NCBI RefSeq assembly: GCF_023093535.1
Contig: NZ_CP095757.1
Location: 2,356,001 to 2,420,000 of the forward strand
Length of the DNA: 64,000 nucleotides
Origin: Halovivax limisalsi
GTDB lineage: Archaea; Halobacteriota; Halobacteria; Halobacteriales; Natrialbaceae
Reading direction: 5' to 3'
Of this stretch, positions 1-64,000 are shown piece by piece. Position 1 is the stretch's first letter. Each line of letters opens with the position of its first letter. A program made the position numbers and the translations under genes. The notes beneath the pieces were generated by a model. It saw only the letters and a list, made by a program, of their open reading frames with translations. It did no database searches and was not told the DNA's origin.

Positions 1-1820
1 CGGAGATCGAGTTCCAACACAGCCAGACCGTCGACGGCGACCTGCAGGACCTCCGGAACGCGATCGTAAACACGGCCGGGGACGGGACCGACCGAGCGGT
101 CCGCGTTCAACTGGGGACTCAGTATCCAGCCCGAACGTGGGCGATCAACCCGCCCGATCCGCGGGGGAGGTTGCGTACGACCGAGCCACGACCGCTCGAA
201 ATCAGGAACGCGACCGTCTCGGACCCCGGATCGTACGACGGGAACCTGAGCGAACTCTTCGCGCCTCACAACACCACGTCGATCGTCTACGAACCCGACT
301 ACAGCGAGATCGACGGCCAGCTTCGGACCGTCCTCGATCACTCGTTGCTCTATCGCGAGCAGACGGAGACGTACAACCGAACGCTCGCTCCAGAGCAGCT
401 ACTGACTGGCGACACCATCTCGGTCGTCGTCTTGAACGGGACCCTCGACGAGTCGGGGACGGATTCACTCAGTATCGATACCGAGACGCTGAGCGGACCG
501 AGCGATCCGGTGACGATCGAGCCGGCACCCGGCAAGAATATTTCGATCCGGGTTCCGACTCGAAACCCCGCCCACTGGGTCGAAGAGATCGGAACGACGT
601 GGGGCGAGAACAATATGACAGCGACGCCCGACGGCGACGAGTACGTCGTCATCGCCTACAGAGGGGAGTCCTACGACCTGCAGATGAGTCGCGTCGGCGT
701 CGGCGAGGGGACCGTTTCGAGCGACGACTTCGATATCAGCCGAACGGACGACGGGACTCAGCAACGGAGCAATTCGACGTTCGACGTCGAGTGGGATCAC
801 GAACCGCCACAGGAGATGGAGGCGGGTTCGCACGAACAGTTCAACCTCACCGTCACTGATCGCCAGAGCGGCGAACCGATCAGTAACGCGTCGGTCTCGT
901 ATTCGAGCGCCGGCGGCGGCGTACTTTCGATCGAGCACTCCCATCCGAACACGCGGACGAGAACGGACGATCGGGGACGGGCGACGGTCTGGGTCGAGGC
1001 GACCGCGGAAGGTGACGGTACGATCTACGGATCGAGCGGCGACGGAACGGATGCCCTCCCGGTAACCGTCACCGAAGCGTCGGGCCCGTCGGGTGGCCTC
1101 GCCGTCTCGATCCAGGATTCGAACGCGCCGATAAACGTCGGCGAGACGTACACGGTGTCCGTGAACGTAACGAACACCGGTGACACCGAGCAAACCCAGG
1201 ATATCACGCTGGAAACGGACGGCGTACTCCGGGATTCGACGACCGTGACGGTCGGCGGTTCCGCGAGCACGGTCGTGTCGCTATCCTGGCAGACGACGAC
1301 CGGTGACGGCGGCGAGTACACCGCCCTGGTACAGAGCGAGGACGACGATGCCGCCGAGAGCCTCACGGTCGCCGATCTGTCGTTCGCCGGCGGTGACGGG
1401 ACCTTCGATCGGAACGGTGACGGCGTCGACTCGTTGATCGCGTTCGACGTCGCGAACGATCGATCGGACGACGTCACGCTGACCGCAATCGAGATCGCCT
1501 CGACGTCCGCACCGGCGAACGAGATCGACGGAGCAGGGCGCGGTACCAACGCCGATCCGGAAGCGGCGGTGGACGTAAACGGCGATGGGTTCGCGGACGC
1601 GACCGCCAACAGCAATCAGCAATTTTCGATCGGCGAACGCATGTCATTCGACAGCCAGCCCACGCTCACGAGCGGTTCCGAGGCGCGGTACAACGTCGGC
1701 GAGTTCCGGAATAACGGCGAGACGGTTTCGATGGGCGGCGAATCGGTGACGGTCGTCCTCTACTACGAAGAAGCCGATGGGACGGAACGAAGCGTCCAGT
1801 TCACGATCGACGACCTGTAA
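1..1820 (+). CDS. DUF7289-like secreted/surface protein, C-terminal part
   Basis: The reading frame is already open at base 3 and runs 605 residues to the stop, so the N-terminus (where a pilin-like membrane anchor would be) lies outside the window. The visible part is acidic and rich in Thr, Ser and Asn, as in haloarchaeal exported proteins. Around visible residues 265-355 there is an Ig-like/Big-type segment (SNASVSYSSAGGG ... TDDRGRATVWVEA), followed at about 360-450 by a CARDB-like beta domain (VNVTNTGDTEQTQDITLET). The early part (Q-rich, then TWAINPPDPRG and SIVYEPDYSEI) matches what I remember of the haloarchaeal DUF7289 family. Function is unknown; a cell-surface or pilus-associated role is inferred. 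The next gene starts 80 bases downstream on the same strand. Confidence 0.7.
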   Translation, partial: EIEFQHSQTVDGDLQDLRNAIVNTAGDGTDRAVRVQLGTQYPARTWAINPPDPRGRLRTTEPRPLEIRNATVSDPGSYDGNLSELFAPHNTTSIVYEPDYSEIDGQLRTVLDHSLLYREQTETYNRTLAPEQLLTGDTISVVVLNGTLDESGTDSLSIDTETLSGPSDPVTIEPAPGKNISIRVPTRNPAHWVEEIGTTWGENNMTATPDGDEYVVIAYRGESYDLQMSRVGVGEGTVSSDDFDISRTDDGTQQRSNSTFDVEWDHEPPQEMEAGSHEQFNLTVTDRQSGEPISNASVSYSSAGGGVLSIEHSHPNTRTRTDDRGRATVWVEATAEGDGTIYGSSGDGTDALPVTVTEASGPSGGLAVSIQDSNAPINVGETYTVSVNVTNTGDTEQTQDITLETDGVLRDSTTVTVGGSASTVVSLSWQTTTGDGGEYTALVQSEDDDAAESLTVADLSFAGGDGTFDRNGDGVDSLIAFDVANDRSDDVTLTAIEIASTSAPANEIDGAGRGTNADPEAAVDVNGDGFADATANSNQQFSIGERMSFDSQPTLTSGSEARYNVGEFRNNGETVSMGGESVTVVLYYEEADGTERSVQFTIDDL

Positions 1821-1900
1821 CGCTGTCCGATCCGCGGATATCGACGACCGTCGAAACTACAAACGACAATACCAAATAGCGGCTCCGTCACCTCTCTTCC

Positions 1901-3244
1901 ATGACCAGTGTCGGTATCGACGCGTTCGAAATCTGGACGGGGAATCTGGTACTCGACCTCCCCAACACGTTCGCTCCGGCCCAGGGCGAGGATCCGGAGA
2001 AGTACACCAAGGGACTCGGGCTCAACGCGAGTTCGTTCCCCGACAGCTACGAGGACATCGTCACGATGGGAGCCAACGCCGCCCACCGGCTGATGGAACG
2101 CAAGGGGCTCACGCCCGAGGACATCGGTCGGATCGACGTCGCGACCGAGAGTTCCTTCGACAAGTCCAAACCGATCTCGACGTACGTGGCCGGCTGTCTC
2201 GAGCAGGTCTACGAGGGCGACTTCCACCACGCGAACAAGGGCGAGCGCAAGTTCGCCTGCATCGCCGGCACGCAGTGTCTGGACGACGCCTACAACTGGA
2301 TCCGGGCGGGGCGCAGCCGCGGGCGCGCCGCGCTCGTGATCGCGACCGACACCGCCCTCTACGAGCGCGACGACCCCGGCGAGGCGACCCAGGGCGCGGG
2401 CGCCGTCGCGATGCTGATCGACGAGGATCCGAATCTCGTCGAACTGAGCGCGGAGCAGGGCTACGGCAGCGCCGACGAGACCGACTTCCTGAAGCCCCAG
2501 CAGCAGTTCCCGAGCGTCGACGGCAAGCGCTCGATGCAGGTCTACCTCGCTCGCATGCGCGAAGCGCTCGAGGACTACGAGTCCGTCGCGGGTGCCAGCC
2601 ACCCGGACGACTTCGCGTACGTCCCGTTCCACACGCCCTTCCCCGGCATGGTCCGCAAGGCGGCCGTGCTCGCGTACCGACACACCATCCGGGACACGCC
2701 GATCGAAGCGGACCTGGCCGAGGAGATCGGCCGCCAGCCTCGACGTGAAGACTTCGACGACAAGGCGGGTTACGACGAGGCGATTCGCGGCTACGTCGAC
2801 GACCTGAAAGCGACCGAGCGCTACCAGACCTGGTACGAGACGACCATCGAGCCGACGCTGACGATCTCGCGCGAGGTCGGCAACTGGTACACCGGCTCCG
2901 TTCACCTCGCCCGCGCGAGCGCGCTCATCCACGCCGCCGAGACCGATCGCGACCTCGCCGGCTCGGCCCTCGGCGTCGGCTCCTACGGGAGCGGCGCCCA
3001 GGCCGAGGTCCACGCCGAGCTCGTCGCCGACGGCTGGCACGAAGAGATCGAGGCGGTGTCGGACCACCTCGACGACCAGCTCGCGGAACGCTACGACCTC
3101 ACCTTCACGGAGTACGAGGCGGTCCACGACGCCCACAACCACGACAAGGACGTCGAAACGGCCGAACTCACCACCCCGAGCCGGGAGTTCGTCTTCGACG
3201 GCTGGGGGCGAATGGGCGAACGCAAGTATCGCTACGTCGAGTAG
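1901..3244 (+). CDS. hmgB: Hydroxymethylglutaryl-CoA synthase
   Basis: Condenses acetyl-CoA with acetoacetyl-CoA to HMG-CoA, the first committed step of the mevalonate route to archaeal isoprenoid lipids. The 447-residue length fits the archaeal family. The catalytic Cys is C120 (FACIAGT), the general base Glu is E83 (ATESS) and the conserved His is H244 (PFHTPFPGM). The thiolase-like fold signature continues with SVHLARASALIHAAE and GSYGSGAQAEV. The ATG at 1901 is preceded by an A-rich stretch (about 1855-1878) suitable as a promoter for a short or leaderless transcript. It stands alone: the neighbours are a surface protein and a stem-loop cluster, not other mevalonate genes. Confidence 0.97.
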   Translation: MTSVGIDAFEIWTGNLVLDLPNTFAPAQGEDPEKYTKGLGLNASSFPDSYEDIVTMGANAAHRLMERKGLTPEDIGRIDVATESSFDKSKPISTYVAGCLEQVYEGDFHHANKGERKFACIAGTQCLDDAYNWIRAGRSRGRAALVIATDTALYERDDPGEATQGAGAVAMLIDEDPNLVELSAEQGYGSADETDFLKPQQQFPSVDGKRSMQVYLARMREALEDYESVAGASHPDDFAYVPFHTPFPGMVRKAAVLAYRHTIRDTPIEADLAEEIGRQPRREDFDDKAGYDEAIRGYVDDLKATERYQTWYETTIEPTLTISREVGNWYTGSVHLARASALIHAAETDRDLAGSALGVGSYGSGAQAEVHAELVADGWHEEIEAVSDHLDDQLAERYDLTFTEYEAVHDAHNHDKDVETAELTTPSREFVFDGWGRMGERKYRYVE

Positions 3245-3253
3245 GCGAACCGA

Positions 3254-3541
3254 ACTTTTTCCGCCTCGGGTTCCGCGCTGTGCGCGGAACCGCGTGGCGG
3301 CTTCGCCGCCACGGCATTCAGTTGCGGGCCCCTGGCCCGCAACTCGCTCGCGCAAAAACTTCGATGAAAAAGACCGCCTCCGCGGGCGAAGCCCGCTCCG
3401 GCGGTGTGGTTCGAAAGAGCGCAAGCGCTCTTTCGTCATCTCGAAGTGCCGGACACTTCGACGAGTCATCGGAAGACCGTTGGTCTTCCGAGATGCCGAG
3501 AGAGCTCGCTCTCTCGTAGCAAAACGCCTCGCTTCGCTCGG
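3254..3541. repeat. Cluster of at least eight consecutive perfect stem-loops
   Basis: After a T-run (CTTTTT, about 3254-3260) the 506-base gap between hmgB and the transporter holds back-to-back inverted repeats: 3269-3291 (9 bp, loop CTGTG), 3293-3313 (8 bp, loop CTTCG), 3320-3344 (11 bp, loop CCT), 3373-3405 (two stacked 6-bp stems, loop GAA), 3412-3435 (10 bp, loop CAAG), 3441-3461 (8 bp), 3469-3491 (10 bp, loop GTT), 3497-3516 (9 bp, tight loop) and a weaker one near 3526-3543. Arm sequences differ from one another, so this is not a simple tandem repeat. No coding frame here looks protein-like. The T-run could be the hmgB terminator; the role of the hairpins is unknown. Confidence 0.85.
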
Positions 3542-3750
3542 CGGATGCTGGTGTCAGTACTGGTCGATCCACCTGGTTTCCTATTGGACACGAACCGCTC
3601 GTCTCACTGCGATTACCGAAGTCGTCGTTATAGCAACCGGTACGGTAATTCGTCGGCCCCGCCCGCAGCCTCGAACGGGACGTGGAATCCGATGGATTTC
3701 CTGGAGGCCCGAGGTCGTCCCATCTTGTGTCCGGCCGACGTACGATCCCT

Positions 3751-4869
3751 ATGTCCGGACGCTCCGGCCGAACGACCTGGCCACCGGATCGGGTCGGCCT
3801 GACGGTGCTCGCCGTGGGTGCGGCGCTCCTCGCCGCCTGGCTCATCCTCCCGTACCTGCAGTACGTCCTCTTCGGCGTCGTCCTCGCCTACGCGCTGGCG
3901 CCCGCGCAGCGACGGCTCGAACGCTACCTCGGGCCGACGATGGCCGCCGTGAGTCTGGTGATCGCCACGCTGGTGGTCGTCCTCGTACCGCTTGTCGTCG
4001 TGCTGTCGATCGCGATCCGACAGTCGTTCGGCGTCGTTCGAGCGATCCGCGACGGATCTATCGACGTCGAAGCGATCGAGGGGGAACTCGCGAATATCGG
4101 CCTCTCCGTCGACCTGATGACGCTCTACGAGTCCAACCAGGGCCGCATCGCGACGGCGCTCGAAGGGATCGGGAACGCGGCGCTCGGCGTGGTCGGCGGC
4201 GCGCCCGGCTTCTTCATCGGGGCGACGATCGCGCTGTTCGTGCTCTTCGGACTGCTGCGGGACGGCGGTCGACTGCTGGCCTGGCTCACGTGGGTGATCC
4301 CCGCGGACGACGAGGATCTCGGTTCCCTCTGGGCGGGGCTCGACGAACTCATGTGGGCGTCGATCGTCGGGAACGTCGCCGTCGCCGCCATCCAGGCGGT
4401 GCTGCTCGGCGTCGGGCTGGCCGTCGCGGGCGTGCCGTCCGTGATCTTTCTCACCGTCGCGACGTTCGTCCTCACGCTCCTTCCGCTCGTGGGCGCGTTC
4501 GCAGTCTGGGTCCCGGTCTCGGCGTACCTCCTCGCCGTCGGCCGACCGGTCGCCGCCGTCGGTATCGCCGTCTTCGGCCTCTTCGTCACCCTCTCCGATA
4601 CGTACATTCGACCGGCGTTGATCGGCCGGACGGAGGCCTACAACGCCGTCACCGTCACCGTCGGCATCTTTGGCGGGCTGGTCGCCTTCGGCCCGGTCGG
4701 GTTGTTCCTCGGTCCCGTCGTCCTCGGCGGGGCGAAGCTCGCCCTCGACGCGTTCGCCGAGGAGCGAACCGGCGCGTCAGGACCCGAGACCCGTGGAGTC
4801 GAGGAGATCATCTCGAACCGCCAGGACGCGACCGGTGACGAAATTGAGGACCACGGATCGTCGGAGTGA
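3751..4869 (+). CDS. AI-2E family (UPF0118) transporter
   Basis: A 372-residue polytopic membrane protein. Two hydrophobic helices near the N-terminus (about residues 16-50), another pair around 60-90, an extracellular/loop segment with a small amphipathic region, then five further helices ending near 350 are the usual AI-2E/PerM-like layout. The C-terminal helical pair contains the family-like stretches SDTYIRPALIG and GLVAFGPVGLFLGP. Substrate is not predictable: family members have been linked to autoinducer-2 export and Na+/H+ exchange. I chose the ATG at 3751; the frame is open upstream but that extension reads like non-coding sequence. The tail (about 345-372) is polar and acidic. Confidence 0.88.
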   Translation: MSGRSGRTTWPPDRVGLTVLAVGAALLAAWLILPYLQYVLFGVVLAYALAPAQRRLERYLGPTMAAVSLVIATLVVVLVPLVVVLSIAIRQSFGVVRAIRDGSIDVEAIEGELANIGLSVDLMTLYESNQGRIATALEGIGNAALGVVGGAPGFFIGATIALFVLFGLLRDGGRLLAWLTWVIPADDEDLGSLWAGLDELMWASIVGNVAVAAIQAVLLGVGLAVAGVPSVIFLTVATFVLTLLPLVGAFAVWVPVSAYLLAVGRPVAAVGIAVFGLFVTLSDTYIRPALIGRTEAYNAVTVTVGIFGGLVAFGPVGLFLGPVVLGGAKLALDAFAEERTGASGPETRGVEEIISNRQDATGDEIEDHGSSE

Positions 4870-5052
4870 CGACGACCGGACGGCGGGTACGACATACGTC
4901 CCCGAGGTGCATACCGGCCGGTATCGACGCGAAAAGGTGCGTTCATAAGGCCCGCGACGCAACAGTCGGACAACGTGTTCCCGTCCGTCACTGGCCGAGA
5001 CGACCCACGCGCTGGGGGCGCCGGCAGTCGGTTCGCGGGAACGTAACATACC

Positions 5053-6390
5053 ATGCACGGCTCACGCACGACGGGGAGTCCGTTCGCTCCTCACACGGCG
5101 ACGGAGACGGCGGCGATGCTCGACGAGGTGGGCGTCGACTCGGTCGAGGACCTCTTCGACATTCCGGAGTCGGTCCGGTTCGACGAGTCGTTCGGGATCG
5201 AGGCCCGAACGGAACGGGACACTCGCGAACTCGTCGGCGCCGTCCTCGATCGGAACGACGACCTGGTCGAACTGCTCGGGCGCGGTCACTACAGCTACTA
5301 CGTCCCCTCGCTGGTCGATCACCTCTCGGATCGATCCGAGTTTCTCACCTCCTACACCCAGTACCAGCCCGAGGTCTCGCAGGGCTTTCTCCAGGCGCTC
5401 TTCGAGTACCAGTCGCTGCTCGTCGAACTGACGGGCCTCGAGATCGCCAACTGCTCGATGTACGACGCGGCGACGGCGCTGGGCGAGGCCGCGACGCTGG
5501 CGGAGCGAGTCCGGAGCGTCTCCGGGTCGACCGTTCTCGTCCCCGAATTGCTGGCCGACGCCAAGCGTTCGACGCTCGAGAACTACACGGCCGGGACCGA
5601 TCTCGCGATCGAGGCGTATCCGACCGCGGACGGCGCCGCCGACGTCGACGCGATCGAGGCTCGTCTCGGCGACGACGTCGTCATGCTCTACGCCGAGAAT
5701 CCGACGGTCCGCGGGACGATCGAGGAGGGGCTAACGGCGATGGGCGAGGCCGCCGCGGCCGCGGACGCGCTGTTCGTCCTCGGCTCCGACCCGGTCGCGC
5801 TCTCCGTCCTGCAGCGGCCGGCCGACGTGGGCGCCGACGTTGTCGTCGGCGATGCGAGCGTTCTCGGGCTGCCGACCGCCTACGGCATGGGCCTCGGCAT
5901 CTTCGCCACGAAGGAAGACTACCTCCGGCAGGTGCCCGGCAGACTGGTCGGCGTCAGCGAGGACGCCGACGACCGGCGTGCGTTCACGCTCACCCTCCAG
6001 ACGCGCGAGCAGCACATCCGGCGAGAACGCGCGACGAGTAACATCTGCACCAACCAGGCGTGGGTCGCGCTCCGGACGGCGATCCACGCGGCCGCCCTCG
6101 GCCCCGGGGGCATGGTCGACCTCGGCACGCGGGACGTCCGCCGAGCGCGCGACCTGGCCGAACGGGTCGACGACCTGATGGGCGTCAAAGCCCCGGTCCA
6201 CGACCGGCACCACTTCCGGGAGTTCGTCGCGCGCGTCGACCAGCCCGCGGGGGCGATCGCGTCGGACCTCGAGGATCGGGGCTACGCCGTCCACACCCTC
6301 GACGACCACCGGATCCAGGTGTGCGTCTCCGGCGCGACGGACGACGAACTCGACGACTTCGTCGACGCCCTCGCGGAGGTGAGCCGATGA
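5053..6390 (+). CDS. gcvPA: Glycine dehydrogenase (decarboxylating) subunit 1
   Basis: N-terminal half of the split P-protein of the glycine cleavage system, which with subunit 2 decarboxylates glycine and passes the aminomethyl group to lipoyl-H-protein. The 445-residue sequence has family segments [13 protein letters not shown] (about 77-89), [22 protein letters not shown] (about 98-119) and the late [14 protein letters not shown] (about 327-340). The ATG at 5053 is the first plausible start. It overlaps gcvPB by four bases (ATGA), so the two are translationally coupled. The T- and H-protein genes that often precede this pair in haloarchaea are not in the window. Confidence 0.96.
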
Positions 6391-7928
6391 GCGGCGATTC
6401 CGCGAGTGCGCGATCGGACGACCGGCACGACGCGGCTGCGGACGACGCGAACGAGGTCCGGTTCGACCAGGCCCGCTGGTCGACCGACGGGACTTACGAG
6501 CCCCTGCTCTCCGAGAAGGACCAGACCGAAGTGTCGGTCGACGCCGAGGAAGCGGGGCTTCCCGACGAGCTGACGCGGGACTCGCTCGAACTGCCCGGCC
6601 TCTCCGAGTCGGAGCTCGCGCGCCACTACACCCGCCTCTCCCAGCACACCTACGGGATCACCAGCGGCCCGTACCCGCTCGGCTCCTGTACGATGAAGTA
6701 CAACCCGCCGTTCACCGAGGACGTCGCCGCGCTCCCCGGCGCCGCGGTCCACCCGGACCGCTCCGAGGACTCGATCCAGGGCACGCTCGAACTGTGCTAC
6801 CGTCTGCAGGACTACCTCGCGCGGATCGGCGGCATGGACGCCGTGACCCTGCAGCCCCCGGCGGGTGCGGCCGGCGAGTTCGTCGGGATCCGCGTCGCCG
6901 CGGCCTACCACGAGCACAACGGCGAGGGCCACCGCGACGAGGTGGTCGTCCCCGAGAGCGCTCACGGGACGAACTTCGCGACGGCGGCGCTGGCCGGCTA
7001 CGACGTGGTCTCGCTGCCGAGCGACGACGAAGGCCGGGTCGACCTCGACGCGCTCGACGCGGCGCTCTCGGAGAACACCGCGGCGCTCATGCTCACCAAC
7101 CCGAACACGCTGGGGCTCTTCGAGCGCGACATCGAGGAGATCGCCGAAATGGTCCACGACGTCGGGGGGCTGCTCTACTACGACGGCGCGAACCTGAACG
7201 CCCTGCTGGGTCGGGCCCGACCGGGCGACATGGGCTTCGACGTGATGCACTACAACGTCCACAAGACGTTCGCGACGCCCCACGGCGGCGGTGGCCCCGG
7301 CGCCGGCCCGGTCGGCGTGGTCGACGACCTGGCGCCCTTCTTGCCGGCCCCGCGCGTTCGGGAAGCGACGGCGGGGCGGAACGGATCGGATCCGACGACG
7401 GCGAGCACCGGCGCGGAGTACGAACTCTTCGACCCCGAGCACACGATCGGCAAGGTCCACGGCTTCCAGGGCAACTGGCTCGTCCTGGTGAAGGCCTTCG
7501 CGTACATCGCCCGGCTGGGCGACGAGGGCCTGACGGACGCGAGCGCGAAGGCGGTCCTCAACGCGAACTACCTGGGGAGCCGGATCGACTACGAGATTCC
7601 CTACGGCCCCTTCCACCACGAGTTCGTCGCGAGCGCGGGCGAGCAGGACGCCGCCGACGTGGCCAAGCGGATGCTCGACTACGGCGTCCACCCGCCGACG
7701 ACCAAGTGGCCCGAAATCGTCCCCGAGGCCCTGATGACCGAACCCACGGAGGTCGAGACGAAGTCGACGCTCGACCAACTCGCCGCGGCGTTCGACGCGG
7801 TAGCCGCGGAGGACGACGCGACGCTCGAGGACGCGCCAAACCGGACCACCGCGAAACGCATCGACCAGACGAGCGCGGCGCGGACCCCGCGGCTCTCGTG
7901 GCAGGCGCTCGACGACGGCGAAGAGTAG
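6387..7928 (+). CDS. gcvPB: Glycine dehydrogenase (decarboxylating) subunit 2
   Basis: PLP-carrying half of the split P-protein, 513 residues from the ATG that overlaps the gcvPA stop. The PLP lysine is K293 in [18 protein letters not shown], and the glycine-rich loop that follows is diagnostic. Other family segments are [11 protein letters not shown] (about 97-107), [10 protein letters not shown] and [11 protein letters not shown]. The N-terminal 45 residues are a polar, acidic extension. There is also an unusual polar insert at about 325-345 ([22 protein letters not shown]) before [13 protein letters not shown]. It forms an operon with gcvPA; the next gene (an RHH antitoxin) has its own promoter. 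Confidence 0.96.
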
Positions 7929-8036
7929 CGACTGTCTCGTTTCGCCACGCGGTTCGAAAGATGCCGTCGGGGTCGCTACACCCGTTCGAACTCGGAGATC
8001 GTGCCACGTCCAGCGACAGTTCTCCAGCAGGCTTAT

Positions 8037-8059
8037 TCGTGTGTACGGTCTACACACGA
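8037..8059. promoter_or_regulatory. Palindromic operator in front of RHH/PIN operon
   Basis: Perfect inverted repeat: arm TCGTGTGTA (8037-8045), 5-base spacer, arm TACACACGA (8051-8059). It lies directly behind a TATA-like element (GCTTATT, about 8031-8037) and ends five bases before the antitoxin ATG at 8065, where a repressor dimer would cover the transcription start. Ribbon-helix-helix antitoxins typically bind such repeats and repress their own operon; binding here is inferred. Confidence 0.7.
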
Positions 8060-8064
8060 GTACG

Positions 8065-8454
8065 ATGTCCCAGGAGAAGACGCGGGTGGATTTCAACGCC
8101 CCGACCTCCCTGGTCGAGCGAGCCGATCGGATCGCGAGCCTGCTCGACGTCTCCAGGACGCAGTTGCTCATCGAGGCGTTGCGCGACGAGATCGACGAGC
8201 TCGCCGCCGACGAGGGGTTCAAGCGCCGGCTACGGGACGCCTACTACGCGGACGAGATCGACTTCGAGACCGTCGAATCGATCCTCGGCTCGGAGGAGGC
8301 GATGCGGATGAAACTGGTGCGAGCCTCGCTCGACCGCGACCCGCCCGAGCCGGAACTGACCGGCGAACTACCGACCGACGACGCGTTTTACGGTGGCGAC
8401 GCTCCGGAATGGGTACCGGGCGAGGATGACGACGGCGAAGAAACCCGCGCCTGA
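8065..8454 (+). CDS. Ribbon-helix-helix antitoxin-like DNA-binding protein
   Basis: A 129-residue acidic protein. Residues about 5-45 (TRVDFNAPTSLVERADRIA then SRTQLLIEALRDEIDEL) have the beta strand plus two helices of a CopG/Arc-type ribbon-helix-helix fold. The C-terminal half is acidic (DDAFYGGDAPEWVPGEDDDGEE), suitable for neutralising a partner. I start at ATG 8065, immediately after the palindrome; an in-frame ATG at 8041 would place the operator inside the gene. The PIN-domain gene follows with at most one base between them, so the pair looks like a VapBC-type module, probably autoregulated through the palindrome. Confidence 0.8.
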   Translation: MSQEKTRVDFNAPTSLVERADRIASLLDVSRTQLLIEALRDEIDELAADEGFKRRLRDAYYADEIDFETVESILGSEEAMRMKLVRASLDRDPPEPELTGELPTDDAFYGGDAPEWVPGEDDDGEETRA

Positions 8455-8455
8455 G

Positions 8456-9013
8456 ATGGACGAACGCGCCCTCGTCGTGGTCGATACGAACGTGCTCTTG
8501 CACCTCGCCCGGCCGGTCGTCGACGGGCGAGAGCGCGCGCCGAGCGGCGCCGATCCGCTCAAGACGGTTCTCACCGCCTACGACGTCCACGTTCCGGCGA
8601 CCGTACTCGGCGAGGTCAGCGAGGCGGCGGGTGACGACGATCTCCTCGGGACGGCAGCGCGGCTGGTTCTCGACGCGGCGGATCACGTCACCACGCACGA
8701 CGTCGCCGGGACGGTCGACGACCCGCTCGCGTACGGCCTCGACGCCGGCGAGTCCCGCGGGATCCGGCTCGCGAACGACCTCGATGCCGACATGTTCGTC
8801 ACCGACGAGTTCAACTCGACGAATTACCTGTTCGTCTCGCTCGCCCTCGAAGACCGCAACACGCTGTTTACGACCCCGCACGTCCTCTGCGCGCTGGCCG
8901 ATCGTGCGATGCTGCCGCCGGAGTACGTCGATGCGGTTTTGACCTACTTCGTCGAGACGAAAGACTGGGATCGGGGGTACATCGATCGCCTTCGGGCCAC
9001 GTATCTACCGTGA
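8456..9013 (+). CDS. PIN-domain protein, probable toxin partner
   Basis: A 185-residue PIN-like protein. The first acidic residue is D10 in VVVDTNVLLHLA; a second lies in VLGEVSEAAG (about 60), and the C-terminal acidic pair is in ANDLDADMFVTDEFNSTNYLF (about 105-125), spacing typical of PIN nucleases. PIN toxins of VapC type cut specific RNAs; the target here is unknown. It is longer than a classic VapC (about 130 residues), with a helical C-terminal tail (YVDAVLTYFVETKDW). The ATG at 8456 is one base after the antitoxin stop. An alternative ATG at 8426 would overlap the antitoxin gene and add a poorly structured ten-residue leader. Confidence 0.78.
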   Translation: MDERALVVVDTNVLLHLARPVVDGRERAPSGADPLKTVLTAYDVHVPATVLGEVSEAAGDDDLLGTAARLVLDAADHVTTHDVAGTVDDPLAYGLDAGESRGIRLANDLDADMFVTDEFNSTNYLFVSLALEDRNTLFTTPHVLCALADRAMLPPEYVDAVLTYFVETKDWDRGYIDRLRATYLP

Positions 9014-9109
9014 CCGATCGAGATGGTGGCTATGCGGCTACCGATCGATGCTCGGACGGACCGAGCCGCACCGTCCGAGCCCGCCCGCTCTCCGACCGAA
9101 GGGCTGGTG

Positions 9110-9298
9110 TCATCCGTCGTTCCTGACTCGCTCGATTGCCTCGGTGAGTCGTTCTGCGTAGAAGTCGCGTTCGATGGCAGTCAAATTCGGTTTCCGCACA
9201 TGAGAACAGGCCGGAATGCGACCCTGAGCGTAGATCGCGGCGGCGACTGCACTCCCGAATCCTCTGACCCCACTCGATCGAGGCCAGCCGGATTCAGC
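9110..9298 (-). pseudogene. Possible coding remnant, unidentified
   Basis: In the 290-base gap between the PIN gene and the convergent gene at 9304, the minus strand holds 62 open codons ending at a TGA (9110-9112). It has no ATG, and an in-frame TGA lies just upstream. The codons read like haloarchaeal protein (GFGSAVAAAIYAQGRIPACS ... ERLTEAIERVRNDG) rather than random sequence, suggesting the C-terminal end of a decayed gene. I do not recognise the family. Confidence 0.3.
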
Positions 9299-9303
9299 TC
9301 ACC

Positions 9304-9921
9304 TCAGCGGAGGAGCGCCCCCGCCCGCTGGACGAGCCCGGGCGTCTCCGGTGTCAACCCGCCAGAGAAGCGCTCTCGGACGCCGAACAGCCGCCGGGCC
9401 AGACCATCCGACACCGTCCGCAGGAGACTGATATACCAGTTGTGTCGACCGAACGGCGGTTCGATCGTATAGGAGAGGTCATTTTGATCGGCCGCGTCCA
9501 TCAGGATCGACCGCATGATCCGGACGCCTTTCTCGGCATCGTACTCGCGCGCCAGGTAGTGGCGATACGGGTGACGTATCGACGAGTACTCCCAGTGGGC
9601 GTAGGTCTCGACGCCGTCCTCGGTTTCGTGGAGGATCACGTGTAACTGGTAGTCGGTCAGGAGCGACTTCCGGTAGACCCACGACCCGTCGGAGACGTTT
9701 CCGTCGACGCGCACCTTCAGCGATGCGACGAGGTTGCGGGTGAAGCCAAGCGAGTCAAGCAATTCCTCGATTTCGGGCTCGGAACTGCGTAGCGTCGCGA
9801 CGTACTCCTCCGGTGGCGTGTCACTGAGGGCGTAGCCACCGATCAACACGTCCAGCACGTTGTGGATCCCCGGAAGGACGCGCCGGCGGAACGCGTTGTA
9901 GGCGTCGGCCGTCCGTTTCAT
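9304..9921 (-). CDS. Conserved haloarchaeal hypothetical protein
   Basis: A 205-residue soluble protein without signal peptide or clear catalytic motif. It starts MKRTADAYNAFRRRVLPGI, has an aromatic, mixed alpha/beta middle (GSWVYRKSLLTDYQLHVILH, then YAHWEYSSIRHPYRHYLARE) and ends in a basic, Leu-rich tail. Codon use and acidic composition match the flanking genes, so it is probably a real gene. I recognise it only as a haloarchaeal-type orphan. It is transcribed away from the HAD gene; the 326 bases between the two starts must hold both promoters. Confidence 0.65.
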   Translation of the reverse strand: MKRTADAYNAFRRRVLPGIHNVLDVLIGGYALSDTPPEEYVATLRSSEPEIEELLDSLGFTRNLVASLKVRVDGNVSDGSWVYRKSLLTDYQLHVILHETEDGVETYAHWEYSSIRHPYRHYLAREYDAEKGVRIMRSILMDAADQNDLSYTIEPPFGRHNWYISLLRTVSDGLARRLFGVRERFSGGLTPETPGLVQRAGALLR

Positions 9922-10247
9922 ACTGGTACGTAATGGATTGTGCCGGATAGCCTTGTTCCCAGATTATCGCACTTCGGGGGATGCGCACCGACCGTGATGA
10001 AGGTCATCGTCGGGTGCCGTACCGTGCCAGGCCGATCGCCTGCAAGTCTTCATCGGTCGATCCCCGGCGGCGAGGTCGACCCGCAGTCACGCCACGCCGT
10101 CGAGCGATACGCGGACGCGGGTCGCCACGCCGACCGGGTCGCCCACACCGTGGGACGCGTCGAAGGTCACCTCGAGTCGAGGTCACTCCTCCATTCCGTC
10201 GTCTGGGGCCAAAACGATTATGCGAATTCGATTCCGACGGTCGGAAC
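9922..10247. other. Divergent intergenic region
   Basis: 326 bases between the divergently transcribed genes at 9921 and 10248. The only notable signals are AT-richer patches near 9955-9975 and just before 10248 (AACGATTATGCG), suitable as TATA boxes. The frames open across it give Arg/Pro-rich translations unlike the neighbours. I see no repeat or RNA structure. Confidence 0.5.
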
Positions 10248-10949
10248 GTGTCAGACATCGACGCAGTCTGTTTCGATCTGGACAGCACCCTGTGCGTATC
10301 CAATCAGTCCGACGGCGACGTCCACGCCGCGGTGTTCGACCGCGCGGGCATCGACCCGCTCTTTTCGCCCGAAGACGTCCGCGCCGTCGATTCGGCCGAC
10401 GTCGAGACGGCCGAAACCGACGCCGAGTTCTACGCAAACCTCTACCGGGCGACGGTCGCGAACTGCTCGACGGCTCGCGACGTCGACCCGTCGCTGCTCG
10501 ACGAACTCGGCGAGATCACCGCGGAGGTCGTCGACCAGACTGACGTGTCGTTTCGGCCGGGCGCCGAAGAGATGCTCGCGTCCGCCCGCGACCGGTACGA
10601 CGTGGGGCTGATCACGAACGGCGGGAAGGAGACGCAGCGGGCGAAACTCGAAACGCTCGGCATCGCGGACGCCTTCGACGTCGCGGTGTACTGCGACCCG
10701 ACGGCGGGAATCGACCCGAAGCCGGCGACGGAGCCGTTCCGACGGGCGCTCGCGGGGCTCACCGCGTCCGCCGCGACCACGCTGTACGTCGGCAACGACC
10801 ACAGCGCCGACGTGGTCGGCGCGCACGCGGCCGGGCTGCAGTCGGCGTGGCTGCCGCTGGATCGCCCCACCGGGACGACGCCGAGCGCTCCCGAGCCGAC
10901 CCCGACGTACCGGCTCGAATCGCCGGCGGACTTGTCGACGATTCTCTGA
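10248..10949 (+). CDS. HAD-superfamily hydrolase
   Basis: A 233-residue haloacid-dehalogenase-type phosphatase. Motif I is FDLDST near the N-terminus (residues about 9-14), motif II is ITNGG (about 121), motif III is the Lys in DPKPATEPF, and motif IV is VGNDHSADVVGA, where Asp binds Mg2+. A helical cap lies between motifs I and II, as in subfamily I members such as phosphoglycolate phosphatase. The substrate is unknown. I start at GTG 10248 because it gives the HAD strand right at the N-terminus and follows a TATA-like patch; the open frame upstream is Arg-rich non-coding sequence. Confidence 0.88.
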   Translation: MSDIDAVCFDLDSTLCVSNQSDGDVHAAVFDRAGIDPLFSPEDVRAVDSADVETAETDAEFYANLYRATVANCSTARDVDPSLLDELGEITAEVVDQTDVSFRPGAEEMLASARDRYDVGLITNGGKETQRAKLETLGIADAFDVAVYCDPTAGIDPKPATEPFRRALAGLTASAATTLYVGNDHSADVVGAHAAGLQSAWLPLDRPTGTTPSAPEPTPTYRLESPADLSTIL

Positions 10950-11055
10950 GGTTGGGGACAGCAGGGCGAGGAGGGCGTTTCGACACCGAGTGGCGACGGC
11001 TGCCCGTCGTGGTTCGCTCGGTCGATCGGAAATTGCAACCATGGCTCCACCAGTA

Positions 11056-11300
11056 ATTATTTATCGTCTCACGTCAACGGACAGAACGGAAGCCGCGCTC
11101 CGTCGAGCGTACGGGGATATAGCGAATGTCCCGGGTGTTAAGGGCACCCGAGACGCGGCTTCCGAAAACCGGTGGAGGTTTTCATCAGCCATGTTTGCGT
11201 ACAAACCACTGAGACAAAAAGGTCTCGCACGTCCGTGGTACAGTCAGCGTCAGCTATTCTCGGATTTTGGCTTGGATTCGAAAGTCGGTAGCCAAGTTCA
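11056..11300 (+). ncRNA. Candidate structured RNA or leader, accessory island
   Basis: A TATA-like element (ATTATTTAT, about 11056-11064) sits about 27 bases before a compact structure. An 11-bp perfect inverted repeat, CGGAAGCCGCG at 11087-11097 with its complement at 11154-11164, encloses two smaller hairpins: CCGT/ACGG, and CGGGTG/CACCCG at 11132-11150. Together they form a three-way junction. Further hairpins follow: AAAACC/GGTTTT, GTTTG/CAAAC, GAGAC/GTCTC and TTGGCT/AGCCAA (about 11271-11300). A frame from ATG 11041 to 11325 is open, giving about 94 residues that I do not recognise; it ends in TGATG overlapping the next start. Structured leader RNA or a small coding gene both remain possible. 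Confidence 0.35.
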
Positions 11301-11324
11301 TAACTACTCGGCGGAGGGACGCTG

Positions 11325-11513
11325 ATGGGTCGATACGATTACGACGGACTGTCGGCGGAATCTGCGTGCGAGCGGTGCGGGGTAGAGTTGAAGGGTGCTC
11401 ACTGGGTGCGACTCATGGCGTGCCATCAGGGGGCGCCGAACGAGCGATATCGGGATTCGGAGATGCGAATCTGCGTGGATTGCCTTGCTGCGCTGGGAAT
11501 GCTGGAAATTTAG
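11325..11513 (+). CDS. Small zinc-finger protein
   Basis: A 62-residue protein with two CxxC knuckles: CERC near residue 15 and CVDC near residue 51, separated by a basic and aromatic middle (HWVRLMACHQG). This is the pattern of the many haloarchaeal one-domain zinc-finger microproteins. Function is unknown; nucleic-acid or protein binding is usual for the fold. The ATG overlaps the stop of the upstream open frame (TGATG). The gene sits at the edge of an AT-richer accessory island. Confidence 0.6.
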   Translation: MGRYDYDGLSAESACERCGVELKGAHWVRLMACHQGAPNERYRDSEMRICVDCLAALGMLEI

Positions 11514-11875
11514 ATGAGTACGTCTGAGGATGAGGTGAGTGATAGGCTGCACGACCGGTTCAAGCCGATCCGGGGTGTGGGAAGCTAACTGATCTTCGGG
11601 TATCATCTCGGTTCGCGGAAGGAATGGGCTGTGAACACGAGGTACTGATATTGGGAGACTTGCCTTTCGAAGATTTGGTGCTGCTTTTAGGCGGCTTCTC
11701 TGAGGGCTATGCTTTAGAGGAGAGACTCGTGATCTGTCCTGTTGCGATGCTTTCGTGAACACCAACATCCCGACCTCGTGTGCATATTCGAGAAATGGGT
11801 TTTACCGAGCTAGGAACCGTGGGGTTAGAGACTTAGACATACCTCAAATATTAATGAAGCAACCAGGATTGTTGG
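11514..11875. other. Gene-poor, AT-richer stretch of the accessory island
   Basis: 362 bases with no convincing gene. A 24-codon frame starts at 11514 right after the zinc-finger stop (MSTSEDEVSDRLHD...) and stops at about 11588; it could be a truncated downstream gene. The rest, up to the end of the HEPN gene, shows no recognisable transposase. Composition drifts from high GC to the AT-rich island on the right. Confidence 0.4.
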
Positions 11876-12943
11876 TCATGTATCATCAAATGTCTCAGTC
11901 CGTCCAATGCCATCCTCGGGGAGTCCCGAAATGGCCGATAGTTTCCCAATCAAATATTCATCAAATTCTGATTTGACGGCCATTACTAACCGATTACAAG
12001 CTTTTGCAGCTTCAATGGCTTCCTCTTCTGTTGGGTTATAGCCCTCGTGAACTATATCATTCCGCAGGTCTCGCACGCCATTATTCCATTCTTTATACTC
12101 CTTCAACTCTTTAATCTGGAAGTCGAGCTTTGACGAATACTGATCCAGAATATTATCGAATTTCATGAATGTGCCATCCTCTCGTCGAGCAGTCTCGACG
12201 GCCTCCTCGCTGTCCATTCCGTAATAATCCTGTAATAACTGTTCACACGCTTCTTTCAACCATCTCTCCATCAATCTATGTGAATCCGTCACCGCTAAGT
12301 CAAACTCCTTTAATGACATTTGGTCACGTATCCGCAGTTGTAACCTAGTGTAGACGCTAGGATCGATCCTACTTTTTAACATACCTCTTATTAAACCATC
12401 ATCTTCATTATCAATTGTCGACCCCATTCCTCTCATTATTCCCGCATTTTTCTTGTAGTGTTGTTGAGTGTGTTCGCCTGAACCATCTTTCTCAATAATA
12501 ACAAAGTCAAAAATATCGTGAGGGAGCAAATTTCTCATCCAGTAACTATCTGTAACTGATTTATATGCATTAACAAACCTATTTACACATTGTGTGGCTT
12601 CTTCAACGATATATTCGTTCTTGTCCTTCTTCTGCCCACCACCGGAAATCTGTAAAACGGGCGATCCAGGAACCTCAAGGATATCCTCAGGGATTGTTTC
12701 GATGAAGTCTTCCCCAAATACTACTTGTGTGTTAGTTCTGGACAAATTCCCTAGACGATCTTCTTCGGCGCCAGTTGCAGTGGTTATCCCACCTTCTCCT
12801 CCACCTGGAACCATATTGAACCCAATTTCTGCTGTATAATTCTCAAATGGTATCTCATACGTTTCTAAATCATCCGAACTAGGATCTCCAACCCGGATCA
12901 GAAATGGTATCTGAAACCGGACAACGATTTTTTCTGTTTCCAT
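11876..12943 (-). CDS. HEPN-domain protein, possible defence RNase
   Basis: A 355-residue protein in an AT-rich island with codon use unlike its high-GC neighbours, a sign of transfer. The C-terminal part (about 210-335) is helical and carries the HEPN signature R-x4-H: R294-N-D-I-V-H299 in GVRDLRNDIVHEGYNPTEEE. This is the composite active site of many HEPN ribonucleases. The N-terminal 150 residues are mixed beta and unrecognised (VVRFQIPFLIRVG ... PGSPVLQISGGGQ). Standalone HEPN proteins of ApeA or Cthe_2314 type act in anti-phage abortive infection, so defence is a reasonable inference. I start at the second Met (METEKIVV), about 25 bases after a TATA-like CTTTATCA; ATG 12958 is the alternative. 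Confidence 0.7.
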   Translation of the reverse strand: METEKIVVRFQIPFLIRVGDPSSDDLETYEIPFENYTAEIGFNMVPGGGEGGITTATGAEEDRLGNLSRTNTQVVFGEDFIETIPEDILEVPGSPVLQISGGGQKKDKNEYIVEEATQCVNRFVNAYKSVTDSYWMRNLLPHDIFDFVIIEKDGSGEHTQQHYKKNAGIMRGMGSTIDNEDDGLIRGMLKSRIDPSVYTRLQLRIRDQMSLKEFDLAVTDSHRLMERWLKEACEQLLQDYYGMDSEEAVETARREDGTFMKFDNILDQYSSKLDFQIKELKEYKEWNNGVRDLRNDIVHEGYNPTEEEAIEAAKACNRLVMAVKSEFDEYLIGKLSAISGLPEDGIGRTETFDDT

Positions 12944-12958
12944 GCCATCACATATCAT

Positions 12959-13269
12959 TCTTCGGTGATAAAGCTCCGTACTGCTTCGACCTTTACCTAT
13001 CCACAGTCCGCTTCTGACTATGGTTCAGGCGGATACCTCTTCAGAGTTATAGCATCCCGTAAAGAGGTCCGTTTCGACTGGTTCTACTGGAGAATCGCGG
13101 TGCGGGGTTGGGCGGGGGCTGTGTAATTTTTTGGCTCTGTCCCCTTGGGGACACGCCATGCGGTGATGTTGGGGTACGGGAAGTCCTACACTGACCCTGC
13201 CACAATCGTTTCCCAAACAAACCAACCCGTATCGGTACGATTTATTTGCCCCGTCGTGAACGTTCGACT
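12959..13269. other. Intergenic region with a 53-codon open frame
   Basis: 311 bases between the HEPN gene and the EthD gene. On the plus strand a frame is open from GTG 12965 to TAA 13124-13126 and ends in an aromatic, non-random peptide (FDWFYWRIAVRGWAGAV), followed at once by a T-run (ATTTTTT) like an archaeal terminator. It may be a tiny gene or the tail of a decayed one. A small palindrome TGTCCCC/GGGGACA follows near 13139-13154. The TATA-like ATTTATTT near 13239-13246 fits the EthD gene start. Confidence 0.4.
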
Positions 13270-13950
13270 ATGCACAAACACGTTGCACTGCTGACTCGCG
13301 ACGAGGCCGTCTCGCACGACGCGTTCGTCGACCGCTGGGAGGCCGCCGACCTCGCCGCCCGGATCGACGGCGTCGTCCGCTATCACGAGGTCCTGCCGAC
13401 GATGCCCGAGCACGCGGAATTCGACGGCCTGGCGGAGTTCTTCTTCGCGGACGAGGAATCCTACCGGTCCGCCGTCGCCGACCCAGACTCCCTCGTCACC
13501 GACACCGGCGGCGACCTCGCCGAGGCCATCGCGGCCGAGCGCGGCATGGCGGGCGAGCCGATCGTCCAGCGCGACGAGGTCGACGGCGACTCCGACGAGC
13601 TGTACAAGCACTCTGCGTTCCTCGTTCGCAAGGACGACCTCACCCACGAGGCCTTCATCGATCACTGGCAGCACAACCACACGCCGATTGCGCGCGAGAT
13701 CACCGGCGTCGTGAAGTACGACACCGTCGTCCCGACCGATCCCGCCGCCCAGCCCTTCGACGGCATCGCGGAGTTGTACTTTTCGGAGATCGACGACCTC
13801 TACGACGCGCTGGGCAGCGAGGGGTCCCGGGACTACGAGGCGGTCGGCGAGATGGCCGAGAAGGCCCGCGAGGACGTCGACAACTTCCTCGCGATCGACG
13901 AGCGCCCGCGCTTCATCGGGCAGGAACGCGTCCGCGCGGACCGGCGGTGA
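13270..13950 (+). CDS. Tandem EthD-domain protein
   Basis: A 226-residue protein made of two dimeric alpha/beta-barrel repeats of the EthD type. Repeat one covers about 1-95 (MHKHVALLTRDEAVSHDAF ... RYHEVLP) and repeat two about 105-205 (YKHSAFLVRKDDLTHEAF ... VKYDTVVPTDP). Both begin with the strand plus H-E/D-x-F motif of the family. EthD proteins are small accessory or oxygenase-like proteins; the role here is unknown. Start ATG 13270 is about 25-30 bases after a TATA-like box. The HD-domain gene overlaps its stop by four bases, so the two are co-transcribed. Confidence 0.82.
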   Translation: MHKHVALLTRDEAVSHDAFVDRWEAADLAARIDGVVRYHEVLPTMPEHAEFDGLAEFFFADEESYRSAVADPDSLVTDTGGDLAEAIAAERGMAGEPIVQRDEVDGDSDELYKHSAFLVRKDDLTHEAFIDHWQHNHTPIAREITGVVKYDTVVPTDPAAQPFDGIAELYFSEIDDLYDALGSEGSRDYEAVGEMAEKAREDVDNFLAIDERPRFIGQERVRADRR

Positions 13951-14543
13951 TCGACGTGCCCGACTTCGACGCGCAGGTCCGCGAGGCGTTCCCGGAACTC
14001 GCCGAGATCGCGGACGAGGCCCTCCGGGATCGGGTCGTCGAGGCCTGGACGCTCGGCCTCGAACGCGGGGGCTGGCGGGACGTCACGGACATCCCCTACG
14101 CGTGGAACATCCACGAGGTGAGCAACGTCGAGCACGTCCGCGGCGTCACCAAGATCGCGATCGAGTCCGCCGAGCTCCAGCGCGAGTTCCACGGCGCGGA
14201 CCCTGACCTCGACGTCATCGTCGCCGCCTGCCTCCTCCACGATGTCGGCAAGTGCTACGAGTACCCCGACTTCGTCGACGACGACCTGCTCGCCGACCCC
14301 GATCCGACCTACGTGAGCGAGGAGGTCCCGCACTCGATCTCGGGTTACGCGCTCGCCCACGAGGTGGGCTGTCCCCTGGACGTCCAGCGCGCGATCCCGC
14401 ACTTCCTGGGCGAGGTGCCGACGCGGACGCTCGAAGCGGAACTGGTCAAGAGCGCGAACTCGGCGTCCTCGAACGCGATCACCGAGGCCGCGATGGGAAT
14501 CACGCTGCAGGAGTGGGTCGAGGAGTACTCGCAGACGTCCTGA
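13947..14543 (+). CDS. HD-domain metal-dependent phosphohydrolase
   Basis: A 198-residue HD-superfamily protein. The metal-binding core is H near residue 58 (EHVRGVTKIA) and the HD pair in CLLHDVGKCYEY (about 91-102), followed by HSISGYALAHEVG and IPHFLGEVPTRTLEAELVKSAN, where further metal ligands are expected. HD hydrolases act on phosphomonoesters or nucleotides; the substrate is not predictable. Translation begins at GTG 13947, overlapping the EthD stop (GTGA), which indicates coupling. Confidence 0.85.
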   Translation: MIDVPDFDAQVREAFPELAEIADEALRDRVVEAWTLGLERGGWRDVTDIPYAWNIHEVSNVEHVRGVTKIAIESAELQREFHGADPDLDVIVAACLLHDVGKCYEYPDFVDDDLLADPDPTYVSEEVPHSISGYALAHEVGCPLDVQRAIPHFLGEVPTRTLEAELVKSANSASSNAITEAAMGITLQEWVEEYSQTS

Positions 14544-14654
14544 ATCTACGCTACGCCCGTCCGCCCGCTTCGTCGGCGTCCGTTCTCGGCCTCCGTCTCT
14601 TGCTGTCCGATCTCGGGTACCGATTTCCGGCGCTGCCCGATCGCCGACGCCGCC

Positions 14655-15125
14655 TCAATCGTCGAACGGATCCTCGAGGATCCGCTCTTCGGGCGTCGGT
14701 GCACCCGGGTGGATTCCGTGGCGCGCGATGGTGTACAGGACGGTCACGGTCACCGCACAGAGGACGAGCCCGCCGGCGATGCTCTCCAGCGCCGCACTCG
14801 CCAGCGGGCCGCTCAGGGGGTCGCCCACCGTCGCTGCGGCGGCCGTCGACGGCGCGGTCGCGAGTCCGTAGGGAACGAAGGTCACGAAGGCCGCGATCCA
14901 CCACCGTTTCGTCGCGCGTTCGAGCGCGTCGACCGATCGATGGACCAGCGCGCGAGTGAGGCCGGCGACGCCGATCGAGACGAGTCCGAAGGCGGCCAGC
15001 GTTCGGGCCGACGGCGTCGGGTCGGTGGCGACGGCCGCGCCGGCGATCGTAAGCGCGACCGACCCGACGATCATCAGTCGCGGGGGAAGGCGAGGGAGGA
15101 TCACTGCGCTGTGGTAGCGAGCCAT
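14655..15125 (-). CDS. Four-helix membrane protein, unknown function
   Basis: A 156-residue hydrophobic protein with about four transmembrane helices: residues about 14-32, 41-57, 73-93 and 112-137. The start is basic (MARYHSAVILPRLPPRL) and the end short and acidic (EERILEDPFDD). I do not recognise a family. ATG 15125 was chosen because the reading upstream is Arg/Ser-rich non-coding sequence. It is convergent with the HD gene. Confidence 0.7.
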   Translation of the reverse strand: MARYHSAVILPRLPPRLMIVGSVALTIAGAAVATDPTPSARTLAAFGLVSIGVAGLTRALVHRSVDALERATKRWWIAAFVTFVPYGLATAPSTAAAATVGDPLSGPLASAALESIAGGLVLCAVTVTVLYTIARHGIHPGAPTPEERILEDPFDD

Positions 15126-15403
15126 TACACAAAACTCTCGCGAAGCGCCGATAGGACGGCTGAGACGACTCTCACGCGATCGTGAGCGTCGACAAGCAAA
15201 GGACGTATTACCCCACCATGCGACCACGTCAACGAGACAATGGCCCGCCCAACCGTCGGCCCCCATCAGCGTGGACGCGTCGCTGGTACGCCTCCCCGTC
15301 TGGCGACCCCATCGAACCGCCGGTCAAACAATCGTCTCCTCGCCGACCGCGACCCGGCGAATCGGCTAACGATCGGTTACCACGCCGGCCGGAGCGTGTG
15401 GCG

Positions 15404-15841
15404 ATGACGCTGCGCGGACGACTCCGCTCGGAACTCCGGACGGCCTGGAAGCGACACGTCACCGGGGAGCCCGATCGGTACCAGGCCTACGTGTCGTTTC
15501 CCGTCGGCCGGCGAGGCGCGACCGACGGGCGAGTCGCGGAACACGTCGAAGCCCTCGAACGCGTCTTCGAGGGTCGACTCGACGTCTACGCGCGTCGGTC
15601 GCGCCTCGCGGCCGTGTCGGATCCGGTCCGGACGGATCGCTTCGATCCGTCGAACCTCCGGACCGTCCTCGATCGGATCGAAGCGGCGTACGAGGAGACG
15701 CACGCGCTCGCGACGGTGACGAAGTGGCGATCGATCGACGGTCGACTGGTCAAATCGTTCGTGGCCGTCCCGGTTCGACCGCTCTTTCCGCCCGGAACGG
15801 ACCCGGACGACCGGCCCTCGAAACCCATCACGGCGAGGTAA
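15404..15841 (+). CDS. Hypothetical protein
   Basis: A 145-residue soluble protein starting at ATG 15404 (MTLRGRLRSELRTAWKRH). It has a beta strand YQAYVSFPVG, a helix with GRVAEHVEALERVFEGRL and a C-terminal strand KSFVAVPVRPLFPPG. It resembles small haloarchaeal orphans; no function can be assigned. The frame is open further upstream, but that part is Pro/Arg-rich and unlikely to be translated. It is convergent with the mechanosensitive-channel-like gene. Confidence 0.5.
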   Translation: MTLRGRLRSELRTAWKRHVTGEPDRYQAYVSFPVGRRGATDGRVAEHVEALERVFEGRLDVYARRSRLAAVSDPVRTDRFDPSNLRTVLDRIEAAYEETHALATVTKWRSIDGRLVKSFVAVPVRPLFPPGTDPDDRPSKPITAR

Positions 15842-15880
15842 TCGACCGGCGATCGACGGTGGGACTGGCGCTGTCGCGGT

Positions 15881-16663
15881 TCAGTCGTCCGTATCGCCGC
15901 GTTCCGTCCCGCGGTCGGGGCTGCCGGTGCCGGTTCGATCGGTGGCCGTCGTCGATTCCTCCGGCGTCATCGCGTCCGCCCGACCCATCCAGCGATCGAT
16001 GTTCTCGGCGACGTAGTCCTTGCCGCCCCAGCCCAGCGCGATGCCGGCACCGATTGCGACTGCGGCCGCGAGGCCCCAGGCGAGTGCGCGCGCGAAGACG
16101 TAGAGGATGCCGACGTCGATCCCCATCGTATCGAGGCCGATGACCAGCGCCGTCGCGTAAAGGAATACGCGCGCGCCGCTTGCGAACCAGCTCGTCATTA
16201 CATCACCCGTCGCCGAACGAGTCCGCTCGATCACGTCGCCGACGAAGTCCGCGACGACGAAGCCGAGCGTGATGACCACCAGTCCAGCGATGAACGCGGG
16301 CAGGTACGAGACGGCCGTCGCGATCCACTCCGACAGCGTCGGAATCGCGAGCGCGTTGGCCGCGGCGAGGATCGCCAGCGCGTAGACGAACCACTTCGCG
16401 AGCTTGCCGAACGCGCCGGACACTGCTCGTTCGGTCCCGCCGAGGATACGACCGAGCGGCGTCTCCAGGACCATCCGATCGAGTTCGACGCCATCCGCGA
16501 TCCCGCGCACGACGCGGCCGGCGAGGCGGCCGACGATCCATCCGATCAGGAGGATGACGACGGCGCCGACGAGTCGCGGGAGGAACGTGACGATCTCCGC
16601 GATCGGATCCTGCAGGTACTCCGGTACGTCGACTTGCTGGAGGACGATCTGTGTCTCTTCCAT
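15881..16663 (-). CDS. Mechanosensitive-channel-like TM-helix protein
   Basis: A 260-residue membrane protein with five or six transmembrane segments. It contains repeats of the conserved TM-helix unit found beside MscS-type channels: FLPRLVGAVVILLIGWIVGRLAGRVV (about 28-53) and YLPAFIAGLVVITLGFVVADFVGD (about 115-138), each followed by a polar helix. The last helix ends in GIALGWGGKDYVAENIDRWMGR, after which comes an acidic, Thr/Asp-rich tail of 40 residues. There is no full MscS beta domain, so channel activity is not certain. ATG 16663 follows sequence unlike protein. Confidence 0.75.
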   Translation of the reverse strand: MEETQIVLQQVDVPEYLQDPIAEIVTFLPRLVGAVVILLIGWIVGRLAGRVVRGIADGVELDRMVLETPLGRILGGTERAVSGAFGKLAKWFVYALAILAAANALAIPTLSEWIATAVSYLPAFIAGLVVITLGFVVADFVGDVIERTRSATGDVMTSWFASGARVFLYATALVIGLDTMGIDVGILYVFARALAWGLAAAVAIGAGIALGWGGKDYVAENIDRWMGRADAMTPEESTTATDRTGTGSPDRGTERGDTDD

Positions 16664-17094
16664 ACCCACAGACAGTCCCGCCCCAGGTTTCGTAATTGTG
16701 CGGCTACAAAAAAACGGCCGCTGAAACGATCGCTCGGACGACGGTGGCAATCGATTGAACTACCGATTACGTCGATGGTCGCGACGTCGACCGCGTTTCC
16801 GGTCGAACACGGCGACCAGAGGCCGTCTTCGTTGCTCTCGCTTCACCGCGGTCAGGTGGGCTGGTGTCACACGCCAGATAATCACAGATTAGAATCCGAA
16901 CCAACGTTCTTGAAATGATACGCGACTTCTCCGATAGTGTGAAGATCGTGACCGATTCGGTGTATATTTATCGTCATATTTCGCGGATATTACCGGCGTG
17001 TCGGTAACTATGCATACGAACTGATCGCGTGGAGTGTCTGTCGCGTTCACCGTGAACAACGATTAACCCGTATCCTCACACAGTAATAGTGGAG
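16664..17094. other. Intergenic region, AT-rich promoters
   Basis: 431 bases between divergent genes. It contains an A-run (CTACAAAAAAACGG, about 16703-16716) upstream of the channel-like gene and a TA-rich stretch at about 16960-17000 (GTATATTTATCGTCATATTT). A 30-codon frame from ATG 16915 is open but I see no support for it as a gene. Confidence 0.4.
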
Positions 17095-17283
17095 ATGACC
17101 GAGAACAACCAACGGGCGGCGGCGATCTGTGAAACCTGCGGGACCGTTCACGCCGTTCGTCGCCGATCCGACGGCGAAATTCGGCCGCTGGGGATCGGGT
17201 CCGAAGCCGGGTGTCCGTGCGGGGATGGCGACCTTCGAATCATGGATACCGACACGGCCCTTCCGGAATCCACGGAGAAATAA
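17095..17283 (+). CDS. Small zinc-binding protein
   Basis: A 62-residue protein with CxxC (AAICETCGTVH, about 11-19) and CxC (AGCPCGDG, about 41-47) knuckles, the rubredoxin-like or zinc-ribbon layout common in haloarchaeal microproteins. The function is unknown. The ATG at 17095 is favoured; a GTG six bases earlier is an alternative. It stands alone between two intergenic gaps. Confidence 0.65.
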   Translation: MTENNQRAAAICETCGTVHAVRRRSDGEIRPLGIGSEAGCPCGDGDLRIMDTDTALPESTEK

Positions 17284-17465
17284 GTCGCCGGCGGCCATCG
17301 GTCCGTCCGCGGACGACCGAGCTCCTTCGCGGCGTTCTGACCGGCTTTTCCAGACTCGGATCAGGGAACCTTCTTGCAGACGCCCGTAGCGCGACGAGGC
17401 GTGACCGACGACCGTCGAGCCGACCGGTTCGAACCGGGGTCACCGACCGACGTGTCCGAACCGAT

Positions 17466-18428
17466 TCAGACCGGTTCGAGTCCGGCGTCGCGGCGCAGCG
17501 TGTTGATGTACGTCCGGAAGCCGGTTTCGAGATCGTAGTCGGGGTCGTAGCCGATATCGTCCTGGATCGCCGTCATGTCGAGGCACTGGGTCCAGGGGAG
17601 TTCGCCGTCGTCGCTGACCGTGAGGTCCGCGTCGGGAACGATCTCCCTGACCGTCTCGACGGCTTCGCGGATCGTCGCGACCGTGCCGCGGACGTTGTAG
17701 ACGCGTCGGGAGAGGGCCGACTCGTCGGCGAAGGCGGCCAGGCGGAACGCCTGGGCGATGTCCTCGACGTACTGCCAGTCGATGACCTGATCGCCGTACT
17801 CCACGCTGAAGGACTCCCCGAGGGCGGGTTTCTCGATGATGTTCGCCAGGAAGGCGGAGCCGCCGGTCTCTCGGTACGGTCCGTACGCCACCGTCGGCCG
17901 CAGCGCGACGTGGTCGAGGCCGTAGTCCTCGTGGTAGACGCGAGCCTGGTGCTCGTTGTACTCCTTCGTCGCGCCGTAGAGCGTGTCGGGATAGACGAGG
18001 TCGTCCTCCGTGACCCAGTCGTCGTCGTAGTTCGCCGGCGGGGCGAAGACCGCGGCCGAGGAGGCCCACGCGACGCGTTCGACCTGGTCGTCGAGCGTGC
18101 GGGCGGCTTCGAAGACGTTGTTCGTCCCCATGACGTTGACGTCGATCGCCGAGCGCGGATGCTCCCGGGCCGTCGTCGTCAACATCGCGGCGAGGTGGAC
18201 GATCCGGGTCGACCCCGTTTCGCGAACGGTCCGGACGACGTCGGTCGGGTCGCTCACGTCACCGCGGACGACCTCGACGTCGTCGGCGACGTCCAGCTTC
18301 TCGAGAATCTGCGTATCGGTCGAGAGATCGTACGCAACGACGTCGTGACCGTGCTCGAGGAGGTCGGCGCAGACGTACGAGCCGATGAAGCCGGTGCCCC
18401 CGGTGACGAGTACAGTTTCGTCGGACAT
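17466..18428 (-). CDS. NAD-dependent epimerase/dehydratase (extended SDR)
   Basis: A 320-residue extended short-chain dehydrogenase/reductase. The Rossmann motif GGTGFIG is at about 10-16 (VLVTGGTGFIGSYV), the active-site Tyr/Lys pair in YGATK at about 154-158, and the Ser in ASSAAVFAP about 20 residues earlier. The C-terminal region binds the substrate, typically a nucleotide sugar, but this branch could act on other hydroxy- or keto-compounds. ATG 18428 places the beta strand five residues in. It is followed leftward by no gene and preceded by the co-directed TPP enzyme (110 bases away), so the two may be functionally linked. Confidence 0.88.
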   Translation of the reverse strand: MSDETVLVTGGTGFIGSYVCADLLEHGHDVVAYDLSTDTQILEKLDVADDVEVVRGDVSDPTDVVRTVRETGSTRIVHLAAMLTTTAREHPRSAIDVNVMGTNNVFEAARTLDDQVERVAWASSAAVFAPPANYDDDWVTEDDLVYPDTLYGATKEYNEHQARVYHEDYGLDHVALRPTVAYGPYRETGGSAFLANIIEKPALGESFSVEYGDQVIDWQYVEDIAQAFRLAAFADESALSRRVYNVRGTVATIREAVETVREIVPDADLTVSDDGELPWTQCLDMTAIQDDIGYDPDYDLETGFRTYINTLRRDAGLEPV

Positions 18429-18538
18429 TCGTCCGAGAAAATCCGCTCCACCGTAAAAAGTGTATCCAGATTGGACCGCCGACGGCACGGGACGATAGTA
18501 CCGCGTCCACGATACCGCCCGACTTGGTATCGGGCTGG

Positions 18539-20251
18539 TTACTCGTGGAGGCCGCCGACCTCCTCGTAGAACGAGGAGGTCAGTTCCGTTTCCATCGCTT
18601 CGTCGCGGTCGATGCGGACGTCGATGACGGTCGGCACGTCGCGGCGCTCCTTCGCGGCGACGAGCGCCGTCGCGAGGGCGTCGGGGTCGGTGACGCGCTC
18701 GCCGACGGCGCCGAACGCCTCGGCGACGCGGACGAAGTCGGTGTCGTGGAACTCGACGCCGGCGATGTCACCGTCCGCCTCCTGCATCTGGCGGACCATC
18801 CCAAGACTCGTGTCGTTGAGGACGACGAAGGTGGGCGCGACGCCGTACTCGACGGCGGTCTCGACGGAGTTCATCGTCATCGCGAAGCCGCCGTCGCCCG
18901 CGACGGAGATCACGTCGCGATCGGTCGTTAGCGCCGCGCTCACGCCCGCCGGCACCGACCAGCCCATCCCGCCGACGCCGCCGCTCCCGAAGTAGGTGCG
19001 AACGCCCGGCGTCTGGAGGTAGTTGAGCAGCCAGAATCGGTTGTTCCCGGAGTCGGCGGTGACGATGGTGCCGGCGTCGACGACGGCCTCGATCTCTTTG
19101 ACCGCTCGCTGCGGTTTGATCGGCGACGCGTCGGAATCGCAGGCTGGCGCGTGGAAGTCCTCGCTGGCGTCTGCAGCGCGGTCGCGCGCCGCCTCGGGCT
19201 CCGCGCCCGCATCGTCGTCAGCGCGCTCGGCGAGCCCCGCGAGCGCGTGGGTCGCGTCGCCGACGAGGCCGACGTCGGCGGGGTAGACCCAGCCGGCGTT
19301 TCGGGCGTCGATGTCGGCGTGGACGATCGTCTGTTCGTCCGGGCGGATGAACGACGGGGCCTGCCAGTTGGTGTCCATCGGGTTGAGTCGGCAGCCGACC
19401 ACGCAGAGGACGTCCGCGTCGCTGACCAGCTGGTTCGCGCCTTCGTGGCTGAACGAGCCGATGACGCCGCCGGCCAGCTCGTGCGTCTCGGGGATCGTCG
19501 ACTTGCCGAGGTAGGAGGTGACGACGACGGCGTCGTACGCGTCGGCGGTCGCCTGCAGTTCGTCGTAGGCCTGGGCCGCGTGGACGCCGTTGCCCGCGAC
19601 GATGACCGGGCGCTCGGCGTCCGCGAGCGCGGCGGCCGCCTCGTCGAGGTCGCCCGCGGCCGGAGCGGATTTCCAGGTCTCGACCTGCGCTGTGGCGTCC
19701 CAGACGGGCGGCGTCGCGTCCCCGGTGAGTTCCTCGTGGACGGCGTCGCCGTCGAGGATGACGGCGGTCGGTCCCGGTCGGCCCGCGACGGCGTGTTTGA
19801 ACGCGAGCTGGAGGCTGCGGATCGTCTCCGGCCCCGAGCGGGGGAACCAGTGTTCCTTGGTGATCGAATCGAGGATGTTCGGCAGGTCGAGCCCGCCGTA
19901 GTCGCCGCGCGATTGCTGGTACGGGGCGAGCGTCGAGTACTGCCCGCGCTCGGAGGCCTCCGTGATGACGACCATCGGGGAGGAGGACAGTCGCGCTTCC
20001 ATCTGACCGATCGCCCCGAGACTGCCGATCCAGGGCCCCTGTCCGGTGAGCACGCCGGGTCCCTGCGTGAGGCGCCCGTGGACTTCGGCCATGACGCTTG
20101 CCTCCCGTTCGTCGCGCGGGCGCACGAGCGTGATCGACGAGTCGGGCAGTTCGTCGAGCACCTCGATGACGCGACCGCCCGGGTAGCCGAAGACGTACTC
20201 GACGTCCAGCGCTTCGAGCGTCTCGACGATGGCTTCGGTCGTCTTGGTCAT
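18539..20251 (-). CDS. Thiamine-diphosphate enzyme, acetolactate-synthase-like
   Basis: A 570-residue protein with the three-domain plan of the ALS/pyruvate-oxidase family. The Pyr domain has GYPGGRVIEVLDEL (about 22-35) and the catalytic Glu E48 in RPRDEREAS. The central domain contains SYLGKSTIPETH and a quasi-Rossmann pattern. The PP domain carries the TPP/Mg motif GDGGF (about 458), continuing to VLNDTSLGM (about 483). An acidic insert at about 345-375 is haloarchaeal in style. It is not an obvious IlvB because no small subunit is adjacent. The decarboxylated or carboligated substrate is unknown. It is divergent from the M24 gene, sharing a palindrome in the 315-base gap. Confidence 0.87.
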   Translation of the reverse strand: MTKTTEAIVETLEALDVEYVFGYPGGRVIEVLDELPDSSITLVRPRDEREASVMAEVHGRLTQGPGVLTGQGPWIGSLGAIGQMEARLSSSPMVVITEASERGQYSTLAPYQQSRGDYGGLDLPNILDSITKEHWFPRSGPETIRSLQLAFKHAVAGRPGPTAVILDGDAVHEELTGDATPPVWDATAQVETWKSAPAAGDLDEAAAALADAERPVIVAGNGVHAAQAYDELQATADAYDAVVVTSYLGKSTIPETHELAGGVIGSFSHEGANQLVSDADVLCVVGCRLNPMDTNWQAPSFIRPDEQTIVHADIDARNAGWVYPADVGLVGDATHALAGLAERADDDAGAEPEAARDRAADASEDFHAPACDSDASPIKPQRAVKEIEAVVDAGTIVTADSGNNRFWLLNYLQTPGVRTYFGSGGVGGMGWSVPAGVSAALTTDRDVISVAGDGGFAMTMNSVETAVEYGVAPTFVVLNDTSLGMVRQMQEADGDIAGVEFHDTDFVRVAEAFGAVGERVTDPDALATALVAAKERRDVPTVIDVRIDRDEAMETELTSSFYEEVGGLHE

Positions 20252-20566
20252 CGACTCGCCACCTCCGTCACGCCATCGGCACGGTCGTCGTGTCTCGTCC
20301 TACCAGCTCCGGTGGTCGACGGATTGTGGCGTCCCGTCTCTCCCATCCCGATAGTCGAAGGGCTCACTCCCCACAACGGATGCATACCCGTACTCGATTG
20401 TACGGGGCCTTTGCTCTATTGATGCCGGATCAAAACGACCCGGAACGAAACGGGTGGCGCGCGACGTGGAGGGTCAGACGTGTCTCCGCTGTCGGTCGAA
20501 CGGTCCGCTGCCCCGACGACCGAACGGTAGGCTTTTTGGCCGGTCGCGCGACCGAATCGACTAGCG
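20252..20566. other. Divergent intergenic region, TPP enzyme / M24 gene
   Basis: 315 bases between two divergent starts. Besides the 20387-20406 inverted repeat listed separately, it has an AT-richer patch (CTCTATTGATGCCGGATCAAAACG, about 20414-20437) and a T-run (GGCTTTTTGG, about 20529-20538). No coding frame here looks real. Confidence 0.4.
20387..20406. promoter_or_regulatory. Inverted repeat between divergent genes, candidate operator
   Basis: Arms CCCGTAC (20387-20393) and GTACGGG (20400-20406) are perfect complements around a 6-base spacer. The site lies in the divergent control region of the TPP enzyme (start 20251) and the M24 gene (start 20567). A dimeric repressor could control both. 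This is a sequence observation; binding is inferred. Confidence 0.45.
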
Positions 20567-21841
20567 ATGACGTTCCACGAACGCGACTACATGGAGGGGA
20601 CCCTGGGGACGCAGGCGGTCGACTGGGAGGGTCGCATCGACACTCGGCGGCTGCGCGAGGATCGTAAAGAACGCGCCCTGGAGCGCTTGCAGGAGACCGA
20701 GCTCGGCGCGATGCTGCTGGTTTCGGATCCGAACATCCGCTACGTCACCGGACTCGCGATGACCGGCGGGAGCGGCGCGGACCACTACACGCTCCTGACC
20801 GAGGAGGGCGACGTCGTCCACTGGGACACGGCGGATCACGCGAGCAACCAGCGTGCGAACTGTCCGTGGCTGCAGGACGTCCGGTACGCCTGTCCCGGAC
20901 TCGGCAACGTCCCGCGGGCGTCGGGCAGCGACTCCGCGCGGCGGTTCTTGCTCTCGAAGATGGTCGAGACGGTGACGACCGCCATGGACGAGTACGGCGT
21001 CGCGAACGAGACGCTCGGCCTCGACGTCGGCAACTCGGGTCTGGTCTCCGGATTCGAAGACGCGGGCGTCGAGGTCGACGTCGAGACCTGCAACGCCGTC
21101 ATGGAGGACGCACGGAAGGTGAAAACCGAGGACGAGATAGAATGTCTGCGGATGGTGGCGGCGATCTGCGAGGCGGGGTTCCAGACGATTACGGAGACCG
21201 CCCGTCCGGGGAAGCGCGAGACGGAAGTCTGGGGCGAGGCCGTCTCCGAACTCTGGCGCCACGGCGCGTTCGTCGGCGGCGGCTACCTCACCTCGGGGCC
21301 GAACACCTGGCCCAAGCACCAGGCAAACACCACGGACCGGATGATCCGCCCGGGCGACCTGGTCTACGCCGATATGTACAATATCGGCTACCTCGGCTAC
21401 CGCTCGTGTTACTACCGCACGTTCTCCATGGGCGAGCCGACTCGGGCCCAGCAGGATGCCTACGAAACCGCCCGCGATAACCTCTACGACGTCCTCGAAC
21501 GGATCGAGCCCGGGGCGACGACCGACGAGATCGCGCAGGGGTTTCCGGACATGGCGGGCGAGCACGCGGACTTCTACGACGCCGACGAGCACTGGCAGCT
21601 GACGACCAACCACTGGGCCCACGGCCTCGGCCTCCAGCTCTACGAGGTGCCGCTCATCTGGCGCGGCCTCTCGCCCGACCATCCCATCGAGATCGAGGAG
21701 GGGATGACGATGGCCGTCGAGACCCAGGAACCCGCCGACCGCCAGGGCGTCCGCGTCGAGGAGATGGTCGTCGTCCGCGAGAACGGCGTCGAGATCCTCA
21801 GCCAGTGGCCCGTCGAGGAGATCACGGCGATCGACTACTGA
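20567..21841 (+). CDS. M24-family (creatinase/aminopeptidase fold) hydrolase, altered metal site
   Basis: A 424-residue pita-bread-fold protein. The N-terminal creatinase-like domain covers about 1-180 and the M24 domain about 185-420. The expected five metal ligands are D, D, H, E, E. D269 (LVYADMYNIG), H352 (WAHGLGL), E385 (AVETQEP) and E399 (VEEMVVV) are present, but the second Asp, normally just before a TRTF-like motif, is replaced: the sequence is GYRS280-C281-YYRTF. The protein may bind one metal, use Cys/Ser as a ligand, or act as a non-peptidase such as creatinase or a DddP-like lyase. Gene context (TPP enzyme, LLM oxidoreductase) points to small-molecule catabolism rather than peptide trimming. 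Confidence 0.85.
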   Translation: MTFHERDYMEGTLGTQAVDWEGRIDTRRLREDRKERALERLQETELGAMLLVSDPNIRYVTGLAMTGGSGADHYTLLTEEGDVVHWDTADHASNQRANCPWLQDVRYACPGLGNVPRASGSDSARRFLLSKMVETVTTAMDEYGVANETLGLDVGNSGLVSGFEDAGVEVDVETCNAVMEDARKVKTEDEIECLRMVAAICEAGFQTITETARPGKRETEVWGEAVSELWRHGAFVGGGYLTSGPNTWPKHQANTTDRMIRPGDLVYADMYNIGYLGYRSCYYRTFSMGEPTRAQQDAYETARDNLYDVLERIEPGATTDEIAQGFPDMAGEHADFYDADEHWQLTTNHWAHGLGLQLYEVPLIWRGLSPDHPIEIEEGMTMAVETQEPADRQGVRVEEMVVVRENGVEILSQWPVEEITAIDY

Positions 21842-21967
21842 GATCCGGGCGCCGGACACGCACGGCGTCGGCGGTCCGGATCGTCTCGGTCCGGTCGTCG
21901 ACCGGTTCCACGGGCTGACGCTCACCGGATGGGAAACGTATTATGGCCGCCGCCGGTTTGTTCGCGT

Positions 21968-22972
21968 ATGCAACTCGGCACCGGGCTCTTTACCGCACAG
22001 CGCCGACCGGACGACGATCGCCCGTCGAGTGCGATCTACGACGAGATCCTGTCCCTCGCGGAGACGATCGAAGACGTCGGCCTCGACAGCGCGTGGGTCT
22101 CCGAACACCACTTCCTCGAGGACGAGTACCTCTCGGGCACGCTGCCGACCCTCGGCGCGATGGCCGCGGCCACCGACGAGATCGAGATCGGCTCCTGCGT
22201 CGCGCTCGGGCCGCTGTACGATCCGATCCACCTGGCCGAGGACGCCGCGACGGTCGATCTCCTCTCGGGCGGCCGGAGCACCCTCGGACTGGCGATCGGA
22301 TCGAACCCCCGCGAGTTCGACGTCTTCGGCGTCCCTCGCGCGGAACGAGCCGAGCGCCTGGCCGACCTCGTTCCCTTCCTGCGTGGCGCCTGGAGCGAGG
22401 GCGAACTCGACTACGAGTCAGAGTTCCACGACGTGCCGACTGACGTTTCGATCACGCCGAAACCGGACGACGGCCACGTCCCGCTGATGCTCGGCGGGGC
22501 CTCGAAACCGGCCGTCCGGCGCGCTGCCAGGACCGCCGAGGGCTGGTGTGCACCCTCATCGCTGTCGGTCGAGGGCGTTCGCAAGCGCGTCGAGGACATC
22601 AGGAGCGTCCGCGACGACGAAGGGATCGAGGGCGACTTCACGATATACGTCCTCCAGCACGGCTGGGTCGACGACTCGCGCGAGGAAGCCTGGGAGGCAA
22701 TGCGCGAGGGCTATCTCTTCATCCAGCGTCGCTACGCGGAGATTTTCTCCGGCGAACCCGTGGCCGAACTCGACGACGAGCGCAAACGGGAGCTGAAAGA
22801 GCAGGCCATCTTCGGGACGCCCGACCAGGTGACCGAGGAACTCGAGGCCTACCGGGATGCGCTCGGCGACGACATCCACTTCATTTTCCGGACGTACCAT
22901 CCGGGCACCGGGACCGAGGCGCTGACAGAGTGCGTGACCCGTCTGGGTGAGGACGTCGCGCCGAACCTGTGA
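21968..22972 (+). CDS. LLM-class flavin/F420-dependent oxidoreductase
   Basis: A 334-residue TIM-barrel protein of the luciferase-like monooxygenase class. Family marks are SAWVSEHHFLEDEY (about 41-54), IEIGSCVALGPLYDPIHLAEDAATVDLLSGGR (about 72-103) and GVEGVRKRVEDIR near residue 205. The family contains FMN-dependent monooxygenases and F420-dependent reductases; sequence alone does not separate them. ATG 21968 is about 27 bases after CGTATTATGG, a good leaderless promoter. The next gene's original ATG overlaps the stop. Confidence 0.88.
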   Translation: MQLGTGLFTAQRRPDDDRPSSAIYDEILSLAETIEDVGLDSAWVSEHHFLEDEYLSGTLPTLGAMAAATDEIEIGSCVALGPLYDPIHLAEDAATVDLLSGGRSTLGLAIGSNPREFDVFGVPRAERAERLADLVPFLRGAWSEGELDYESEFHDVPTDVSITPKPDDGHVPLMLGGASKPAVRRAARTAEGWCAPSSLSVEGVRKRVEDIRSVRDDEGIEGDFTIYVLQHGWVDDSREEAWEAMREGYLFIQRRYAEIFSGEPVAELDDERKRELKEQAIFGTPDQVTEELEAYRDALGDDIHFIFRTYHPGTGTEALTECVTRLGEDVAPNL

Positions 22973-23071
22973 TGGAAGGGGTTTCGGACGGACCGCGAGT
23001 GCTTTCGGCCCCTTCGAGCCGCCGACGTCGACCGGCTGATCGAAGAGCTCTGGCTCCCGTTCGCGCGTGAA

Positions 23072-23479
23072 ATGGCCGAGCTCGACCCGTACAACGCCCT
23101 CGCCGAGGACGTCCGGGCGGACGCCCGCGCCTACCGACAGTCGAACCTTGAAGATCCCGAAACGGCAACGTTCATCGCGACGGACGAGGACGAATTCGCG
23201 GGCTCCACGGTGATACGGGTCGACGAATCGCCGCCGGTGTTTGCTCGTGACCGCGAAGCGACGATCGGAGAGGTCTACGTCTCCCCAGACCACCGCGGGT
23301 CGGGCATCGCGACGGCGCTCATGGATCGCGCGGAATCGTGGGCCGACTCCCGGGACTGCGAGTACGCGACGCTCTCGGTCGACGAACGCAACGGGACCGC
23401 CCGGGCCTGCTACGAATCGTGCGGATACGAGGTCCGACGCTACAAGATGGACAAGCGACTCGACGGGCGATCGTCGTAA
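23072..23479 (+). CDS. GNAT acetyltransferase with disrupted start
   Basis: GCN5-type N-acetyltransferase. The acetyl-CoA loop is VYVSPDHRGSGIATALMDRAE (about 68-88 of this form), followed by NGTARACYESCGYEVRRYKM. Starting at ATG 23072 gives 135 residues but omits the usual first strand and helix. Those residues (CFRPLRAADVDRLIEELWLP) are present upstream in the same frame back to 22973, where the frame meets the LLM gene's own TGA and no start codon exists. An ATG at 22972 overlapping that TGA is out of frame by one base, across a GGGG run at 22978-22981. A one-base change there would restore a coupled full-length gene. It is thus a recent frameshift, a sequence error or a shortened protein. 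Confidence 0.7.
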   Translation: MAELDPYNALAEDVRADARAYRQSNLEDPETATFIATDEDEFAGSTVIRVDESPPVFARDREATIGEVYVSPDHRGSGIATALMDRAESWADSRDCEYATLSVDERNGTARACYESCGYEVRRYKMDKRLDGRSS

Positions 23480-23888
23480 CCGGGTCGTCGCCGAGCGGCC
23501 CTCGGCGGTCGACCGGCCGTTCGGGGACGCCCGCCCTCGAATCGACTGGTTGACCCGCTCGGTCTCTTCCACCGACGGAGGCTCCCGGCGTCGCCGGTTT
23601 CGAGTCCGGAGCGGGAGCGATCACTCTCGAGTGCTGTCGATGCCTCCCCGTTTCGAGCCCAATATCTTCTAGCGTGGCCTTAGGGCGATCGGCGTGGAGA
23701 TAACTGATGGGTCGCACCCGGCGCGGCACGTCAGCGGTAGACACTCCACTACACCTCGTTTGCGAACCCACCGTCCCGCGATCGCCGTGGAACGACCGAC
23801 CCGACGTCCCGTCGTCCGAGCGGTCCCTGCTGAGGCCGACGCCCTCCGAGCCGGCTGTTCCGACCACCGTGGGACACTGCTACCCGGA
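23480..23888. other. Convergent intergenic region
   Basis: 409 bases between convergent genes, so no promoter is required. The frames crossing it give Arg/Ser/Pro-rich translations with no recognisable motif. I see no strong hairpin or T-run; a short AT-rich patch (CCAATATCTTCTAG) lies near 23660-23673. Confidence 0.4.
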
Positions 23889-24122
23889 TCAGGCGCTCAC
23901 GGGGAGTACCGAGTCGAAGACTTTTCGCTCGGCTTTGCGCAGGTGCTGGTGGAACGTCGACGGGGCGATGTCGAGCGACGATGCGACCTCCTCGCCGGAA
24001 ACGTCTCGCGGCCACTCGAAGAACCCCTCGTAGTAGGCCGTCTCCAGACTGCGTCGTTGCTGCTTTGTGAGGTCGATTCCCGGCCCGGCGCCGGTGCCGT
24101 TCGAACCGTCGGGCGAGCGGGT
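23889..24122 (-). pseudogene. Detached HTH-10 domain of bat-type regulator
   Basis: In the same frame as the gene on its right, and separated from it only by the TGA at 24123-24125, lie 77 codons encoding a complete HTH-10 domain: a Gly/Ser linker, then LTKQQRRSLETAYYEGFFEW, PRDVSGEEVASSLDIAPSTF and HQHLRKAERKVFDSVL, ending at a proper TGA (23889-23891). This is the C-terminal DNA-binding module expected at the end of bat-type regulators. It has no start codon of its own. It is expressed only by readthrough, by re-initiation, or not at all. Confidence 0.8.
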
Positions 24123-26627
24123 TCACTGCGTTCGACGCAGGAGTTCGATCTCGGGCCGGATGGATTCCATCGCGTACACGAACGCCCTGACGTCGACGTG
24201 GGGCGAGAGCTGGACCGTCAGCTGGATGGCGCCGTCCTCGACGACCGCCTCCTCGACGTACCCGCCCCGGCTGGCGATCGTCGAGAGGATCGTCGGCTCC
24301 GAGAGGCGCACCCCGAATCGAATCGTCTCGTCCGATCGCCGAATCGTGAGATCGTACCAGTCCGGGGCGGACTCGGCGAGCGCTTCGAGGGACGAAACGC
24401 CGTCCGGCGTCACCGTTCCGTAGACCGAGAACTCGTCCGCCGCGCGCTGGACGACGTTTTCGACCGTGATCGATCCCGCCATGTCGATGTCGGCGTCGAC
24501 GGTTCGGAACGCGTTCGGGAGGCGAAATTCGAGTTCGACGACCTCGTCGCTCACGAGCGCCTGCTTTCGTTCGGTCGCCGCGATCGCGTGGCCGATCACC
24601 TCGCCGATCAGTTCGACGACGGCGCGCTCCTCGTCGGCGAACGCTTGCTGCCGATCGGCGTAGACGTTGAGAACGCCGTAGACCGTCTCCTCGTGGACGA
24701 TCGGGATGGCGGCCGAAGCGCGGAAGTCGTGCGTGGCCGCGTGATCGCGCCACGGGCCGTAGCGCTCGTCCGCGTCGACGTCGCGGGTCACCTGGACGGT
24801 CCCCGTTCGGAACGCCCGCCCCGTCGGACCCGCGCTGTGCGCGTCGTCCGGATCGATCGAGATGATCGTCCCGTCGAGGTAATCCTCGACGCCGGCTTCC
24901 GCGCGCATCGTTACCGTCCCGGTGTCGAGATCGGCGTCGCCGACCCAGGCGAACTCGTAACTCTCCGCGTCGGCGAGTCGTTCGACGACCGTGCGCTCGA
25001 TCTCCTCGCGCGTCGACTGGTCGATGATGGCGTTCGTGAGGTCGCGGACGACCTCGTTCAGCCCGTTGATCGCTTCCAGTCGCTCTCGCCGTTCGAGGAG
25101 TTCGCGCTCGTAGCCGTTCCGGTCGATCGCCGAGGCGAGGATCGCTGCGACGGCCCGGACGAAGCTGGCGTCGTTCTCGCTGATCGATCGCTCCTCGGTG
25201 TCGTGCACGCCGAGAATGCCCCAAGGGTCGTCCGACTGGCCGATGACGACGCTGATGCCGCTTTCGACGTCGTGATCGGTGAGCAGGGCGGGTCCGCTGA
25301 AGCGCTCCTCGTCGGCCAGCGATTCGACCACGACCGGTTCGTCCGTCGCGAGCGTGTAGGCCGCCTGCGACTCGTTCGCCGTCGCCGAGACCGTCGCCTC
25401 GCCGACGATCCCCTCGTCCCAGCCGACGCCCTGGCGCAACAGGAGTTCGTCGTCGTCCGCCCGCAGGTCCAGAACCTTGCAGTACTCGTTATCGAGGGTC
25501 TCGGCGACCGCCTCCGCCGCATCCGCGAGCAACGCGTCCAGGTCGTGTACGTCGAGGGCGCGCTGGCCGAGCCGAGCGATCACGTCCTGCTGTTCGACGC
25601 GCTTTCGGAGGCGGCGTTCGCGGCGTTTTCGCGCCGAGACGTCGCGCACGTACACCGAGACGCCGGATTCGGACGGGTAGATCGTGTACTCGAACCAGGT
25701 TTCCGACGGACCGTACTGCTCTTCCTCGACGATCGGTTCCTGCCGGGCGCGCGCTCGTTCGAGGGCCGCGTCGAACGTCTCCGTCACGTCGACAGCCTCC
25801 TCGAGTGGCACTCCTTGCACCTCGGCGTCCACGTCGAGCAGTGACTTCGCCTGCGCGTTCGCGTACGTCAACCGCCGGTCCTCGTCGAGTCCGTAGACGC
25901 CGTCCGAGATTCGCGAGAAGACCGCCTCGAGTTCGCGCTCGAGTTCGTCTCGCTGCCGCTGGAAGCGTTCGGCCCGATCCTCGAGTTCGCGTTCGTAGTT
26001 GCGTCGGTCCGTCATATCGCGGGTCACTTTCGTATAGCCTTGCAAGGTCCCGTCCGGCGCTCGAATCGCCGTGATCGTGACGTTCGCCCAGAACCGACTC
26101 CCGTCGGCGCGGACGCGCCAGCCCTCGTCCTCGATCGATCCCTCGCGGGCAGCTGCCGCCAGGTTTCGCTCCGGGACGTCGTCGGCGACGGCCTCGTCGG
26201 TGTAGAAGGTCTCGATGTGTCGACCCACGATCTCGTCCGCGGCGTAGCCTTTGATCCGCTCGGCGCCGGCGTTCCAACTCTCGACGCGGCCGTCCGGATC
26301 GAGGGTAAAGATCGCGTACTCCGTAACGGCCTCGACGAACCGGTCGAACTGCGTCGCGGTATTCGAAACCTGACAGTTTCGGTGGGCGTCGGTCGATTCG
26401 CGCGACTCGCCCCGTTCCCGGGGCGTGGACCACCAGACGCGGGCGCTCGCTCCAACTTTCTTCGTCTCGATGACGTCCCGATCCGCGAGGCGTTCGAGTC
26501 GCTCGTAGGCCGACCGGCGACCGACGTCGAGCCGCTGGGCGACCTCGACGGTCGTCAGCGGTTCCGTGCTCCCGTCGAACGCGGTGAGCGTCTCCCGGAG
26601 CGCCTCGGTAAGCGACGGGTTGTTCAT
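24123..26627 (-). CDS. Bat-type PAS/GAF sensor regulator, truncated before HTH-10
   Basis: An 834-residue sensor. In order: an N-terminal winged-helix module (about 1-70, TVEVAQRLDVGRRSAYERLE), a PAS domain (about 95-215, EYAIFTLDPDGRVESWNAGA), a second PAS (about 230-355), a GAF domain (about 370-525, with ETLDNEYCKVLDL), a second GAF (about 545-680, SAAIPIVHEETVYGVLNVYA) and a bacterio-opsin-activator-type domain (about 690-834, VVELEFRLPNAF). In relatives this domain leads into HTH-10. Here a TGA follows ELLRRTQ, with the HTH-10 continuing in the same frame beyond it. ATG 26627 was chosen because it begins the winged helix (MNNPSLTEALRETL). A CGA-to-TGA change would explain the stop. Confidence 0.85.
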   Translation of the reverse strand: MNNPSLTEALRETLTAFDGSTEPLTTVEVAQRLDVGRRSAYERLERLADRDVIETKKVGASARVWWSTPRERGESRESTDAHRNCQVSNTATQFDRFVEAVTEYAIFTLDPDGRVESWNAGAERIKGYAADEIVGRHIETFYTDEAVADDVPERNLAAAAREGSIEDEGWRVRADGSRFWANVTITAIRAPDGTLQGYTKVTRDMTDRRNYERELEDRAERFQRQRDELERELEAVFSRISDGVYGLDEDRRLTYANAQAKSLLDVDAEVQGVPLEEAVDVTETFDAALERARARQEPIVEEEQYGPSETWFEYTIYPSESGVSVYVRDVSARKRRERRLRKRVEQQDVIARLGQRALDVHDLDALLADAAEAVAETLDNEYCKVLDLRADDDELLLRQGVGWDEGIVGEATVSATANESQAAYTLATDEPVVVESLADEERFSGPALLTDHDVESGISVVIGQSDDPWGILGVHDTEERSISENDASFVRAVAAILASAIDRNGYERELLERRERLEAINGLNEVVRDLTNAIIDQSTREEIERTVVERLADAESYEFAWVGDADLDTGTVTMRAEAGVEDYLDGTIISIDPDDAHSAGPTGRAFRTGTVQVTRDVDADERYGPWRDHAATHDFRASAAIPIVHEETVYGVLNVYADRQQAFADEERAVVELIGEVIGHAIAATERKQALVSDEVVELEFRLPNAFRTVDADIDMAGSITVENVVQRAADEFSVYGTVTPDGVSSLEALAESAPDWYDLTIRRSDETIRFGVRLSEPTILSTIASRGGYVEEAVVEDGAIQLTVQLSPHVDVRAFVYAMESIRPEIELLRRTQ

Positions 26628-26887
26628 GACCGGTCCGACGAACGGGTCGTCCGTTAACCCTCCGCCGGCGGACGCAGGGACGGTCACGAATTCGGACGGT
26701 CGTTTCAGCCACACCCGTGCCGACCGAATCGATCGGGGTGCCGACGACGGTCACGCGAACCGCCCCCAATCGTTGGGGCTTTCCGCTTAGGGTCACCGCC
26801 ATCGTTGTTCGTAATACGAAATTGGTCCCCGTACCACCGGATTGACCCGAACGGTACTGTCAGACGACCCACCGACGATCCATCGAC

Positions 26888-27205
26888 ATGACACAGGCAC
26901 AACCCCAACCGACGATCGAACTCGCTGCACGGACCGACCTCGACGAATCCGAACGCCACCGACTGCTCTCCTCCGAGCGTCGGCGTCGCGTGCTCGCGAT
27001 CCTGTCGAATCGAACCGCCCCGATCTCCTGTTCGGCACTGGCGAACCTGCTCGCCGTCGCCGAACACGGCCGGGCGGACCCGCCGGACGAAGCGCTGCGG
27101 ACGGTGCGAATCTCGCTCCACCACTGTCACTTGCCCGTGATGGACGAACTCGGCGTCGTCGACTACGACCCGACGACCACCCTGGTCGAAAGCCGGTCGC
27201 TCTGA
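26888..27205 (+). CDS. DUF7344-type winged-helix protein
   Basis: A 105-residue protein. Residues about 20-95 (LSSERRRRVLAILSNRTAPI ... LRTVRISLHHCHLPVMDELG, VVDYDPTTTLVE) match the haloarchaeal DUF7344 winged-helix pattern: strands and helices ending in a beta wing that predicts the fate of short regulatory proteins. It probably binds DNA as a transcription regulator; targets are unknown. It is divergent from the bat-type sensor gene, so the 260-base gap is a shared control region. Confidence 0.78.
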   Translation: MTQAQPQPTIELAARTDLDESERHRLLSSERRRRVLAILSNRTAPISCSALANLLAVAEHGRADPPDEALRTVRISLHHCHLPVMDELGVVDYDPTTTLVESRSL

Positions 27206-27302
27206 GCCACCCTCGGTATCGGTCGAGGCCTCCCGTCACGTTCAGCGGTGACGGGACGCGTGAAGAGAATTCGAGATGACTCCGTGGGTGGAGACGGACG
27301 GA

Positions 27303-27731
27303 CTATCCGGTCTTGTAGACGCCGCGGGCGTCCGCGATGAGCGATCCGACGGCTGCGCCGTCTTCTCGAGACTCCGATGGAGTCTCGCCGTCGTCCGCCG
27401 CATAGACGTCCACGTCGACGACGCCGACGTCGCCGCCCTGCCGAACGACGTCCGCCTCCGCGTAGAGGTCGCCGGTGCCCGCGTTCAGGTAGTCGATGCG
27501 CATGTCGATCGTCGGCACCGGTTGATCGACCAGCGAGACCAGCGCCGCGCCGCCGACTGTATCGGCGAGCGTGAACGTGACGCCGCCGTGGGCCATCAGC
27601 CGATCCTCGTTCCAGGAGAGTTCCTCGGTCATCTCCAGTTCGCCTTCGGCGTGGCCATCCGCACACTCGGTGACCTCGATTCCGAGCAACGACGCGAACG
27701 GCATCCCCTCGAAGAACGCTTGCGTGTCCAT
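27303..27731 (-). CDS. paaI: PaaI-family hotdog thioesterase
   Basis: A 142-residue hotdog-fold acyl-CoA thioesterase. The family motif LMAHGGVTFTLADTVGGAA is at about 45-63, with a helix HGGV...D where Asp and His/Asn act on the thioester. PaaI hydrolyses dead-end aryl-CoA esters and protects the phenylacetate pathway, matching its place downstream of the paa genes in the same direction (83 bases). Near the C-terminus (about 114-125, GETPSESREDG) the coding sequence carries a perfect 9-bp hairpin (27367-27387) that adds a polar loop before the final strand GSLIADARGVYKTG. Confidence 0.87.
   Translation of the reverse strand: MDTQAFFEGMPFASLLGIEVTECADGHAEGELEMTEELSWNEDRLMAHGGVTFTLADTVGGAALVSLVDQPVPTIDMRIDYLNAGTGDLYAEADVVRQGGDVGVVDVDVYAADDGETPSESREDGAAVGSLIADARGVYKTG
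27367..27387. repeat. Perfect stem-loop inside paaI coding sequence
   Basis: Arms CGAGACTCC (27367-27375) and GGAGTCTCG (27379-27387) pair over 9 bp with a 3-base loop GAT. The class (8-10 bp GC-rich stem, 3-5 base loop) is the same as the stem-loops clustered at 3269-3516, but here a single copy is translated in frame. Confidence 0.75.
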
Positions 27732-27814
27732 ACTTGCAGGTATCGACGGCTAACTCATAAAAGGAATAGAAACGGTTCGAAATCCGTCGCCATCAGTGGT
27801 CGGCGTCGAGTGAC

Positions 27815-27982
27815 CTACTCGAACTTTTCGAAGGGCTGCTCGCAGGCGTTACAGAAGTGCATGGAGCGACAGAGCGACGGCCCCTTCGGGTGCTCGCGCT
27901 CGGTCTCCGTCGAACCGCAGTACGGACACTCGGCGCCCGATTCCTCCCCGCTCGTCGATACGCTCGGATCGAACCCTCTCAT
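27815..27982 (-). CDS. PaaD-type zinc ribbon as separate protein
   Basis: A 55-residue zinc ribbon with four cysteines: CPYC near residue 19 and CNAC near residue 44, plus Cys in PSLCRSMHF. The pattern ECPYCGSTETEREHPKGPS...FCNACEQPFEKF corresponds to the C-terminal metal-binding part of bacterial PaaD (PaaJ). Here it has its own ATG (27982), two bases after the paaD stop, so the bacterial protein is represented by two genes. PaaD helps assemble or insert the metal centre of the epoxidase. Confidence 0.82.
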   Translation of the reverse strand: MRGFDPSVSTSGEESGAECPYCGSTETEREHPKGPSLCRSMHFCNACEQPFEKFE

Positions 27983-27984
27983 GG

Positions 27985-28401
27985 TTAGACGCTCAGTCCG
28001 AATTCTCGCAGGGCTTCCGTGCCCGATTCCGTGACCAGTTCGACGGACCACTCCGGGCTCCAGACCAGCCGGAGATCGACGTCGTCGACGCCCTCGACGG
28101 ACTCGACGGCCTCCCTGACGTCGTCCTGGAGCATATCGCGCGCGGGACAGCCGCTGTAGGTCAGCGTCATGTCGACGTGGACGGTTCCGTCGGCCACCGC
28201 GACGTCGTAGATCAAACCCAGGTCGACGATGCTGACGGGCATCTCCGGGTCTTCGACCGCGTAGAGGGCGTCCCAGACGTCGGCTTCGAGCCCGGTGGCG
28301 TCGGCGCCGGTCGCGGGCAGGTCGTCGATTGCGGGGCCCTCGCGGTACTCGGTGTAGGCGCAGGGCGTCGCGTCGGTCTCGGGGTGGGTTTCGGGTGTCA
28401 T
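27985..28401 (-). CDS. paaD: Phenylacetyl-CoA epoxidase assembly factor PaaD (MIP18 family)
   Basis: A 138-residue protein of the MIP18/DUF59 family. The core is about 42-120: LYAVEDPEMPVSIVDLGLIY, then HVDMTLTYSGCPARDMLQDD with the conserved Cys in SGCP, and VWSPEWSVELVT. MIP18 proteins act in iron-sulfur or di-iron centre maturation; PaaD is required for active PaaABC in bacteria. The usual C-terminal zinc ribbon is missing from this chain and encoded next door. ATG 28401 is favoured; an in-frame ATG further upstream (about 28446) would overlap paaC. Confidence 0.9.
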   Translation of the reverse strand: MTPETHPETDATPCAYTEYREGPAIDDLPATGADATGLEADVWDALYAVEDPEMPVSIVDLGLIYDVAVADGTVHVDMTLTYSGCPARDMLQDDVREAVESVEGVDDVDLRLVWSPEWSVELVTESGTEALREFGLSV

Positions 28402-28442
28402 GTTCGGAGTGTCGTGTGCGCGAGTTCGCCGCCGGTCGTTCG

Positions 28443-29360
28443 TCATTCGGGGCGGTCCATGATCGTCGTGGCGTCGTCGCGGCCGAGTTCGCGGTAGGTG
28501 TGGGTGAACTCCTCGTAGAGAGCGTGCCAGTGGTCGGTGTGGGTCCCGTCGCGGCCGGTCGCGTCGGGCAGAAGCTCGTCTGTGATCTCGCCGTCGGCCG
28601 GCACCGGCGTCCGGAGCCCGTGGGATTCGAGCGTCGGGACGACGCGGTCGAGCCAGCGTTCGCCGAGCGTGGCGAGCGAGTCGGTGCGGTAGCCCTCGTC
28701 GACGATCGTCTCCTCGACGGCCGCGGCGTCGGGGAGCGCGTCGGCGTCCGCGTAGTCGGCTCCCGGTCCGTCCCCGTCGACGGTCTCGGCACCGAACGGG
28801 ACGGGTTCGGCCGGGACGAACAGGGCCAGGGCGTGCGGAAAGAGCCGGTCGACGGCGGCCTGGAGGTGGTCGGATCCCGCTTCGCCGTCGGCCAGCCGCT
28901 CGAGCCAGTTCTCGGCGTGTTCGGTGTGGTAGCCCTCCTCGCGCTGGATCTTGCCCACTCGGTCCGCGATACCGGGGTAGCTCGACCCCTCGAGGGCTTC
29001 GAGACGAAGCCCCTCCGCGACGTCGAAGCAGTACGAGCGGACGATCGCGTCCGCCCACTCGCCCTCGGGGAACGGCAGTTCCGCGAGGGCGGCGTGGCGG
29101 AATGACGCGGGGTCGCGCTCCCATAGGAGGTCGGTCTCGTCGTAGCCCAGGTCCTCGAGCAGGTCGTACCAGAGGCGCGCGTGGCCGAGTTCGTCCTGGG
29201 CGATGTTCGCGAGCGCGAGGTCGGATTCGAGCGTGGGCGCGTGGACCTGCCACTCGGTGTAGCGCTCGGCGAGGACGAACTCGTCGTCGGCCAGCGCGCG
29301 GAGTTCGGTCTCCAGCGCGAGGCGCTGGTCGGCCGTCAGTTCGGTCTCGGCGGTCGCCAT
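28443..29360 (-). CDS. paaC: Phenylacetyl-CoA epoxidase structural subunit PaaC
   Basis: A 305-residue ferritin-like helical protein, the structural partner of PaaA in the ring-1,2-epoxidase. Family segments: ALADDEFVLAERYTEWQVHA (about 22-41), LALANIAQDELGHARLWYDL (about 48-67) and YHTEHAENWLERL (about 145-157). Its di-iron site is degenerate in bacterial members. The start ATG (29358-29360) overlaps the paaB stop region by one base, so translation is coupled. An acidic stretch around 190-215 is haloarchaeal in character. Confidence 0.93.
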   Translation of the reverse strand: MATAETELTADQRLALETELRALADDEFVLAERYTEWQVHAPTLESDLALANIAQDELGHARLWYDLLEDLGYDETDLLWERDPASFRHAALAELPFPEGEWADAIVRSYCFDVAEGLRLEALEGSSYPGIADRVGKIQREEGYHTEHAENWLERLADGEAGSDHLQAAVDRLFPHALALFVPAEPVPFGAETVDGDGPGADYADADALPDAAAVEETIVDEGYRTDSLATLGERWLDRVVPTLESHGLRTPVPADGEITDELLPDATGRDGTHTDHWHALYEEFTHTYRELGRDDATTIMDRPE

Positions 29361-29680
29361 CAGTCGTCACCCCCTCGCCGTTTCTCGGCCTCGGACTGTT
29401 CGCGCTCGGACTCGATGACCTCCTTGGCGTGTTCGGTGCTGGAGGTGTAGGCCATCGCCCAGCGGTAGGATTTGTCGGTCGTGCCGCCGAAGGCGACCTC
29501 GTCGGCGTCCACTTCACCTACTTCCGCCTGGGGGACGACCCAGAGGCTCTCGGTCGGCTTGCGCCGGCCGTGCTGGATGACCGCGAACTGCTTTGCCATC
29601 TCGCGGTCGGGCGCGTGGACGTTCCCGCAGTGGGTGTGGTAGTCGCCGGCTTTCTCCTGGCGGAAGACTTCCCAGATCAT
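29360..29680 (-). CDS. paaB: Phenylacetyl-CoA epoxidase subunit PaaB
   Basis: A 106-residue protein with the PaaB core MIWEVFRQEKAGDYHTHCGN and VHAPDREMAKQFAVIQHGRR (about 1-45), then SLWVVPQAEV near residue 65. PaaB is an essential small subunit bridging the PaaAC heterodimers of the multicomponent epoxidase. It lies two bases after paaA and overlaps paaC by one base. The C-terminal tail is charged. Confidence 0.92.
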   Translation of the reverse strand: MIWEVFRQEKAGDYHTHCGNVHAPDREMAKQFAVIQHGRRKPTESLWVVPQAEVGEVDADEVAFGGTTDKSYRWAMAYTSSTEHAKEVIESEREQSEAEKRRGGDD

Positions 29681-29682
29681 GG

Positions 29683-30624
29683 TCAGTCAGCAGCCGGGGC
29701 CGCTTGGCCTCCGGGCAGGTTGGCGTCGCCGTCGATCGTGTCGCGGACCCAGTCGACGGCCTCCTGGGCGGCCTTGCGCGCGTCGATCTGACCCTTGCCG
29801 GGTTCGTACTCGTTCTTCGAGACGGTGAAGAACTCGTCCCAGTCGAGGTCGTCTTCCTCGACGTCGTACTTGCCGTCGCCGAGTTCGCGGATTCGCGGGT
29901 ACTCCGGAATCTCGAGGCCGTAGGCCTTGGCCTTCGGGACGTAGGCGTCGAGGAAGGCGTCTCGCAGCTCGTCGTTGGTCTTCTGCTTGAGTCCGACTTC
30001 GGCCGAGAAGTCGTGGTGGGTCGACTGGTCGTCGGTCGGGCCGAAGAACTGGATGATGCGGGGCCACCACTCCTCGAACGCGTCCTGGAGCATCCGCTGT
30101 TCCTTGCGCGAACCCGTCGCCATGCGGGCCATGATGTCCTCGCCGTGCTTGACGTGAAAGCCCTCCTCGAAGCACACCTTGTCCATCGCGTGCGCGTAAG
30201 GTTCCCAGCTCGAGGACTTCAGCGTCGCCTGCCGGCGCATCGCCGCGCCGTCGACGAAGAAGGCGATCATCGGCACCTCGGCCCACGACTCCATCGGATA
30301 GTGGAAACAGTTGAGGAACTTGCCCTCCCCGTTGGCCAGTTCGTCCAGCATCTCCTCGCGCGTCTTGATGCCCAGCGACTCCGCCGCGCGGTAGAGCAGC
30401 TGTCCGTGGCCGATCTCGTCCTGAACCTTCGCGGAGAAGGCCAGCTTGCGGTCGATCGACGGCGCCTGGCGGATGAACGGCTTCTCCAGGTACGCCCCCA
30501 TAATCTCGCTGTTGGCGTGGAACTGGATCATCCGCGTCGCCGCCTCGCGGTACTCCTCGGGCATGTCGTCGGCGGGCGAGAACGCCCGCGGCGCCGCCCG
30601 CTCTTTGACGGTTTCGACGTCCAT
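29683..30624 (-). CDS. paaA: Phenylacetyl-CoA epoxidase catalytic subunit PaaA
   Basis: A 313-residue di-iron oxygenase subunit that epoxidises phenylacetyl-CoA. Candidate iron ligands are E40 (NSEIMG), E70 and H73 (QDEIGHGQ), D125 (FFVDGAAM), E154 and H157 (EEGFHVKHGED), spaced as in bacterial PaaA. It is the first gene of paaABCD plus zinc ribbon, probably followed by paaI. No PaaE-type reductase, paaG/Z or paaK ligase is in the window, so the electron donor and the rest of the pathway must be elsewhere. A perfect 12-base palindrome sits directly in front of the ATG. Confidence 0.95.
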   Translation of the reverse strand: MDVETVKERAAPRAFSPADDMPEEYREAATRMIQFHANSEIMGAYLEKPFIRQAPSIDRKLAFSAKVQDEIGHGQLLYRAAESLGIKTREEMLDELANGEGKFLNCFHYPMESWAEVPMIAFFVDGAAMRRQATLKSSSWEPYAHAMDKVCFEEGFHVKHGEDIMARMATGSRKEQRMLQDAFEEWWPRIIQFFGPTDDQSTHHDFSAEVGLKQKTNDELRDAFLDAYVPKAKAYGLEIPEYPRIRELGDGKYDVEEDDLDWDEFFTVSKNEYEPGKGQIDARKAAQEAVDWVRDTIDGDANLPGGQAAPAAD

Positions 30625-30625
30625 T

Positions 30626-30688
30626 GCTAGGCCTAGCTACTGGTGCCGTCCCGTAAGCAATTCTCCCGTGTATATACGGGTTTTAAAT
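30626..30688 (-). promoter_or_regulatory. paaA promoter region with palindromes
   Basis: Directly upstream of the paaA ATG is the perfect palindrome GCTAGGCCTAGC (30626-30637). About 30 bases further, arms CCCGT (30665-30669) and ACGGG (30676-30680) flank GTATAT, overlapping the TATA-like element for paaA; another AT-rich patch (TTTTAAATATT) follows. A regulator responding to phenylacetyl-CoA could bind here; this is inferred from position only. Confidence 0.5.
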
Positions 30689-30843
30689 ATTACCGGGGCC
30701 GGTCACCGAACCGTTGTCGTTCCGAGCCGATCCCGGAGCGTCGTGACGATCGCGGCCCGTCGACAGACGCGAGGGGGAACGAGATCGCTGCACCAGTTTT
30801 CGGTGCGGCCGACCGCGCGCCGGAGTACGAGTCGGTGAGCCGG

Positions 30844-32655
30844 TCAGTCGTCGGTGCCGGGCGCCTCCGCCAGATGCTCGAGCAAGTGGTCGTGGAGCGG
30901 GCCGTTCGATCCCAGAAGCGGCGCCCGGCCGTTGCGTTCCAGGGTGAACGGGTAGGGGTCGCCCGCGTCGTCGGTGATGGTCGCCCCCGCCTCGCGCGCG
31001 ATCACGATGCCGGCGGCGACGTCCCAGGGGTAGGTGTCGTACTCCCAGATGGCGTCCGCGCTGCCGCTGGCGAGGTAACAGAGGTGCAAGGCGGCACAGC
31101 CCAGCCGGCGAACGCCGCGGGCTTCCTGGTAGAACCGGGTGAGGAACGAGCCGTCCGGGTCGTACCCCGACAGGAGCATGCTCTCGTCGAGGCGGGACCG
31201 GTCGGTCGTCCCCAGCGGCGTGCCGTCGGCGTAGGCGCCCTCGCCCGTGATCGCGCTGAACGTCTCGCCCGTTTCCGGGACGTGGACCACGCCGAGGACG
31301 GGCTCCGCGTCGGCCACGAGCGCGATCGAGACGGCGTAGTTCGGGTTCCCGTGGGCGAAGTTGCCCGTTCCGTCGAGCGGATCGACGACCCAGGTGTACG
31401 TCGGCCGGTCGGACGGCAACGCTTCGTCGAGGTCGGTCGTGTCGGCGGTGGTTCCGTCCTGATAGGATTCGATCCCGTCGGGGAGGTCAGCCGCACCGGC
31501 GGATCGCGTCGACGCCCGCTCGTCCGCGCCGGCGCTGCCCTCGCTCTCCTCCGAGACGATGGCGTGATCGGGAAACTCGTTGGCGATGACGGTCGAGATG
31601 ATCCGGTCGGCCTGGTGGTCGGCCTCGGTGACGATGTCCGACTTGTCGGATTTGTACGTGATATCCTCGACGCGGCCGTGCAGTTCACACAGCGGTTCCG
31701 CCGCGCTGTGGGCGGCCTCGATCGCGATCCGACGGGCGCGTTCGAGCATGGACTCCGGTCGGGCCTCGGCGCGCCGGCTGAACCCCGCGGGCGGTTCCGC
31801 GTCCGCGTCGCGGATGGACCAGCCGAGTTTCTTCGCGATCGCGGTGAAAAAGCCGTACCCGTAGGAGGTACGGACGATGTGCGCGCGCGTGTCCGCGCCC
31901 GTGATCAGCACGTCGTCGTTCGGCTCGAGGACGGTGTGATCGCGCCCGCCGTCGACGGTGAGGTTCGTCTCGCCGCCAGCCTGGACGTGAATCTCGGCGG
32001 TCGACGCGCAGACGATCGGCCGCACGCCGAGGGCGTGGGTCTGTAAGGGAACCAGTTGCATCGCGTAGTTGTTCGCCGGGTAGTGCAGCGGCCCGTTGGC
32101 CGACAGCGAGACGCCGGTCGACCCCGTCGGCGTGGAGACGGCGAGGCCGGTCCCCTCGAACGTACCGACGTACTCGTCGTCGACCGCGACGTCGAGCGTC
32201 GTGACCTTGCGTCCGATGGGGCTCTCGGGCGGGACGTGCTCGATCATGACGTCGTTTATCCCCGTGCTTTCCATCCCCGGCGCCTCGATCGCGACCTGCT
32301 GGCGACTCTCGACCCGCGCCCGCCCGTGGATCGCCTCGTCGAGCGCCGCTTCCATGTCGTCGGGGTCGACCCTGGCGAGAAAGGAGAGCGTCCCCAGGTC
32401 GATGCCGAGCAACGGCACGTTCCGCGGCGCGAACGTCTTGATCCCCTCCAGGAAGGTGCCGTCACCGCCGAGCGTGACCCCGAGCGTCGCGCGGTTCTCG
32501 TCGTAGACCCTCGCGATGTCGTCACCGACGTCGACCGTCGAGAGCCCGATTCCCCGGTCGGTACACCACGCCTCCAGCCGTCCGAGCGCGCCGCCGGCGT
32601 CCGGACTGACGATCGCGATCACCTCGTCCGTCGTCGCCAGCCTGCGTCCCTGCAT
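30844..32655 (-). CDS. NAD kinase / inositol-monophosphatase fusion
   Basis: A 603-residue two-domain enzyme. The N-terminal NAD kinase (about 1-260) has GGDGT at 63-67, INDVMIEH near 128 and TPTGSTGVSLSANGP near 160. A short linker (AEPPAGFSRRAEARPESM) leads to an inositol-monophosphatase-like domain (about 290-603) with SEESEG, the metal motif DPLDGTGNFAHG (about 415) and YPWDVAAGIVIAREAGA. One half makes NADP from NAD; the other may dephosphorylate NADP, inositol phosphate or fructose bisphosphate. The domain order is opposite to the Methanocaldococcus NADP phosphatase/NAD kinase. ATG 32655 starts the kinase fold. Confidence 0.92.
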   Translation of the reverse strand: MQGRRLATTDEVIAIVSPDAGGALGRLEAWCTDRGIGLSTVDVGDDIARVYDENRATLGVTLGGDGTFLEGIKTFAPRNVPLLGIDLGTLSFLARVDPDDMEAALDEAIHGRARVESRQQVAIEAPGMESTGINDVMIEHVPPESPIGRKVTTLDVAVDDEYVGTFEGTGLAVSTPTGSTGVSLSANGPLHYPANNYAMQLVPLQTHALGVRPIVCASTAEIHVQAGGETNLTVDGGRDHTVLEPNDDVLITGADTRAHIVRTSYGYGFFTAIAKKLGWSIRDADAEPPAGFSRRAEARPESMLERARRIAIEAAHSAAEPLCELHGRVEDITYKSDKSDIVTEADHQADRIISTVIANEFPDHAIVSEESEGSAGADERASTRSAGAADLPDGIESYQDGTTADTTDLDEALPSDRPTYTWVVDPLDGTGNFAHGNPNYAVSIALVADAEPVLGVVHVPETGETFSAITGEGAYADGTPLGTTDRSRLDESMLLSGYDPDGSFLTRFYQEARGVRRLGCAALHLCYLASGSADAIWEYDTYPWDVAAGIVIAREAGATITDDAGDPYPFTLERNGRAPLLGSNGPLHDHLLEHLAEAPGTDD

Positions 32656-32901
32656 CCTGTCGTCTTGGGTGTGGAGGCTGTCGAATAAAGTACTGTCGCC
32701 CGCGTCAACGCGCCGTCGGGCGACTTCGACGGCTGCGTGGGGGTATCGGCCGACCTCCCGTCGCGATCGAGAACCGACCGTCGACTCCTCGCGAAGGGGA
32801 ATCGACGACCAGAGTGGGAGGGATTCGCGTATGTCCACACATCGATCAGGTAATCTTTCGCGACATAGCTTACTTATCCGTCGGCGGCCAGTTCCCTGAC
32901 G

Positions 32902-34392
32902 ATGAGTCACGAGGCACCGCCGCCCGCTTCGCTACAATCGGCCCCCACCGAAACGACGCGCGGGGACCCGCTCACCATAGAAAGTGGCCTCGAAGCCCTC
33001 CGCGAGAGCCCGGAGTTCCGCGGGACCGTCGAACCGCTCGACGATCTCGACCAGATGGTTACCTGCGAGCACATCGCGCTATTCTACGAGGACCGCCAGG
33101 AACGGTTCGCGACGGTCGCCCCGTTCGTCCGCCAGGGGATCGAGCGCGGCGAGCGCGTCATGTACGTCCACGACGTCCTTTCGAAGGCCGAGATCCTCGC
33201 CGAGCTCCGCGGCGGCGACGTGGACGTGGACGGAGCCCTCGAATCCGGACAACTGACCTTTCACTCCCTCGAGGAGACGTACCTCCGCACGGGTCGGTTC
33301 GACCCCGACGATATGCTCTCCGTCTACGGCGACGCGATCGAGGAGGCCAAAGACCAGTATCCGGGCCTTCGCGTCACCGCGAACACGAACTTCATTCTCG
33401 ACGACTACGCGACGGTCGACGACTTCATGGCCTACGAGAGCCGCGTGAACGAACTCTTCGAGGGCGAGGACTGCATCGCCCTCTGTCACTACGATCGCGA
33501 GCGGATTCCACCGGACGTTCTCACCGACGTCATCCGAACGCACCCCCACATCGTCTACGAGGGGACGGTCTGTCACAACTTCTACTACACGCCGCCGGCG
33601 GAGTTCTTCGGACCCGACGAGCCGAGCCGGGACGTCGAGCGGATGCTCAACACGCTCGTCGACCGATCACAGGCCCGCGCCGAACTCGGCGACACCGTCG
33701 AGGAACTCGCGGAGTCCAACGAGCGACTCAGGCGATTCGCCTACGTCGCCTCGCACGACCTGCAAGAGCCCCTGCGGATGGTCTCGAGCTACCTCCGGCT
33801 CCTCGAGAGCCAGTACGGCGACGCGCTCGACGAGGACGCGAGCGAGTACATCGACTTCGCGGTCGACGGTGCGGACCGGATGCGCGAGATGGTCGAGGGC
33901 CTCCTCGCGTACTCCCGAATCGACATCGACGACGCGAACGCGGAGCCGGTCGAGACGGCGTCCGTCGTCGGTGACGTGCTAACCGACCACCAGGTATGTA
34001 TCGAGGAAACCGACGCCGCGATCGACGTCGGAACGCTGCCGGTGGTCCAGGGCGACGCCCAGCAACTCGAGCAACTGTTCTCGAACCTCCTCTCGAACGC
34101 GATCAAGTACGCCGGCGACGGCCCGCCGTCGGTCTCGGTGACGGCCGAACGGCAGGGCGACCGGTGCGTGTTCGCGGTCGAAGACGAGGGGATCGGGATC
34201 GACCGCGACTACGAGGACCAGATCTTCCAGCTGTTCAATCGCCTCCACTCGAACGGCGACTTCGAGGGGACCGGCATCGGACTCACCCTGTGTCGCAAGA
34301 TCGTCGACGCGCACGGCGGCGACATCTGGGTCGATTCCGAGCCCGGCGAGGGGACGACGTTTCACTTCACCCTCCCGACGGCCGGTCCGTGA
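32902..34392 (+). CDS. MEDS-domain sensor histidine kinase
   Basis: A 496-residue soluble kinase. Residues about 50-235 form a MEDS (DcmR-type sensory) domain: TCEHIALFYEDRQERFATVA, GERVMYVHD, YPGLRVTANTNFIL and CHYDRERIPPDVL. A short helix leads to HisKA with H285 in ASHDLQEPLRM, then HATPase with N box LLSNAIKYAGDG, G1 DEGIGID and G2 GTGIGLTLC. MEDS domains are thought to sense hydrocarbon derivatives or cofactors; the ligand is unknown. The response regulator begins 80 bases downstream and is a likely partner. Confidence 0.9.
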   Translation: MSHEAPPPASLQSAPTETTRGDPLTIESGLEALRESPEFRGTVEPLDDLDQMVTCEHIALFYEDRQERFATVAPFVRQGIERGERVMYVHDVLSKAEILAELRGGDVDVDGALESGQLTFHSLEETYLRTGRFDPDDMLSVYGDAIEEAKDQYPGLRVTANTNFILDDYATVDDFMAYESRVNELFEGEDCIALCHYDRERIPPDVLTDVIRTHPHIVYEGTVCHNFYYTPPAEFFGPDEPSRDVERMLNTLVDRSQARAELGDTVEELAESNERLRRFAYVASHDLQEPLRMVSSYLRLLESQYGDALDEDASEYIDFAVDGADRMREMVEGLLAYSRIDIDDANAEPVETASVVGDVLTDHQVCIEETDAAIDVGTLPVVQGDAQQLEQLFSNLLSNAIKYAGDGPPSVSVTAERQGDRCVFAVEDEGIGIDRDYEDQIFQLFNRLHSNGDFEGTGIGLTLCRKIVDAHGGDIWVDSEPGEGTTFHFTLPTAGP

Positions 34393-34472
34393 GGTCGACG
34401 GCCGGTCCAGCCATCGCCAGCGGCGTTCGAATCAGTGCAGCCGACCAACTAACTGCTGGCGGCCGATACTAG

Positions 34473-34925
34473 ATGAGTGATCTACCGCTCTCGGTCCTGA
34501 TCGTCGAGGACAACGAAGGCGACGTCCGGTTGATCGAGAACGGTCTCGACGAAAGCGACGTACCGATCGAACCGACCGTCGTCACCGACGGAGAAGCGGC
34601 CCTCGATCGATTGCTCGATCCGCCGGCCGACGCGAAACCGGACCTCCTCTTGCTGGATCTAAACATTCCGAAACGGACCGGTCGAGACGTGCTCGCCGCT
34701 CTCCAGGCGGCGTCGGCGTCGTGTCCGATGCCGACGCTCGTCCTGTCCGGCTCCCGGTCGGACGAGCACATCCGGGAGACGCTGGCGCTCGGTGCCGACG
34801 GGTACGCCGTCAAACCGGTCGATCCCCAGGAGTTCATCTCGCTGATCGGATCGGTCGTCCGCTCTGTCGCCGACTCCGGAACGGTCCCGCCCGGCGAACA
34901 CGCCGAAATCGAGTCGCCGACGTGA
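34473..34925 (+). CDS. Single-domain response regulator
   Basis: A 150-residue CheY-like receiver of the RcpA type. The acidic pocket is E12-D13, the phospho-acceptor D62 is in LLLLDLNIP, and the conserved Thr/Ser and Lys are in VLSGSR and YAVKPVDPQEF. There is no output domain, so it probably relays phosphate to or interacts with another protein. The adjacent MEDS kinase is the obvious phosphodonor. Confidence 0.9.
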   Translation: MSDLPLSVLIVEDNEGDVRLIENGLDESDVPIEPTVVTDGEAALDRLLDPPADAKPDLLLLDLNIPKRTGRDVLAALQAASASCPMPTLVLSGSRSDEHIRETLALGADGYAVKPVDPQEFISLIGSVVRSVADSGTVPPGEHAEIESPT

Positions 34926-35152
34926 TCGGTGGGTTGGACCGGCCGGTCCTGCTGGACGTGTTCCACTCACAGCCATCGACTCCAGTCTCCGATCTCGCGC
35001 CCGCGGGCTTACCGCGTGTCAGTGACGGTTTCGTCGTCGACGAACGCCTCGAGGACGCGCTCGGTTTCGCCGCTCCGCGAGAGGACCGATTGCCCCGCCT
35101 CGATCGAAGACACCGGGGACGAGTCGGGCGGGCAGAAACTCCGCCTTCGGGG

Positions 35153-35317
35153 TCAGGCCGTCGAGGAGTCGATGCCGTCGATCCTGACGAATCCGTACGC
35201 ACAATCCGGGCAGTGCCACTTGACTTTCTCGCCGAGGTGGACCTCCGTACTCGCGGCGCGGTAGAAGACCTTCTCGCCGCCGCAGTCGGGACACTCGTGT
35301 TCGAGTTCGAGGCTCAT
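35153..35317 (-). CDS. Small zinc-ribbon protein
   Basis: A 54-residue double-knuckle zinc ribbon: CPDC near residue 9 and CPDC near residue 36, with FYRAASTEVHLGEKVKWH between. The end is GFVRIDGIDSSTA. This is a conserved haloarchaeal microprotein type of unknown role. ATG 35317 was chosen; the upstream frame is Arg-rich. It is convergent with the response regulator over a 227-base gap in which I see only an unassigned minus-strand open stretch without a start codon. Confidence 0.7.
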   Translation of the reverse strand: MSLELEHECPDCGGEKVFYRAASTEVHLGEKVKWHCPDCAYGFVRIDGIDSSTA

Positions 35318-35558
35318 GCGTGGGCTTCGGTAGCCGACGAAATTGAGTGTGTTGGTTTCACGGACACCTTCGGAGCGCTCGAGCGGCGCGCGGCCCCCAT
35401 CCGGAAGTGACCTCGTGGTCGAACGTTCGCCTCGCGGGCTGTCGACGACCAGCGTCGGGGTGGCGGTGGTCCGCCTCGGGGCGATTGTGGCTCTCAAGTC
35501 GGGCAAATCTCCCGTCGCGCCAACCCTCTTTGTGAGCGCGGGCGTAGCGGCAGGGAAA

Positions 35559-35784
35559 TGTCCCGGACCGGCTCGACGAGGTGGACAAGGGAATCATCCA
35601 CCTGCTCCAGAAGGACGCGCGGAACAACACGACGACGGATATCGCCGAGGCGGTCGACGTCTCTCCGCGCACCGTCAGCAACCGAATTTCGCAGCTCGAA
35701 GCCGACGCCGCGCTCGACGTCTTCGGCATCGTCGACTCCGAGAACTGCTCACCGGGCCGCGGAATAGTCGCGCCGAGGCGGTGA
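35559..35784 (+). pseudogene. Lrp/AsnC-type regulator remnant
   Basis: The text LDEVDKGIIHLLQKDARNNT and VSPRTVSNRISQLEAD is the N-terminal HTH of an AsnC/Lrp regulator. The ATG at 35559 is out of frame with it by one base, and the only in-frame start is GTG 35581. After the HTH the sequence jumps to DVFGIVDSENCSPGRG and stops at 35784, about 67 residues instead of about 150, so the effector-binding domain is missing. Most likely a decayed gene with a start frameshift and a large deletion. Confidence 0.7.
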
Positions 35785-35850
35785 GCCGGGAGTTGGGCGG
35801 CCTGGGAATCGGCTCCCGAACTTAAGGACCGGCGACGCCTTGGCTCGCGT

Positions 35851-36387
35851 ATGTCCATCTACACCGGCCGCGGCGACGACGGCCAGACGGACCTTCGGGA
35901 CATGTCTCGCGTGTCGAAGGCGAGCGAACGCATCGAGGCCTACGGAACCGTCGACGAGTTGAACGCACTCCTGGGGACGATTCGACCGACGGGCCACGAG
36001 GACGTCGACGAGAAACTGGCGGCGGCGCAAAACCACCTGCACGTGGTCCAGGCGGACTTCGCCAATCCCGAGCCCGAAGCCGACGACCCGCAGGTCGACG
36101 CCGAGCACGTGGAACTGGTCGAGGACTGGATCGACGCGTACGACGAAGAACTGGAACCGCTGACCTCCTTCATCCTGCCGACGGGGAGCGAGAGCGGCTC
36201 GCGGCTGCACCACGCCCGGACGGTCTGTCGGCGCGCGGAACGACGGGCCGTCGCGCTCTGGAACGCCGACGCCGACGTGAACGAGGACGCCGTCCAGTAC
36301 CTGAACCGACTCTCCGACGGCCTGTTCACGTTCGCACGGGTGGTGAATCAACGAGACGGGGAAGTCGAGGAAGCACCCGAGTACTAG
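35851..36387 (+). CDS. ATP:cob(I)alamin adenosyltransferase (PduO type)
   Basis: A 178-residue helical adenosyltransferase that moves the adenosyl group from ATP to cobalt(I) corrinoid. The ATP-binding N-terminal motif is YTGRGDDGQTDLRDMSRVSK (about 4-23), followed by RIEAYGTVDELNALLG and the C-terminal RLHHARTVCRRAERRAVAL and YLNRLSDGLFTFARVVN that build the cobalamin pocket. The length is usual for the family. No other cobalamin gene is adjacent. Its stop is 57 bases before tRNA-Val. Confidence 0.95.
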   Translation: MSIYTGRGDDGQTDLRDMSRVSKASERIEAYGTVDELNALLGTIRPTGHEDVDEKLAAAQNHLHVVQADFANPEPEADDPQVDAEHVELVEDWIDAYDEELEPLTSFILPTGSESGSRLHHARTVCRRAERRAVALWNADADVNEDAVQYLNRLSDGLFTFARVVNQRDGEVEEAPEY

Positions 36388-36444
36388 GGGTCGTCGCGTT
36401 CTAACGACACGTATAAGGGCGACCGTTCGGTAGCAGTTGGTACC

Positions 36445-36519
36445 GGGTTGGTGATCTAGTCCGGTTATGATACCTCCTTCACACGGAGGAAGTCGGCGGT
36501 TCAACTCCGCCCCAACCCA
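36445..36519 (+). tRNA. tRNA-Val (anticodon CAC)
   Basis: Acceptor arms GGGTTGG (36445-36451) and CCAACCC (36512-36518) pair fully, with discriminator A at 36519. The anticodon stem CCTCC/GGAGG holds loop TTCACAC, giving anticodon CAC. The T-arm is GGCGGTTCAACTCCGCC. CCA is not encoded and no intron is present. Confidence 0.96.
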
Positions 36520-36521
36520 CT

Positions 36522-36635
36522 TTTGCCGCGAACATTTCGTGAGCGGCAAATGGGTCCGGAGTTGAACCCAGGAAGTCCCAGCGCCGAACGGAGTGAGGCG
36601 ACCGTCTACCTTCGGTTCGAATCCGCCCCAACCCA
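36522..36635 (+). repeat. tRNA-Val tail cassette: hairpin, antisense and sense 3'-end copies
   Basis: Three bases after the tRNA an 8-bp hairpin (TTTGCCGC 36522-36529, GCGGCAAA 36543-36550) encloses loop GAACATTTCGTGA. Next comes TGGGTCCGGAGTTGAACCCA (36551-36570), the reverse complement of a shortened copy of the tRNA's own T-arm and acceptor end. A small hairpin CGCC/GGCG (36582-36600) with loop GAACGGAGTGA follows. At 36613-36635 lies a sense copy of the tRNA 3' end (CGGTTCGAATCCGCCCCAAC, then CCA). No coding frame is believable. Confidence 0.8.
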
Positions 36636-36741
36636 TTTCTGACGGAACAACAGTCGACGAGCGAAGCGAGTCGATCGGTCTGCCAGAGATTGTGACGGGA
36701 GACTCGAATCCTGGAAATCGCAGCGCCTGCCTGCGGGCGTC

Positions 36742-39700
36742 TCACTCGTCCGGGTAATCGACTGCCGGGAGGGTGAACGAGAACGTCGCGCCGTCGCCGC
36801 GCTCGGATTCGACCCAGATGTCGCCGCCGTGTCGTTCGACAATCCGCTCGCAGAGTGCGAGTCCGATGCCGGTGCCGCTGTGCTCGTCCTGCGTGTGGAG
36901 GCGCTGGAACACCTCGAAGACGCGCTCGGCGGCCTCGGGATCGATACCGACGCCGTCGTCTTCGACCGAGATCACCCACTCGTCGGCCCGCCGTTCGGCC
37001 GAAACGTGAACGTGCGGGGGTTCGTCGCCGCTGTACTCCATCGCGTTCGAGAGCAGGTTCTGGAACACCTGGGTGAGTTGTCCGCCGTCGCCGTAGACCG
37101 TCGGGAGATCCTCGGCGGTGATCTCGGCGTCGGTCTCCTCGATCTTCACCGCCAGATCCTGGCGGACGTCCGCGACCACGGCCTCGAGGTCGATCGGTTC
37201 GAACGAGCCCGCGTCTGTATCGACGCGCGAGTAGGTGAGCAACCCGTCGATCATGTCGCGCATCCGGTCGGCGCCGTCGACCGCGAACGCGAGAAACTCC
37301 TGCCCGTCCTCGTCGAGGTCGTCGCCGTAGCGCTGCTCGATCAGTTGCAGGTAACTGGAGACCATCCGAAGCGGTTCCTGGAGGTCGTGCGAGGCGGCGT
37401 AGGCGAACTGCTCTAAGCGCTCGTTGGACGCTTCGAGTTTGCGTTCGTACTCCCGGCGCTCGGTGACGTCCTGGACCACCAGCATCCCGGCGAAGACCTC
37501 GTCGTCGGCGTTCCTGACCGGGAGGGTGTACGCGTGGAGGTACCGGTCGTGGTACTCGACCTCGAACGAATGCGCCTCGCCCGCCAGCGCGGCCCGGAAG
37601 TGATCCGCGATCTCCTCGACGAGGTCGTCCGGATAGATGTCGTAGACGCTATCGCCGATTCTGTCCGCCGCCGAGACGCCGGTTTCCTCGAGGAGTTGCC
37701 CGCCGACGGCCGTGTACTCGAGGTTCTCGTCGAACAGCCCGACCGCGCCGTCGGGGAAGTGCTCGACGAGAGTGCGGTAGCGTCGTTCTGACTCCTCCAG
37801 AGCCCGCTCGCGTTCCTTGCGTTCGGTGATATCCTCGGCGATGCCGATGACGCGGTCGCGTTCCTCGGTCGAAACGAGGCCGGCTCGGACCGAGAGCCAT
37901 CGAACCTCCCCGTCCGGCCGACGGATCCGATACTCGTCGTCGAAGTCCTCGTCGGGGACGTCAGCGTACGCCCGCCGCACGCGACCTCTGTCGTCAGGGT
38001 GAACCGACTCGAGGAACGCGGTGGGATCGTCGTACAGCGAACGACGATCGCGACCCCAGATCTCCCCGTAGGATGGATTGATGTACGTGATCGCACGCGT
38101 CTCCGGGTCGGAGATCCAGACCATTTCGTCCAAGTTCTCCGCGAGCATCCGGAACTTCGCCTCGCTCTCCTCGAGGGCTCGTTCGCGCGCTTTGCGCTCG
38201 GTAATGTCCCGGCCGATGCCCGCGAGCACCGGGTTACCGTCGGGATCTTCGAGGCGTGAGGCGACGAACTCGTACGGAATTCGCTCGCCGCCCTTCGTGA
38301 GCAGTTCCGCCTCGGCCTGCGAGCCTCCCGTCTCGAACACCTCCGCGATGGCCGACGCGATCGTCTCGTGTTCGTCCTCGTCGAACAGCTCGAGGGCCTG
38401 GATCGAGCCGAGTTCGGCGTCCGAGTACCCGGTCACCTCCCGGACGCTTTCGTTCCATCGCGCGAGGGTCCCATCCGCGTCCAGGACGTAGAAGACGTCG
38501 TCGATGGCGTTTAAGATTTGGTTGGTGTACTCCCGATAGCGTTCGAGCTTCCGATCGTACTCCCGGCGCTCGGTGACGTCCTGGACCACCAGCATTCCGG
38601 CGTCGACCTCGCCGGTCGCGTTTCGTATCGGCAGCGTCTGGGCGTCTAGATGGCGACCCCTGTACTCGATCTCGAAGGAATCGGCCTCGCCGTCGAGTGC
38701 GTTCTCGAAGTGCGGTTCGAGCTGTTCGACCATCTCGTCGGGGTGGATCTCCGCGATGCTGTGTCCGATGCGGTCGTCGGGGTCGACGCCCAGTCGATCC
38801 ACGAGCTGACCACCCACGGCGGTGTACTCGAAGCTCTCGTCGAACAGCCCCACCGACCCACCGGGGAAGTTCTCGACGAGGGTGCGGTGGCGACGCTCGG
38901 AATCGGCTAATTTGCGTTTCGCCTCCTCGCGCTCGGTGACGTCCTGTGACATCCCGAGCGCCGTGAAGACGTCGCCGTCGTCGCCCCGGACCGGCACGAC
39001 CTGGAACTGGAAGATCCGCCCGTCGAGTTCGACTTCGAAGGTGCTGGACTCGCCGTCGAACGCGACTTCGTAGCTGGGAACGAGTTGGTCGGCCAGGGGC
39101 TCCGGCACGACTGACTCGACCGGCTTCCCTTCGACTTCCGTGGCGGTGACGCCCGCCACGTCGAGGGGATTACCGCCGACGGTTCGGTAGCGGAGATCCT
39201 CGTCGACGAGCGTGACCGCGCCGTTGGGGAAGTTCTCCGTCAGCGTTCGATACCGCTGCTCAGAGGCCCGTAACTGCTCGAGCGTCGATTCCAGTTCCGA
39301 CTTGGTCTCCTGTAGTTCCTCGTTCCGACGTTCGAGCGTGATCGTCCGCGATCGCGCCCGGGCGTCGTACGTCCCGGCTGCGAGCCCCGCGGTGCTTCCG
39401 AGCGCGGTGAGGATGAGGAGGTTCTGAATCATATTCCCCATTTCCCCGCTGAGTGCGACGAACCCGACCAGCGCGGCCATCACACCGATCCCGCCGAGAA
39501 CCGATCTGGCGATAACTGGATAGACGGTCGGAGAGACGTCGAATTGCGGGAGCCGGATGGTCGCCGCGAGCAAGAGGATCCCTGGTCCGGTGACCAGCAC
39601 GAGCATGATGATGTCGACGGATTGGGGGTGCTCGGTCCAGGGAACGACCGCGTATCCCGTCCCGAGTAGGGTATAGATCGCGCCGATCGCGAAGAGACCG

Positions 39701-39744
39701 GAGCGGCCCAGTATCGTCGACCGATCCAGCGACAGCCGCGTCAT
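36742..39744 (-). CDS. Membrane histidine kinase with multiple PAS domains
   Basis: A sensor kinase of 1000 residues. The N-terminus (about 10-130) has four or five transmembrane helices. A coiled coil (about 130-165, ERRNEELQETKSELESTLEQ) leads to five PAS domains at about 170-280, 290-400, 410-530, 535-660 and 665-780. PAS 2 and PAS 5 are near duplicates (NFPGGSVGLFDESFEYTAVG and HFPDGAVGLFDENLEYTAVG, both ending VVQDVTERREY). HisKA has its His near 785 in ASHDLQEPLRM, and HATPase has LLSNAMEYSG and GTGIGLALCERI. ATG 39744 is preferred over an upstream TTG. No response regulator is adjacent. Confidence 0.9.
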   Translation of the reverse strand: MTRLSLDRSTILGRSGLFAIGAIYTLLGTGYAVVPWTEHPQSVDIIMLVLVTGPGILLLAATIRLPQFDVSPTVYPVIARSVLGGIGVMAALVGFVALSGEMGNMIQNLLILTALGSTAGLAAGTYDARARSRTITLERRNEELQETKSELESTLEQLRASEQRYRTLTENFPNGAVTLVDEDLRYRTVGGNPLDVAGVTATEVEGKPVESVVPEPLADQLVPSYEVAFDGESSTFEVELDGRIFQFQVVPVRGDDGDVFTALGMSQDVTEREEAKRKLADSERRHRTLVENFPGGSVGLFDESFEYTAVGGQLVDRLGVDPDDRIGHSIAEIHPDEMVEQLEPHFENALDGEADSFEIEYRGRHLDAQTLPIRNATGEVDAGMLVVQDVTERREYDRKLERYREYTNQILNAIDDVFYVLDADGTLARWNESVREVTGYSDAELGSIQALELFDEDEHETIASAIAEVFETGGSQAEAELLTKGGERIPYEFVASRLEDPDGNPVLAGIGRDITERKARERALEESEAKFRMLAENLDEMVWISDPETRAITYINPSYGEIWGRDRRSLYDDPTAFLESVHPDDRGRVRRAYADVPDEDFDDEYRIRRPDGEVRWLSVRAGLVSTEERDRVIGIAEDITERKERERALEESERRYRTLVEHFPDGAVGLFDENLEYTAVGGQLLEETGVSAADRIGDSVYDIYPDDLVEEIADHFRAALAGEAHSFEVEYHDRYLHAYTLPVRNADDEVFAGMLVVQDVTERREYERKLEASNERLEQFAYAASHDLQEPLRMVSSYLQLIEQRYGDDLDEDGQEFLAFAVDGADRMRDMIDGLLTYSRVDTDAGSFEPIDLEAVVADVRQDLAVKIEETDAEITAEDLPTVYGDGGQLTQVFQNLLSNAMEYSGDEPPHVHVSAERRADEWVISVEDDGVGIDPEAAERVFEVFQRLHTQDEHSGTGIGLALCERIVERHGGDIWVESERGDGATFSFTLPAVDYPDE

Positions 39745-40122
39745 TGCTGACGTCAGGAGGGAGATCCATTTCAAGGTGGCGCCTCAGCGTGTCGGTAATT
39801 CAGGTTCTCACGACGGAGTGATCCGGCGGTTCCGACCGAGTACCACGGTTTCGATTCCGACGACAGAGTCTGCACCGCCTTCGGCAGAAACCCGGGTCGA
39901 CGATCGCTGTCGTAGTGAGGCCGTCCGTCCACACTGTCTCCGGTAGGCCAACAATCGTCGTCGAGCGGGCGCCGGAGTTGTGTCCCGCGATCGTGCACGA
40001 ACCGACGTCGATCTCCCGACGGGGGGCGACGCTGCCGAGACGGCCACGCAGGCGACCCATCACGATTTATTGATCGCATATCGGCCGGTAATCTTTTCCT
40101 TCGGTTCGTCTCAGTTTCGGTC
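39745..40122. other. Divergent intergenic region
   Basis: 378 bases between divergent starts at 39744 and 40123. A TATA-like stretch (GATTTATTGATCGCATAT, about 40064-40081) suits the rightward gene with a short leader. Frames across the rest give Arg/Ser-rich translations. I see no strong repeat. Confidence 0.4.
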
Positions 40123-40419
40123 ATGGATGGGAGACGGATAACGGTGTGCGGACTCATCTCGTCGCTTCCCGATCGGCCGGTTCCGGAAGCCGTACTCGTC
40201 CGTATCAGTGAACGAAACGATTGGCTAGATGGACTCACGCCGATCGTGACGACGGAAGATAGCCTGGCTACGTGCGTCCACGGCTTCGTCATCGACATCG
40301 ACGGTGAGCCACACGGCCTCCGGTTCGTGAACGGCCACTGGGACGTTATCGCTACCGATGGCGGGCGTACCGAACTGGCCGATGCGGTCGAACGAGCGGC
40401 GGCGGAGACGGCGGACTGA
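40123..40419 (+). CDS. Hypothetical protein
   Basis: A 98-residue protein (MDGRRITVCGLISSLPDRPV ... CVHGFVIDIDGEPHGLRFVN). It is predicted to be mainly beta with a C-terminal acidic Ala-rich helix (TELADAVERAAAETAD). Composition and a nearby TATA-like element suggest a real gene. I do not recognise the family. It is convergent with gltB. Confidence 0.55.
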   Translation: MDGRRITVCGLISSLPDRPVPEAVLVRISERNDWLDGLTPIVTTEDSLATCVHGFVIDIDGEPHGLRFVNGHWDVIATDGGRTELADAVERAAAETAD

Positions 40420-40600
40420 TACCGCCGATCGATTCCAGCGGACGGACCAACACCGCCTGCCCGGTGCACCGACCGCTTCGTTCTCATCGCGCCGACGGCG
40501 GGCGAACACCGGAAGTGGACTGCCAGCCGATGGTGGCGCGCGAATCCGACGATCCGGACGACGAGAGACGGGTGGCTGCTGGGTCGTCGATTCGGTCGGT

Positions 40601-45289
<4,689 letters not shown>

Positions 45290-45370
45290 ACCCCGCCGTT
45301 TCGGGAGGAGGAATAAGAGGATATGCTATAATGACTAAGTGTTATATAAATCCCTACTAGGATATATTAT
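45290..45370 (-). promoter_or_regulatory. AT-rich promoter of gltB
   Basis: The 80 bases in front of the gltB ATG are strikingly AT-rich for this genome. They carry several TATA-like elements (GATATGCTATAATG near 45320 and TTATATAAATCC near 45342, as read on the plus strand, and GATATATTATG near 45361). Multiple start sites or nitrogen-responsive control are possible. Confidence 0.5.
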
Positions 45371-45492
45371 GTAATTGGCGTCCCGACGGACCCGATCGTC
45401 GCGGCCGGGCGTTCCGGTGTCGAACGCCCTCCCAGCACCGGAATTTGTGTGAGGGGTGTCGACGGGGGCGATGCGAAGACCAAAAGCTTTGC

Positions 45493-46395
45493 ATGGACGC
45501 TGGTGCTCGGTCTACGAGAGGCCCGTTCGTGTCCGATCGCGAACCGGAATCGTCGAGCGAGACGGTCGATCAACCATCCGACAGTGACGTCCAGGTGAAC
45601 GCCTCAGCCGCGCAATCCACCGAGCAACGGCCGACGCGCGACGTCCTCGATTCGTTGATCGAGAGCGGCGTCCACGAGATGAATCGGGAACGGACGGGAC
45701 TGTTGCTCTCCGGGTTGTCCGCCGGCCTCGACATCGGGTTCGGGCCGTTGTTGATGGCGGTCCTGCTCACGCTCTCGACCGGCGGGTTCGGCGACCTGAC
45801 GACGGAACTGCTCCTCGCTAGCGCGTACTCCGTCGGTTTCATGTTCGTCATCCTCGGGCGCTCGGAACTGTTCACCGAACACACGACCCTGGCGGTGATT
45901 CCAGTGCTCGACGGACAGGCGTCGCCCCGACAGCTGGCCAGACTCTGGGGACTCGTCTACGTCGGCAATCTCGTCGGCGGCATGTTCTTTACCGTTCTCG
46001 CCGTGTTACTCATGCCCGGGCTCGGCGTCGTGACGCCCGCCGCGTTCGAAGCGATCGCGCTCAAACTCGTCACCCACGAGCTACTCTGGCTCCTGATCGC
46101 CGGCATGTTCGCCGGATGGCTGATGGGGTTGCTCGCGTGGCTGATCACGGCCGCTCAGGAGACGACGAGTCGACTCCTCCTCATCTGGGTCGTCACGGCG
46201 ACGATCGGTCTCCTGCACCTGCCTCACTCCATCGCCGGAAACGTCGAAGTGCTGTTCGGCTTGCTCGTCTCGGACGGAATTACGATCGCGGACTATCTCT
46301 GGTTCCTCAGCCTGGCGACGATCGGAAACGCCGTCGGCGGCGCCGTCTTCGTCGCCTCGCTCAAGTACGGCCACGTGGTTCGCGGCGGAAAGTAG
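45493..46395 (+). CDS. Formate/nitrite transporter (FNT) family protein
   Basis: A 300-residue membrane protein with a soluble acidic N-terminus (about 1-55) and six transmembrane helices. FNT features: SGLSAGLDIGFGPLLMAVLL, SVGFMFVILGRSELFTEHTT (about 115-134), WGLVYVGNLVGG, and TIGNAVGGAVFVASLKYGHV near the end. FNT channels carry small anions such as formate, nitrite or lactate; this haloarchaeal branch is uncharacterised as far as I know. I start at ATG 45493; GTG 45529 is an alternative. Confidence 0.87.
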   Translation: MDAGARSTRGPFVSDREPESSSETVDQPSDSDVQVNASAAQSTEQRPTRDVLDSLIESGVHEMNRERTGLLLSGLSAGLDIGFGPLLMAVLLTLSTGGFGDLTTELLLASAYSVGFMFVILGRSELFTEHTTLAVIPVLDGQASPRQLARLWGLVYVGNLVGGMFFTVLAVLLMPGLGVVTPAAFEAIALKLVTHELLWLLIAGMFAGWLMGLLAWLITAAQETTSRLLLIWVVTATIGLLHLPHSIAGNVEVLFGLLVSDGITIADYLWFLSLATIGNAVGGAVFVASLKYGHVVRGGK

Positions 46396-46527
46396 TCGCC
46401 GACTCGCGTCGACCCGTGTGCGTCGCTCCGCGGCGAGACGACGTCACGCGTCGAATTCGGGCCGAATCCCGGTCCGCGATAGCGTGACGTACGTTTATGT
46501 GGATGGTATTCTAGGCATCGTTACAGT

Positions 46528-47082
46528 ATGACGAACAACGAAGTCACGTTACCGAGCACGATCGGCGGCCTCACCGCCAGCGGCAAACTACACACACTCA
46601 GCGTCTGGTTCATCCTGGCGCTGCGGTTGATGATGGGGATCGCCTTCTTCCAGAGCGGATTCGAGAAGGTCGTCGGGGGCGGATTCTCCGCCGGGGGATA
46701 CCTGACCGGTGCGACGGTCGCGAACGGGAGTCCGGTCGCGGACCTGTTCGTCGCGATGGGGGAGACGGCGTGGTTCGTCTCGTTCGTCAACGTCGCCGTC
46801 CCCTGGGGCGAGGTGCTCATCGGCCTCGGCCTCCTCGTCGGCGCGCTGACTCGCCTCGCGGCGTTCTGGGGCGCGTTCATGATGCTCATGTTCTATCTCG
46901 GCAACTGGGACGTCGGTCACGGCTACATCAACGGCGACTTCGCCTACATGCTCGTCTTCCTTTCCGTCGCAGCCTTCGGTGCGGGTCGCATCTTCGGACT
47001 GGACACCTACGTCGAACAGTACGACATCGACGGCCGGCCGCTCGTCGAGCGATATCCGTGGTCGCGGTACCTGCTCGGGTGA
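46528..47082 (+). CDS. DoxX-family membrane protein
   Basis: A 184-residue protein with four transmembrane helices (about 25-48, 75-105, 108-125 and 132-150). It begins VWFILALRLMMGIAFFQSGF-EKVV, the DoxX/DoxD signature, and has NWDVGHGYINGDFAYMLVFL near the last helices. DoxX proteins are associated with quinone-linked oxidoreductases in archaea. The C-terminal 30 residues are soluble (YVEQYDIDGRPLVERYPW). The CBS gene follows 91 bases downstream. Confidence 0.88.
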   Translation: MTNNEVTLPSTIGGLTASGKLHTLSVWFILALRLMMGIAFFQSGFEKVVGGGFSAGGYLTGATVANGSPVADLFVAMGETAWFVSFVNVAVPWGEVLIGLGLLVGALTRLAAFWGAFMMLMFYLGNWDVGHGYINGDFAYMLVFLSVAAFGAGRIFGLDTYVEQYDIDGRPLVERYPWSRYLLG

Positions 47083-47173
47083 GCGGACCGACCGTCTCGT
47101 CGATCGAACCTGTTTGCCCCCCGACCGGTGTGGCCGGGGTTTTTACGGCCGCTCGTGGCCGATGTTGGTGGCT

Positions 47174-47596
47174 ATGCCAGTCGAAAATCTCGCGCGTAGT
47201 GAGGTCGTAACGGCCGAGACGAGCGCCGACGTCACGGATATTGCCAGTCGGATGGACGACGAGGGCGTCGGTAGCGTCGTCATCACGGACGGCGACGAAC
47301 CGACCGGGATCGTCACCGATCGCGACCTGGCGATCCGCGTCGTCGGCGAGGGTTCGGACCCGTCCGAGCTGACGGCCGAGGACGTCATGTCCGACGACCT
47401 GACGACGGTCCAGGAGTCCGAGGGGTTCTACACCGCGGCGGAACGGATGGCCGACGCGGGCGTCAGGCGGTTGCCGGTCACCCGAGACGGCGGCGATCTC
47501 GCGGGGATCATCACGGCCGACGACTTCACCGAGCTACTCGCCGACGAACAGGCCCAGCTGTCGACGATCATCCAGGCGCAGCGACCCGAATACTGA
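47174..47596 (+). CDS. Twin CBS-domain protein
   Basis: A 140-residue protein made of two CBS repeats: about 5-60 (MDDEGVGSVVITDGDEPTGI then VTDRDLAIRVV) and about 68-125 (MADAGVRRLPVTRDGGDLAG then IITADDFTELL). CBS pairs bind adenosyl compounds (AMP, ATP, SAM) and often regulate a partner. A small in-frame extension from ATG 47165 is possible. Confidence 0.9.
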   Translation: MPVENLARSEVVTAETSADVTDIASRMDDEGVGSVVITDGDEPTGIVTDRDLAIRVVGEGSDPSELTAEDVMSDDLTTVQESEGFYTAAERMADAGVRRLPVTRDGGDLAGIITADDFTELLADEQAQLSTIIQAQRPEY

Positions 47597-48080
47597 ACCG
47601 ATCGTTCGATCCCCCGTATCGGCTTCGCCCACCGATCCCGCGATTCGGTCGGATCCTCCCGGGACTCGCCGTCGATCGCCCGAACGGAACGGACGGTCCA
47701 TTCCCAAGAACGCGGCGCCCTCGTGTCCGTGTTCATCGGAAAGTCCCGTCGGATGGATAGACGATTTACGAAAGAGCCTGCCTGACGAACGACCCGGTGA
47801 CGACGACGGAGTGGTAGTGGGGTACCGCGTATCGATCGGCGAGATAGCCGCGTGATCGACACCGGACGAGTCGGACCCGGGTCGACCACCGCCAACTGTG
47901 GGTGCCACCTGCCAGAGATGGCGACCCTCTCCGAGGATGTGGGGTCAGCGCATATAAAATCATCGCAATCTTCCACGTAATTATTCCGAGTTCTCGGTAC
48001 GGCGTTCGCAACGACCCCACCGAACGGGAAGCGACGGTTCATCGATCGGAGCGATCCGTGCGCACCGGTCGCGAACGGGT
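47597..48080. other. Convergent intergenic region
   Basis: 484 bases between convergent genes. An AT-rich patch (GCATATAAAATCATCGCAATC, about 47950-47970) resembles a promoter although no gene follows in that direction, hinting at a lost gene or a small RNA. Frames here do not resemble proteins I recognise. Confidence 0.4.
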
Positions 48081-48620
48081 TCAGGAAAGTCGGGCAGCCA
48101 GGTCGGCTTCGGTGATGATGCCGACCGTCTCGCCGGCGTCCGTGATCATGACCGCCTTGTAGTGATCCAGGAGGTTGCTCACCTCGTCGAGCGTCGCGTC
48201 TTTCGAAACCGTCGGGAAGCTCTCGGCCATGTGCTCGGAGACCGGTTCGTCGCGTGAATCGGCGTCGAGGTGGACGAGTTCGCTCTGGCTGATCGACCCC
48301 ACCGGGACGCCGTCCCGAATCACTGCGAGCTGGGAGTAGGCTTCCTGTTCCATCGTCTGCGCCGCCTCCCCGACCGTATCGTCCGGGTCGACACTTACGA
48401 CGTCTTCGTTCATGAGGTCCGCCGCTCGAATGATGTCGCCTGCGGCCTCGTCGAGCGCGGTAACGATTCGGCGCAGCGTCGAGAGGCGCGGGTCGACGTC
48501 GCCGCCCTCGATGCGGGCGATCAACGGCTGGGAGACGTTCGCTCGCTCGGCGAGTTCGCTCTGGGTCAACTCGAGGTCCGTCCGTCGCTGCCGGAGGTCG
48601 GCGGGCGTAGGTAGCTCCAT
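48081..48620 (-). CDS. XRE-type HTH regulator with twin CBS domains
   Basis: A 179-residue regulator. The XRE helix-turn-helix covers about 5-58 (LRQRRTDLELTQSELAERAN, VSQPLIARIEGGDVDPRLST). Two CBS repeats follow (about 68-118 and 125-178; the second has HYKAVMITDAGETVGIITEA). HTH-CBS proteins are widespread in archaea; the CBS pair probably senses an adenosine ligand and tunes DNA binding. Its target is unknown. Confidence 0.9.
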   Translation of the reverse strand: MELPTPADLRQRRTDLELTQSELAERANVSQPLIARIEGGDVDPRLSTLRRIVTALDEAAGDIIRAADLMNEDVVSVDPDDTVGEAAQTMEQEAYSQLAVIRDGVPVGSISQSELVHLDADSRDEPVSEHMAESFPTVSKDATLDEVSNLLDHYKAVMITDAGETVGIITEADLAARLS

Positions 48621-48885
48621 ACGGGGAGATAACCACGGGTTATAGAAAGGTGTTTGGGTCGGCTGCGACGGCAGGACCGCCTGAACGGAAGTCGCGGTGC
48701 GACCACTCGCGGGTCGTCGGGCGGAAACCGCGCGATCACTGCCACCCCATCCGCCGGTCGGACTCGCTGGAGCATCGGTGGCTCGGCCGGCCGACGGGCA
48801 GGTGATCGGGTCGATGCTGGCATCGATCGACCGCGACGTTGTCCCACAGGATAACCAGTGGACCCGTTACGGAGTGGCGGTTCGA

Positions 48886-49242
48886 TCAGGCCTCGTCTTC
48901 CGGCTCTTCGAACACCTCGACGACGTCGAGCGGAACGTCCCTGAGCGCACCGCCGACCTCGCTCTTTGCGATGCGGGAGGCGTGTTCCTCGCTGTCGGCG
49001 TTGAAGACGTCCATCTCGAGCGCGAGCCCGACGAGCGCGGTCTCGGCCGCGATGAACGCCGAATCGAACGGTTCGCCACACGCCGGACACCCCGTCGCGC
49101 CGACCTCCACCTCCACGTACTCCATTCCTTCCTCATTCAGCCGTCGACCGGCTTCGCTGACTGCGACGCCGATGGCGTCGTCGACACCCGCTACGTCCCG
49201 AACGAGCCAGGCGGCTTCCATCGCCACGAGGTAGTTGCTCAT
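48886..49242 (-). CDS. UPF0212 (DUF555) family protein
   Basis: A 118-residue archaeal protein. Recognised by AAWLVRDVAGVDDAIGVAVS, CPACGEPFDSAFIAAETALV and EEHASRIAKSEVGGALRDVP. The CPACGE pair suggests a zinc knuckle. UPF0212 is conserved in Euryarchaeota but its function is unknown to me. I start at ATG 49242 (MSNYLVAMEAAWL); an in-frame ATG at 49287 would add 15 residues. Confidence 0.88.
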   Translation of the reverse strand: MSNYLVAMEAAWLVRDVAGVDDAIGVAVSEAGRRLNEEGMEYVEVEVGATGCPACGEPFDSAFIAAETALVGLALEMDVFNADSEEHASRIAKSEVGGALRDVPLDVVEVFEEPEDEA

Positions 49243-49616
49243 GTACGCGAAATCGGGCCGGCGGGTGACGTTCTTTGCGGTTTCCATCGCCCAGTGTGGC
49301 CGAGAGATCCCGGAACCGACCGACCTGGCCGCACTCTCCGATCCGTTCCGCACCGGCGCCCGCTGCCGCGCCCGGCGGTACGGGGTCGACCGATGCGGAC
49401 GTGAGCGAAACGATGCCCATACGTTACAGAAATTGAGCGGGTACGCCCTCACCTGCATAGACCGACATCGGTGACCGGACTGGTTTAGTTGGACCGAACA
49501 CAACCGTAGTTGAATCGCCGGACTGCGCCGGGGCGGATTCCGAATGAAGAATCGGGCGGGATCGATCCGAGCAACAATGCTTATATACTCCCTGCTGCTC
49601 TGAGCCGACTACGCCG
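49243..49616. other. Divergent intergenic region with strong promoter
   Basis: 374 bases between the UPF0212 gene and the 55-residue membrane gene. The clearest signal is the TATA box TTATATAC near 49581-49588, about 30 bases before ATG 49617. The rest is GC-rich with no recognisable gene. Confidence 0.5.
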
Positions 49617-49784
49617 ATGAAAGATCGCGTCTACCGATCGACGCTGTTCGCGCTGTACCAGAGTGCCATCATGCTCGGCATCATGCTGATGCCAGTAGCA
49701 CTCGCCTCGAAGCAACTGGGGATCACGGTTCCTCTTCACCGACTGCTCGGACGCGTCGAAACCGCGTACGAAAACGCCGTGTAA
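49617..49784 (+). CDS. Small single-helix membrane protein
   Basis: A 55-residue protein beginning MKDRVYRSTLFALYQSAIML and containing one strongly hydrophobic helix (about 9-31, with GIMLMPVALAS), then an amphipathic tail (PLHRLLGRVETAYENAV). A canonical TATA box about 30 bases upstream implies leaderless transcription. The conserved-looking tail suggests a real microprotein; function unknown. It is followed by a hairpin-rich gap. Confidence 0.65.
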   Translation: MKDRVYRSTLFALYQSAIMLGIMLMPVALASKQLGITVPLHRLLGRVETAYENAV

Positions 49785-50092
49785 ACTACCCCACCCTACT
49801 CCCTCGGCGCTACGCGCCTCGGTCCTTGAGGCCGGAGGCTCCACCTTGAAAACGCTGAAGCGACGACCACTCCGGGGCCCACGACCGCGTTCTCTCGACG
49901 TCACCCTCACGAGAGCCGTCTGAGCGGCCCCTTCGGCCGCCCTGGCGCGGTCGCCGGTCGCACGGAGTGACGAGTGTCCGTCGGCTCGGCGGGTGTGTCG
50001 GGCCGTATCCCCGCTGGGACGAATCGGTGCCGCGGTGAGGCGGATTCGTTACCGCCGGTGTTTTATACCGTCCCGGTCGTTAGTCACGCACA
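49785..50092. other. Hairpin-rich gap between microprotein gene and psmB
   Basis: 308 bases with several inverted repeats: GGCGC/GCGCC near 49804-49816, CCTC/GAGG, CTCTCG/CGAGAG near 49893-49916, and GCGGCC/GGCCGC with loop CCTTC near 49924-49940. It could be the 3' part of the microprotein transcript or a separate small RNA. The psmB promoter is at its right end (TTTTATACCG, about 50060-50069). Confidence 0.45.
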
Positions 50093-50818
50093 ATGCGTAC
50101 GCCCACAGCTGACTTCTCGGATCCGTCGGACGGCCGTTCCGCCAACACCGACCCGTACAGCCCCGAACTCGGCTCGCTCCCCGACAACGACGTCGACGCG
50201 AGCGACCTCGACAACGTGAACAAGACGGGGACGACGACGATCGGCATCTCCACCGCCGACGGCGTCGTGATCGCGACCGACATGCGCGCGAGCCTGGGCG
50301 GCCGCTTCGTCTCGAACAAGAACGTCCAGAAGGTCGAACAGATCCATCCCACGGCCGCTCTCACGATGGTCGGGAGCGTCGGCGGCGCCCAGTCGTTCAT
50401 CTCCAGTCTCCGCGCGGAGGTGAACCTCTACGAAGCGCGCCGCGGCGCCGACATGAGCATCGACGCGCTTGCGACGCTGGCCGGCAACTTCGCCCGCGGC
50501 GGTCCCTTCTTCGCGATCCACCCGATCCTGGGCGGCGTCGACGACGAGGGGAGCCACGTCTACAGCATCGACCCCGCGGGAGGCGTCATGGAAGACGACT
50601 ACACCGTCACCGGCTCCGGGATGCAACTGGCCTACGGTCACCTCGAACAGACCTACGAGGAGGGCCTGTCGAACGACGAGGCGATGACGATCGCCGCCCA
50701 GGGGATCAAATCCGCCGCCGAACGCGACACTGGCTCCGGCAACGGCGTCTACCTCTGTGAGATCACCGACGAGGGCGTCGACATTCACGGCCACCACGAC
50801 TTCGAGGAAGTTCTGTAG
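50093..50818 (+). CDS. psmB: Proteasome subunit beta
   Basis: A 241-residue 20S proteasome beta subunit. An acidic propeptide of 46 residues is removed autocatalytically between G46 and T47 in NVNKTG|TTTIGIS, leaving Thr as the nucleophile. The conserved Asp in VVIATDMRASLGG and the Lys in SNKNVQKVEQI complete the active site, and the SGSGMQLAYG region matches the family. The ATG follows TTTTATACCG by about 25 bases. The alpha subunit and PAN ATPase are not in the window. Confidence 0.97.
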   Translation: MRTPTADFSDPSDGRSANTDPYSPELGSLPDNDVDASDLDNVNKTGTTTIGISTADGVVIATDMRASLGGRFVSNKNVQKVEQIHPTAALTMVGSVGGAQSFISSLRAEVNLYEARRGADMSIDALATLAGNFARGGPFFAIHPILGGVDDEGSHVYSIDPAGGVMEDDYTVTGSGMQLAYGHLEQTYEEGLSNDEAMTIAAQGIKSAAERDTGSGNGVYLCEITDEGVDIHGHHDFEEVL

Positions 50819-51253
50819 GCGACGACAGTCGGCCGTTCGTCCCTCCACAGCCGCCAGTTCCGCCCGCCGCGGCCTTGCACAATTATCGAAACGACTCCGC
50901 CGTCGGTTCCGCGAACGACAGACCGCCGCTCTCGAGTGACGCTTCCTCGGTAGCCGCGGCTTCCTGCTCCTGGCGACCGTTCCTGCTTCCGCCTCCGGAA
51001 CCGGCTCCCTCGCGTCGACGGTCGACCGTCGCTGGGTCAGCACGATCACCGACGTACCGAACGCGCCAGCGATCGCGGCTGCACGTGGGGCCGAACACAG
51101 AGAGTACCGTCCGAAAACCGAAGCGGGACGACGGACGGCACGTAGGGGTCGCTCCGATGTCGCGACGCCTGGCAGGCGGCGGGCGACCCTGCGACGGACG
51201 AGCAGCGAGCCGACCGATGGCGTCCGGATGAAGCGGAGGCTGGGCCGGGTTCG
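50819..51253. other. Convergent intergenic region
   Basis: 435 bases between convergent genes. Open frames exist on both strands but give Arg/Ser-rich or low-complexity acidic translations without a motif; I do not count them as genes. A palindrome is not obvious. Confidence 0.4.
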
Positions 51254-52396
51254 TTACTGGACGTTCGGGTGTGATACCGGTTGGGAACTGGTCACCGGCC
51301 GTTCGATCGGGTCGAGGCGCACGGCCCGGTTCTGTGCGGCCGATTCGTAGATCGCGTCGATGATTCGCTGGACCTGTAGCGCCTCGGATATCGTGTTCGA
51401 AGAGATCGGACGGCCCGAGCGGACGCTCGCGAGGAAGCGTTCGTCTTGGGCGCGGTAGCCGGCGACGGAGGAGTCACCCGAGAGGACGACGTCTTCGTAG
51501 TGGTCGACGCCCGAGACGCCCGTATCCAGGACGCGACACTCCGAGTCGCCGATCTCGTAGTGGGCGCCGGCTTCGTCGCCGCGGACGTAGAAGTCCATCG
51601 ACGGGTCGCGGTTCGTCGCCCACGCCGCTTCCAGCGATATCGTCCGTCCGTCCGCGCTCCGTAGGAAGGCCGAGACCGATTCTTCGACGTCGTACGATCC
51701 CTCTGTAGCGTCCCAACCGCCGCTGAACCCGTCGGGATCGGCGTACTCGTCCCGACCGCCGATGCCCGCGCGCGTCGTGCCCGACACCTCGACGATGTCG
51801 GGAAAGCCCATCGTGTAGAGCGCGAGGTCGAGCGCGTGCACGCCGATGTCGATGAGCGCGCCGCCGCCCGAGAGCGAGGGATCGGTGAACCACGATCCAG
51901 TGCCAGGGATTCCGCGGCGACGGATGTAGTTCGCCTCGACGTGGCGAATCGTGCCGAACCGGTCCCGGGCGCGCTGTGCGTCGAACAATTGGGTCGCGGC
52001 GGCGTGACGGTTGTGAAATCCGACCATGCACGTGGCTCGGGATTCGGCGGCGGCGTCGGCGATCCGCTGAGCGCTCTCGAGGGAGTGGGCGAGCGGCTTC
52101 TCGACGAGGACCGAAACGTCCGCCTCGAGCGCGGCGACGGCAATCGATTCGTGAAACCGGTTGGGTGTCGTCACGACGATGGCGTCGACCGGTCCGTCGG
52201 CCAGTAACGCCTCGTGGTGCTCGTAGACCGCGGCGTCGAACGATTCGGCGAACTCCTCGCGCGCGTCCTCGGTGATGTCGACCCCGGCGACGATCGTCGC
52301 ACCCGCTTCCTCGAACGTCGAGGCGTGCAGGCGACCCATTCCGCCGAGACCGACCACCCCGACGCGGGTTCGCTCGCCCGCGTTCGCCTCGCTCAC
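51254..52396 (-). CDS. Gfo/Idh/MocA family oxidoreductase
   Basis: A 380-residue NAD(P)-dependent oxidoreductase. The Rossmann motif is GVVGLGGMGRLHA (about 13-25), followed by VVTTPNRFHE (about 74-83) and VLVEKPLAHS (about 95-104), where the EKP Lys is part of the active site. The C-terminal sheet has GGGALIDIGVHALDLALYTM with conserved Asp and His. Members act on sugars, inositol or biliverdin-like compounds; the substrate is unknown. No sugar operon is adjacent. Confidence 0.92.
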   Translation of the reverse strand: MSEANAGERTRVGVVGLGGMGRLHASTFEEAGATIVAGVDITEDAREEFAESFDAAVYEHHEALLADGPVDAIVVTTPNRFHESIAVAALEADVSVLVEKPLAHSLESAQRIADAAAESRATCMVGFHNRHAAATQLFDAQRARDRFGTIRHVEANYIRRRGIPGTGSWFTDPSLSGGGALIDIGVHALDLALYTMGFPDIVEVSGTTRAGIGGRDEYADPDGFSGGWDATEGSYDVEESVSAFLRSADGRTISLEAAWATNRDPSMDFYVRGDEAGAHYEIGDSECRVLDTGVSGVDHYEDVVLSGDSSVAGYRAQDERFLASVRSGRPISSNTISEALQVQRIIDAIYESAAQNRAVRLDPIERPVTSSQPVSHPNVQ

Positions 52397-52504
52397 GATC
52401 CACCACCCCGTCCGAGCAGTGAACCGACGATTGTCGGGGAGGTAATCGGGGCTTTCTCGGAGGAAATTGGTCGGTACCGGTCGATCATTGGAGACAGGAG
52501 GGGT

Positions 52505-52610
52505 GGGGACAAAATAAACATTGTGCCCTAATAATCGTCAATTCTATTGAACAGTCACGCTCCCGTATTTAAATTCTAGAATTTTTAAACGAAAATTACC
52601 GCGCCGCTGG
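52505..52610. promoter_or_regulatory. AT-rich segment with 14-base palindrome
   Basis: Within the 342-base gap upstream of the Gfo/Idh gene is about 100 bases of very AT-rich DNA. It contains the perfect palindrome AAATTCTAGAATTT (52571-52584) and flanking AT runs (TATTTAAA, TTTTTAAACG). It may be a distal promoter/operator for the oxidoreductase or a relict of inserted DNA. Confidence 0.4.
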
Positions 52611-52738
52611 TTCCGGTAGTCACCTACGATTCCTGACGGTCCCCCGGGACACGATAGAGCGGTGTGATGGCCGTCCACCGTCGCCTCTCCCGTGGAATTA
52701 CCGACTGAGGACCCACGTTTACACCACCGCTCTTCCAG

Positions 52739-54112
52739 TCACTGTGGACGGACGCCGCCTCGTAGCGGGGTCGCGTCGATCCGAGTGACTCGGATCGGGT
52801 TCGACGTTGGTGCGGCCGTCCGTTCGGGACGACTGCGCTGCGTATCGATCAGTTCGACCGTGACGTCGAGCTCGGCGTCCACGACGGCGGCCAGCCGCGT
52901 TCGAACGCGCTCGGCGAAATCCGGCGGTTCGGCTTCGCCGGGCGGTCGTTCGACGAGCACCGTCACGGCGGCCGGTCGATCGGCCACGACGTCGTGAACC
53001 TCGTACTCGACGGCGACCTCGTGAAAGGTAACCTCCTCGAACGCCGGATCGTCGCTCATCGCGGCGAGTTCCCGGTCGACGTCGTGGGTGAGCGCGGCGA
53101 CCTGGTACGTGCCGTAGGTCACGACCGCCAGAATCACGGTGAGCACGGCGATCGCGACGATAAATATGGCCACCCGCGCACGAAGTCGACTAACGGCCCG
53201 GTCCACCCGTTCGACCTCGTAGGGCCGGTAGCCGAGCAGCCACAGCATCACGAGCGCCGTGAGGTTGATCGCCAGCAGGTTGACCAGCACGAGCGTTCCC
53301 GCCGTGAGGACGACGGTCGGATGCCACCACGCGATCCCGAGGCCCGCCGTCGCCGCCGGCGGCACCAGCGCGACGGCGATGGCGACGCCGACCAGCACGG
53401 AGCCGACGTCCCGCGTGAGGCTGACGACCGCGGCGGCGCCGGATCCCAGGGCGAGAAACAGCGACAGGAGCGTCGGCGTGATGCGCTCTTCGACGGCTGG
53501 GATAGTCGTAATGTCGAGCCCAGGGGGCAGCAAGACCGTCCCGCGGAGCGCCCACCCGACGAGCGCGGCGGTCAGTACGGTGACGAAAAGCCCGCCCGCC
53601 TGGAGCGCGATCCCGCGCGATGCGAGCGATTCGTCGTGCACGACGACGCCGACGCTCGCCGCCAGCGCCGGCCCCATCAACGGGGCGACGACCATCGCGC
53701 CGATGATCGTCGCGGTCGAGTCGGTCAGCAACCCCGCGGTCGCGATGATACTCGAGAGGACGAGCAACGCGAAGAACGTCGAGGCCGCCGGGGCCAGCGA
53801 TATCGCTTGTGCCCGGATCTCCGCTCGCGACAGTTGGGTGGGAGCGTACCTGGACCGATCGGCGTCCGGATCGCCGGAGACGGACGCTTCCACGCCCATC
53901 ACGACGATCCTGACGTCGTCGTGGAGTCCATCGGCGTGCAAGCGCGAAAGGAGCGAATCGACGCCGTCGACCGGTACCGGGACCGAGACGATCGCTTCGA
54001 AGGCGCTGTCGCTGGTTTCCTCCGTTAGGCCGTACTCGACCGCCTCGCTTTCGAGCGTTGCAAGGATCGACGATCGCTCACCGCGTGGGACGTACAACTG
54101 CACGACTCGCAT
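52739..54112 (-). CDS. DUF389 (TIGR00341-like) membrane protein
   Basis: A 457-residue protein. An N-terminal soluble domain (about 1-95, MRVVQLYVPRGERSSILATL) precedes six transmembrane helices (about 115-320) with the DUF389 core STATIIGAMVVAPLMGPALA and VGVAIAVALVPPAATAGLG. A C-terminal soluble domain (about 330-457) has VEYEVHDVVADRPAAVTVLV. The family is widespread and uncharacterised; a transport role is suggested by its topology. ATG 54112 is favoured over the ATG five codons upstream because it starts the first strand. Confidence 0.88.
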   Translation of the reverse strand: MRVVQLYVPRGERSSILATLESEAVEYGLTEETSDSAFEAIVSVPVPVDGVDSLLSRLHADGLHDDVRIVVMGVEASVSGDPDADRSRYAPTQLSRAEIRAQAISLAPAASTFFALLVLSSIIATAGLLTDSTATIIGAMVVAPLMGPALAASVGVVVHDESLASRGIALQAGGLFVTVLTAALVGWALRGTVLLPPGLDITTIPAVEERITPTLLSLFLALGSGAAAVVSLTRDVGSVLVGVAIAVALVPPAATAGLGIAWWHPTVVLTAGTLVLVNLLAINLTALVMLWLLGYRPYEVERVDRAVSRLRARVAIFIVAIAVLTVILAVVTYGTYQVAALTHDVDRELAAMSDDPAFEEVTFHEVAVEYEVHDVVADRPAAVTVLVERPPGEAEPPDFAERVRTRLAAVVDAELDVTVELIDTQRSRPERTAAPTSNPIRVTRIDATPLRGGVRPQ

Positions 54113-54291
54113 GCGGGCCCGTACCACGACCTCCGGGAAAGAACGACGACCGTCCAGATACGATCCGATAGTCGAAACGCGACCGCTTCAGGCGGCGTGT
54201 CCAGCTGGCACACGTGGCCCCAGATCGTCGGGGGAGCGGGGCGTTCGGTGACGGCGTGATCCACCTGAAGCGTCGTGAGCCGACAGGGACG

Positions 54292-55152
54292 TCACTCCTC
54301 GTCGAACGTTCGCCGCCCCTCGTCGGTAACGACGCTCTCGATGAGCGACACGGGCGTGGCGTCGTAGGCCGGGTTCGAGACGTCGAACTCGGTCGCCGGC
54401 TCGAGGAGCACCTCGTTGCCGTCGCGGAACTCGTTCTCGAAGACGAATCCCTGCGTGATCAGCTTCGACGCCGCGCCCAGGACCGTGACCGGAACGTCGA
54501 GTTGTGCCGCGGCGGCTGCGAGCGGGAACGTCCCCACCCGGTTGTACAGCACGTCGTCGACGATGCAGTCCATGCCGACGACGACCCGATCGCACTCTGC
54601 GAGGTGGTAGCCGCCGGCGGCGTCCGTGATGAGGGTCACGTCGACCCCCTCGATCGTCGCGAACTCGCGAGCCGCCCTGCGCCCGATGTAGCGCGGCCGC
54701 GCCTCGGTCACGTAGAGGTCGAACGTCGCGCCCTGGTCGGTCGCGAGCTCGACCGCCTCGAGCACCGTCGTCGAGTAATCGTGGGTCAGGAGGACGTCGT
54801 CGTTCGCGAGGATCGACGCGGCGTTCGCCGCGGCCCGGTGCTTCCCCGACTCGATTCGAGCCGCGACGTCCTCGATGACGGCGCGCGCGACCGAGGTCGC
54901 CTCCTCGACGTCGGCGGGGTCGCTCTCGGTCACCTCGTCGACGACCTTCCGGAGGGCGTTCTGGAGCGAGGCGTGGGACGGGTTCGCCCGCTTGAGCACG
55001 TTCGCGTTCTGCTCGAGGGTCGTGTGGAACGCTTCGACGGTCGCGTACTCGCGATCGAGCAGCGATTCGAGCGCGCGCGTCGCCCGGATCGCGACCGCAG
55101 ACGAACTGTGAGTCTGCATCCGACGGATCTCCTCTGCCGTCTCGTCGATCAT
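54292..55152 (-). CDS. eIF2B-like / ribose-1,5-bisphosphate isomerase family protein
   Basis: A 286-residue protein of the aIF2B / ribose-1,5-bisphosphate isomerase / methylthioribose-1-phosphate isomerase superfamily. An N-terminal helical bundle (about 1-105) is followed by a Rossmann-like domain with VLLTHDYSTTVLEAV, YVTEARPRYIGRRAAREFA and the late VVGMDCIVDDVLYNRVGTFP, whose Asp and Asn/Arg residues are typical of sugar-phosphate isomerases. Archaeal members act in AMP/nucleoside salvage toward RuBisCO; a role as translation factor is an older annotation. It is divergent from the Mrp gene by 153 bases. Confidence 0.87.
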   Translation of the reverse strand: MIDETAEEIRRMQTHSSSAVAIRATRALESLLDREYATVEAFHTTLEQNANVLKRANPSHASLQNALRKVVDEVTESDPADVEEATSVARAVIEDVAARIESGKHRAAANAASILANDDVLLTHDYSTTVLEAVELATDQGATFDLYVTEARPRYIGRRAAREFATIEGVDVTLITDAAGGYHLAECDRVVVGMDCIVDDVLYNRVGTFPLAAAAAQLDVPVTVLGAASKLITQGFVFENEFRDGNEVLLEPATEFDVSNPAYDATPVSLIESVVTDEGRRTFDEE

Positions 55153-55305
55153 ACCACACCCCTCAACCGACCGACTCAAAGCCGTTTCGGGTACCAGACG
55201 GTCCTGGCACCCACGATCGAAAGGCACGCCGTCGACTCCCTTCGCCAATATCCCAGCGCACGGGCGAACACAACGCTTTTCGAGCCAGATACCCGCAGGG
55301 TTCAC

Positions 55306-56382
55306 ATGGACGAGGAAGCGGTACGCGACCGGCTCAGCGAGATCGACGACCCGATGCTCGGGGACGACCTCGTCTCGCTCGGGCTCGTCAACGACGTCAC
55401 CGTCGACGCCGAGACGGTGTCGATCGATCTCGCGCTCGGCGCGCCGTACTCGCCGGCCGAGACGGAGCTGGCGGGCACGATCCAGGAGGCGTTCGAGGAC
55501 ACCGAGTACGCGGTCGACCTCTCGGCGAGCGTCCCCGGCCGGGACGACGCTCGCCCCGAGGAGGCCGTGCTCCCGAACGTCAAGAACGTCATCGCCGTTG
55601 CTTCCGGGAAAGGCGGCGTCGGGAAGTCGACCGTGGCCGTGAACGTCGCGGCGGGCCTGGCCAGCCGCGGCGCCCGCGTCGGCCTCTTCGACGCGGACGT
55701 CTACGGCCCGAACGTCCCGCGGATGGTCGACGCCGACGAACCGCCGATGGCGACCGAGGACGAGACGCTCGTCCCGCCCGAGAAGTACGGCGTGAAACTG
55801 ATGAGCATGGCCTTCCTCACCGGCGAGGACGACCCCGTCATCTGGCGCGGCCCGATGGTCCACAAGGTGATCACGCAACTCACCGAGGACGTCGAGTGGG
55901 GCCACCTCGACTACCTCGTCGTCGACCTCCCGCCCGGGACGGGCGATACGCAGCTGACGATGCTGCAGACGATGCCGGTGACCGGCGCCGTGATCGTCAC
56001 GACCCCCCAGGACGTGGCGCTCGACGACGCACGGAAGGGACTCGAGATGTTCGCCAAACACGAGACGGTCGTCCTTGGCATCGTCGAGAACATGGCCACG
56101 TTCGCCTGTCCCGACTGCGGGAGTCAACACGACATCTTCGGCGCCGGCGGCGGGTCGGAGTTCGCCGAGATCCACGACATGCCGTTTCTCGGCTCGATCC
56201 CGCTCGACCCCGCCGTGCGGGCTGGCGGCGACGCAGGTGAACCGACGGTCCTGGCCGAGAGCGAGACGGGCGAGGCGTTTCGCGACGTGACGAACGCCGT
56301 CGCGGACAACGTCGGGGTCGTCCACCGACGCGCCGTCTCCGAGGCGGACGACGCCGCGGCGCCGACGCCGGACGACGATTGA
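55306..56382 (+). CDS. Mrp/ApbC-type iron-sulfur carrier ATPase
   Basis: A 358-residue P-loop ATPase. An N-terminal MIP18/FSCA-like domain covers about 1-80 (MLGDDLVSLGLVNDVTVDAE). The deviant Walker A is GKGGVGKST at 101-109, with switch motifs LFDADVYGPNVPRM and VVDLPPGTGDTQLTM. C268 and C271 (FACPDCGSQH) form the CxxC that bridges a 4Fe-4S cluster in a dimer. The protein carries and delivers iron-sulfur clusters. The ATG at 55306 follows a weak A/C-rich promoter; a small gene follows two bases after the stop. Confidence 0.94.
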   Translation: MDEEAVRDRLSEIDDPMLGDDLVSLGLVNDVTVDAETVSIDLALGAPYSPAETELAGTIQEAFEDTEYAVDLSASVPGRDDARPEEAVLPNVKNVIAVASGKGGVGKSTVAVNVAAGLASRGARVGLFDADVYGPNVPRMVDADEPPMATEDETLVPPEKYGVKLMSMAFLTGEDDPVIWRGPMVHKVITQLTEDVEWGHLDYLVVDLPPGTGDTQLTMLQTMPVTGAVIVTTPQDVALDDARKGLEMFAKHETVVLGIVENMATFACPDCGSQHDIFGAGGGSEFAEIHDMPFLGSIPLDPAVRAGGDAGEPTVLAESETGEAFRDVTNAVADNVGVVHRRAVSEADDAAAPTPDDD

Positions 56383-56384
56383 CC

Positions 56385-56606
56385 ATGCCCGAGGATTCGA
56401 TCGCCGACGACCCGGACCGCGCGCGGCTGCTCCGCGACGTGGCCGAGGAGATCCGCGGCGAGTCAAGCGAGCGCAAACAGCTGGCGAACGTACTCTACCG
56501 GACCAGCGACGTCTACGACCCCGACGAATCGACGACGCCGGAGGAGGTTATTCGCAACGTGAAGTTCATCCTCGAGGTCAAGGAGCGCGGCGGGCTCGAC
56601 CGCTGA
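56385..56606 (+). CDS. Small conserved hypothetical protein
   Basis: A 73-residue acidic helical protein (MPEDSIADDPDRARLLRDVA ... YDPDESTTPEEVIRNVKFIL). It begins two bases after the Mrp stop, so it is probably co-translated with it and may act in the same process. I do not recognise a named family. Alternative ATG six bases upstream would overlap the Mrp stop. Confidence 0.75.
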   Translation: MPEDSIADDPDRARLLRDVAEEIRGESSERKQLANVLYRTSDVYDPDESTTPEEVIRNVKFILEVKERGGLDR

Positions 56607-56692
56607 GCGCGACCGCGCTGGCCGATCCGTAGCGGCGTGGCCCCGCGAGCGGTCCCGAGTGCTTTTTTGTCCGCGCGACCGACGAACGGGCG

Positions 56693-57319
56693 ATGGACGT
56701 CGAGACGCGGTCGAACCCGTTCGGAATGGACGAAGATTGCCGGAACTGCCCGGCCCTGTGTGACACCCGCGAGTCGGTGGTGCACGGCTACGGCGACGTG
56801 GCGGCGGACTTCCTGTTCGTCGGCGAGCGACCGGGCGAGACCGCCGACCGAACGGGCGTGCCCTTCGCTGGGGACGAGGAGTTCCATCCGCTCACTCGCA
56901 CGCTCGGTCGCCTCGGGCTCTGCGATCTCACCAGCGACCCCGCGCGCCCGCACCTCGAGGGCGCGTATCTCACGTACCTGACGCGCTGTCGGCACCCGGA
57001 TCGCGTCCCGACCGACGAGGAAGTCGACACTTGCGAACCGTACCTCGACGCCGAGATCCGGATGATCAACCCCGAACTGCTGATCCCGGTCGGCCAGCGA
57101 GCGCTCTGGCGATTGGGCGCGGAGTACACCACGCGATCGGCCGACGACCTCCGGATCGAGGACCTCCACGCGACGACGATCAGGGGGCGCGGGTTCGAAC
57201 TCGTCCCGATGTGCGATCCGCGGGAGGCGACCGAGTCCCGGCGAGACGAGTGGGTTCACGCGTTCGCCGACGTTATGGCGTCGGATTACCGCCAGACGAA
57301 GGGCCGACGCGAACGGTAG
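56693..57319 (+). CDS. Uracil-DNA glycosylase, family 4/5 type
   Basis: A 208-residue iron-sulfur DNA repair enzyme. Motif A is VGERPGETAD (about 43-52). Cluster-binding cysteines C16, C19, C99 and C114 have the spacing of thermostable family 4/5 enzymes. The motif-B region near the C-terminus (residues 170-180, LVPMCDPREATE) is altered from the usual HPS, so activity may differ from standard uracil removal. Cytosine deamination repair is the expected role in a GC-rich halophile. It stands alone between convergent neighbours. Confidence 0.87.
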   Translation: MDVETRSNPFGMDEDCRNCPALCDTRESVVHGYGDVAADFLFVGERPGETADRTGVPFAGDEEFHPLTRTLGRLGLCDLTSDPARPHLEGAYLTYLTRCRHPDRVPTDEEVDTCEPYLDAEIRMINPELLIPVGQRALWRLGAEYTTRSADDLRIEDLHATTIRGRGFELVPMCDPREATESRRDEWVHAFADVMASDYRQTKGRRER

Positions 57320-57360
57320 AGCGGACCCACAGCGGGATACGCGCCGAACGGCGAATCAAC

Positions 57361-57582
57361 TCACCAGTAGGGCGTGTCGAGTCGCCCGCCGCCGCGGGAC
57401 CCGACGAAGGACAGGCTGGCGACGACGAGGGCGGCCAGAAGCAGCGTTGCGAGTCCCTGCATCCGCCAGTCGTTCCCCGCCGCGTCGAATCCGTACTCGA
57501 CCAGGAGCGTGTACGCGCCGAGGGCGACGGCGCCGAGAATCGTGAGCGTCCCGAGCGCGCCGACCAGTGTCCGGGTTCGCAT
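57361..57582 (-). CDS. Small two-helix membrane protein
   Basis: A 73-residue protein with two transmembrane helices: about 5-28 (LVGALGTLTILGAVALGAYT) and about 42-62 (LATLLLAALVVASLSFVGSR). ATG 57582 is chosen; the frame upstream is non-coding in character. It is convergent with the glycosylase gene and has no recognised family. Confidence 0.65.
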   Translation of the reverse strand: MRTRTLVGALGTLTILGAVALGAYTLLVEYGFDAAGNDWRMQGLATLLLAALVVASLSFVGSRGGGRLDTPYW

Positions 57583-57696
57583 ACCCGAAGACGGGTTCGG
57601 GATCCCCTTAATACGACCGGCTACGACCCGATGCCGTCGGGGACAGGACGGTGTTCGAACCGCCGCGTTCAAGACGCGAGGGGCCCGAAATCCGGT

Positions 57697-58422
57697 ATGA
57701 TCGTCGTCGTGTTCGTCGACCCGCCGGAGACGGGCCGTCGGTACGTAGAGGCGCTGCTCGACGCGGACGTGGTCGATCCGCCGGAGGCGCGCACGCTGTA
57801 CGAGAGCGCGGTCACCGACGTCCTCCGCGCGGCTCGGGACAGCAGCGCCGCGGTGCTCGTCAACTACCGCGAACCGGACGGCGTCTCGGACCCGGAGGAT
57901 CGCGTGCGCTCGCTGGTCTCGACGGTGATCGACGACCCGGACGACGTCCGATTCGAACGCCAGGTCGGCTCGTCGCGGTCGGCCCGCGTCGGCAATACCG
58001 TCACCCACCTGCTCGAACGCGAGGACGAGGTGAGCGTCGCCCTCCTCGAACCCACCGTCCCGCTCGTGCGACGAACCGAGATCGACGGCGTGATGATGTC
58101 GGTCCGCCGAAACGAGGTCGTCCTCGGATCGAACGCGGCGGGCGACGTCTATCTCAGCGCGTACAGCCAGCCGATCGATTTCACGGACGCCTACGAGCCG
58201 CCGACGCTCGCGACGGTCACGGAACGAGCCAGCGTCGAAGGTCTCGCGGTGGGATTCGCGCCGACGATTCCGACGATCGAGACTGAAGCCGGACTGGCAG
58301 CGACCGTTGCGACCATCGAGGCGCGAGCCGCGGCCGGAAAACCGATCCCCGTGTCGACGTCGGAGGCGATCGAGGATCTCGGGTTGCGGACCGCTGATGG
58401 TCGGACCGTAACGCGCGATTGA
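57697..58422 (+). CDS. DUF2064/nucleotidyltransferase-like haloarchaeal protein
   Basis: A 241-residue soluble alpha/beta protein starting MIVVVFVDPPETGRRYVEAL. Segments AVLVNYREPDGV, SARVGNTVTHLLEREDEVSV and GVMMSVRRNEVVLGSNAAGD suggest a GT-A/nucleotidyltransferase-like fold related to DUF2064 proteins, but the usual DxD-type metal site is not clear to me. Haloarchaeal relatives exist from memory; the function is unknown. ATG 57697 begins the first strand. It ends 46 bases before tRNA-Ser. Confidence 0.65.
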   Translation: MIVVVFVDPPETGRRYVEALLDADVVDPPEARTLYESAVTDVLRAARDSSAAVLVNYREPDGVSDPEDRVRSLVSTVIDDPDDVRFERQVGSSRSARVGNTVTHLLEREDEVSVALLEPTVPLVRRTEIDGVMMSVRRNEVVLGSNAAGDVYLSAYSQPIDFTDAYEPPTLATVTERASVEGLAVGFAPTIPTIETEAGLAATVATIEARAAAGKPIPVSTSEAIEDLGLRTADGRTVTRD

Positions 58423-58468
58423 ATCGGACCGACAACGCTTTTTGCCGGGAGGGAAAACCGACGGTCGC

Positions 58469-58550
58469 GGTGGGGTGGCAGAGCGGCCCATTGCGCCTGC
58501 CTTGAAAGCAGGTGGCGTCAGCCTCATGGGTTCAAATCCCATCCCCACCG
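58469..58550 (+). tRNA. tRNA-Ser (anticodon TGA)
   Basis: Acceptor arms GGTGGGG (58469-58475) and CCCCACC (58543-58549) pair fully, discriminator G at 58550 as expected for Ser. Anticodon stem CCTGC/GCAGG with loop CTTGAAA gives anticodon TGA. A long variable arm (GGCGTCAGCC region) and T-arm ATGGGTTCAAATCCCAT complete a class II tRNA. CCA is not encoded. Confidence 0.96.
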
Positions 58551-58814
58551 TTGCTGTCGCGAACAATTCGTGAGCGACTGCGAGGTGCGGTGGGTTTGAA
58601 GTAGACCAGTCGCAGCTCGCGCAGCGACCGAAGGGAGCGAGCAAGACCGTCTGGGCGTGGTTCAAATCCCATCCCCACCGCTTCTGCGACGAACGGACGT
58701 GAGGAGCGAAGCGGACACGGTGGGATTTGAATTATACCGAGGTTCTGTGAGCGGAGCGATCAGGTTCTCGGGAGTAGTTCAAATCCCATCCCCACCGCTT
58801 CTGCGACGAACGGA
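58551..58814 (+). repeat. Two tandem tRNA-Ser tail cassettes
   Basis: Unit 1 (58551-58680): hairpin GTCGC/GCGAC at 58556-58578 with loop GAACAATTCGTGA, antisense piece CGGTGGGTTTGAA (58588-58600), spacer, then a 22-base exact copy of the tRNA 3' end at 58659-58680. Unit 2 (58681-58797): CTTCTGCGACGAACGGACG, antisense piece CGGTGGGATTTGAA (58718-58731), spacer, exact 21-base copy at 58777-58797. The 38 bases at 58660-58697 recur exactly at 58777-58814. The antisense pieces are reverse complements of the tRNA 3' end lacking about six internal bases. Nothing here is coding. Confidence 0.85.
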
Positions 58815-58941
58815 CTGCAGCGTGAAACCGATCGATTGGCGCGTAACCGCGCAGTACAATTCATCTTCCTGTGGAATGCACGTCCCGCCAACCGCCGGTT
58901 TAGAAACCACAAGCTATAGGTGTGAGTGTCGCAAACCTAGG

Positions 58942-58963
58942 ATTAGACGCGGCTAATATAAAT
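58942..58963. promoter_or_regulatory. Promoter and candidate metal-regulator operator of znu operon
   Basis: Arms ATTAG (58942-58946) and CTAAT (58953-58957) flank ACGCGG, and the right arm overlaps the TATA-like CTAATATAAAT (58953-58963). About 27 bases further is ATG 58990, consistent with a leaderless transcript. CCTAGG (58936-58941) lies just upstream. The DtxR-family regulator encoded at the operon's end is the natural candidate to bind here; inferred. Confidence 0.55.
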
Positions 58964-58989
58964 ATTCGACAACAGCTATGATACGTGAT

Positions 58990-60054
58990 ATGGCCGACGA
59001 AGGGTCGGTTTCGCGGCGGAACACGCTACGGCTCAGCGGTGCGGCGATGCTTGCGGGACTGGCGGGATGCACTGCGCTGCCGAGCGCACCCGGGCGAGCA
59101 GAGAGCGACGGAAACGGCGGCGATCCGGTTGCTGTGGCCTCGTTCTTCAGCTTCTTCGACTTCGGCCGGAAGATCGCCGACGGGACGCCGCTGACGGTGC
59201 GCAACCTCGTCCCGACGGGCCTCCACGGCCACGGCTGGGAGCCAAACGCCAGTATCATCCAGGACATCACCGAGGCGGACGCCTTCATCCACGTCGGAGA
59301 AGACTTCCAGCCCTGGGCCGACCGCGCCATCCAGACGATCACCGGCGACGGCATCGAGACGGCACTCATCAACGTCAGGGAGGGAATCGAACTAGAGGAC
59401 CTCGCTGCGTCACTCGACCGCGAGGAGGAGGGCGTCGGCGCCGAGCGAGGGAAGGATCCGCACTTCTGGCTGGATCCGCTTCGCGCGATGCGGTCCGTCG
59501 ACAACATCGCCGAGGGGTTCGTCGAAATAGCCCCCGAATACGCCGACGCGTTTCGCGAGAACGCCGAGACGTACAAATCCGAGGTCCTCGAACGTATCCA
59601 CGCGGAGTATCGGGCCATCTTCGACCGGGCGCAGCGCGACATCGTCCAGCTGGCCGCGCACAACGCCTTCCAGTACATCGGCGTCCGATACGGCGTGCAG
59701 ATGCGGCCGCTCGTGACGAACCTGGCGGCGAGCGGCGACGTCAAGCCCGCGGACATCCGCGAAGCGGAACGGGTTATCCGCGAGAACGACATCCGGTACA
59801 TCGCGAACGGCGTCTTCGAGTCCCAACGACCGGCTCAGCAGCTCGTCCGCGAGACGGCCGTGGACGCGTACTTCCCCGTGACGCCGTACGCCGGCGTTCG
59901 CGAGGAGTGGGTCGAGGAGAACTGGGGCTACGAGGAGATCGCGTACAACATCAACATGCCCACGTTCGAGATCGTCCTCGGCAACGAGACGCCAGAGGAC
60001 GCGGCTCCGTCGGAGGGCTGGGTCGAACAGTGGCGCAACTTCGAACCGATATGA
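58990..60054 (+). CDS. znuA: Zinc/manganese ABC transporter substrate-binding lipoprotein
   Basis: A 354-residue cluster A-I solute-binding protein. The N-terminus has a Tat lipoprotein signal (SRRNTLRLSGAAMLAGLAGC), with Cys as lipid anchor. Metal-binding His residues are expected in LHGHGWEPN (about 75-83), DPHFWLDPLRAM (about 155-166) and QLAAHNAFQYIG (about 217-228), plus an Asp/Glu late in the chain. It delivers Zn2+ or Mn2+ to the ZnuBC transporter. ATG 58990 is favoured because it fits the TATA box; ATG 58978 would add four residues. It overlaps the ATPase gene by four bases (ATGA). Confidence 0.92.
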   Translation: MADEGSVSRRNTLRLSGAAMLAGLAGCTALPSAPGRAESDGNGGDPVAVASFFSFFDFGRKIADGTPLTVRNLVPTGLHGHGWEPNASIIQDITEADAFIHVGEDFQPWADRAIQTITGDGIETALINVREGIELEDLAASLDREEEGVGAERGKDPHFWLDPLRAMRSVDNIAEGFVEIAPEYADAFRENAETYKSEVLERIHAEYRAIFDRAQRDIVQLAAHNAFQYIGVRYGVQMRPLVTNLAASGDVKPADIREAERVIRENDIRYIANGVFESQRPAQQLVRETAVDAYFPVTPYAGVREEWVEENWGYEEIAYNINMPTFEIVLGNETPEDAAPSEGWVEQWRNFEPI

Positions 60055-60959
60055 GCACACAGGACACCGATTCCGCGACGGCGGGTGGCACAGACGAGCG
60101 GCCGGCAACCGAGACGGACGCCACGACGAACGAACCGGTCATCGACCTCGCGGACGTCACGTTCGGCTACACGGCGACGCCCGTCGTCGAGGACGTCTCG
60201 CTGACCATCGATCCGGGTGAGTACGTCGCCATCGTGGGGCCGAACGGTTCGGGGAAGTCGACACTGATGCAGCTGATGCTCGGCCTGCTCGAGCCCGATA
60301 CGGGCAGGGCTCGCCTGTTCGACGAACGTGCCGACCGGTTCGACGACGGCGAGCGGATCGGCCACGTCGCCCAGCAGGCCAGCGCCGCGAAAGCGATGCC
60401 CATCACCGTCCGCGAGGTGGTGAAGATGGGTCGGTTCGCCCACGTCGGATTCGATCGACTGATCGACGAAGACCAGACGCTCGTCGACGCAGTGCGCGAG
60501 GACCCGCTCGGGACCTCCAGCGGCGCCCTCGATGCCGTCTTCGGACGACTTTCCGCGTCGGACTGGGCGATCGTCGACGACGCACTCGCGACCGTCGGGA
60601 TGAGTGCGTTCGCCGACCGGCGCGTCACGCAGCTCTCGGGTGGGCAACGCCAGCGCGCGTTCATCGCGCGGGCGCTGGCGAGCGAGGCCGACCTGCTCGT
60701 GCTGGACGAGCCGACCGTGGGGGTCGACGCCGAATCGGTCGACGCCTTCTACGACCTGCTTGCGGCGCTCAACGCCGATGGCATCACCGTCGTCCTCATC
60801 GAGCACGACCTCGGGGCGGTCGTCGAGCACGCCGACCGCGTCGTCTGTCTGAACCGCGAGATCTATTTCGACGGACCGACCGACGAGTTCGTGGAGAGCG
60901 ACGCGCTGGCCCGGGCGTTCGGGACGGAGGCGCGATTTCTCACGGGGGTGGGCGGATGA
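60051..60959 (+). CDS. znuC: Metal ABC transporter ATP-binding protein
   Basis: A 302-residue ABC ATPase. After an acidic, Thr-rich leader of about 28 residues come Walker A GPNGSGKST (about 63-71), signature LSGGQRQRAFIARAL (about 197-211), Walker B LLVLDEPTVGVD (about 218-229) and the switch His in LIEHDLG. An unusual insert of about 35 residues between Q loop and signature (DRLIDEDQTLVDAVREDPLG ...) is longer than in bacterial ZnuC. It starts inside the znuA stop and overlaps the permease start, so the three genes form one operon. Confidence 0.94.
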   Translation: MSTQDTDSATAGGTDERPATETDATTNEPVIDLADVTFGYTATPVVEDVSLTIDPGEYVAIVGPNGSGKSTLMQLMLGLLEPDTGRARLFDERADRFDDGERIGHVAQQASAAKAMPITVREVVKMGRFAHVGFDRLIDEDQTLVDAVREDPLGTSSGALDAVFGRLSASDWAIVDDALATVGMSAFADRRVTQLSGGQRQRAFIARALASEADLLVLDEPTVGVDAESVDAFYDLLAALNADGITVVLIEHDLGAVVEHADRVVCLNREIYFDGPTDEFVESDALARAFGTEARFLTGVGG

Positions 60960-62041
60960 GCGTGGGTCCGGCAGTCGTCCTCGCGGGAGGCGGGATCACC
61001 TCGGTGGACCCGTCGCTGCTCCTCTCGCTACTGGGCGGTCTCGGCGCAATCGGCGACTTCGTCTTCGAGTTTCTCATGTGGGTCCTGGCGCAGTGGTACT
61101 GGCTGATGGACTGGGTGTACTACGTCACGGGCCTGGAGATGCTGAACCCGCGCTACCGGTTCATGCACCGGGCGATACTCGTCGGGCTCTGCGTCGGCGT
61201 GATGGCCCCGCTCATCGGGACGTTCCTCGTCCACCGACAGCTCGCGCTCATCGGCGACGCGCTCGCACACACCGCGTTCGCGGGGGTGGCCGTCGGCCTG
61301 TTCCTGAACGCCGTCCTCGACCTCGGGGTCTCGCCGTATCTCACCGCCGTCGTCGTGGCGATGATCGCCGCGCTATTCATCGAACTCATCTCCGAGGTCA
61401 CGGACGCCTACAACGACGTCTCGATGGCCATCGTTCTCTCGACGGGATTCGCGCTGGGGACGACGCTCATCAGCCTCAACGCGGGCGGGCTCGCCGTCGG
61501 CGTCAACCAGTTTCTCTTCGGGAACCTGTCGACGGTCTCGCCTCAGAGCGCCGCGATCCTCCTGGTGCTGTTTGCCGTCATCGTCGGGACCGTGGCCCTG
61601 ACACGCAACCAGCTCCTGTACGTTACGTTCGACGAAACGGCAGCCGCAGTCTCCGGCATCCCCGTCAACTGGTACAATCGGGTGATGGTCGTGTTGACGG
61701 CGATGGTCGTCGTCGGAGCGATGCAGATCATGGGCGTCATCCTCGTCGCGGCGATGCTCGTCGTTCCGGTCGCGGGTGCGACGCAGGTGTCCCGAAGTTT
61801 CTCCGAGTCGCTCGTTCTCTCGGTCGTACTCGCCGAACTGGCGGTGTTGCTGGGCATCGGCGTCGCCTTCTACGGCGGCGTCACGGCCGGCGGCGTCATC
61901 GTCCTCGTGGCCGTCGGAATCTACATCTGCGCCGTCGGGCTGGGCAAAGTGCAGTCCGCCCGCGGTGAACAGGTCACGCCCAGCATGGGTAGCATCGAGA
62001 CCGAGAGCGCGGATGCGAGCGCGGGACGGGGTGACGACTGA
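60956..62041 (+). CDS. znuB: Metal ABC transporter permease
   Basis: A 361-residue ABC-3 family permease with eight or nine transmembrane helices. Family marks: MAPLIGTFLVHRQLALIGDA and LAHTAFAGVAVGL near 85-115, GVNQFLFGNLSTVS near 181, and MQIMGVILVAAMLVVPVAGA near 261. An N-terminal extension of about 60 residues before the first conserved helix is hydrophobic (FVFEFLMWVLAQWYWLMDWV). It overlaps znuC by four bases and shares one base with the regulator gene. Confidence 0.92.
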   Translation: MSVGPAVVLAGGGITSVDPSLLLSLLGGLGAIGDFVFEFLMWVLAQWYWLMDWVYYVTGLEMLNPRYRFMHRAILVGLCVGVMAPLIGTFLVHRQLALIGDALAHTAFAGVAVGLFLNAVLDLGVSPYLTAVVVAMIAALFIELISEVTDAYNDVSMAIVLSTGFALGTTLISLNAGGLAVGVNQFLFGNLSTVSPQSAAILLVLFAVIVGTVALTRNQLLYVTFDETAAAVSGIPVNWYNRVMVVLTAMVVVGAMQIMGVILVAAMLVVPVAGATQVSRSFSESLVLSVVLAELAVLLGIGVAFYGGVTAGGVIVLVAVGIYICAVGLGKVQSARGEQVTPSMGSIETESADASAGRGDD

Positions 62042-62805
62042 TGGTCGCAGCCAGCGATGGCGACTCGCCGGACGGCGACCCCGCCAGAAACGACGGGGAA
62101 CGCAAGTCGGACGAATCGACACGAATGCTGAGCGCGGTCATGGAGGACTATATCAAGGCGATCTACGTCCACGAGGAGGACGGCGACGGACGGGTATCGA
62201 CCTCGGCCCTCGCCGACGACCTCGAGGTCACCGCGCCGACCGTCTCCGCCACGCTGAAAACGCTCGAAGAGCGGGATCTCATCGACCGCAAGGAGTACAA
62301 AGGGGTGACGCTCACCGAGGAGGGCGAACTCGTCGCCCTCGAGGTCCTCCGACACCACCGCATCCTCGAGACATTTTTGACCGAACGGTTCGATTACGAC
62401 TGGGCCGACGTCCACCGCGAGGCCGACAGACTCGAACACTACGTGTCCGAGGAACTGACCGACCGCATCGCCGAAACGCTGGGAAACCCGCCGGTCGATC
62501 CCCACGGCGACCCGATCCCCGACGCCGACCTGTCCGTTCCCGAAGGGCGTGAAACCATCCGCCTCGCTGAGGCCGAGGAGGACGAACACGTGACCGTCCA
62601 CCGAATCCACGACCAGGACGACGCGGACCTTCGATACCTCGCCGATGTCGGCATTCGTCCGGCGGTCGAACTCGCGGTCGTCCGCGTCGCGCCGTTCGGG
62701 ATGATAACCGTCGAGACGCCGGCGGGTGAGCAGAGCCTCCCGACGGAGATCGCCCGGTTGATCGAAGTCGTGCCGGCGGCCGCCGCGGACGGAACCGAGA
62801 CGTAA
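62041..62805 (+). CDS. DtxR/MntR-family metal-dependent regulator
   Basis: A 254-residue regulator. A polar leader (about 1-28) precedes the winged helix (about 30-95, MEDYIKAIYVHEEDGDGRVS, DDLEVTAPTVSATLKTLEER). The dimerisation/metal domain (about 96-165) contains HHRILETFLTERFDYDWADV and EADRLEHYVSEEL, with the usual metal-ligand pattern His/Glu/Asp. A C-terminal FeoA/SH3-like domain (about 175-245) has ADVGIRPAVELAVVRVAPFG. It is the last gene of the znuACB operon and probably represses it when metal is plentiful, via the palindrome at the promoter. Confidence 0.92.
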   Translation: MVAASDGDSPDGDPARNDGERKSDESTRMLSAVMEDYIKAIYVHEEDGDGRVSTSALADDLEVTAPTVSATLKTLEERDLIDRKEYKGVTLTEEGELVALEVLRHHRILETFLTERFDYDWADVHREADRLEHYVSEELTDRIAETLGNPPVDPHGDPIPDADLSVPEGRETIRLAEAEEDEHVTVHRIHDQDDADLRYLADVGIRPAVELAVVRVAPFGMITVETPAGEQSLPTEIARLIEVVPAAAADGTET

Positions 62806-62906
62806 GTTCGATCACGCTTCCGAGAAGGCCACCCGTGACTCGCGCCGATCGCGAATTGTTCGGGCCACCGTGCCTCGTGGTTCGCTCCGCTCACCGTTCG
62901 GATTGC

Positions 62907-62933
62907 CGAGATTCTCACTCCGTTCGAATCTCG
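62907..62933 (-). repeat. Stem-loop with GAAC...GTGA loop behind tRNA-Thr
   Basis: Read on the minus strand, arms CGAGATTC and GAATCTCG pair over 8 bp around loop GAACGGAGTGA, beginning three bases after the tRNA end. The same loop occurs behind tRNA-Val (36586-36596), and related loops lie behind tRNA-Val and tRNA-Ser. A further GAACAATTCGCGA lies about 85 bases downstream of tRNA-Thr on the minus strand. No sense copy of the tRNA 3' end was seen here. Confidence 0.75.
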
Positions 62934-62935
62934 CA

Positions 62936-63009
62936 AGCCAGGGGTGGGATTTGAACCCACGAAGTCTCGATTACAAGTCGAGTGCATGAACCGCCCATGC
63001 TCCCCTGGC
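62936..63009 (-). tRNA. tRNA-Thr (anticodon TGT)
   Basis: On the minus strand the acceptor arms GCCAGGG and CCCTGGC (63003-63009 and 62937-62943 on plus) pair fully, with discriminator T at 62936. Anticodon stem CTCGA/TCGAG with loop CTTGTAA gives anticodon TGT. The T-arm is GTGGGTTCAAATCCCAC. CCA is not encoded. Confidence 0.96.
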
Positions 63010-63023
63010 GCAGTGTTCGGTTG

Positions 63024-63530
63024 TCAGTCGACCCTTGACTGTGTTTCGTTTTCACCCGGTTCGTCGAGGCGCCGGGTCACCGTCAGGCGGTGCGGGTCGT
63101 AGCCCGCGCGTCGGTAAAACCGCCGGGCCGAATCGTTCGACGCCATGACGTCGATCTGGCAGATCTCGACGCCGCGGTCGGCCAGTTCCGATTCGACGGC
63201 CGAGAGCAGCGTCGTTCCGATGCCGCGGTCGCGATGGGCGGGTTCGACCCAGAGATTCGAGAGCGTGCCGCGGGTGACCGACAGTTCGAAGGTCCCGGAT
63301 TCGACTGCGAAACTCGCGAAGCCGACTATCTCGTCGTCCAACCTGGCGACGAGGAGGCAGTCCGCGACCTGGTGGGCGGCGATGACGTCGCGGATCGTCG
63401 ATCGGTTCGACTCGACGTCGAGGTGCGAGCCGTGGTCGCGCTGCTCGGCCGCGAGCGAGAGCCAGCACTCGACGAGGCGATCGAGATCGGCGCCCGTCGC
63501 GGGCTCAATGCGTAGATCTGACGGGGGCAT
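63024..63530 (-). CDS. GNAT N-acetyltransferase
   Basis: A 168-residue acetyltransferase. The first strand is LRIEPATGADLDRLVECWLS, the acetyl-CoA loop LWVEPAHRDRGIGTTLLSAV (about 93-112), and the last conserved part EICQIDVMASNDSARRFYRR-AGY. The substrate is unknown. Its start overlaps the end of pgk by 26 bases on the same strand, so it is probably translated after pgk from one transcript. A CDS end to tRNA-Thr gap of only 14 bases remains. Confidence 0.9.
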   Translation of the reverse strand: MPPSDLRIEPATGADLDRLVECWLSLAAEQRDHGSHLDVESNRSTIRDVIAAHQVADCLLVARLDDEIVGFASFAVESGTFELSVTRGTLSNLWVEPAHRDRGIGTTLLSAVESELADRGVEICQIDVMASNDSARRFYRRAGYDPHRLTVTRRLDEPGENETQSRVD

Positions 63531-64000
63531 CCTCGAGGGCCTCGACGGCGGGTAGTGGATCGCCGGTCAGGAGGGTCAGCGCCGCTCCGCCGCCGGTACT
63601 GACGTGGGAGAAGCCGTCGACGCCGAGTTGGCGAAGCGCCGAGGCGGTGTCGCCGCCGCCGACGATGCTCGTCGGGACGGCCGTCGCCGCCTCGAAGAGT
63701 TCGCGCGTTCCCCGTTCGAAGGCGGCGTTCTCGTAGACGCCTGCCGGCCCGTTGAGGATGACCGTCTCCGAGTCGGCGAAGACGTCGGTGTAGGCCTCGA
63801 TCGTCCGCGAGCCGACGTCCATCGCGAGATCGTCGTCGGCCGGCAGGTCCGATCGGTCGAGCTCGACCCGCTCGCCGTCGCGTTCGACGGCGACGTCTCG
63901 GGGGAATTCGATGCGGTCGCCGTAGGCCTCCAGCAGGTCGGCCGCGCGATCGATCTCGTCGAAGAACCCGCGCTCGTAGATGACGTTCGAACTCGCGTCG
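63505..64000 (-). CDS. pgk: Phosphoglycerate kinase, C-terminal part
   Basis: The frame is open to the right edge of the window, so about 165 C-terminal residues are visible. Key marks: VILNGPAGVYENAAFERGT, SIVGGGDTASALRQLG and the end FSHVSTGGGAALTLLTGDPL, where GGGDT binds nucleotide phosphates and the GGGA loop forms the active site. Upstream visible residues include SSNVIYERGFFDEIDRAADL. The enzyme interconverts 1,3-bisphosphoglycerate and 3-phosphoglycerate in glycolysis/gluconeogenesis. Confidence 0.95.
   Translation of the reverse strand, partial: DASSNVIYERGFFDEIDRAADLLEAYGDRIEFPRDVAVERDGERVELDRSDLPADDDLAMDVGSRTIEAYTDVFADSETVILNGPAGVYENAAFERGTRELFEAATAVPTSIVGGGDTASALRQLGVDGFSHVSTGGGAALTLLTGDPLPAVEALEDAPVRSTH

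Follow-up and report, generated by a model that had tools for sequence, protein, structure and literature searches.

A horizontally moving haloarchaeal gene for a predicted HEPN ribonuclease with a family-specific N-terminal domain and a plausible role in defence

The window, by which we mean the whole stretch of 64,000 nucleotides analysed, is a piece of a single 3.89-Mb haloarchaeal contig (Halovivax limisalsi, NZ_CP095757.1). An open reading frame of 355 codons lies on its minus strand exactly where the preliminary description had placed a gene, and encodes a protein of 355 amino acids, designated P0001 (Table 1). An alternative start at 12958, which is 15 bases longer, would yield 360 amino acids; the arginine first called R299 is R294 in the 355-residue numbering used here. 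The start at 12943 is favoured because the starts of the homologues align there and because a TATA-like TTTATC sits upstream, with its centre ≈26-27 bases before the ATG as measured from the sequence. A TATA-like box at such spacing is the rule for leaderless haloarchaeal genes. The description of the gene as AT-rich and compositionally foreign was borne out by a GC fraction of 0.42 compared to 0.66 in the window (SD 0.04 for 1068-base stretches), where the minimum among other 1068-base stretches is 0.59. GC at third codon positions is 0.40 in this gene compared to 0.83-0.94 in 10 of 11 neighbouring genes measured and 0.67 in the eleventh (11325-11513). The maximum-scoring AT-rich segment amounts to the gene and its flanks, and comparison of the borders of this island for repeats revealed nothing resembling a target-site duplication.

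Table 1. Features of the locus and the evidence for each (positions in the window)
Feature	Position	Strand	Evidence
Gene for HEPN-domain protein P0001 (355 aa), assignment supported by sequence	11876..12943	-	Open reading frame, homologues, purifying selection between close homologues
N-terminal domain (residues ~1-195), without recognised family	12359..12943	-	Library searches, alignment A1, low-confidence model
D62-R63-L64-G65, motif of the N-terminal domain	12749..12760	-	Invariant in 7/7 sequences
C-terminal HEPN-like helical domain (residues ~205-340)	11924..12331	-	Low-confidence model and weak HEPN/DUF4145 matches
E226-x3-K230, accessory HEPN motif Ex3[KR]	12254..12268	-	Invariant in 7/7; definition in PMC3710099
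R294-N-D-I-V-H299, predicted RNase active-site motif Rx4-6H	12047..12064	-	R and H invariant in 7/7
TATA-like box ~26-27 bases before ATG 12943; putative own promoter, leaderless start	12967..12972	-	Sequence; general spacing rule
AT-rich segment, essentially the HEPN gene and its flanks	11498..13095	.	Maximum-scoring segment
Genus-level variable site, gcvPB-type glycine dehydrogenase gene to EthD gene	7917..13230	.	Comparison with 4 congeners

The island lies in a site that varies within the genus. In the comparison between strains suggested by the preliminary description, the HEPN gene was absent from all four congeners, whose gcvPB and EthD genes are separated by 1.75-3.5 kb of unrelated genes, compared to 5.3 kb in the window. 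Gene calls around the congener sites and the homologue copies came from a composition-based caller, which may miss genes. From their sequences, we take the congener genes to be metabolic, ferritin-like, and regulatory, and not defence genes. The variable site of the window also contains a VapBC-like pair at 8065-9013 (+), consisting of a small gene followed by the gene for a PIN-domain protein, which matches PIN_4 below the cut-off (E 0.007) and PADLOC PDC-S70 at E 6.9e-05.

With the window's own genome counted each time, the family occurs in 8 of 392 genomes at the level of the order, in 4 of 125 at that of the taxonomic family, and in 9 of 391 at that of the class. Three copies, from hosts of three families, share 88-96% protein identity. 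One of these genomes, Natronococcus jeotgali (G006), belongs to the same family as the window genome according to the genome search, and to the Natrialbaceae according to NCBI. The DNA common to the G006 and G136 copies extends over only 1384 bases (94%), and G006 matches the Halalkalicoccus jeotgali plasmid NC_014302 over 1063 bases at 86%, which covers the gene and ≈37 bases only. Around the copies compared, the only recurring neighbours were general matches to ATPases and acetyltransferases, so the gene is standalone, as had been proposed. Judged by these comparisons, the gene is horizontally exchanged among haloarchaea and moves alone. The ratio dN/dS between close homologues is 0.09-0.16 overall, 0.10-0.16 in the N-terminal half, and 0.06-0.17 in the C-terminal half. 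These low ratios in both halves, together with the changing flanks, imply that the whole protein is under selection while its surroundings change. One further candidate relative (G650) was set aside, because its match is an 82-amino-acid C-terminal stretch only, which is too short. A viral origin was likewise rejected, since neither the phage collection nor five scans of viral contigs contained a relative.

The settings of the copies bear on whom the gene may serve. One copy lies on a 23.7-kb plasmid (NC_014302), a tyrosine recombinase gene adjoins another (L019), and an Orc1/Cdc6-like AAA gene and a PD-(D/E)XK protein gene lie near the G758 copy. This company would suit an HEPN RNase that is carried by plasmids or proviruses and serves those elements in competition between elements or in superinfection exclusion, and not in host immunity. 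However, several copies, including those of the window and G154, are lone AT-rich inserts surrounded by host genes, where no genes of mobile elements were recognised nearby, and we regard a role in the service of the element as unlikely. TBP and TFB genes lie near the G315 copy (L020). The latter (L020:11372-12406, -) encodes a protein with TFIIB repeats (PF00382, E 3.6e-53) that begins with a MazE/AbrB-like domain (PF04014, E 2.3e-13), and the TBP gene is at L020:10500-11060.

The preliminary description had proposed a defence gene. A PADLOC scan of 10 neighbouring proteins, namely eight beside homologues and two in the window, returned for the eight homologue neighbours one strong match (PDC-S31, E 1.2e-22) and one weak match (JetC, E 0.0019). 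The former is a DUF2971 protein (L017:5760-6575, +) encoded on NC_014302 ≈0.7 kb downstream of the HEPN homologue. The neighbourhoods do not look like classical defence islands, and these matches do not add up to a defence-island signal. A defence role is plausible, and of the eight homologue neighbours scanned, only the PADLOC candidate on the Halalkalicoccus plasmid is convincing as a defence gene.

The gene is also disrupted in one or two hosts. In G758, it is split over two contig ends (L111/L112) that bear identical terminal sequence in opposite orientation, and these ends look as an inserted IS would leave them, which suggests interruption by an IS-like insertion. The G281 copy (L023) is truncated by unrelated sequence, and its host is of the same genus as that of G758. 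These disruptions, which are two cases only, fit a costly, dispensable gene.

Assignment of the C-terminal half to the HEPN superfamily was first based on the R-x4-H motif (RNDIVH, residues 294-299). As a bare pattern, this motif was rejected as evidence, because, of the 339 open frames in the window with 100 codons or more, 80 contain R[NDH]-x3-5-H, which is no more than chance. Its conservation is another matter. We aligned seven full-length sequences (alignment A1), of which the other six are 24-29% identical to the window protein. The alignment leaves out truncated G281, distant G636 and G650, both found later, and G758, found later and split over two contigs; the G315 protein extends to 407 amino acids, and its tail past residue ≈330 was kept in A1 and trimmed in A2. 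Among 26 invariant positions of 355 are R294, H299, E226, and K230, and the residue directly after the arginine is polar, being N in six sequences and H in one. Both R-x4-H and E-x3-K are kept in the G758 half gene and in the distant G636 relative. The preliminary reading had been staked on conservation of the arginine and histidine among homologues; with both invariant in all seven, it passes, and at this divergence their invariance exceeds what chance would give in the alignment. According to PMC3710099, HEPN domains are marked by Rx4-6H with a polar residue next to the R and by an upstream Ex3[KR], and the R and H take part in metal-independent RNA cleavage.

Profile matches to the same C-terminal stretch point in this direction below the cut-offs. 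In Pfam, the best was DUF4145 (E 0.0026, 18.2 bits vs a cut-off of 23.1), followed by HEPN_Cthe2314 (E 0.011) and HEPN_Apea (E 0.044), and the PADLOC models for CARF-HEPN and Csx1 proteins matched residues 225-318 at E 0.0016-0.03. There was no curated-level HEPN match to P0001 in Pfam and no match at all in NCBIfam. Because many HEPN families are equally divergent (PMC3710099), this failure of the profiles lowers confidence without excluding membership. When the whole family was scanned, the Pfam model common to most members was HEPN_RiboL-PSP (2/7), and the most widely shared PADLOC models were unrelated (MTase_I, 3/7; JetB, 2/7). An AlphaFold model built from two sequences only (pLDDT 50.6) contains low-confidence helices at residues 211-240, 245-253, 262-272, 280-299, and 306-339, in an order that fits an HEPN bundle; the penultimate long helix carries R294 and H299 at its end. 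A second prediction, also built from two sequences, reached pLDDT 33.0. Foldseek with the pLDDT-50.6 model, which is too poor to establish the fold, returned no match at E ≤0.001. Since the two predictions reach only these confidences, the fold search counts neither for nor against an HEPN fold, and sequence searches found no convincing relative among solved structures. Conservation of both motifs in all seven members together with several sub-threshold family matches supports, at the level of sequence, the assignment of the C-terminal half to the HEPN domains, and the gene most likely encodes an HEPN enzyme that cuts RNA. Strong purifying selection would also suit an HEPN protein with a housekeeping function, such as ordinary RNA processing, or one that is catalytically idle and binds a substrate, and catalysis has been lost in some HEPN families (PMC3710099). 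Yet the catalytic motif is invariant here, the gene is very patchily present (9 of 391 class genomes), it is transferred horizontally as a single gene, and its disruption is tolerated, all of which makes such a protein very improbable.

As first described, the N-terminal domain is unrecognised: residues 1-195 gave no curated-level match in Pfam, NCBIfam, PADLOC, or PHROGs. It is conserved alongside the HEPN part in all seven full-length members, with D-R-L-G (62-65), N121, F123, Y127, W135, and R137 invariant in A1, so that its motifs read D62-R-L-G and N-x-F-x3-Y ... W-x-R. Among matches at E ≤0.001 in the whole-profile scans of phylum, family, and class, none had this half fused to another effector. 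By these comparisons, the N-terminal half is a conserved, family-specific domain. The low-confidence AlphaFold model has strands at residues 3-12, 27-32, 37-45, 69-76, 146-153, and 158-164 and a helix at 108-131, and the domain is probably beta-rich.

A sensor domain ahead of an HEPN RNase is the arrangement of the Csm6/Csx1 CARF-HEPN ribonucleases. The top PADLOC matches of P0001, to CARF-HEPN and Csx1 models, raise the possibility that it serves type III CRISPR signalling as an accessory effector whose N-terminal domain is an unusual ligand binder. The likeness to Csm6/Csx1, however, is a weak match within the HEPN part; no CARF match falls in the N-terminal half, which the low-confidence model predicts to be beta-rich and not Rossmann-like, and a limited scan around the copies recognised no gene of CRISPR type. 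Membership in the CARF/Csx1 group was rejected because the matches fall only at residues 225-318, and we consider a role in type III signalling exceedingly improbable.

In the literature, ApeA counts as an anti-phage system. Like ApeA (ApeA-NTD1 plus the ApeA HEPN domain, PF18739), P0001 would combine a beta-rich N-terminal domain and a C-terminal HEPN domain in one protein; PMC3710099 describes the ApeA type as having an N-terminal domain made mostly of beta structure and, C-terminal to it, an Rx4-6H HEPN domain. Unlike ApeA, P0001 has 355 amino acids compared to ≈460-510 in four haloarchaeal PF18739 proteins, and it scores 14.7 bits on PF18739 against a cut-off of 24.4 bits. The ApeA N-terminal model in Pfam did not match P0001, and G000 had no PF18739 match at E 0.001. 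Profile-profile comparison with five haloarchaeal PF18739 proteins (from five of the six loci found, with the L046 protein left out) gave probabilities of ≈0.5-1.4%, with only the RN-x3-H helix end aligned. Membership in ApeA was therefore rejected, from a PF18739 score below the cut-off and a profile-profile probability of ≈1%. To DUF4145, HEPN_Cthe2314, and HEPN_RiboL-PSP, the likeness lies in weak matches on the C-terminal helices and the motif, but the scores are under the curated cut-offs and none of these families explains the N-terminal half.

HEPN-MNT pairs comprise an HEPN toxin with an Rx4H motif, a feature that P0001 shares. HEPN proteins that pair with MNT proteins have been described (PMC3710099), and the disrupted G758 copy would suit a costly gene, so that P0001 might be the toxin of a toxin-antitoxin or addiction module whose antitoxin is encoded elsewhere or is the N-terminal domain itself. 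But P0001 differs from the HEPN of such pairs by the extra N-terminal domain in the same chain, no neighbour is conserved in the loci compared, and no nucleotidyltransferase occurs among the neighbours scanned, which are a subset of all neighbours. Membership in the HEPN-MNT pairs was rejected on the latter two grounds, and an addiction module of either form seems to us decidedly unlikely.

The explanation that we prefer, with a probability of about one half, is a single-gene sensor-effector HEPN RNase that is probably defensive. The C-terminal HEPN domain would be a metal-independent endoribonuclease. In HEPN proteins, a dimer forms the composite active site; in P0001, the site made of R294 and H299 with E226/K230 would likewise form on pairing of two HEPN domains. 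The family-specific, beta-rich N-terminal domain may restrain the nuclease until it meets a trigger, for which some part or effect of an invading virus or plasmid is the likeliest candidate. The nuclease would then be freed, and the resulting RNA cleavage would lead to growth arrest or death of the infected cell. The gene spreads from one haloarchaeon to another as lone cargo that would need no partner and would bring along a promoter of its own. A more specific form of this explanation, in which the N-terminal domain is a new invader-sensing fold and the fusion with the HEPN RNase is an archaeal one-gene abortive-infection system, passed between families as lone cargo and not bound to islands, is put forward tentatively, as less likely than not. 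The family is missed at curated thresholds by Pfam, NCBIfam, PADLOC, and PHROGs, and the literature on haloarchaeal HEPN proteins, abortive infection, and defence, for the most part outside subscription papers, yielded no description of it. Should the defence role prove true, the family would contribute an HEPN effector under the control of a new kind of domain, and would show that a gene of defence type can be passed on singly and so escape searches for defence islands. The family is compact enough for testing in a laboratory haloarchaeon.

Two further observations concern a distant relative and a neighbouring element. The G636 protein gene (L024:9013-10515, -), from outside the haloarchaeal order, encodes the N-terminal domain and the HEPN motifs, and has, within the matched stretch, an in-frame TGA in place of W135, which all other members keep; this stop may be a nonsense mutation, a sequencing error, or recoding. 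To the left of the AT-rich gene (≈11045-11513) lies a dispersed cassette, in which a structured RNA-like element of ≈122 bases (11122-11244, +) is followed by a small zinc-ribbon gene (11325-11513, +). A 93-amino-acid frame at 11044-11325 was rejected as a gene, because stop codons interrupt its relatives and identity is higher at the DNA than at the protein level. A DNA query of the cassette stretch matched 28 places in the genome, and element copies were collected at L051-L075, L077, L078, and L086-L105. A covariance model built from 28 copies found the element in each of the five genomes of the genus, with 24-32 copies apiece, and at least once in 25 of the 61 genomes searched. The RNA alignments A5 and A6 hold 28 of 32 copies (the window and 31 loci), with the partial or diverged L076, L079, L080, and L081 left out. 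The element has conserved hairpins and some compensatory changes. Its covariation is modest and above both controls, with 19 cells changed on both sides vs 5.1 in shuffles and pairing of 96.4% vs 22.6-48.7% when slid, and two of five covariation measures are not clearly above shuffles. Rfam gave no match to the element at E ≤1, and its sole row lies elsewhere. A CxxC...CxxC frame lies downstream of the element in 20 of the 21 copies examined and begins ≈150-320 nt (mostly ≈200) after the element start, within a shared unit of ≈520 bp. The element is possibly a structured mRNA leader common to a large family of zinc micro-proteins.

Follow-up and report, generated by a model that had tools for sequence, protein, structure and literature searches.

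Hairpin cassettes with sense and antisense copies of the host tRNA 3' end form tandem arrays behind tRNA genes of Halobacteriales

Tandem cassettes that combine two hairpins with a sense and an antisense copy of the 3' end of their host tRNA were found directly behind tRNA-Ser(TGA) in the stretch of Halovivax limisalsi DNA analysed here (64,000 nucleotides, referred to as the window), and arrays on the same plan recur behind many other tRNA genes of this species and its relatives. The Ser locus may well be one array of a haloarchaeal (Halobacteriales) family of tRNA-anchored DNA cassettes in which recombination between the tail copies drives the turnover, a reading on which our judgement is evenly poised. 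Most likely, the cassettes are a non-autonomous, selfish or domesticated family of mobile elements that is mobile or was formerly so. Each cassette consists of hairpin A, an antisense of host tRNA positions 54-64, hairpin B, and a copy of host tRNA positions 54-73, and the units follow one another directly 3' of the tRNA. In the proposed scheme, the cassettes would act as DNA and not through an RNA product, and would be excised, duplicated, and reinserted via recombination between tail copies, the tRNA's own 3' end included. Since such an exchange could turn a cassette tail into the working end of the tRNA, selection on the tRNA would keep all tails correct. Candidates for the recombinase are host homologous recombination or a tyrosine recombinase.

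Two arrays in the window

The features of the array behind tRNA-Ser(TGA) are as follows:

58468-58550, + strand: tRNA-Ser(TGA) gene, host of the array (ARAGORN, 58468-58551; Rfam RF00005, 58469-58550)
58551-58580, + strand: cassette 1 hairpin A, a stem with a GCGAAC...GTGAGC apex; the same module class occurs behind other tRNAs
58587-58600, + strand: cassette 1 antisense of the tRNA-Ser 3' end, GCGGTGGGTTTGAA, without 7 internal bases
58601-58660, + strand: cassette 1 hairpin B, of the class CCAGTCGCAGC...GACCGTCTGG, which is common to many tRNAs in named haloarchaea
58661-58680, + strand: cassette 1 sense copy, exact, of tRNA-Ser 54-73
58681-58711, + strand: cassette 2 hairpin A
58718-58731, + strand: cassette 2 antisense of the tRNA-Ser 3' end, CGGTGGGATTTGAA, without 6 internal bases
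58732-58777, + strand: cassette 2 hairpin B, of the class ACCGAGGTTCTG...CAGGTTCTCGG
58778-58797, + strand: cassette 2 sense copy, exact, of tRNA-Ser 54-73
58798-58815, + strand: truncated third hairpin A at the array end, the first 18 bases of the cassette 2 module (part of the 39-bp direct repeat)

The tail of tRNA-Ser(TGA), i.e., tRNA positions 54-73, reads TTCAAATCCCATCCCCACCG and lies at 58531-58550. As the tRNA ends at 58550, the first cassette starts at 58551, and the two cassettes span 58551-58680 (130 bp) and 58681-58797 (117 bp), both in the order hairpin A, tRNA 3'-end antisense, hairpin B, exact copy of tRNA 54-73. An earlier note, made from the sequence of the locus, had claimed that one plan is repeated twice behind this tRNA and that the sense copies are exact, and the sequence bears out both claims: the 21-mer composed of a G and the Ser tail occurs three times in the window and not once in 100 shuffles. 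The antisense of cassette 1 joins the T-loop antisense GTTTGAA to a complement of the acceptor end. The direct repeat that the same note took for tandem growth is real as well, and so is the growth, though the repeat measures 39 bp (58660-58698 and 58777-58815) rather than 38. It stops inside the truncated hairpin A, and the distal end of the array is therefore a broken third cassette. Further 3' of the array, at 58978-62805, open reading frames (ORFs) were seen by eye to resemble a metal ABC transporter (binding protein, ATPase, and permease) and a DtxR-like regulator.

The window contains a second array, behind tRNA-Val(CAC):

36521-36635, + strand: tRNA-Val(CAC) array, with hairpin A at 36521-36550, antisense at 36558-36566, then hairpin B, and sense copy at 36616-36635

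Its antisense, GGAGTTGAA, is the exact complement of the unusual TTCAACTCC of its own tRNA.

Occurrence in the genome and in the order

Four genomes were surveyed tRNA by tRNA, namely, the own genome (G000; 41 tRNA genes), one of the same genus (G003; 40), one of the same family (G024; 46), and one of another family (G058; 43), and a tRNA was scored as positive if at least one copy of its own 3' end occurred within 800 nt downstream. Copies of the own tail were found behind 21/41, 21/40, 31/46, and 22/43 tRNAs, respectively, and, under a looser edit criterion, behind 20/29 tRNAs of a fifth genome (G004). The regions upstream of the tRNAs gave 0, 0, 1, and 0 positives (1/170 in total), and the tails of other tRNAs fitted in 5/1408, 2/1370, 3/1760, and 8/1536 trials (18/6074 in total), i.e., in 0.1-1% of trials. 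The median unit length is 123 bp, and 127 of 138 units carry the T-loop antisense, compared with 3 of 138 in a reversed control. In all, six Halobacteriales genomes besides the own one were read tRNA by tRNA, and each has arrays behind 10 to 31 tRNAs.

The range among archaea was assessed with the pattern GATTTGAAN{20,50}TTCAAATC, which is present in 53/60 genomes of the order Halobacteriales versus 16/236 other genomes of the phylum, the reversed control being zero in all. Named matches include Halorubrum, Haloarcula, Natrinema, Natronorubrum, Halorhabdus, Halopiger, and Actinarchaeum halophilum. One genome of the order that is negative for the pattern has tail copies at 10/30 tRNAs, some of them outside full cassettes, and another Halobacteriales genome has them at 16/30 tRNAs, with up to 6 copies; in an outgroup genome, tail copies were found at 0/26 tRNAs. 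In a contig-wide scan, the haloarchaeal matches lay mostly behind tRNAs or had T-loop ends, with a Halorussus-type group standing apart, and there were many chance matches in bacteria. A search with the Ser region matched 61/61 genomes, many of these matches being the tRNA itself and others running into the trailer or lying elsewhere. That the arrays are chance repeats has a negligible probability, since nothing was counted in favour of this explanation and every control speaks against it; the shuffled, reversed, and other-tRNA controls exclude chance or low complexity as the source.

Match of both strands to the host tRNA

For tRNAs whose tail is not identical in all species, the copies on both strands could be compared with their own tRNA and with that of the other species; as the units share descent, the cases counted are not independent events. 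At species-differing bases, the sense copies match the own tRNA in 494 cases, that of the other species in 15, and neither in 9. The antisense at positions 54-60 is complementary to the own tRNA in 108 cases versus 7 for the other, and at positions 61-64 in 73 versus 21 (neither, 40), whereas at positions 65-73 the counts (85 versus 73) do not discriminate own from other. The antisense thus tracks its host up to position 64 and not beyond, which indicates that the real antisense covers approximately positions 54-64 and that the longer match with missing bases is specific to Ser. Among 168 units, one per tRNA and genome, complementarity to the own host at positions 62, 63, and 64 exceeded that in all 5000 shuffles, and the antisense/host pair at position 57 was A:T in 126, G:C in 38, and mismatched in 4. 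A complement to tRNA positions 70-73 is weakly enriched genome-wide, and the 6-base gap is therefore no general feature. Of the proposal that the antisense lacks about six internal bases, the gaps of 7 and 6 bases at Ser stand, but they do not extend to the genome as a whole, where the antisense is reliable only at about 54-64. The same proposal had held that the antisense pieces would be chance if relatives had none; relatives do have them, and there too they track their own tRNA.

Turnover of cassettes

Arrays were compared between species, and the counts are not independent because the modules share descent. Among 63 arrays with at least two copies, the last copy has diverged further than the one nearest to the tRNA in 32, the opposite holding in 6 (p=2.6e-6), with a mean of 0.59 edits for the nearest and 1.92 for the last. 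A comparison of G003 with G004 shows that one of the two tRNA-Glu arrays has exactly one whole cassette more, at its tRNA-proximal end; the difference concerns a distal cassette at Lys-ctt and the second cassette at Gly-gcc, and at Ser-tga, Ser-cga, Val-cac, and Lys-ttt the cassettes stand in swapped order. In 16 cassette pairs, which were chosen by their A match and hence favour similar A modules, hairpin A, antisense, and tail show 92-94% similarity, and hairpin B shows 73%, with numerous gaps. For 15/169 units, a B module with a similarity of at least 90% exists at another tRNA within the genome; for A modules, the count is 0/169. Since B is shared between tRNA loci and has diverged in otherwise matched cassettes, it appears that B travels and that the local antisense and tail stay.

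Tail copies of the Lys, Thr, Phe, Val, and other arrays have an extra T-loop base (TTCACAATC for TTCAAATC) that their host tRNA lacks. This insertion is specific to certain tRNA loci and common across species (G000, G003, G004, and G058; L133, L157, L169, and L182). As the host tRNA does not contain this base, existing cassettes are a likelier source of new ones at these loci than the tRNA itself.

Among the three roles suggested in the earlier note, a non-autonomous mobile element with tRNA-mimicking ends comes closest to the data, given that whole cassettes are gained and lost, that modules are exchanged, and that the arrays have a polarity. Another of these roles, a ladder of attachment sites, is possible. 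The reordering and whole-unit changes could also be produced by homologous recombination alone, which weighs against mobility of the cassettes. It is conceivable, if rather unlikely, that the arrays are passive relics of an old repeat that was captured once per tRNA and has since been kept alike solely by gene conversion and unequal crossing-over in polyploid haloarchaea, with neither mobility nor function. Homologous recombination could indeed give rise to concerted evolution with the tRNA, permuted order, truncated end modules, and A modules bound to their locus. On their own, however, passive relics do not explain why a short inverted antisense tracks its host (108 to 7), why many tRNAs have the same B classes, with near-identical modules at different loci, or how the plan has been retained throughout the order at between one and two thirds of the tRNAs.

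The hairpin B core CAGTCGCAGC...GACCGTCTG was also observed without a tRNA or T-loop ends in Halorussus and other haloarchaea, in the context ..CTCGG[B]CCGG.. (L077, L080, L103, L115, L124, L151, L168, L176, L183, and L186), and these cores are possibly a dispersed palindrome family from which B originates. At L323 (G024) and L289 (G058), tRNA-Asp genes occur in tandem and are separated by arrays or by a 1.5-kb gap; whole tRNA genes may have been duplicated along with their arrays.

Integrated elements and genes within arrays

Haloarchaeal integrases use tRNA 3' ends (reviewed in PMC8371274), and such an integration was found in the own genome at tRNA-Tyr (G000:C1:3288692), where no cassette lies directly behind the tRNA. 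A 17.4-kb integrated element (L393:75-17500) comes first, followed by an attachment site with a partial tail and then by a four-copy Tyr array. The element encodes an integrase at its right end (Phage_int_SAM_1, PF02899 above cut-off; phrog_1) and two large proteins that match PHROGs of unknown function. A similar arrangement exists at tRNA-Pro, the array being displaced downstream of the tRNA by 17.5 kb (Tyr) and 5.0 kb (Pro).

Both observations, integrase use of tRNA ends and the Tyr element, could suggest that the arrays are attachment-site scars of integrated viruses or plasmids, yet this origin is very improbable. Integrations make no hairpin A, antisense, or hairpin B, and they push the existing array away; those at Tyr and Pro left just one copy of the tail, with some mismatches and adjoining an integrase gene, and such scars are thereby refuted as the source of the cassette pattern. 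A single tail repeat bounding an integrase element, as expected of a scar, is what the Tyr element has and the arrays do not. Neither viral contigs nor phage records yielded a cassette unit, the pattern matches in viral contigs all being chance matches without T-loop context, and among plasmids the pattern occurred only in two stretches of haloarchaeal megaplasmids without an annotated feature. The earlier note was thus right in holding that the array is no ordinary integration scar. It had also reasoned that full elements bounded by these copies in related strains would speak for a scar; elements do exist at these tRNAs, where they displace the array and do not create it.

A role of the arrays as decoys for integrases was considered separately and found no support, as the integrations at Tyr and Pro used the tRNA end itself and not an array copy.

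Protein-coding genes occur within the tRNA-Phe array. In the own genome (L371:739-2139), an ATPase_2/DUF234 gene has two cassettes on one side and, on the other, an exact Phe tail with two more cassettes behind it. In the sister species G003 (L372:698-1511), a Fic/DOC-family gene (PF02661) and a small overlapping ORF precede a degraded tail.

RNA or DNA

Among 193 distinct A modules, the hairpin A stems contain 13 G-T and 13 A-C single mismatches besides 1742 Watson-Crick pairs, versus 35 G-T and 0 A-C in the tRNA T-stems of the same genomes. With G-T as frequent as A-C, the evolution of hairpin A is unlike that of an RNA helix. When folded with RNA energies, 177/230 units are more stable on the tRNA-sense strand, as tRNA genes are, and the tandem G-A motif of hairpin A lies on the tRNA-sense strand in 142 versus 5 cases. 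These two strand biases also fit RNA and so count against the cassettes acting as DNA; common ancestry or single-stranded DNA would give the same biases.

An RNA function has a minor probability in our estimate. Here, a structured trailer made by read-through would regulate or buffer tRNA 3' processing (RNase Z, CCA addition) or serve as a decoy, with the antisense pairing to the upstream or downstream tail. The host-specific complementarity of antisense and tail is consistent with this, as are the strong predicted fold of tRNA-Ser with its array (z -5.0), the tRNA-like strand asymmetry of folding, and the conserved sense-strand G-A motif. It is opposed by the missing wobble preference in hairpin A, by the third to two thirds of tRNAs that have no array, and by the two tRNAs from whose promoter the array is separated by many kb, an integrated element lying in between. 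Moreover, tails with the extra T-loop base are for that reason no mimics of tRNA ends, and at the arrays no Rfam family besides tRNA was matched. An RNA decoy, also suggested in the earlier note, accordingly finds no support in hairpin A, in which G-U mismatches are just as rare as A-C mismatches, and the sense/antisense part could still take such a role.

Comparison with known systems

The rtT repeats of the E. coli tyrT locus, which form an Rfam family, follow a tRNA gene in tandem, and every repeat includes a copy of the 3' end of that tRNA. The haloarchaeal arrays have this feature in common with them, but rtT concerns one tRNA locus, and the arrays concern between one and two thirds of all tRNA genes in an order. 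To our knowledge, neither a host-matched antisense nor a two-hairpin plan exists in rtT, and the arrays showed no homology to rtT or to any other Rfam family besides tRNA.

REP/BIME sequences are clustered, dispersed, extragenic short palindromes with internal mismatches that are mobilised by the RAYT transposase. Clustering, short palindromes, and internal mismatches are common to both; the arrays differ in being fixed in place and orientation behind tRNA genes and in having ends that copy the neighbouring tRNA. Archaeal integrase attachment sites in tRNA genes, e.g., that of SNJ2 (PMC8371274), likewise use the tRNA 3' end and have direct copies of it, but they consist of one direct copy far downstream plus an integrase, in contrast to the arrays, which have sense and antisense copies in tandem, contain hairpins, and have no integrase.

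Resemblance is also found with the attC cassette arrays of integrons, in which tandem units with imperfect hairpins have a polarity from a fixed anchor and are gained, lost, or reordered as whole units. The outer boxes of attC are RYYYAAC and GTTRRRY. The unit ends of the arrays, GTTCAAA or GTTCGAA and their reverse complements, deviate from this consensus on inspection by eye, having a C at the fourth base. The anchor here is a tRNA gene, the repeat ends match that tRNA, and the units are mostly without genes. With a median of 123 bp, units are too short for a typical gene and are therefore not gene cassettes, the ATPase and Fic genes at tRNA-Phe being exceptions. Among ORFs of at least 80 aa around the tRNA-Ser array, no integron integrase was recognised by eye. 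Integron attC cassette arrays have been reported in Archaea (PMC9668308), and a term search of that paper gave no mention of haloarchaea or tRNA. It is possible, but we consider it doubtful, that a dedicated integron-like recombination system captures and shuffles hairpin cassettes at haloarchaeal tRNAs, with T-arm and acceptor as the core, ends re-specified to the local tRNA, and occasional genes (Fic-family, ATPase).

None of these systems (rtT, integrons, REP/BIME, and attachment sites) is known to combine host-matched sense and antisense copies in one plan. No earlier description of such arrays was found in the open-access full text searched, and a prior report elsewhere is possible.

Implications

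The arrays are an order-wide feature beside a large share of the tRNA genes in a well-studied group of archaea, for which no description was found in the open-access text searched. They track the sequence of each tRNA on both strands and constitute a natural record of recombination at tRNA genes. For genome annotation, it follows that arrays can be the origin of partial tRNA copies and of antisense-tRNA ORFs in the vicinity of tRNAs. The arrays may also help to explain how tRNA ends stay intact under attack by integrases, and they could reveal a new recombination or RNA system.
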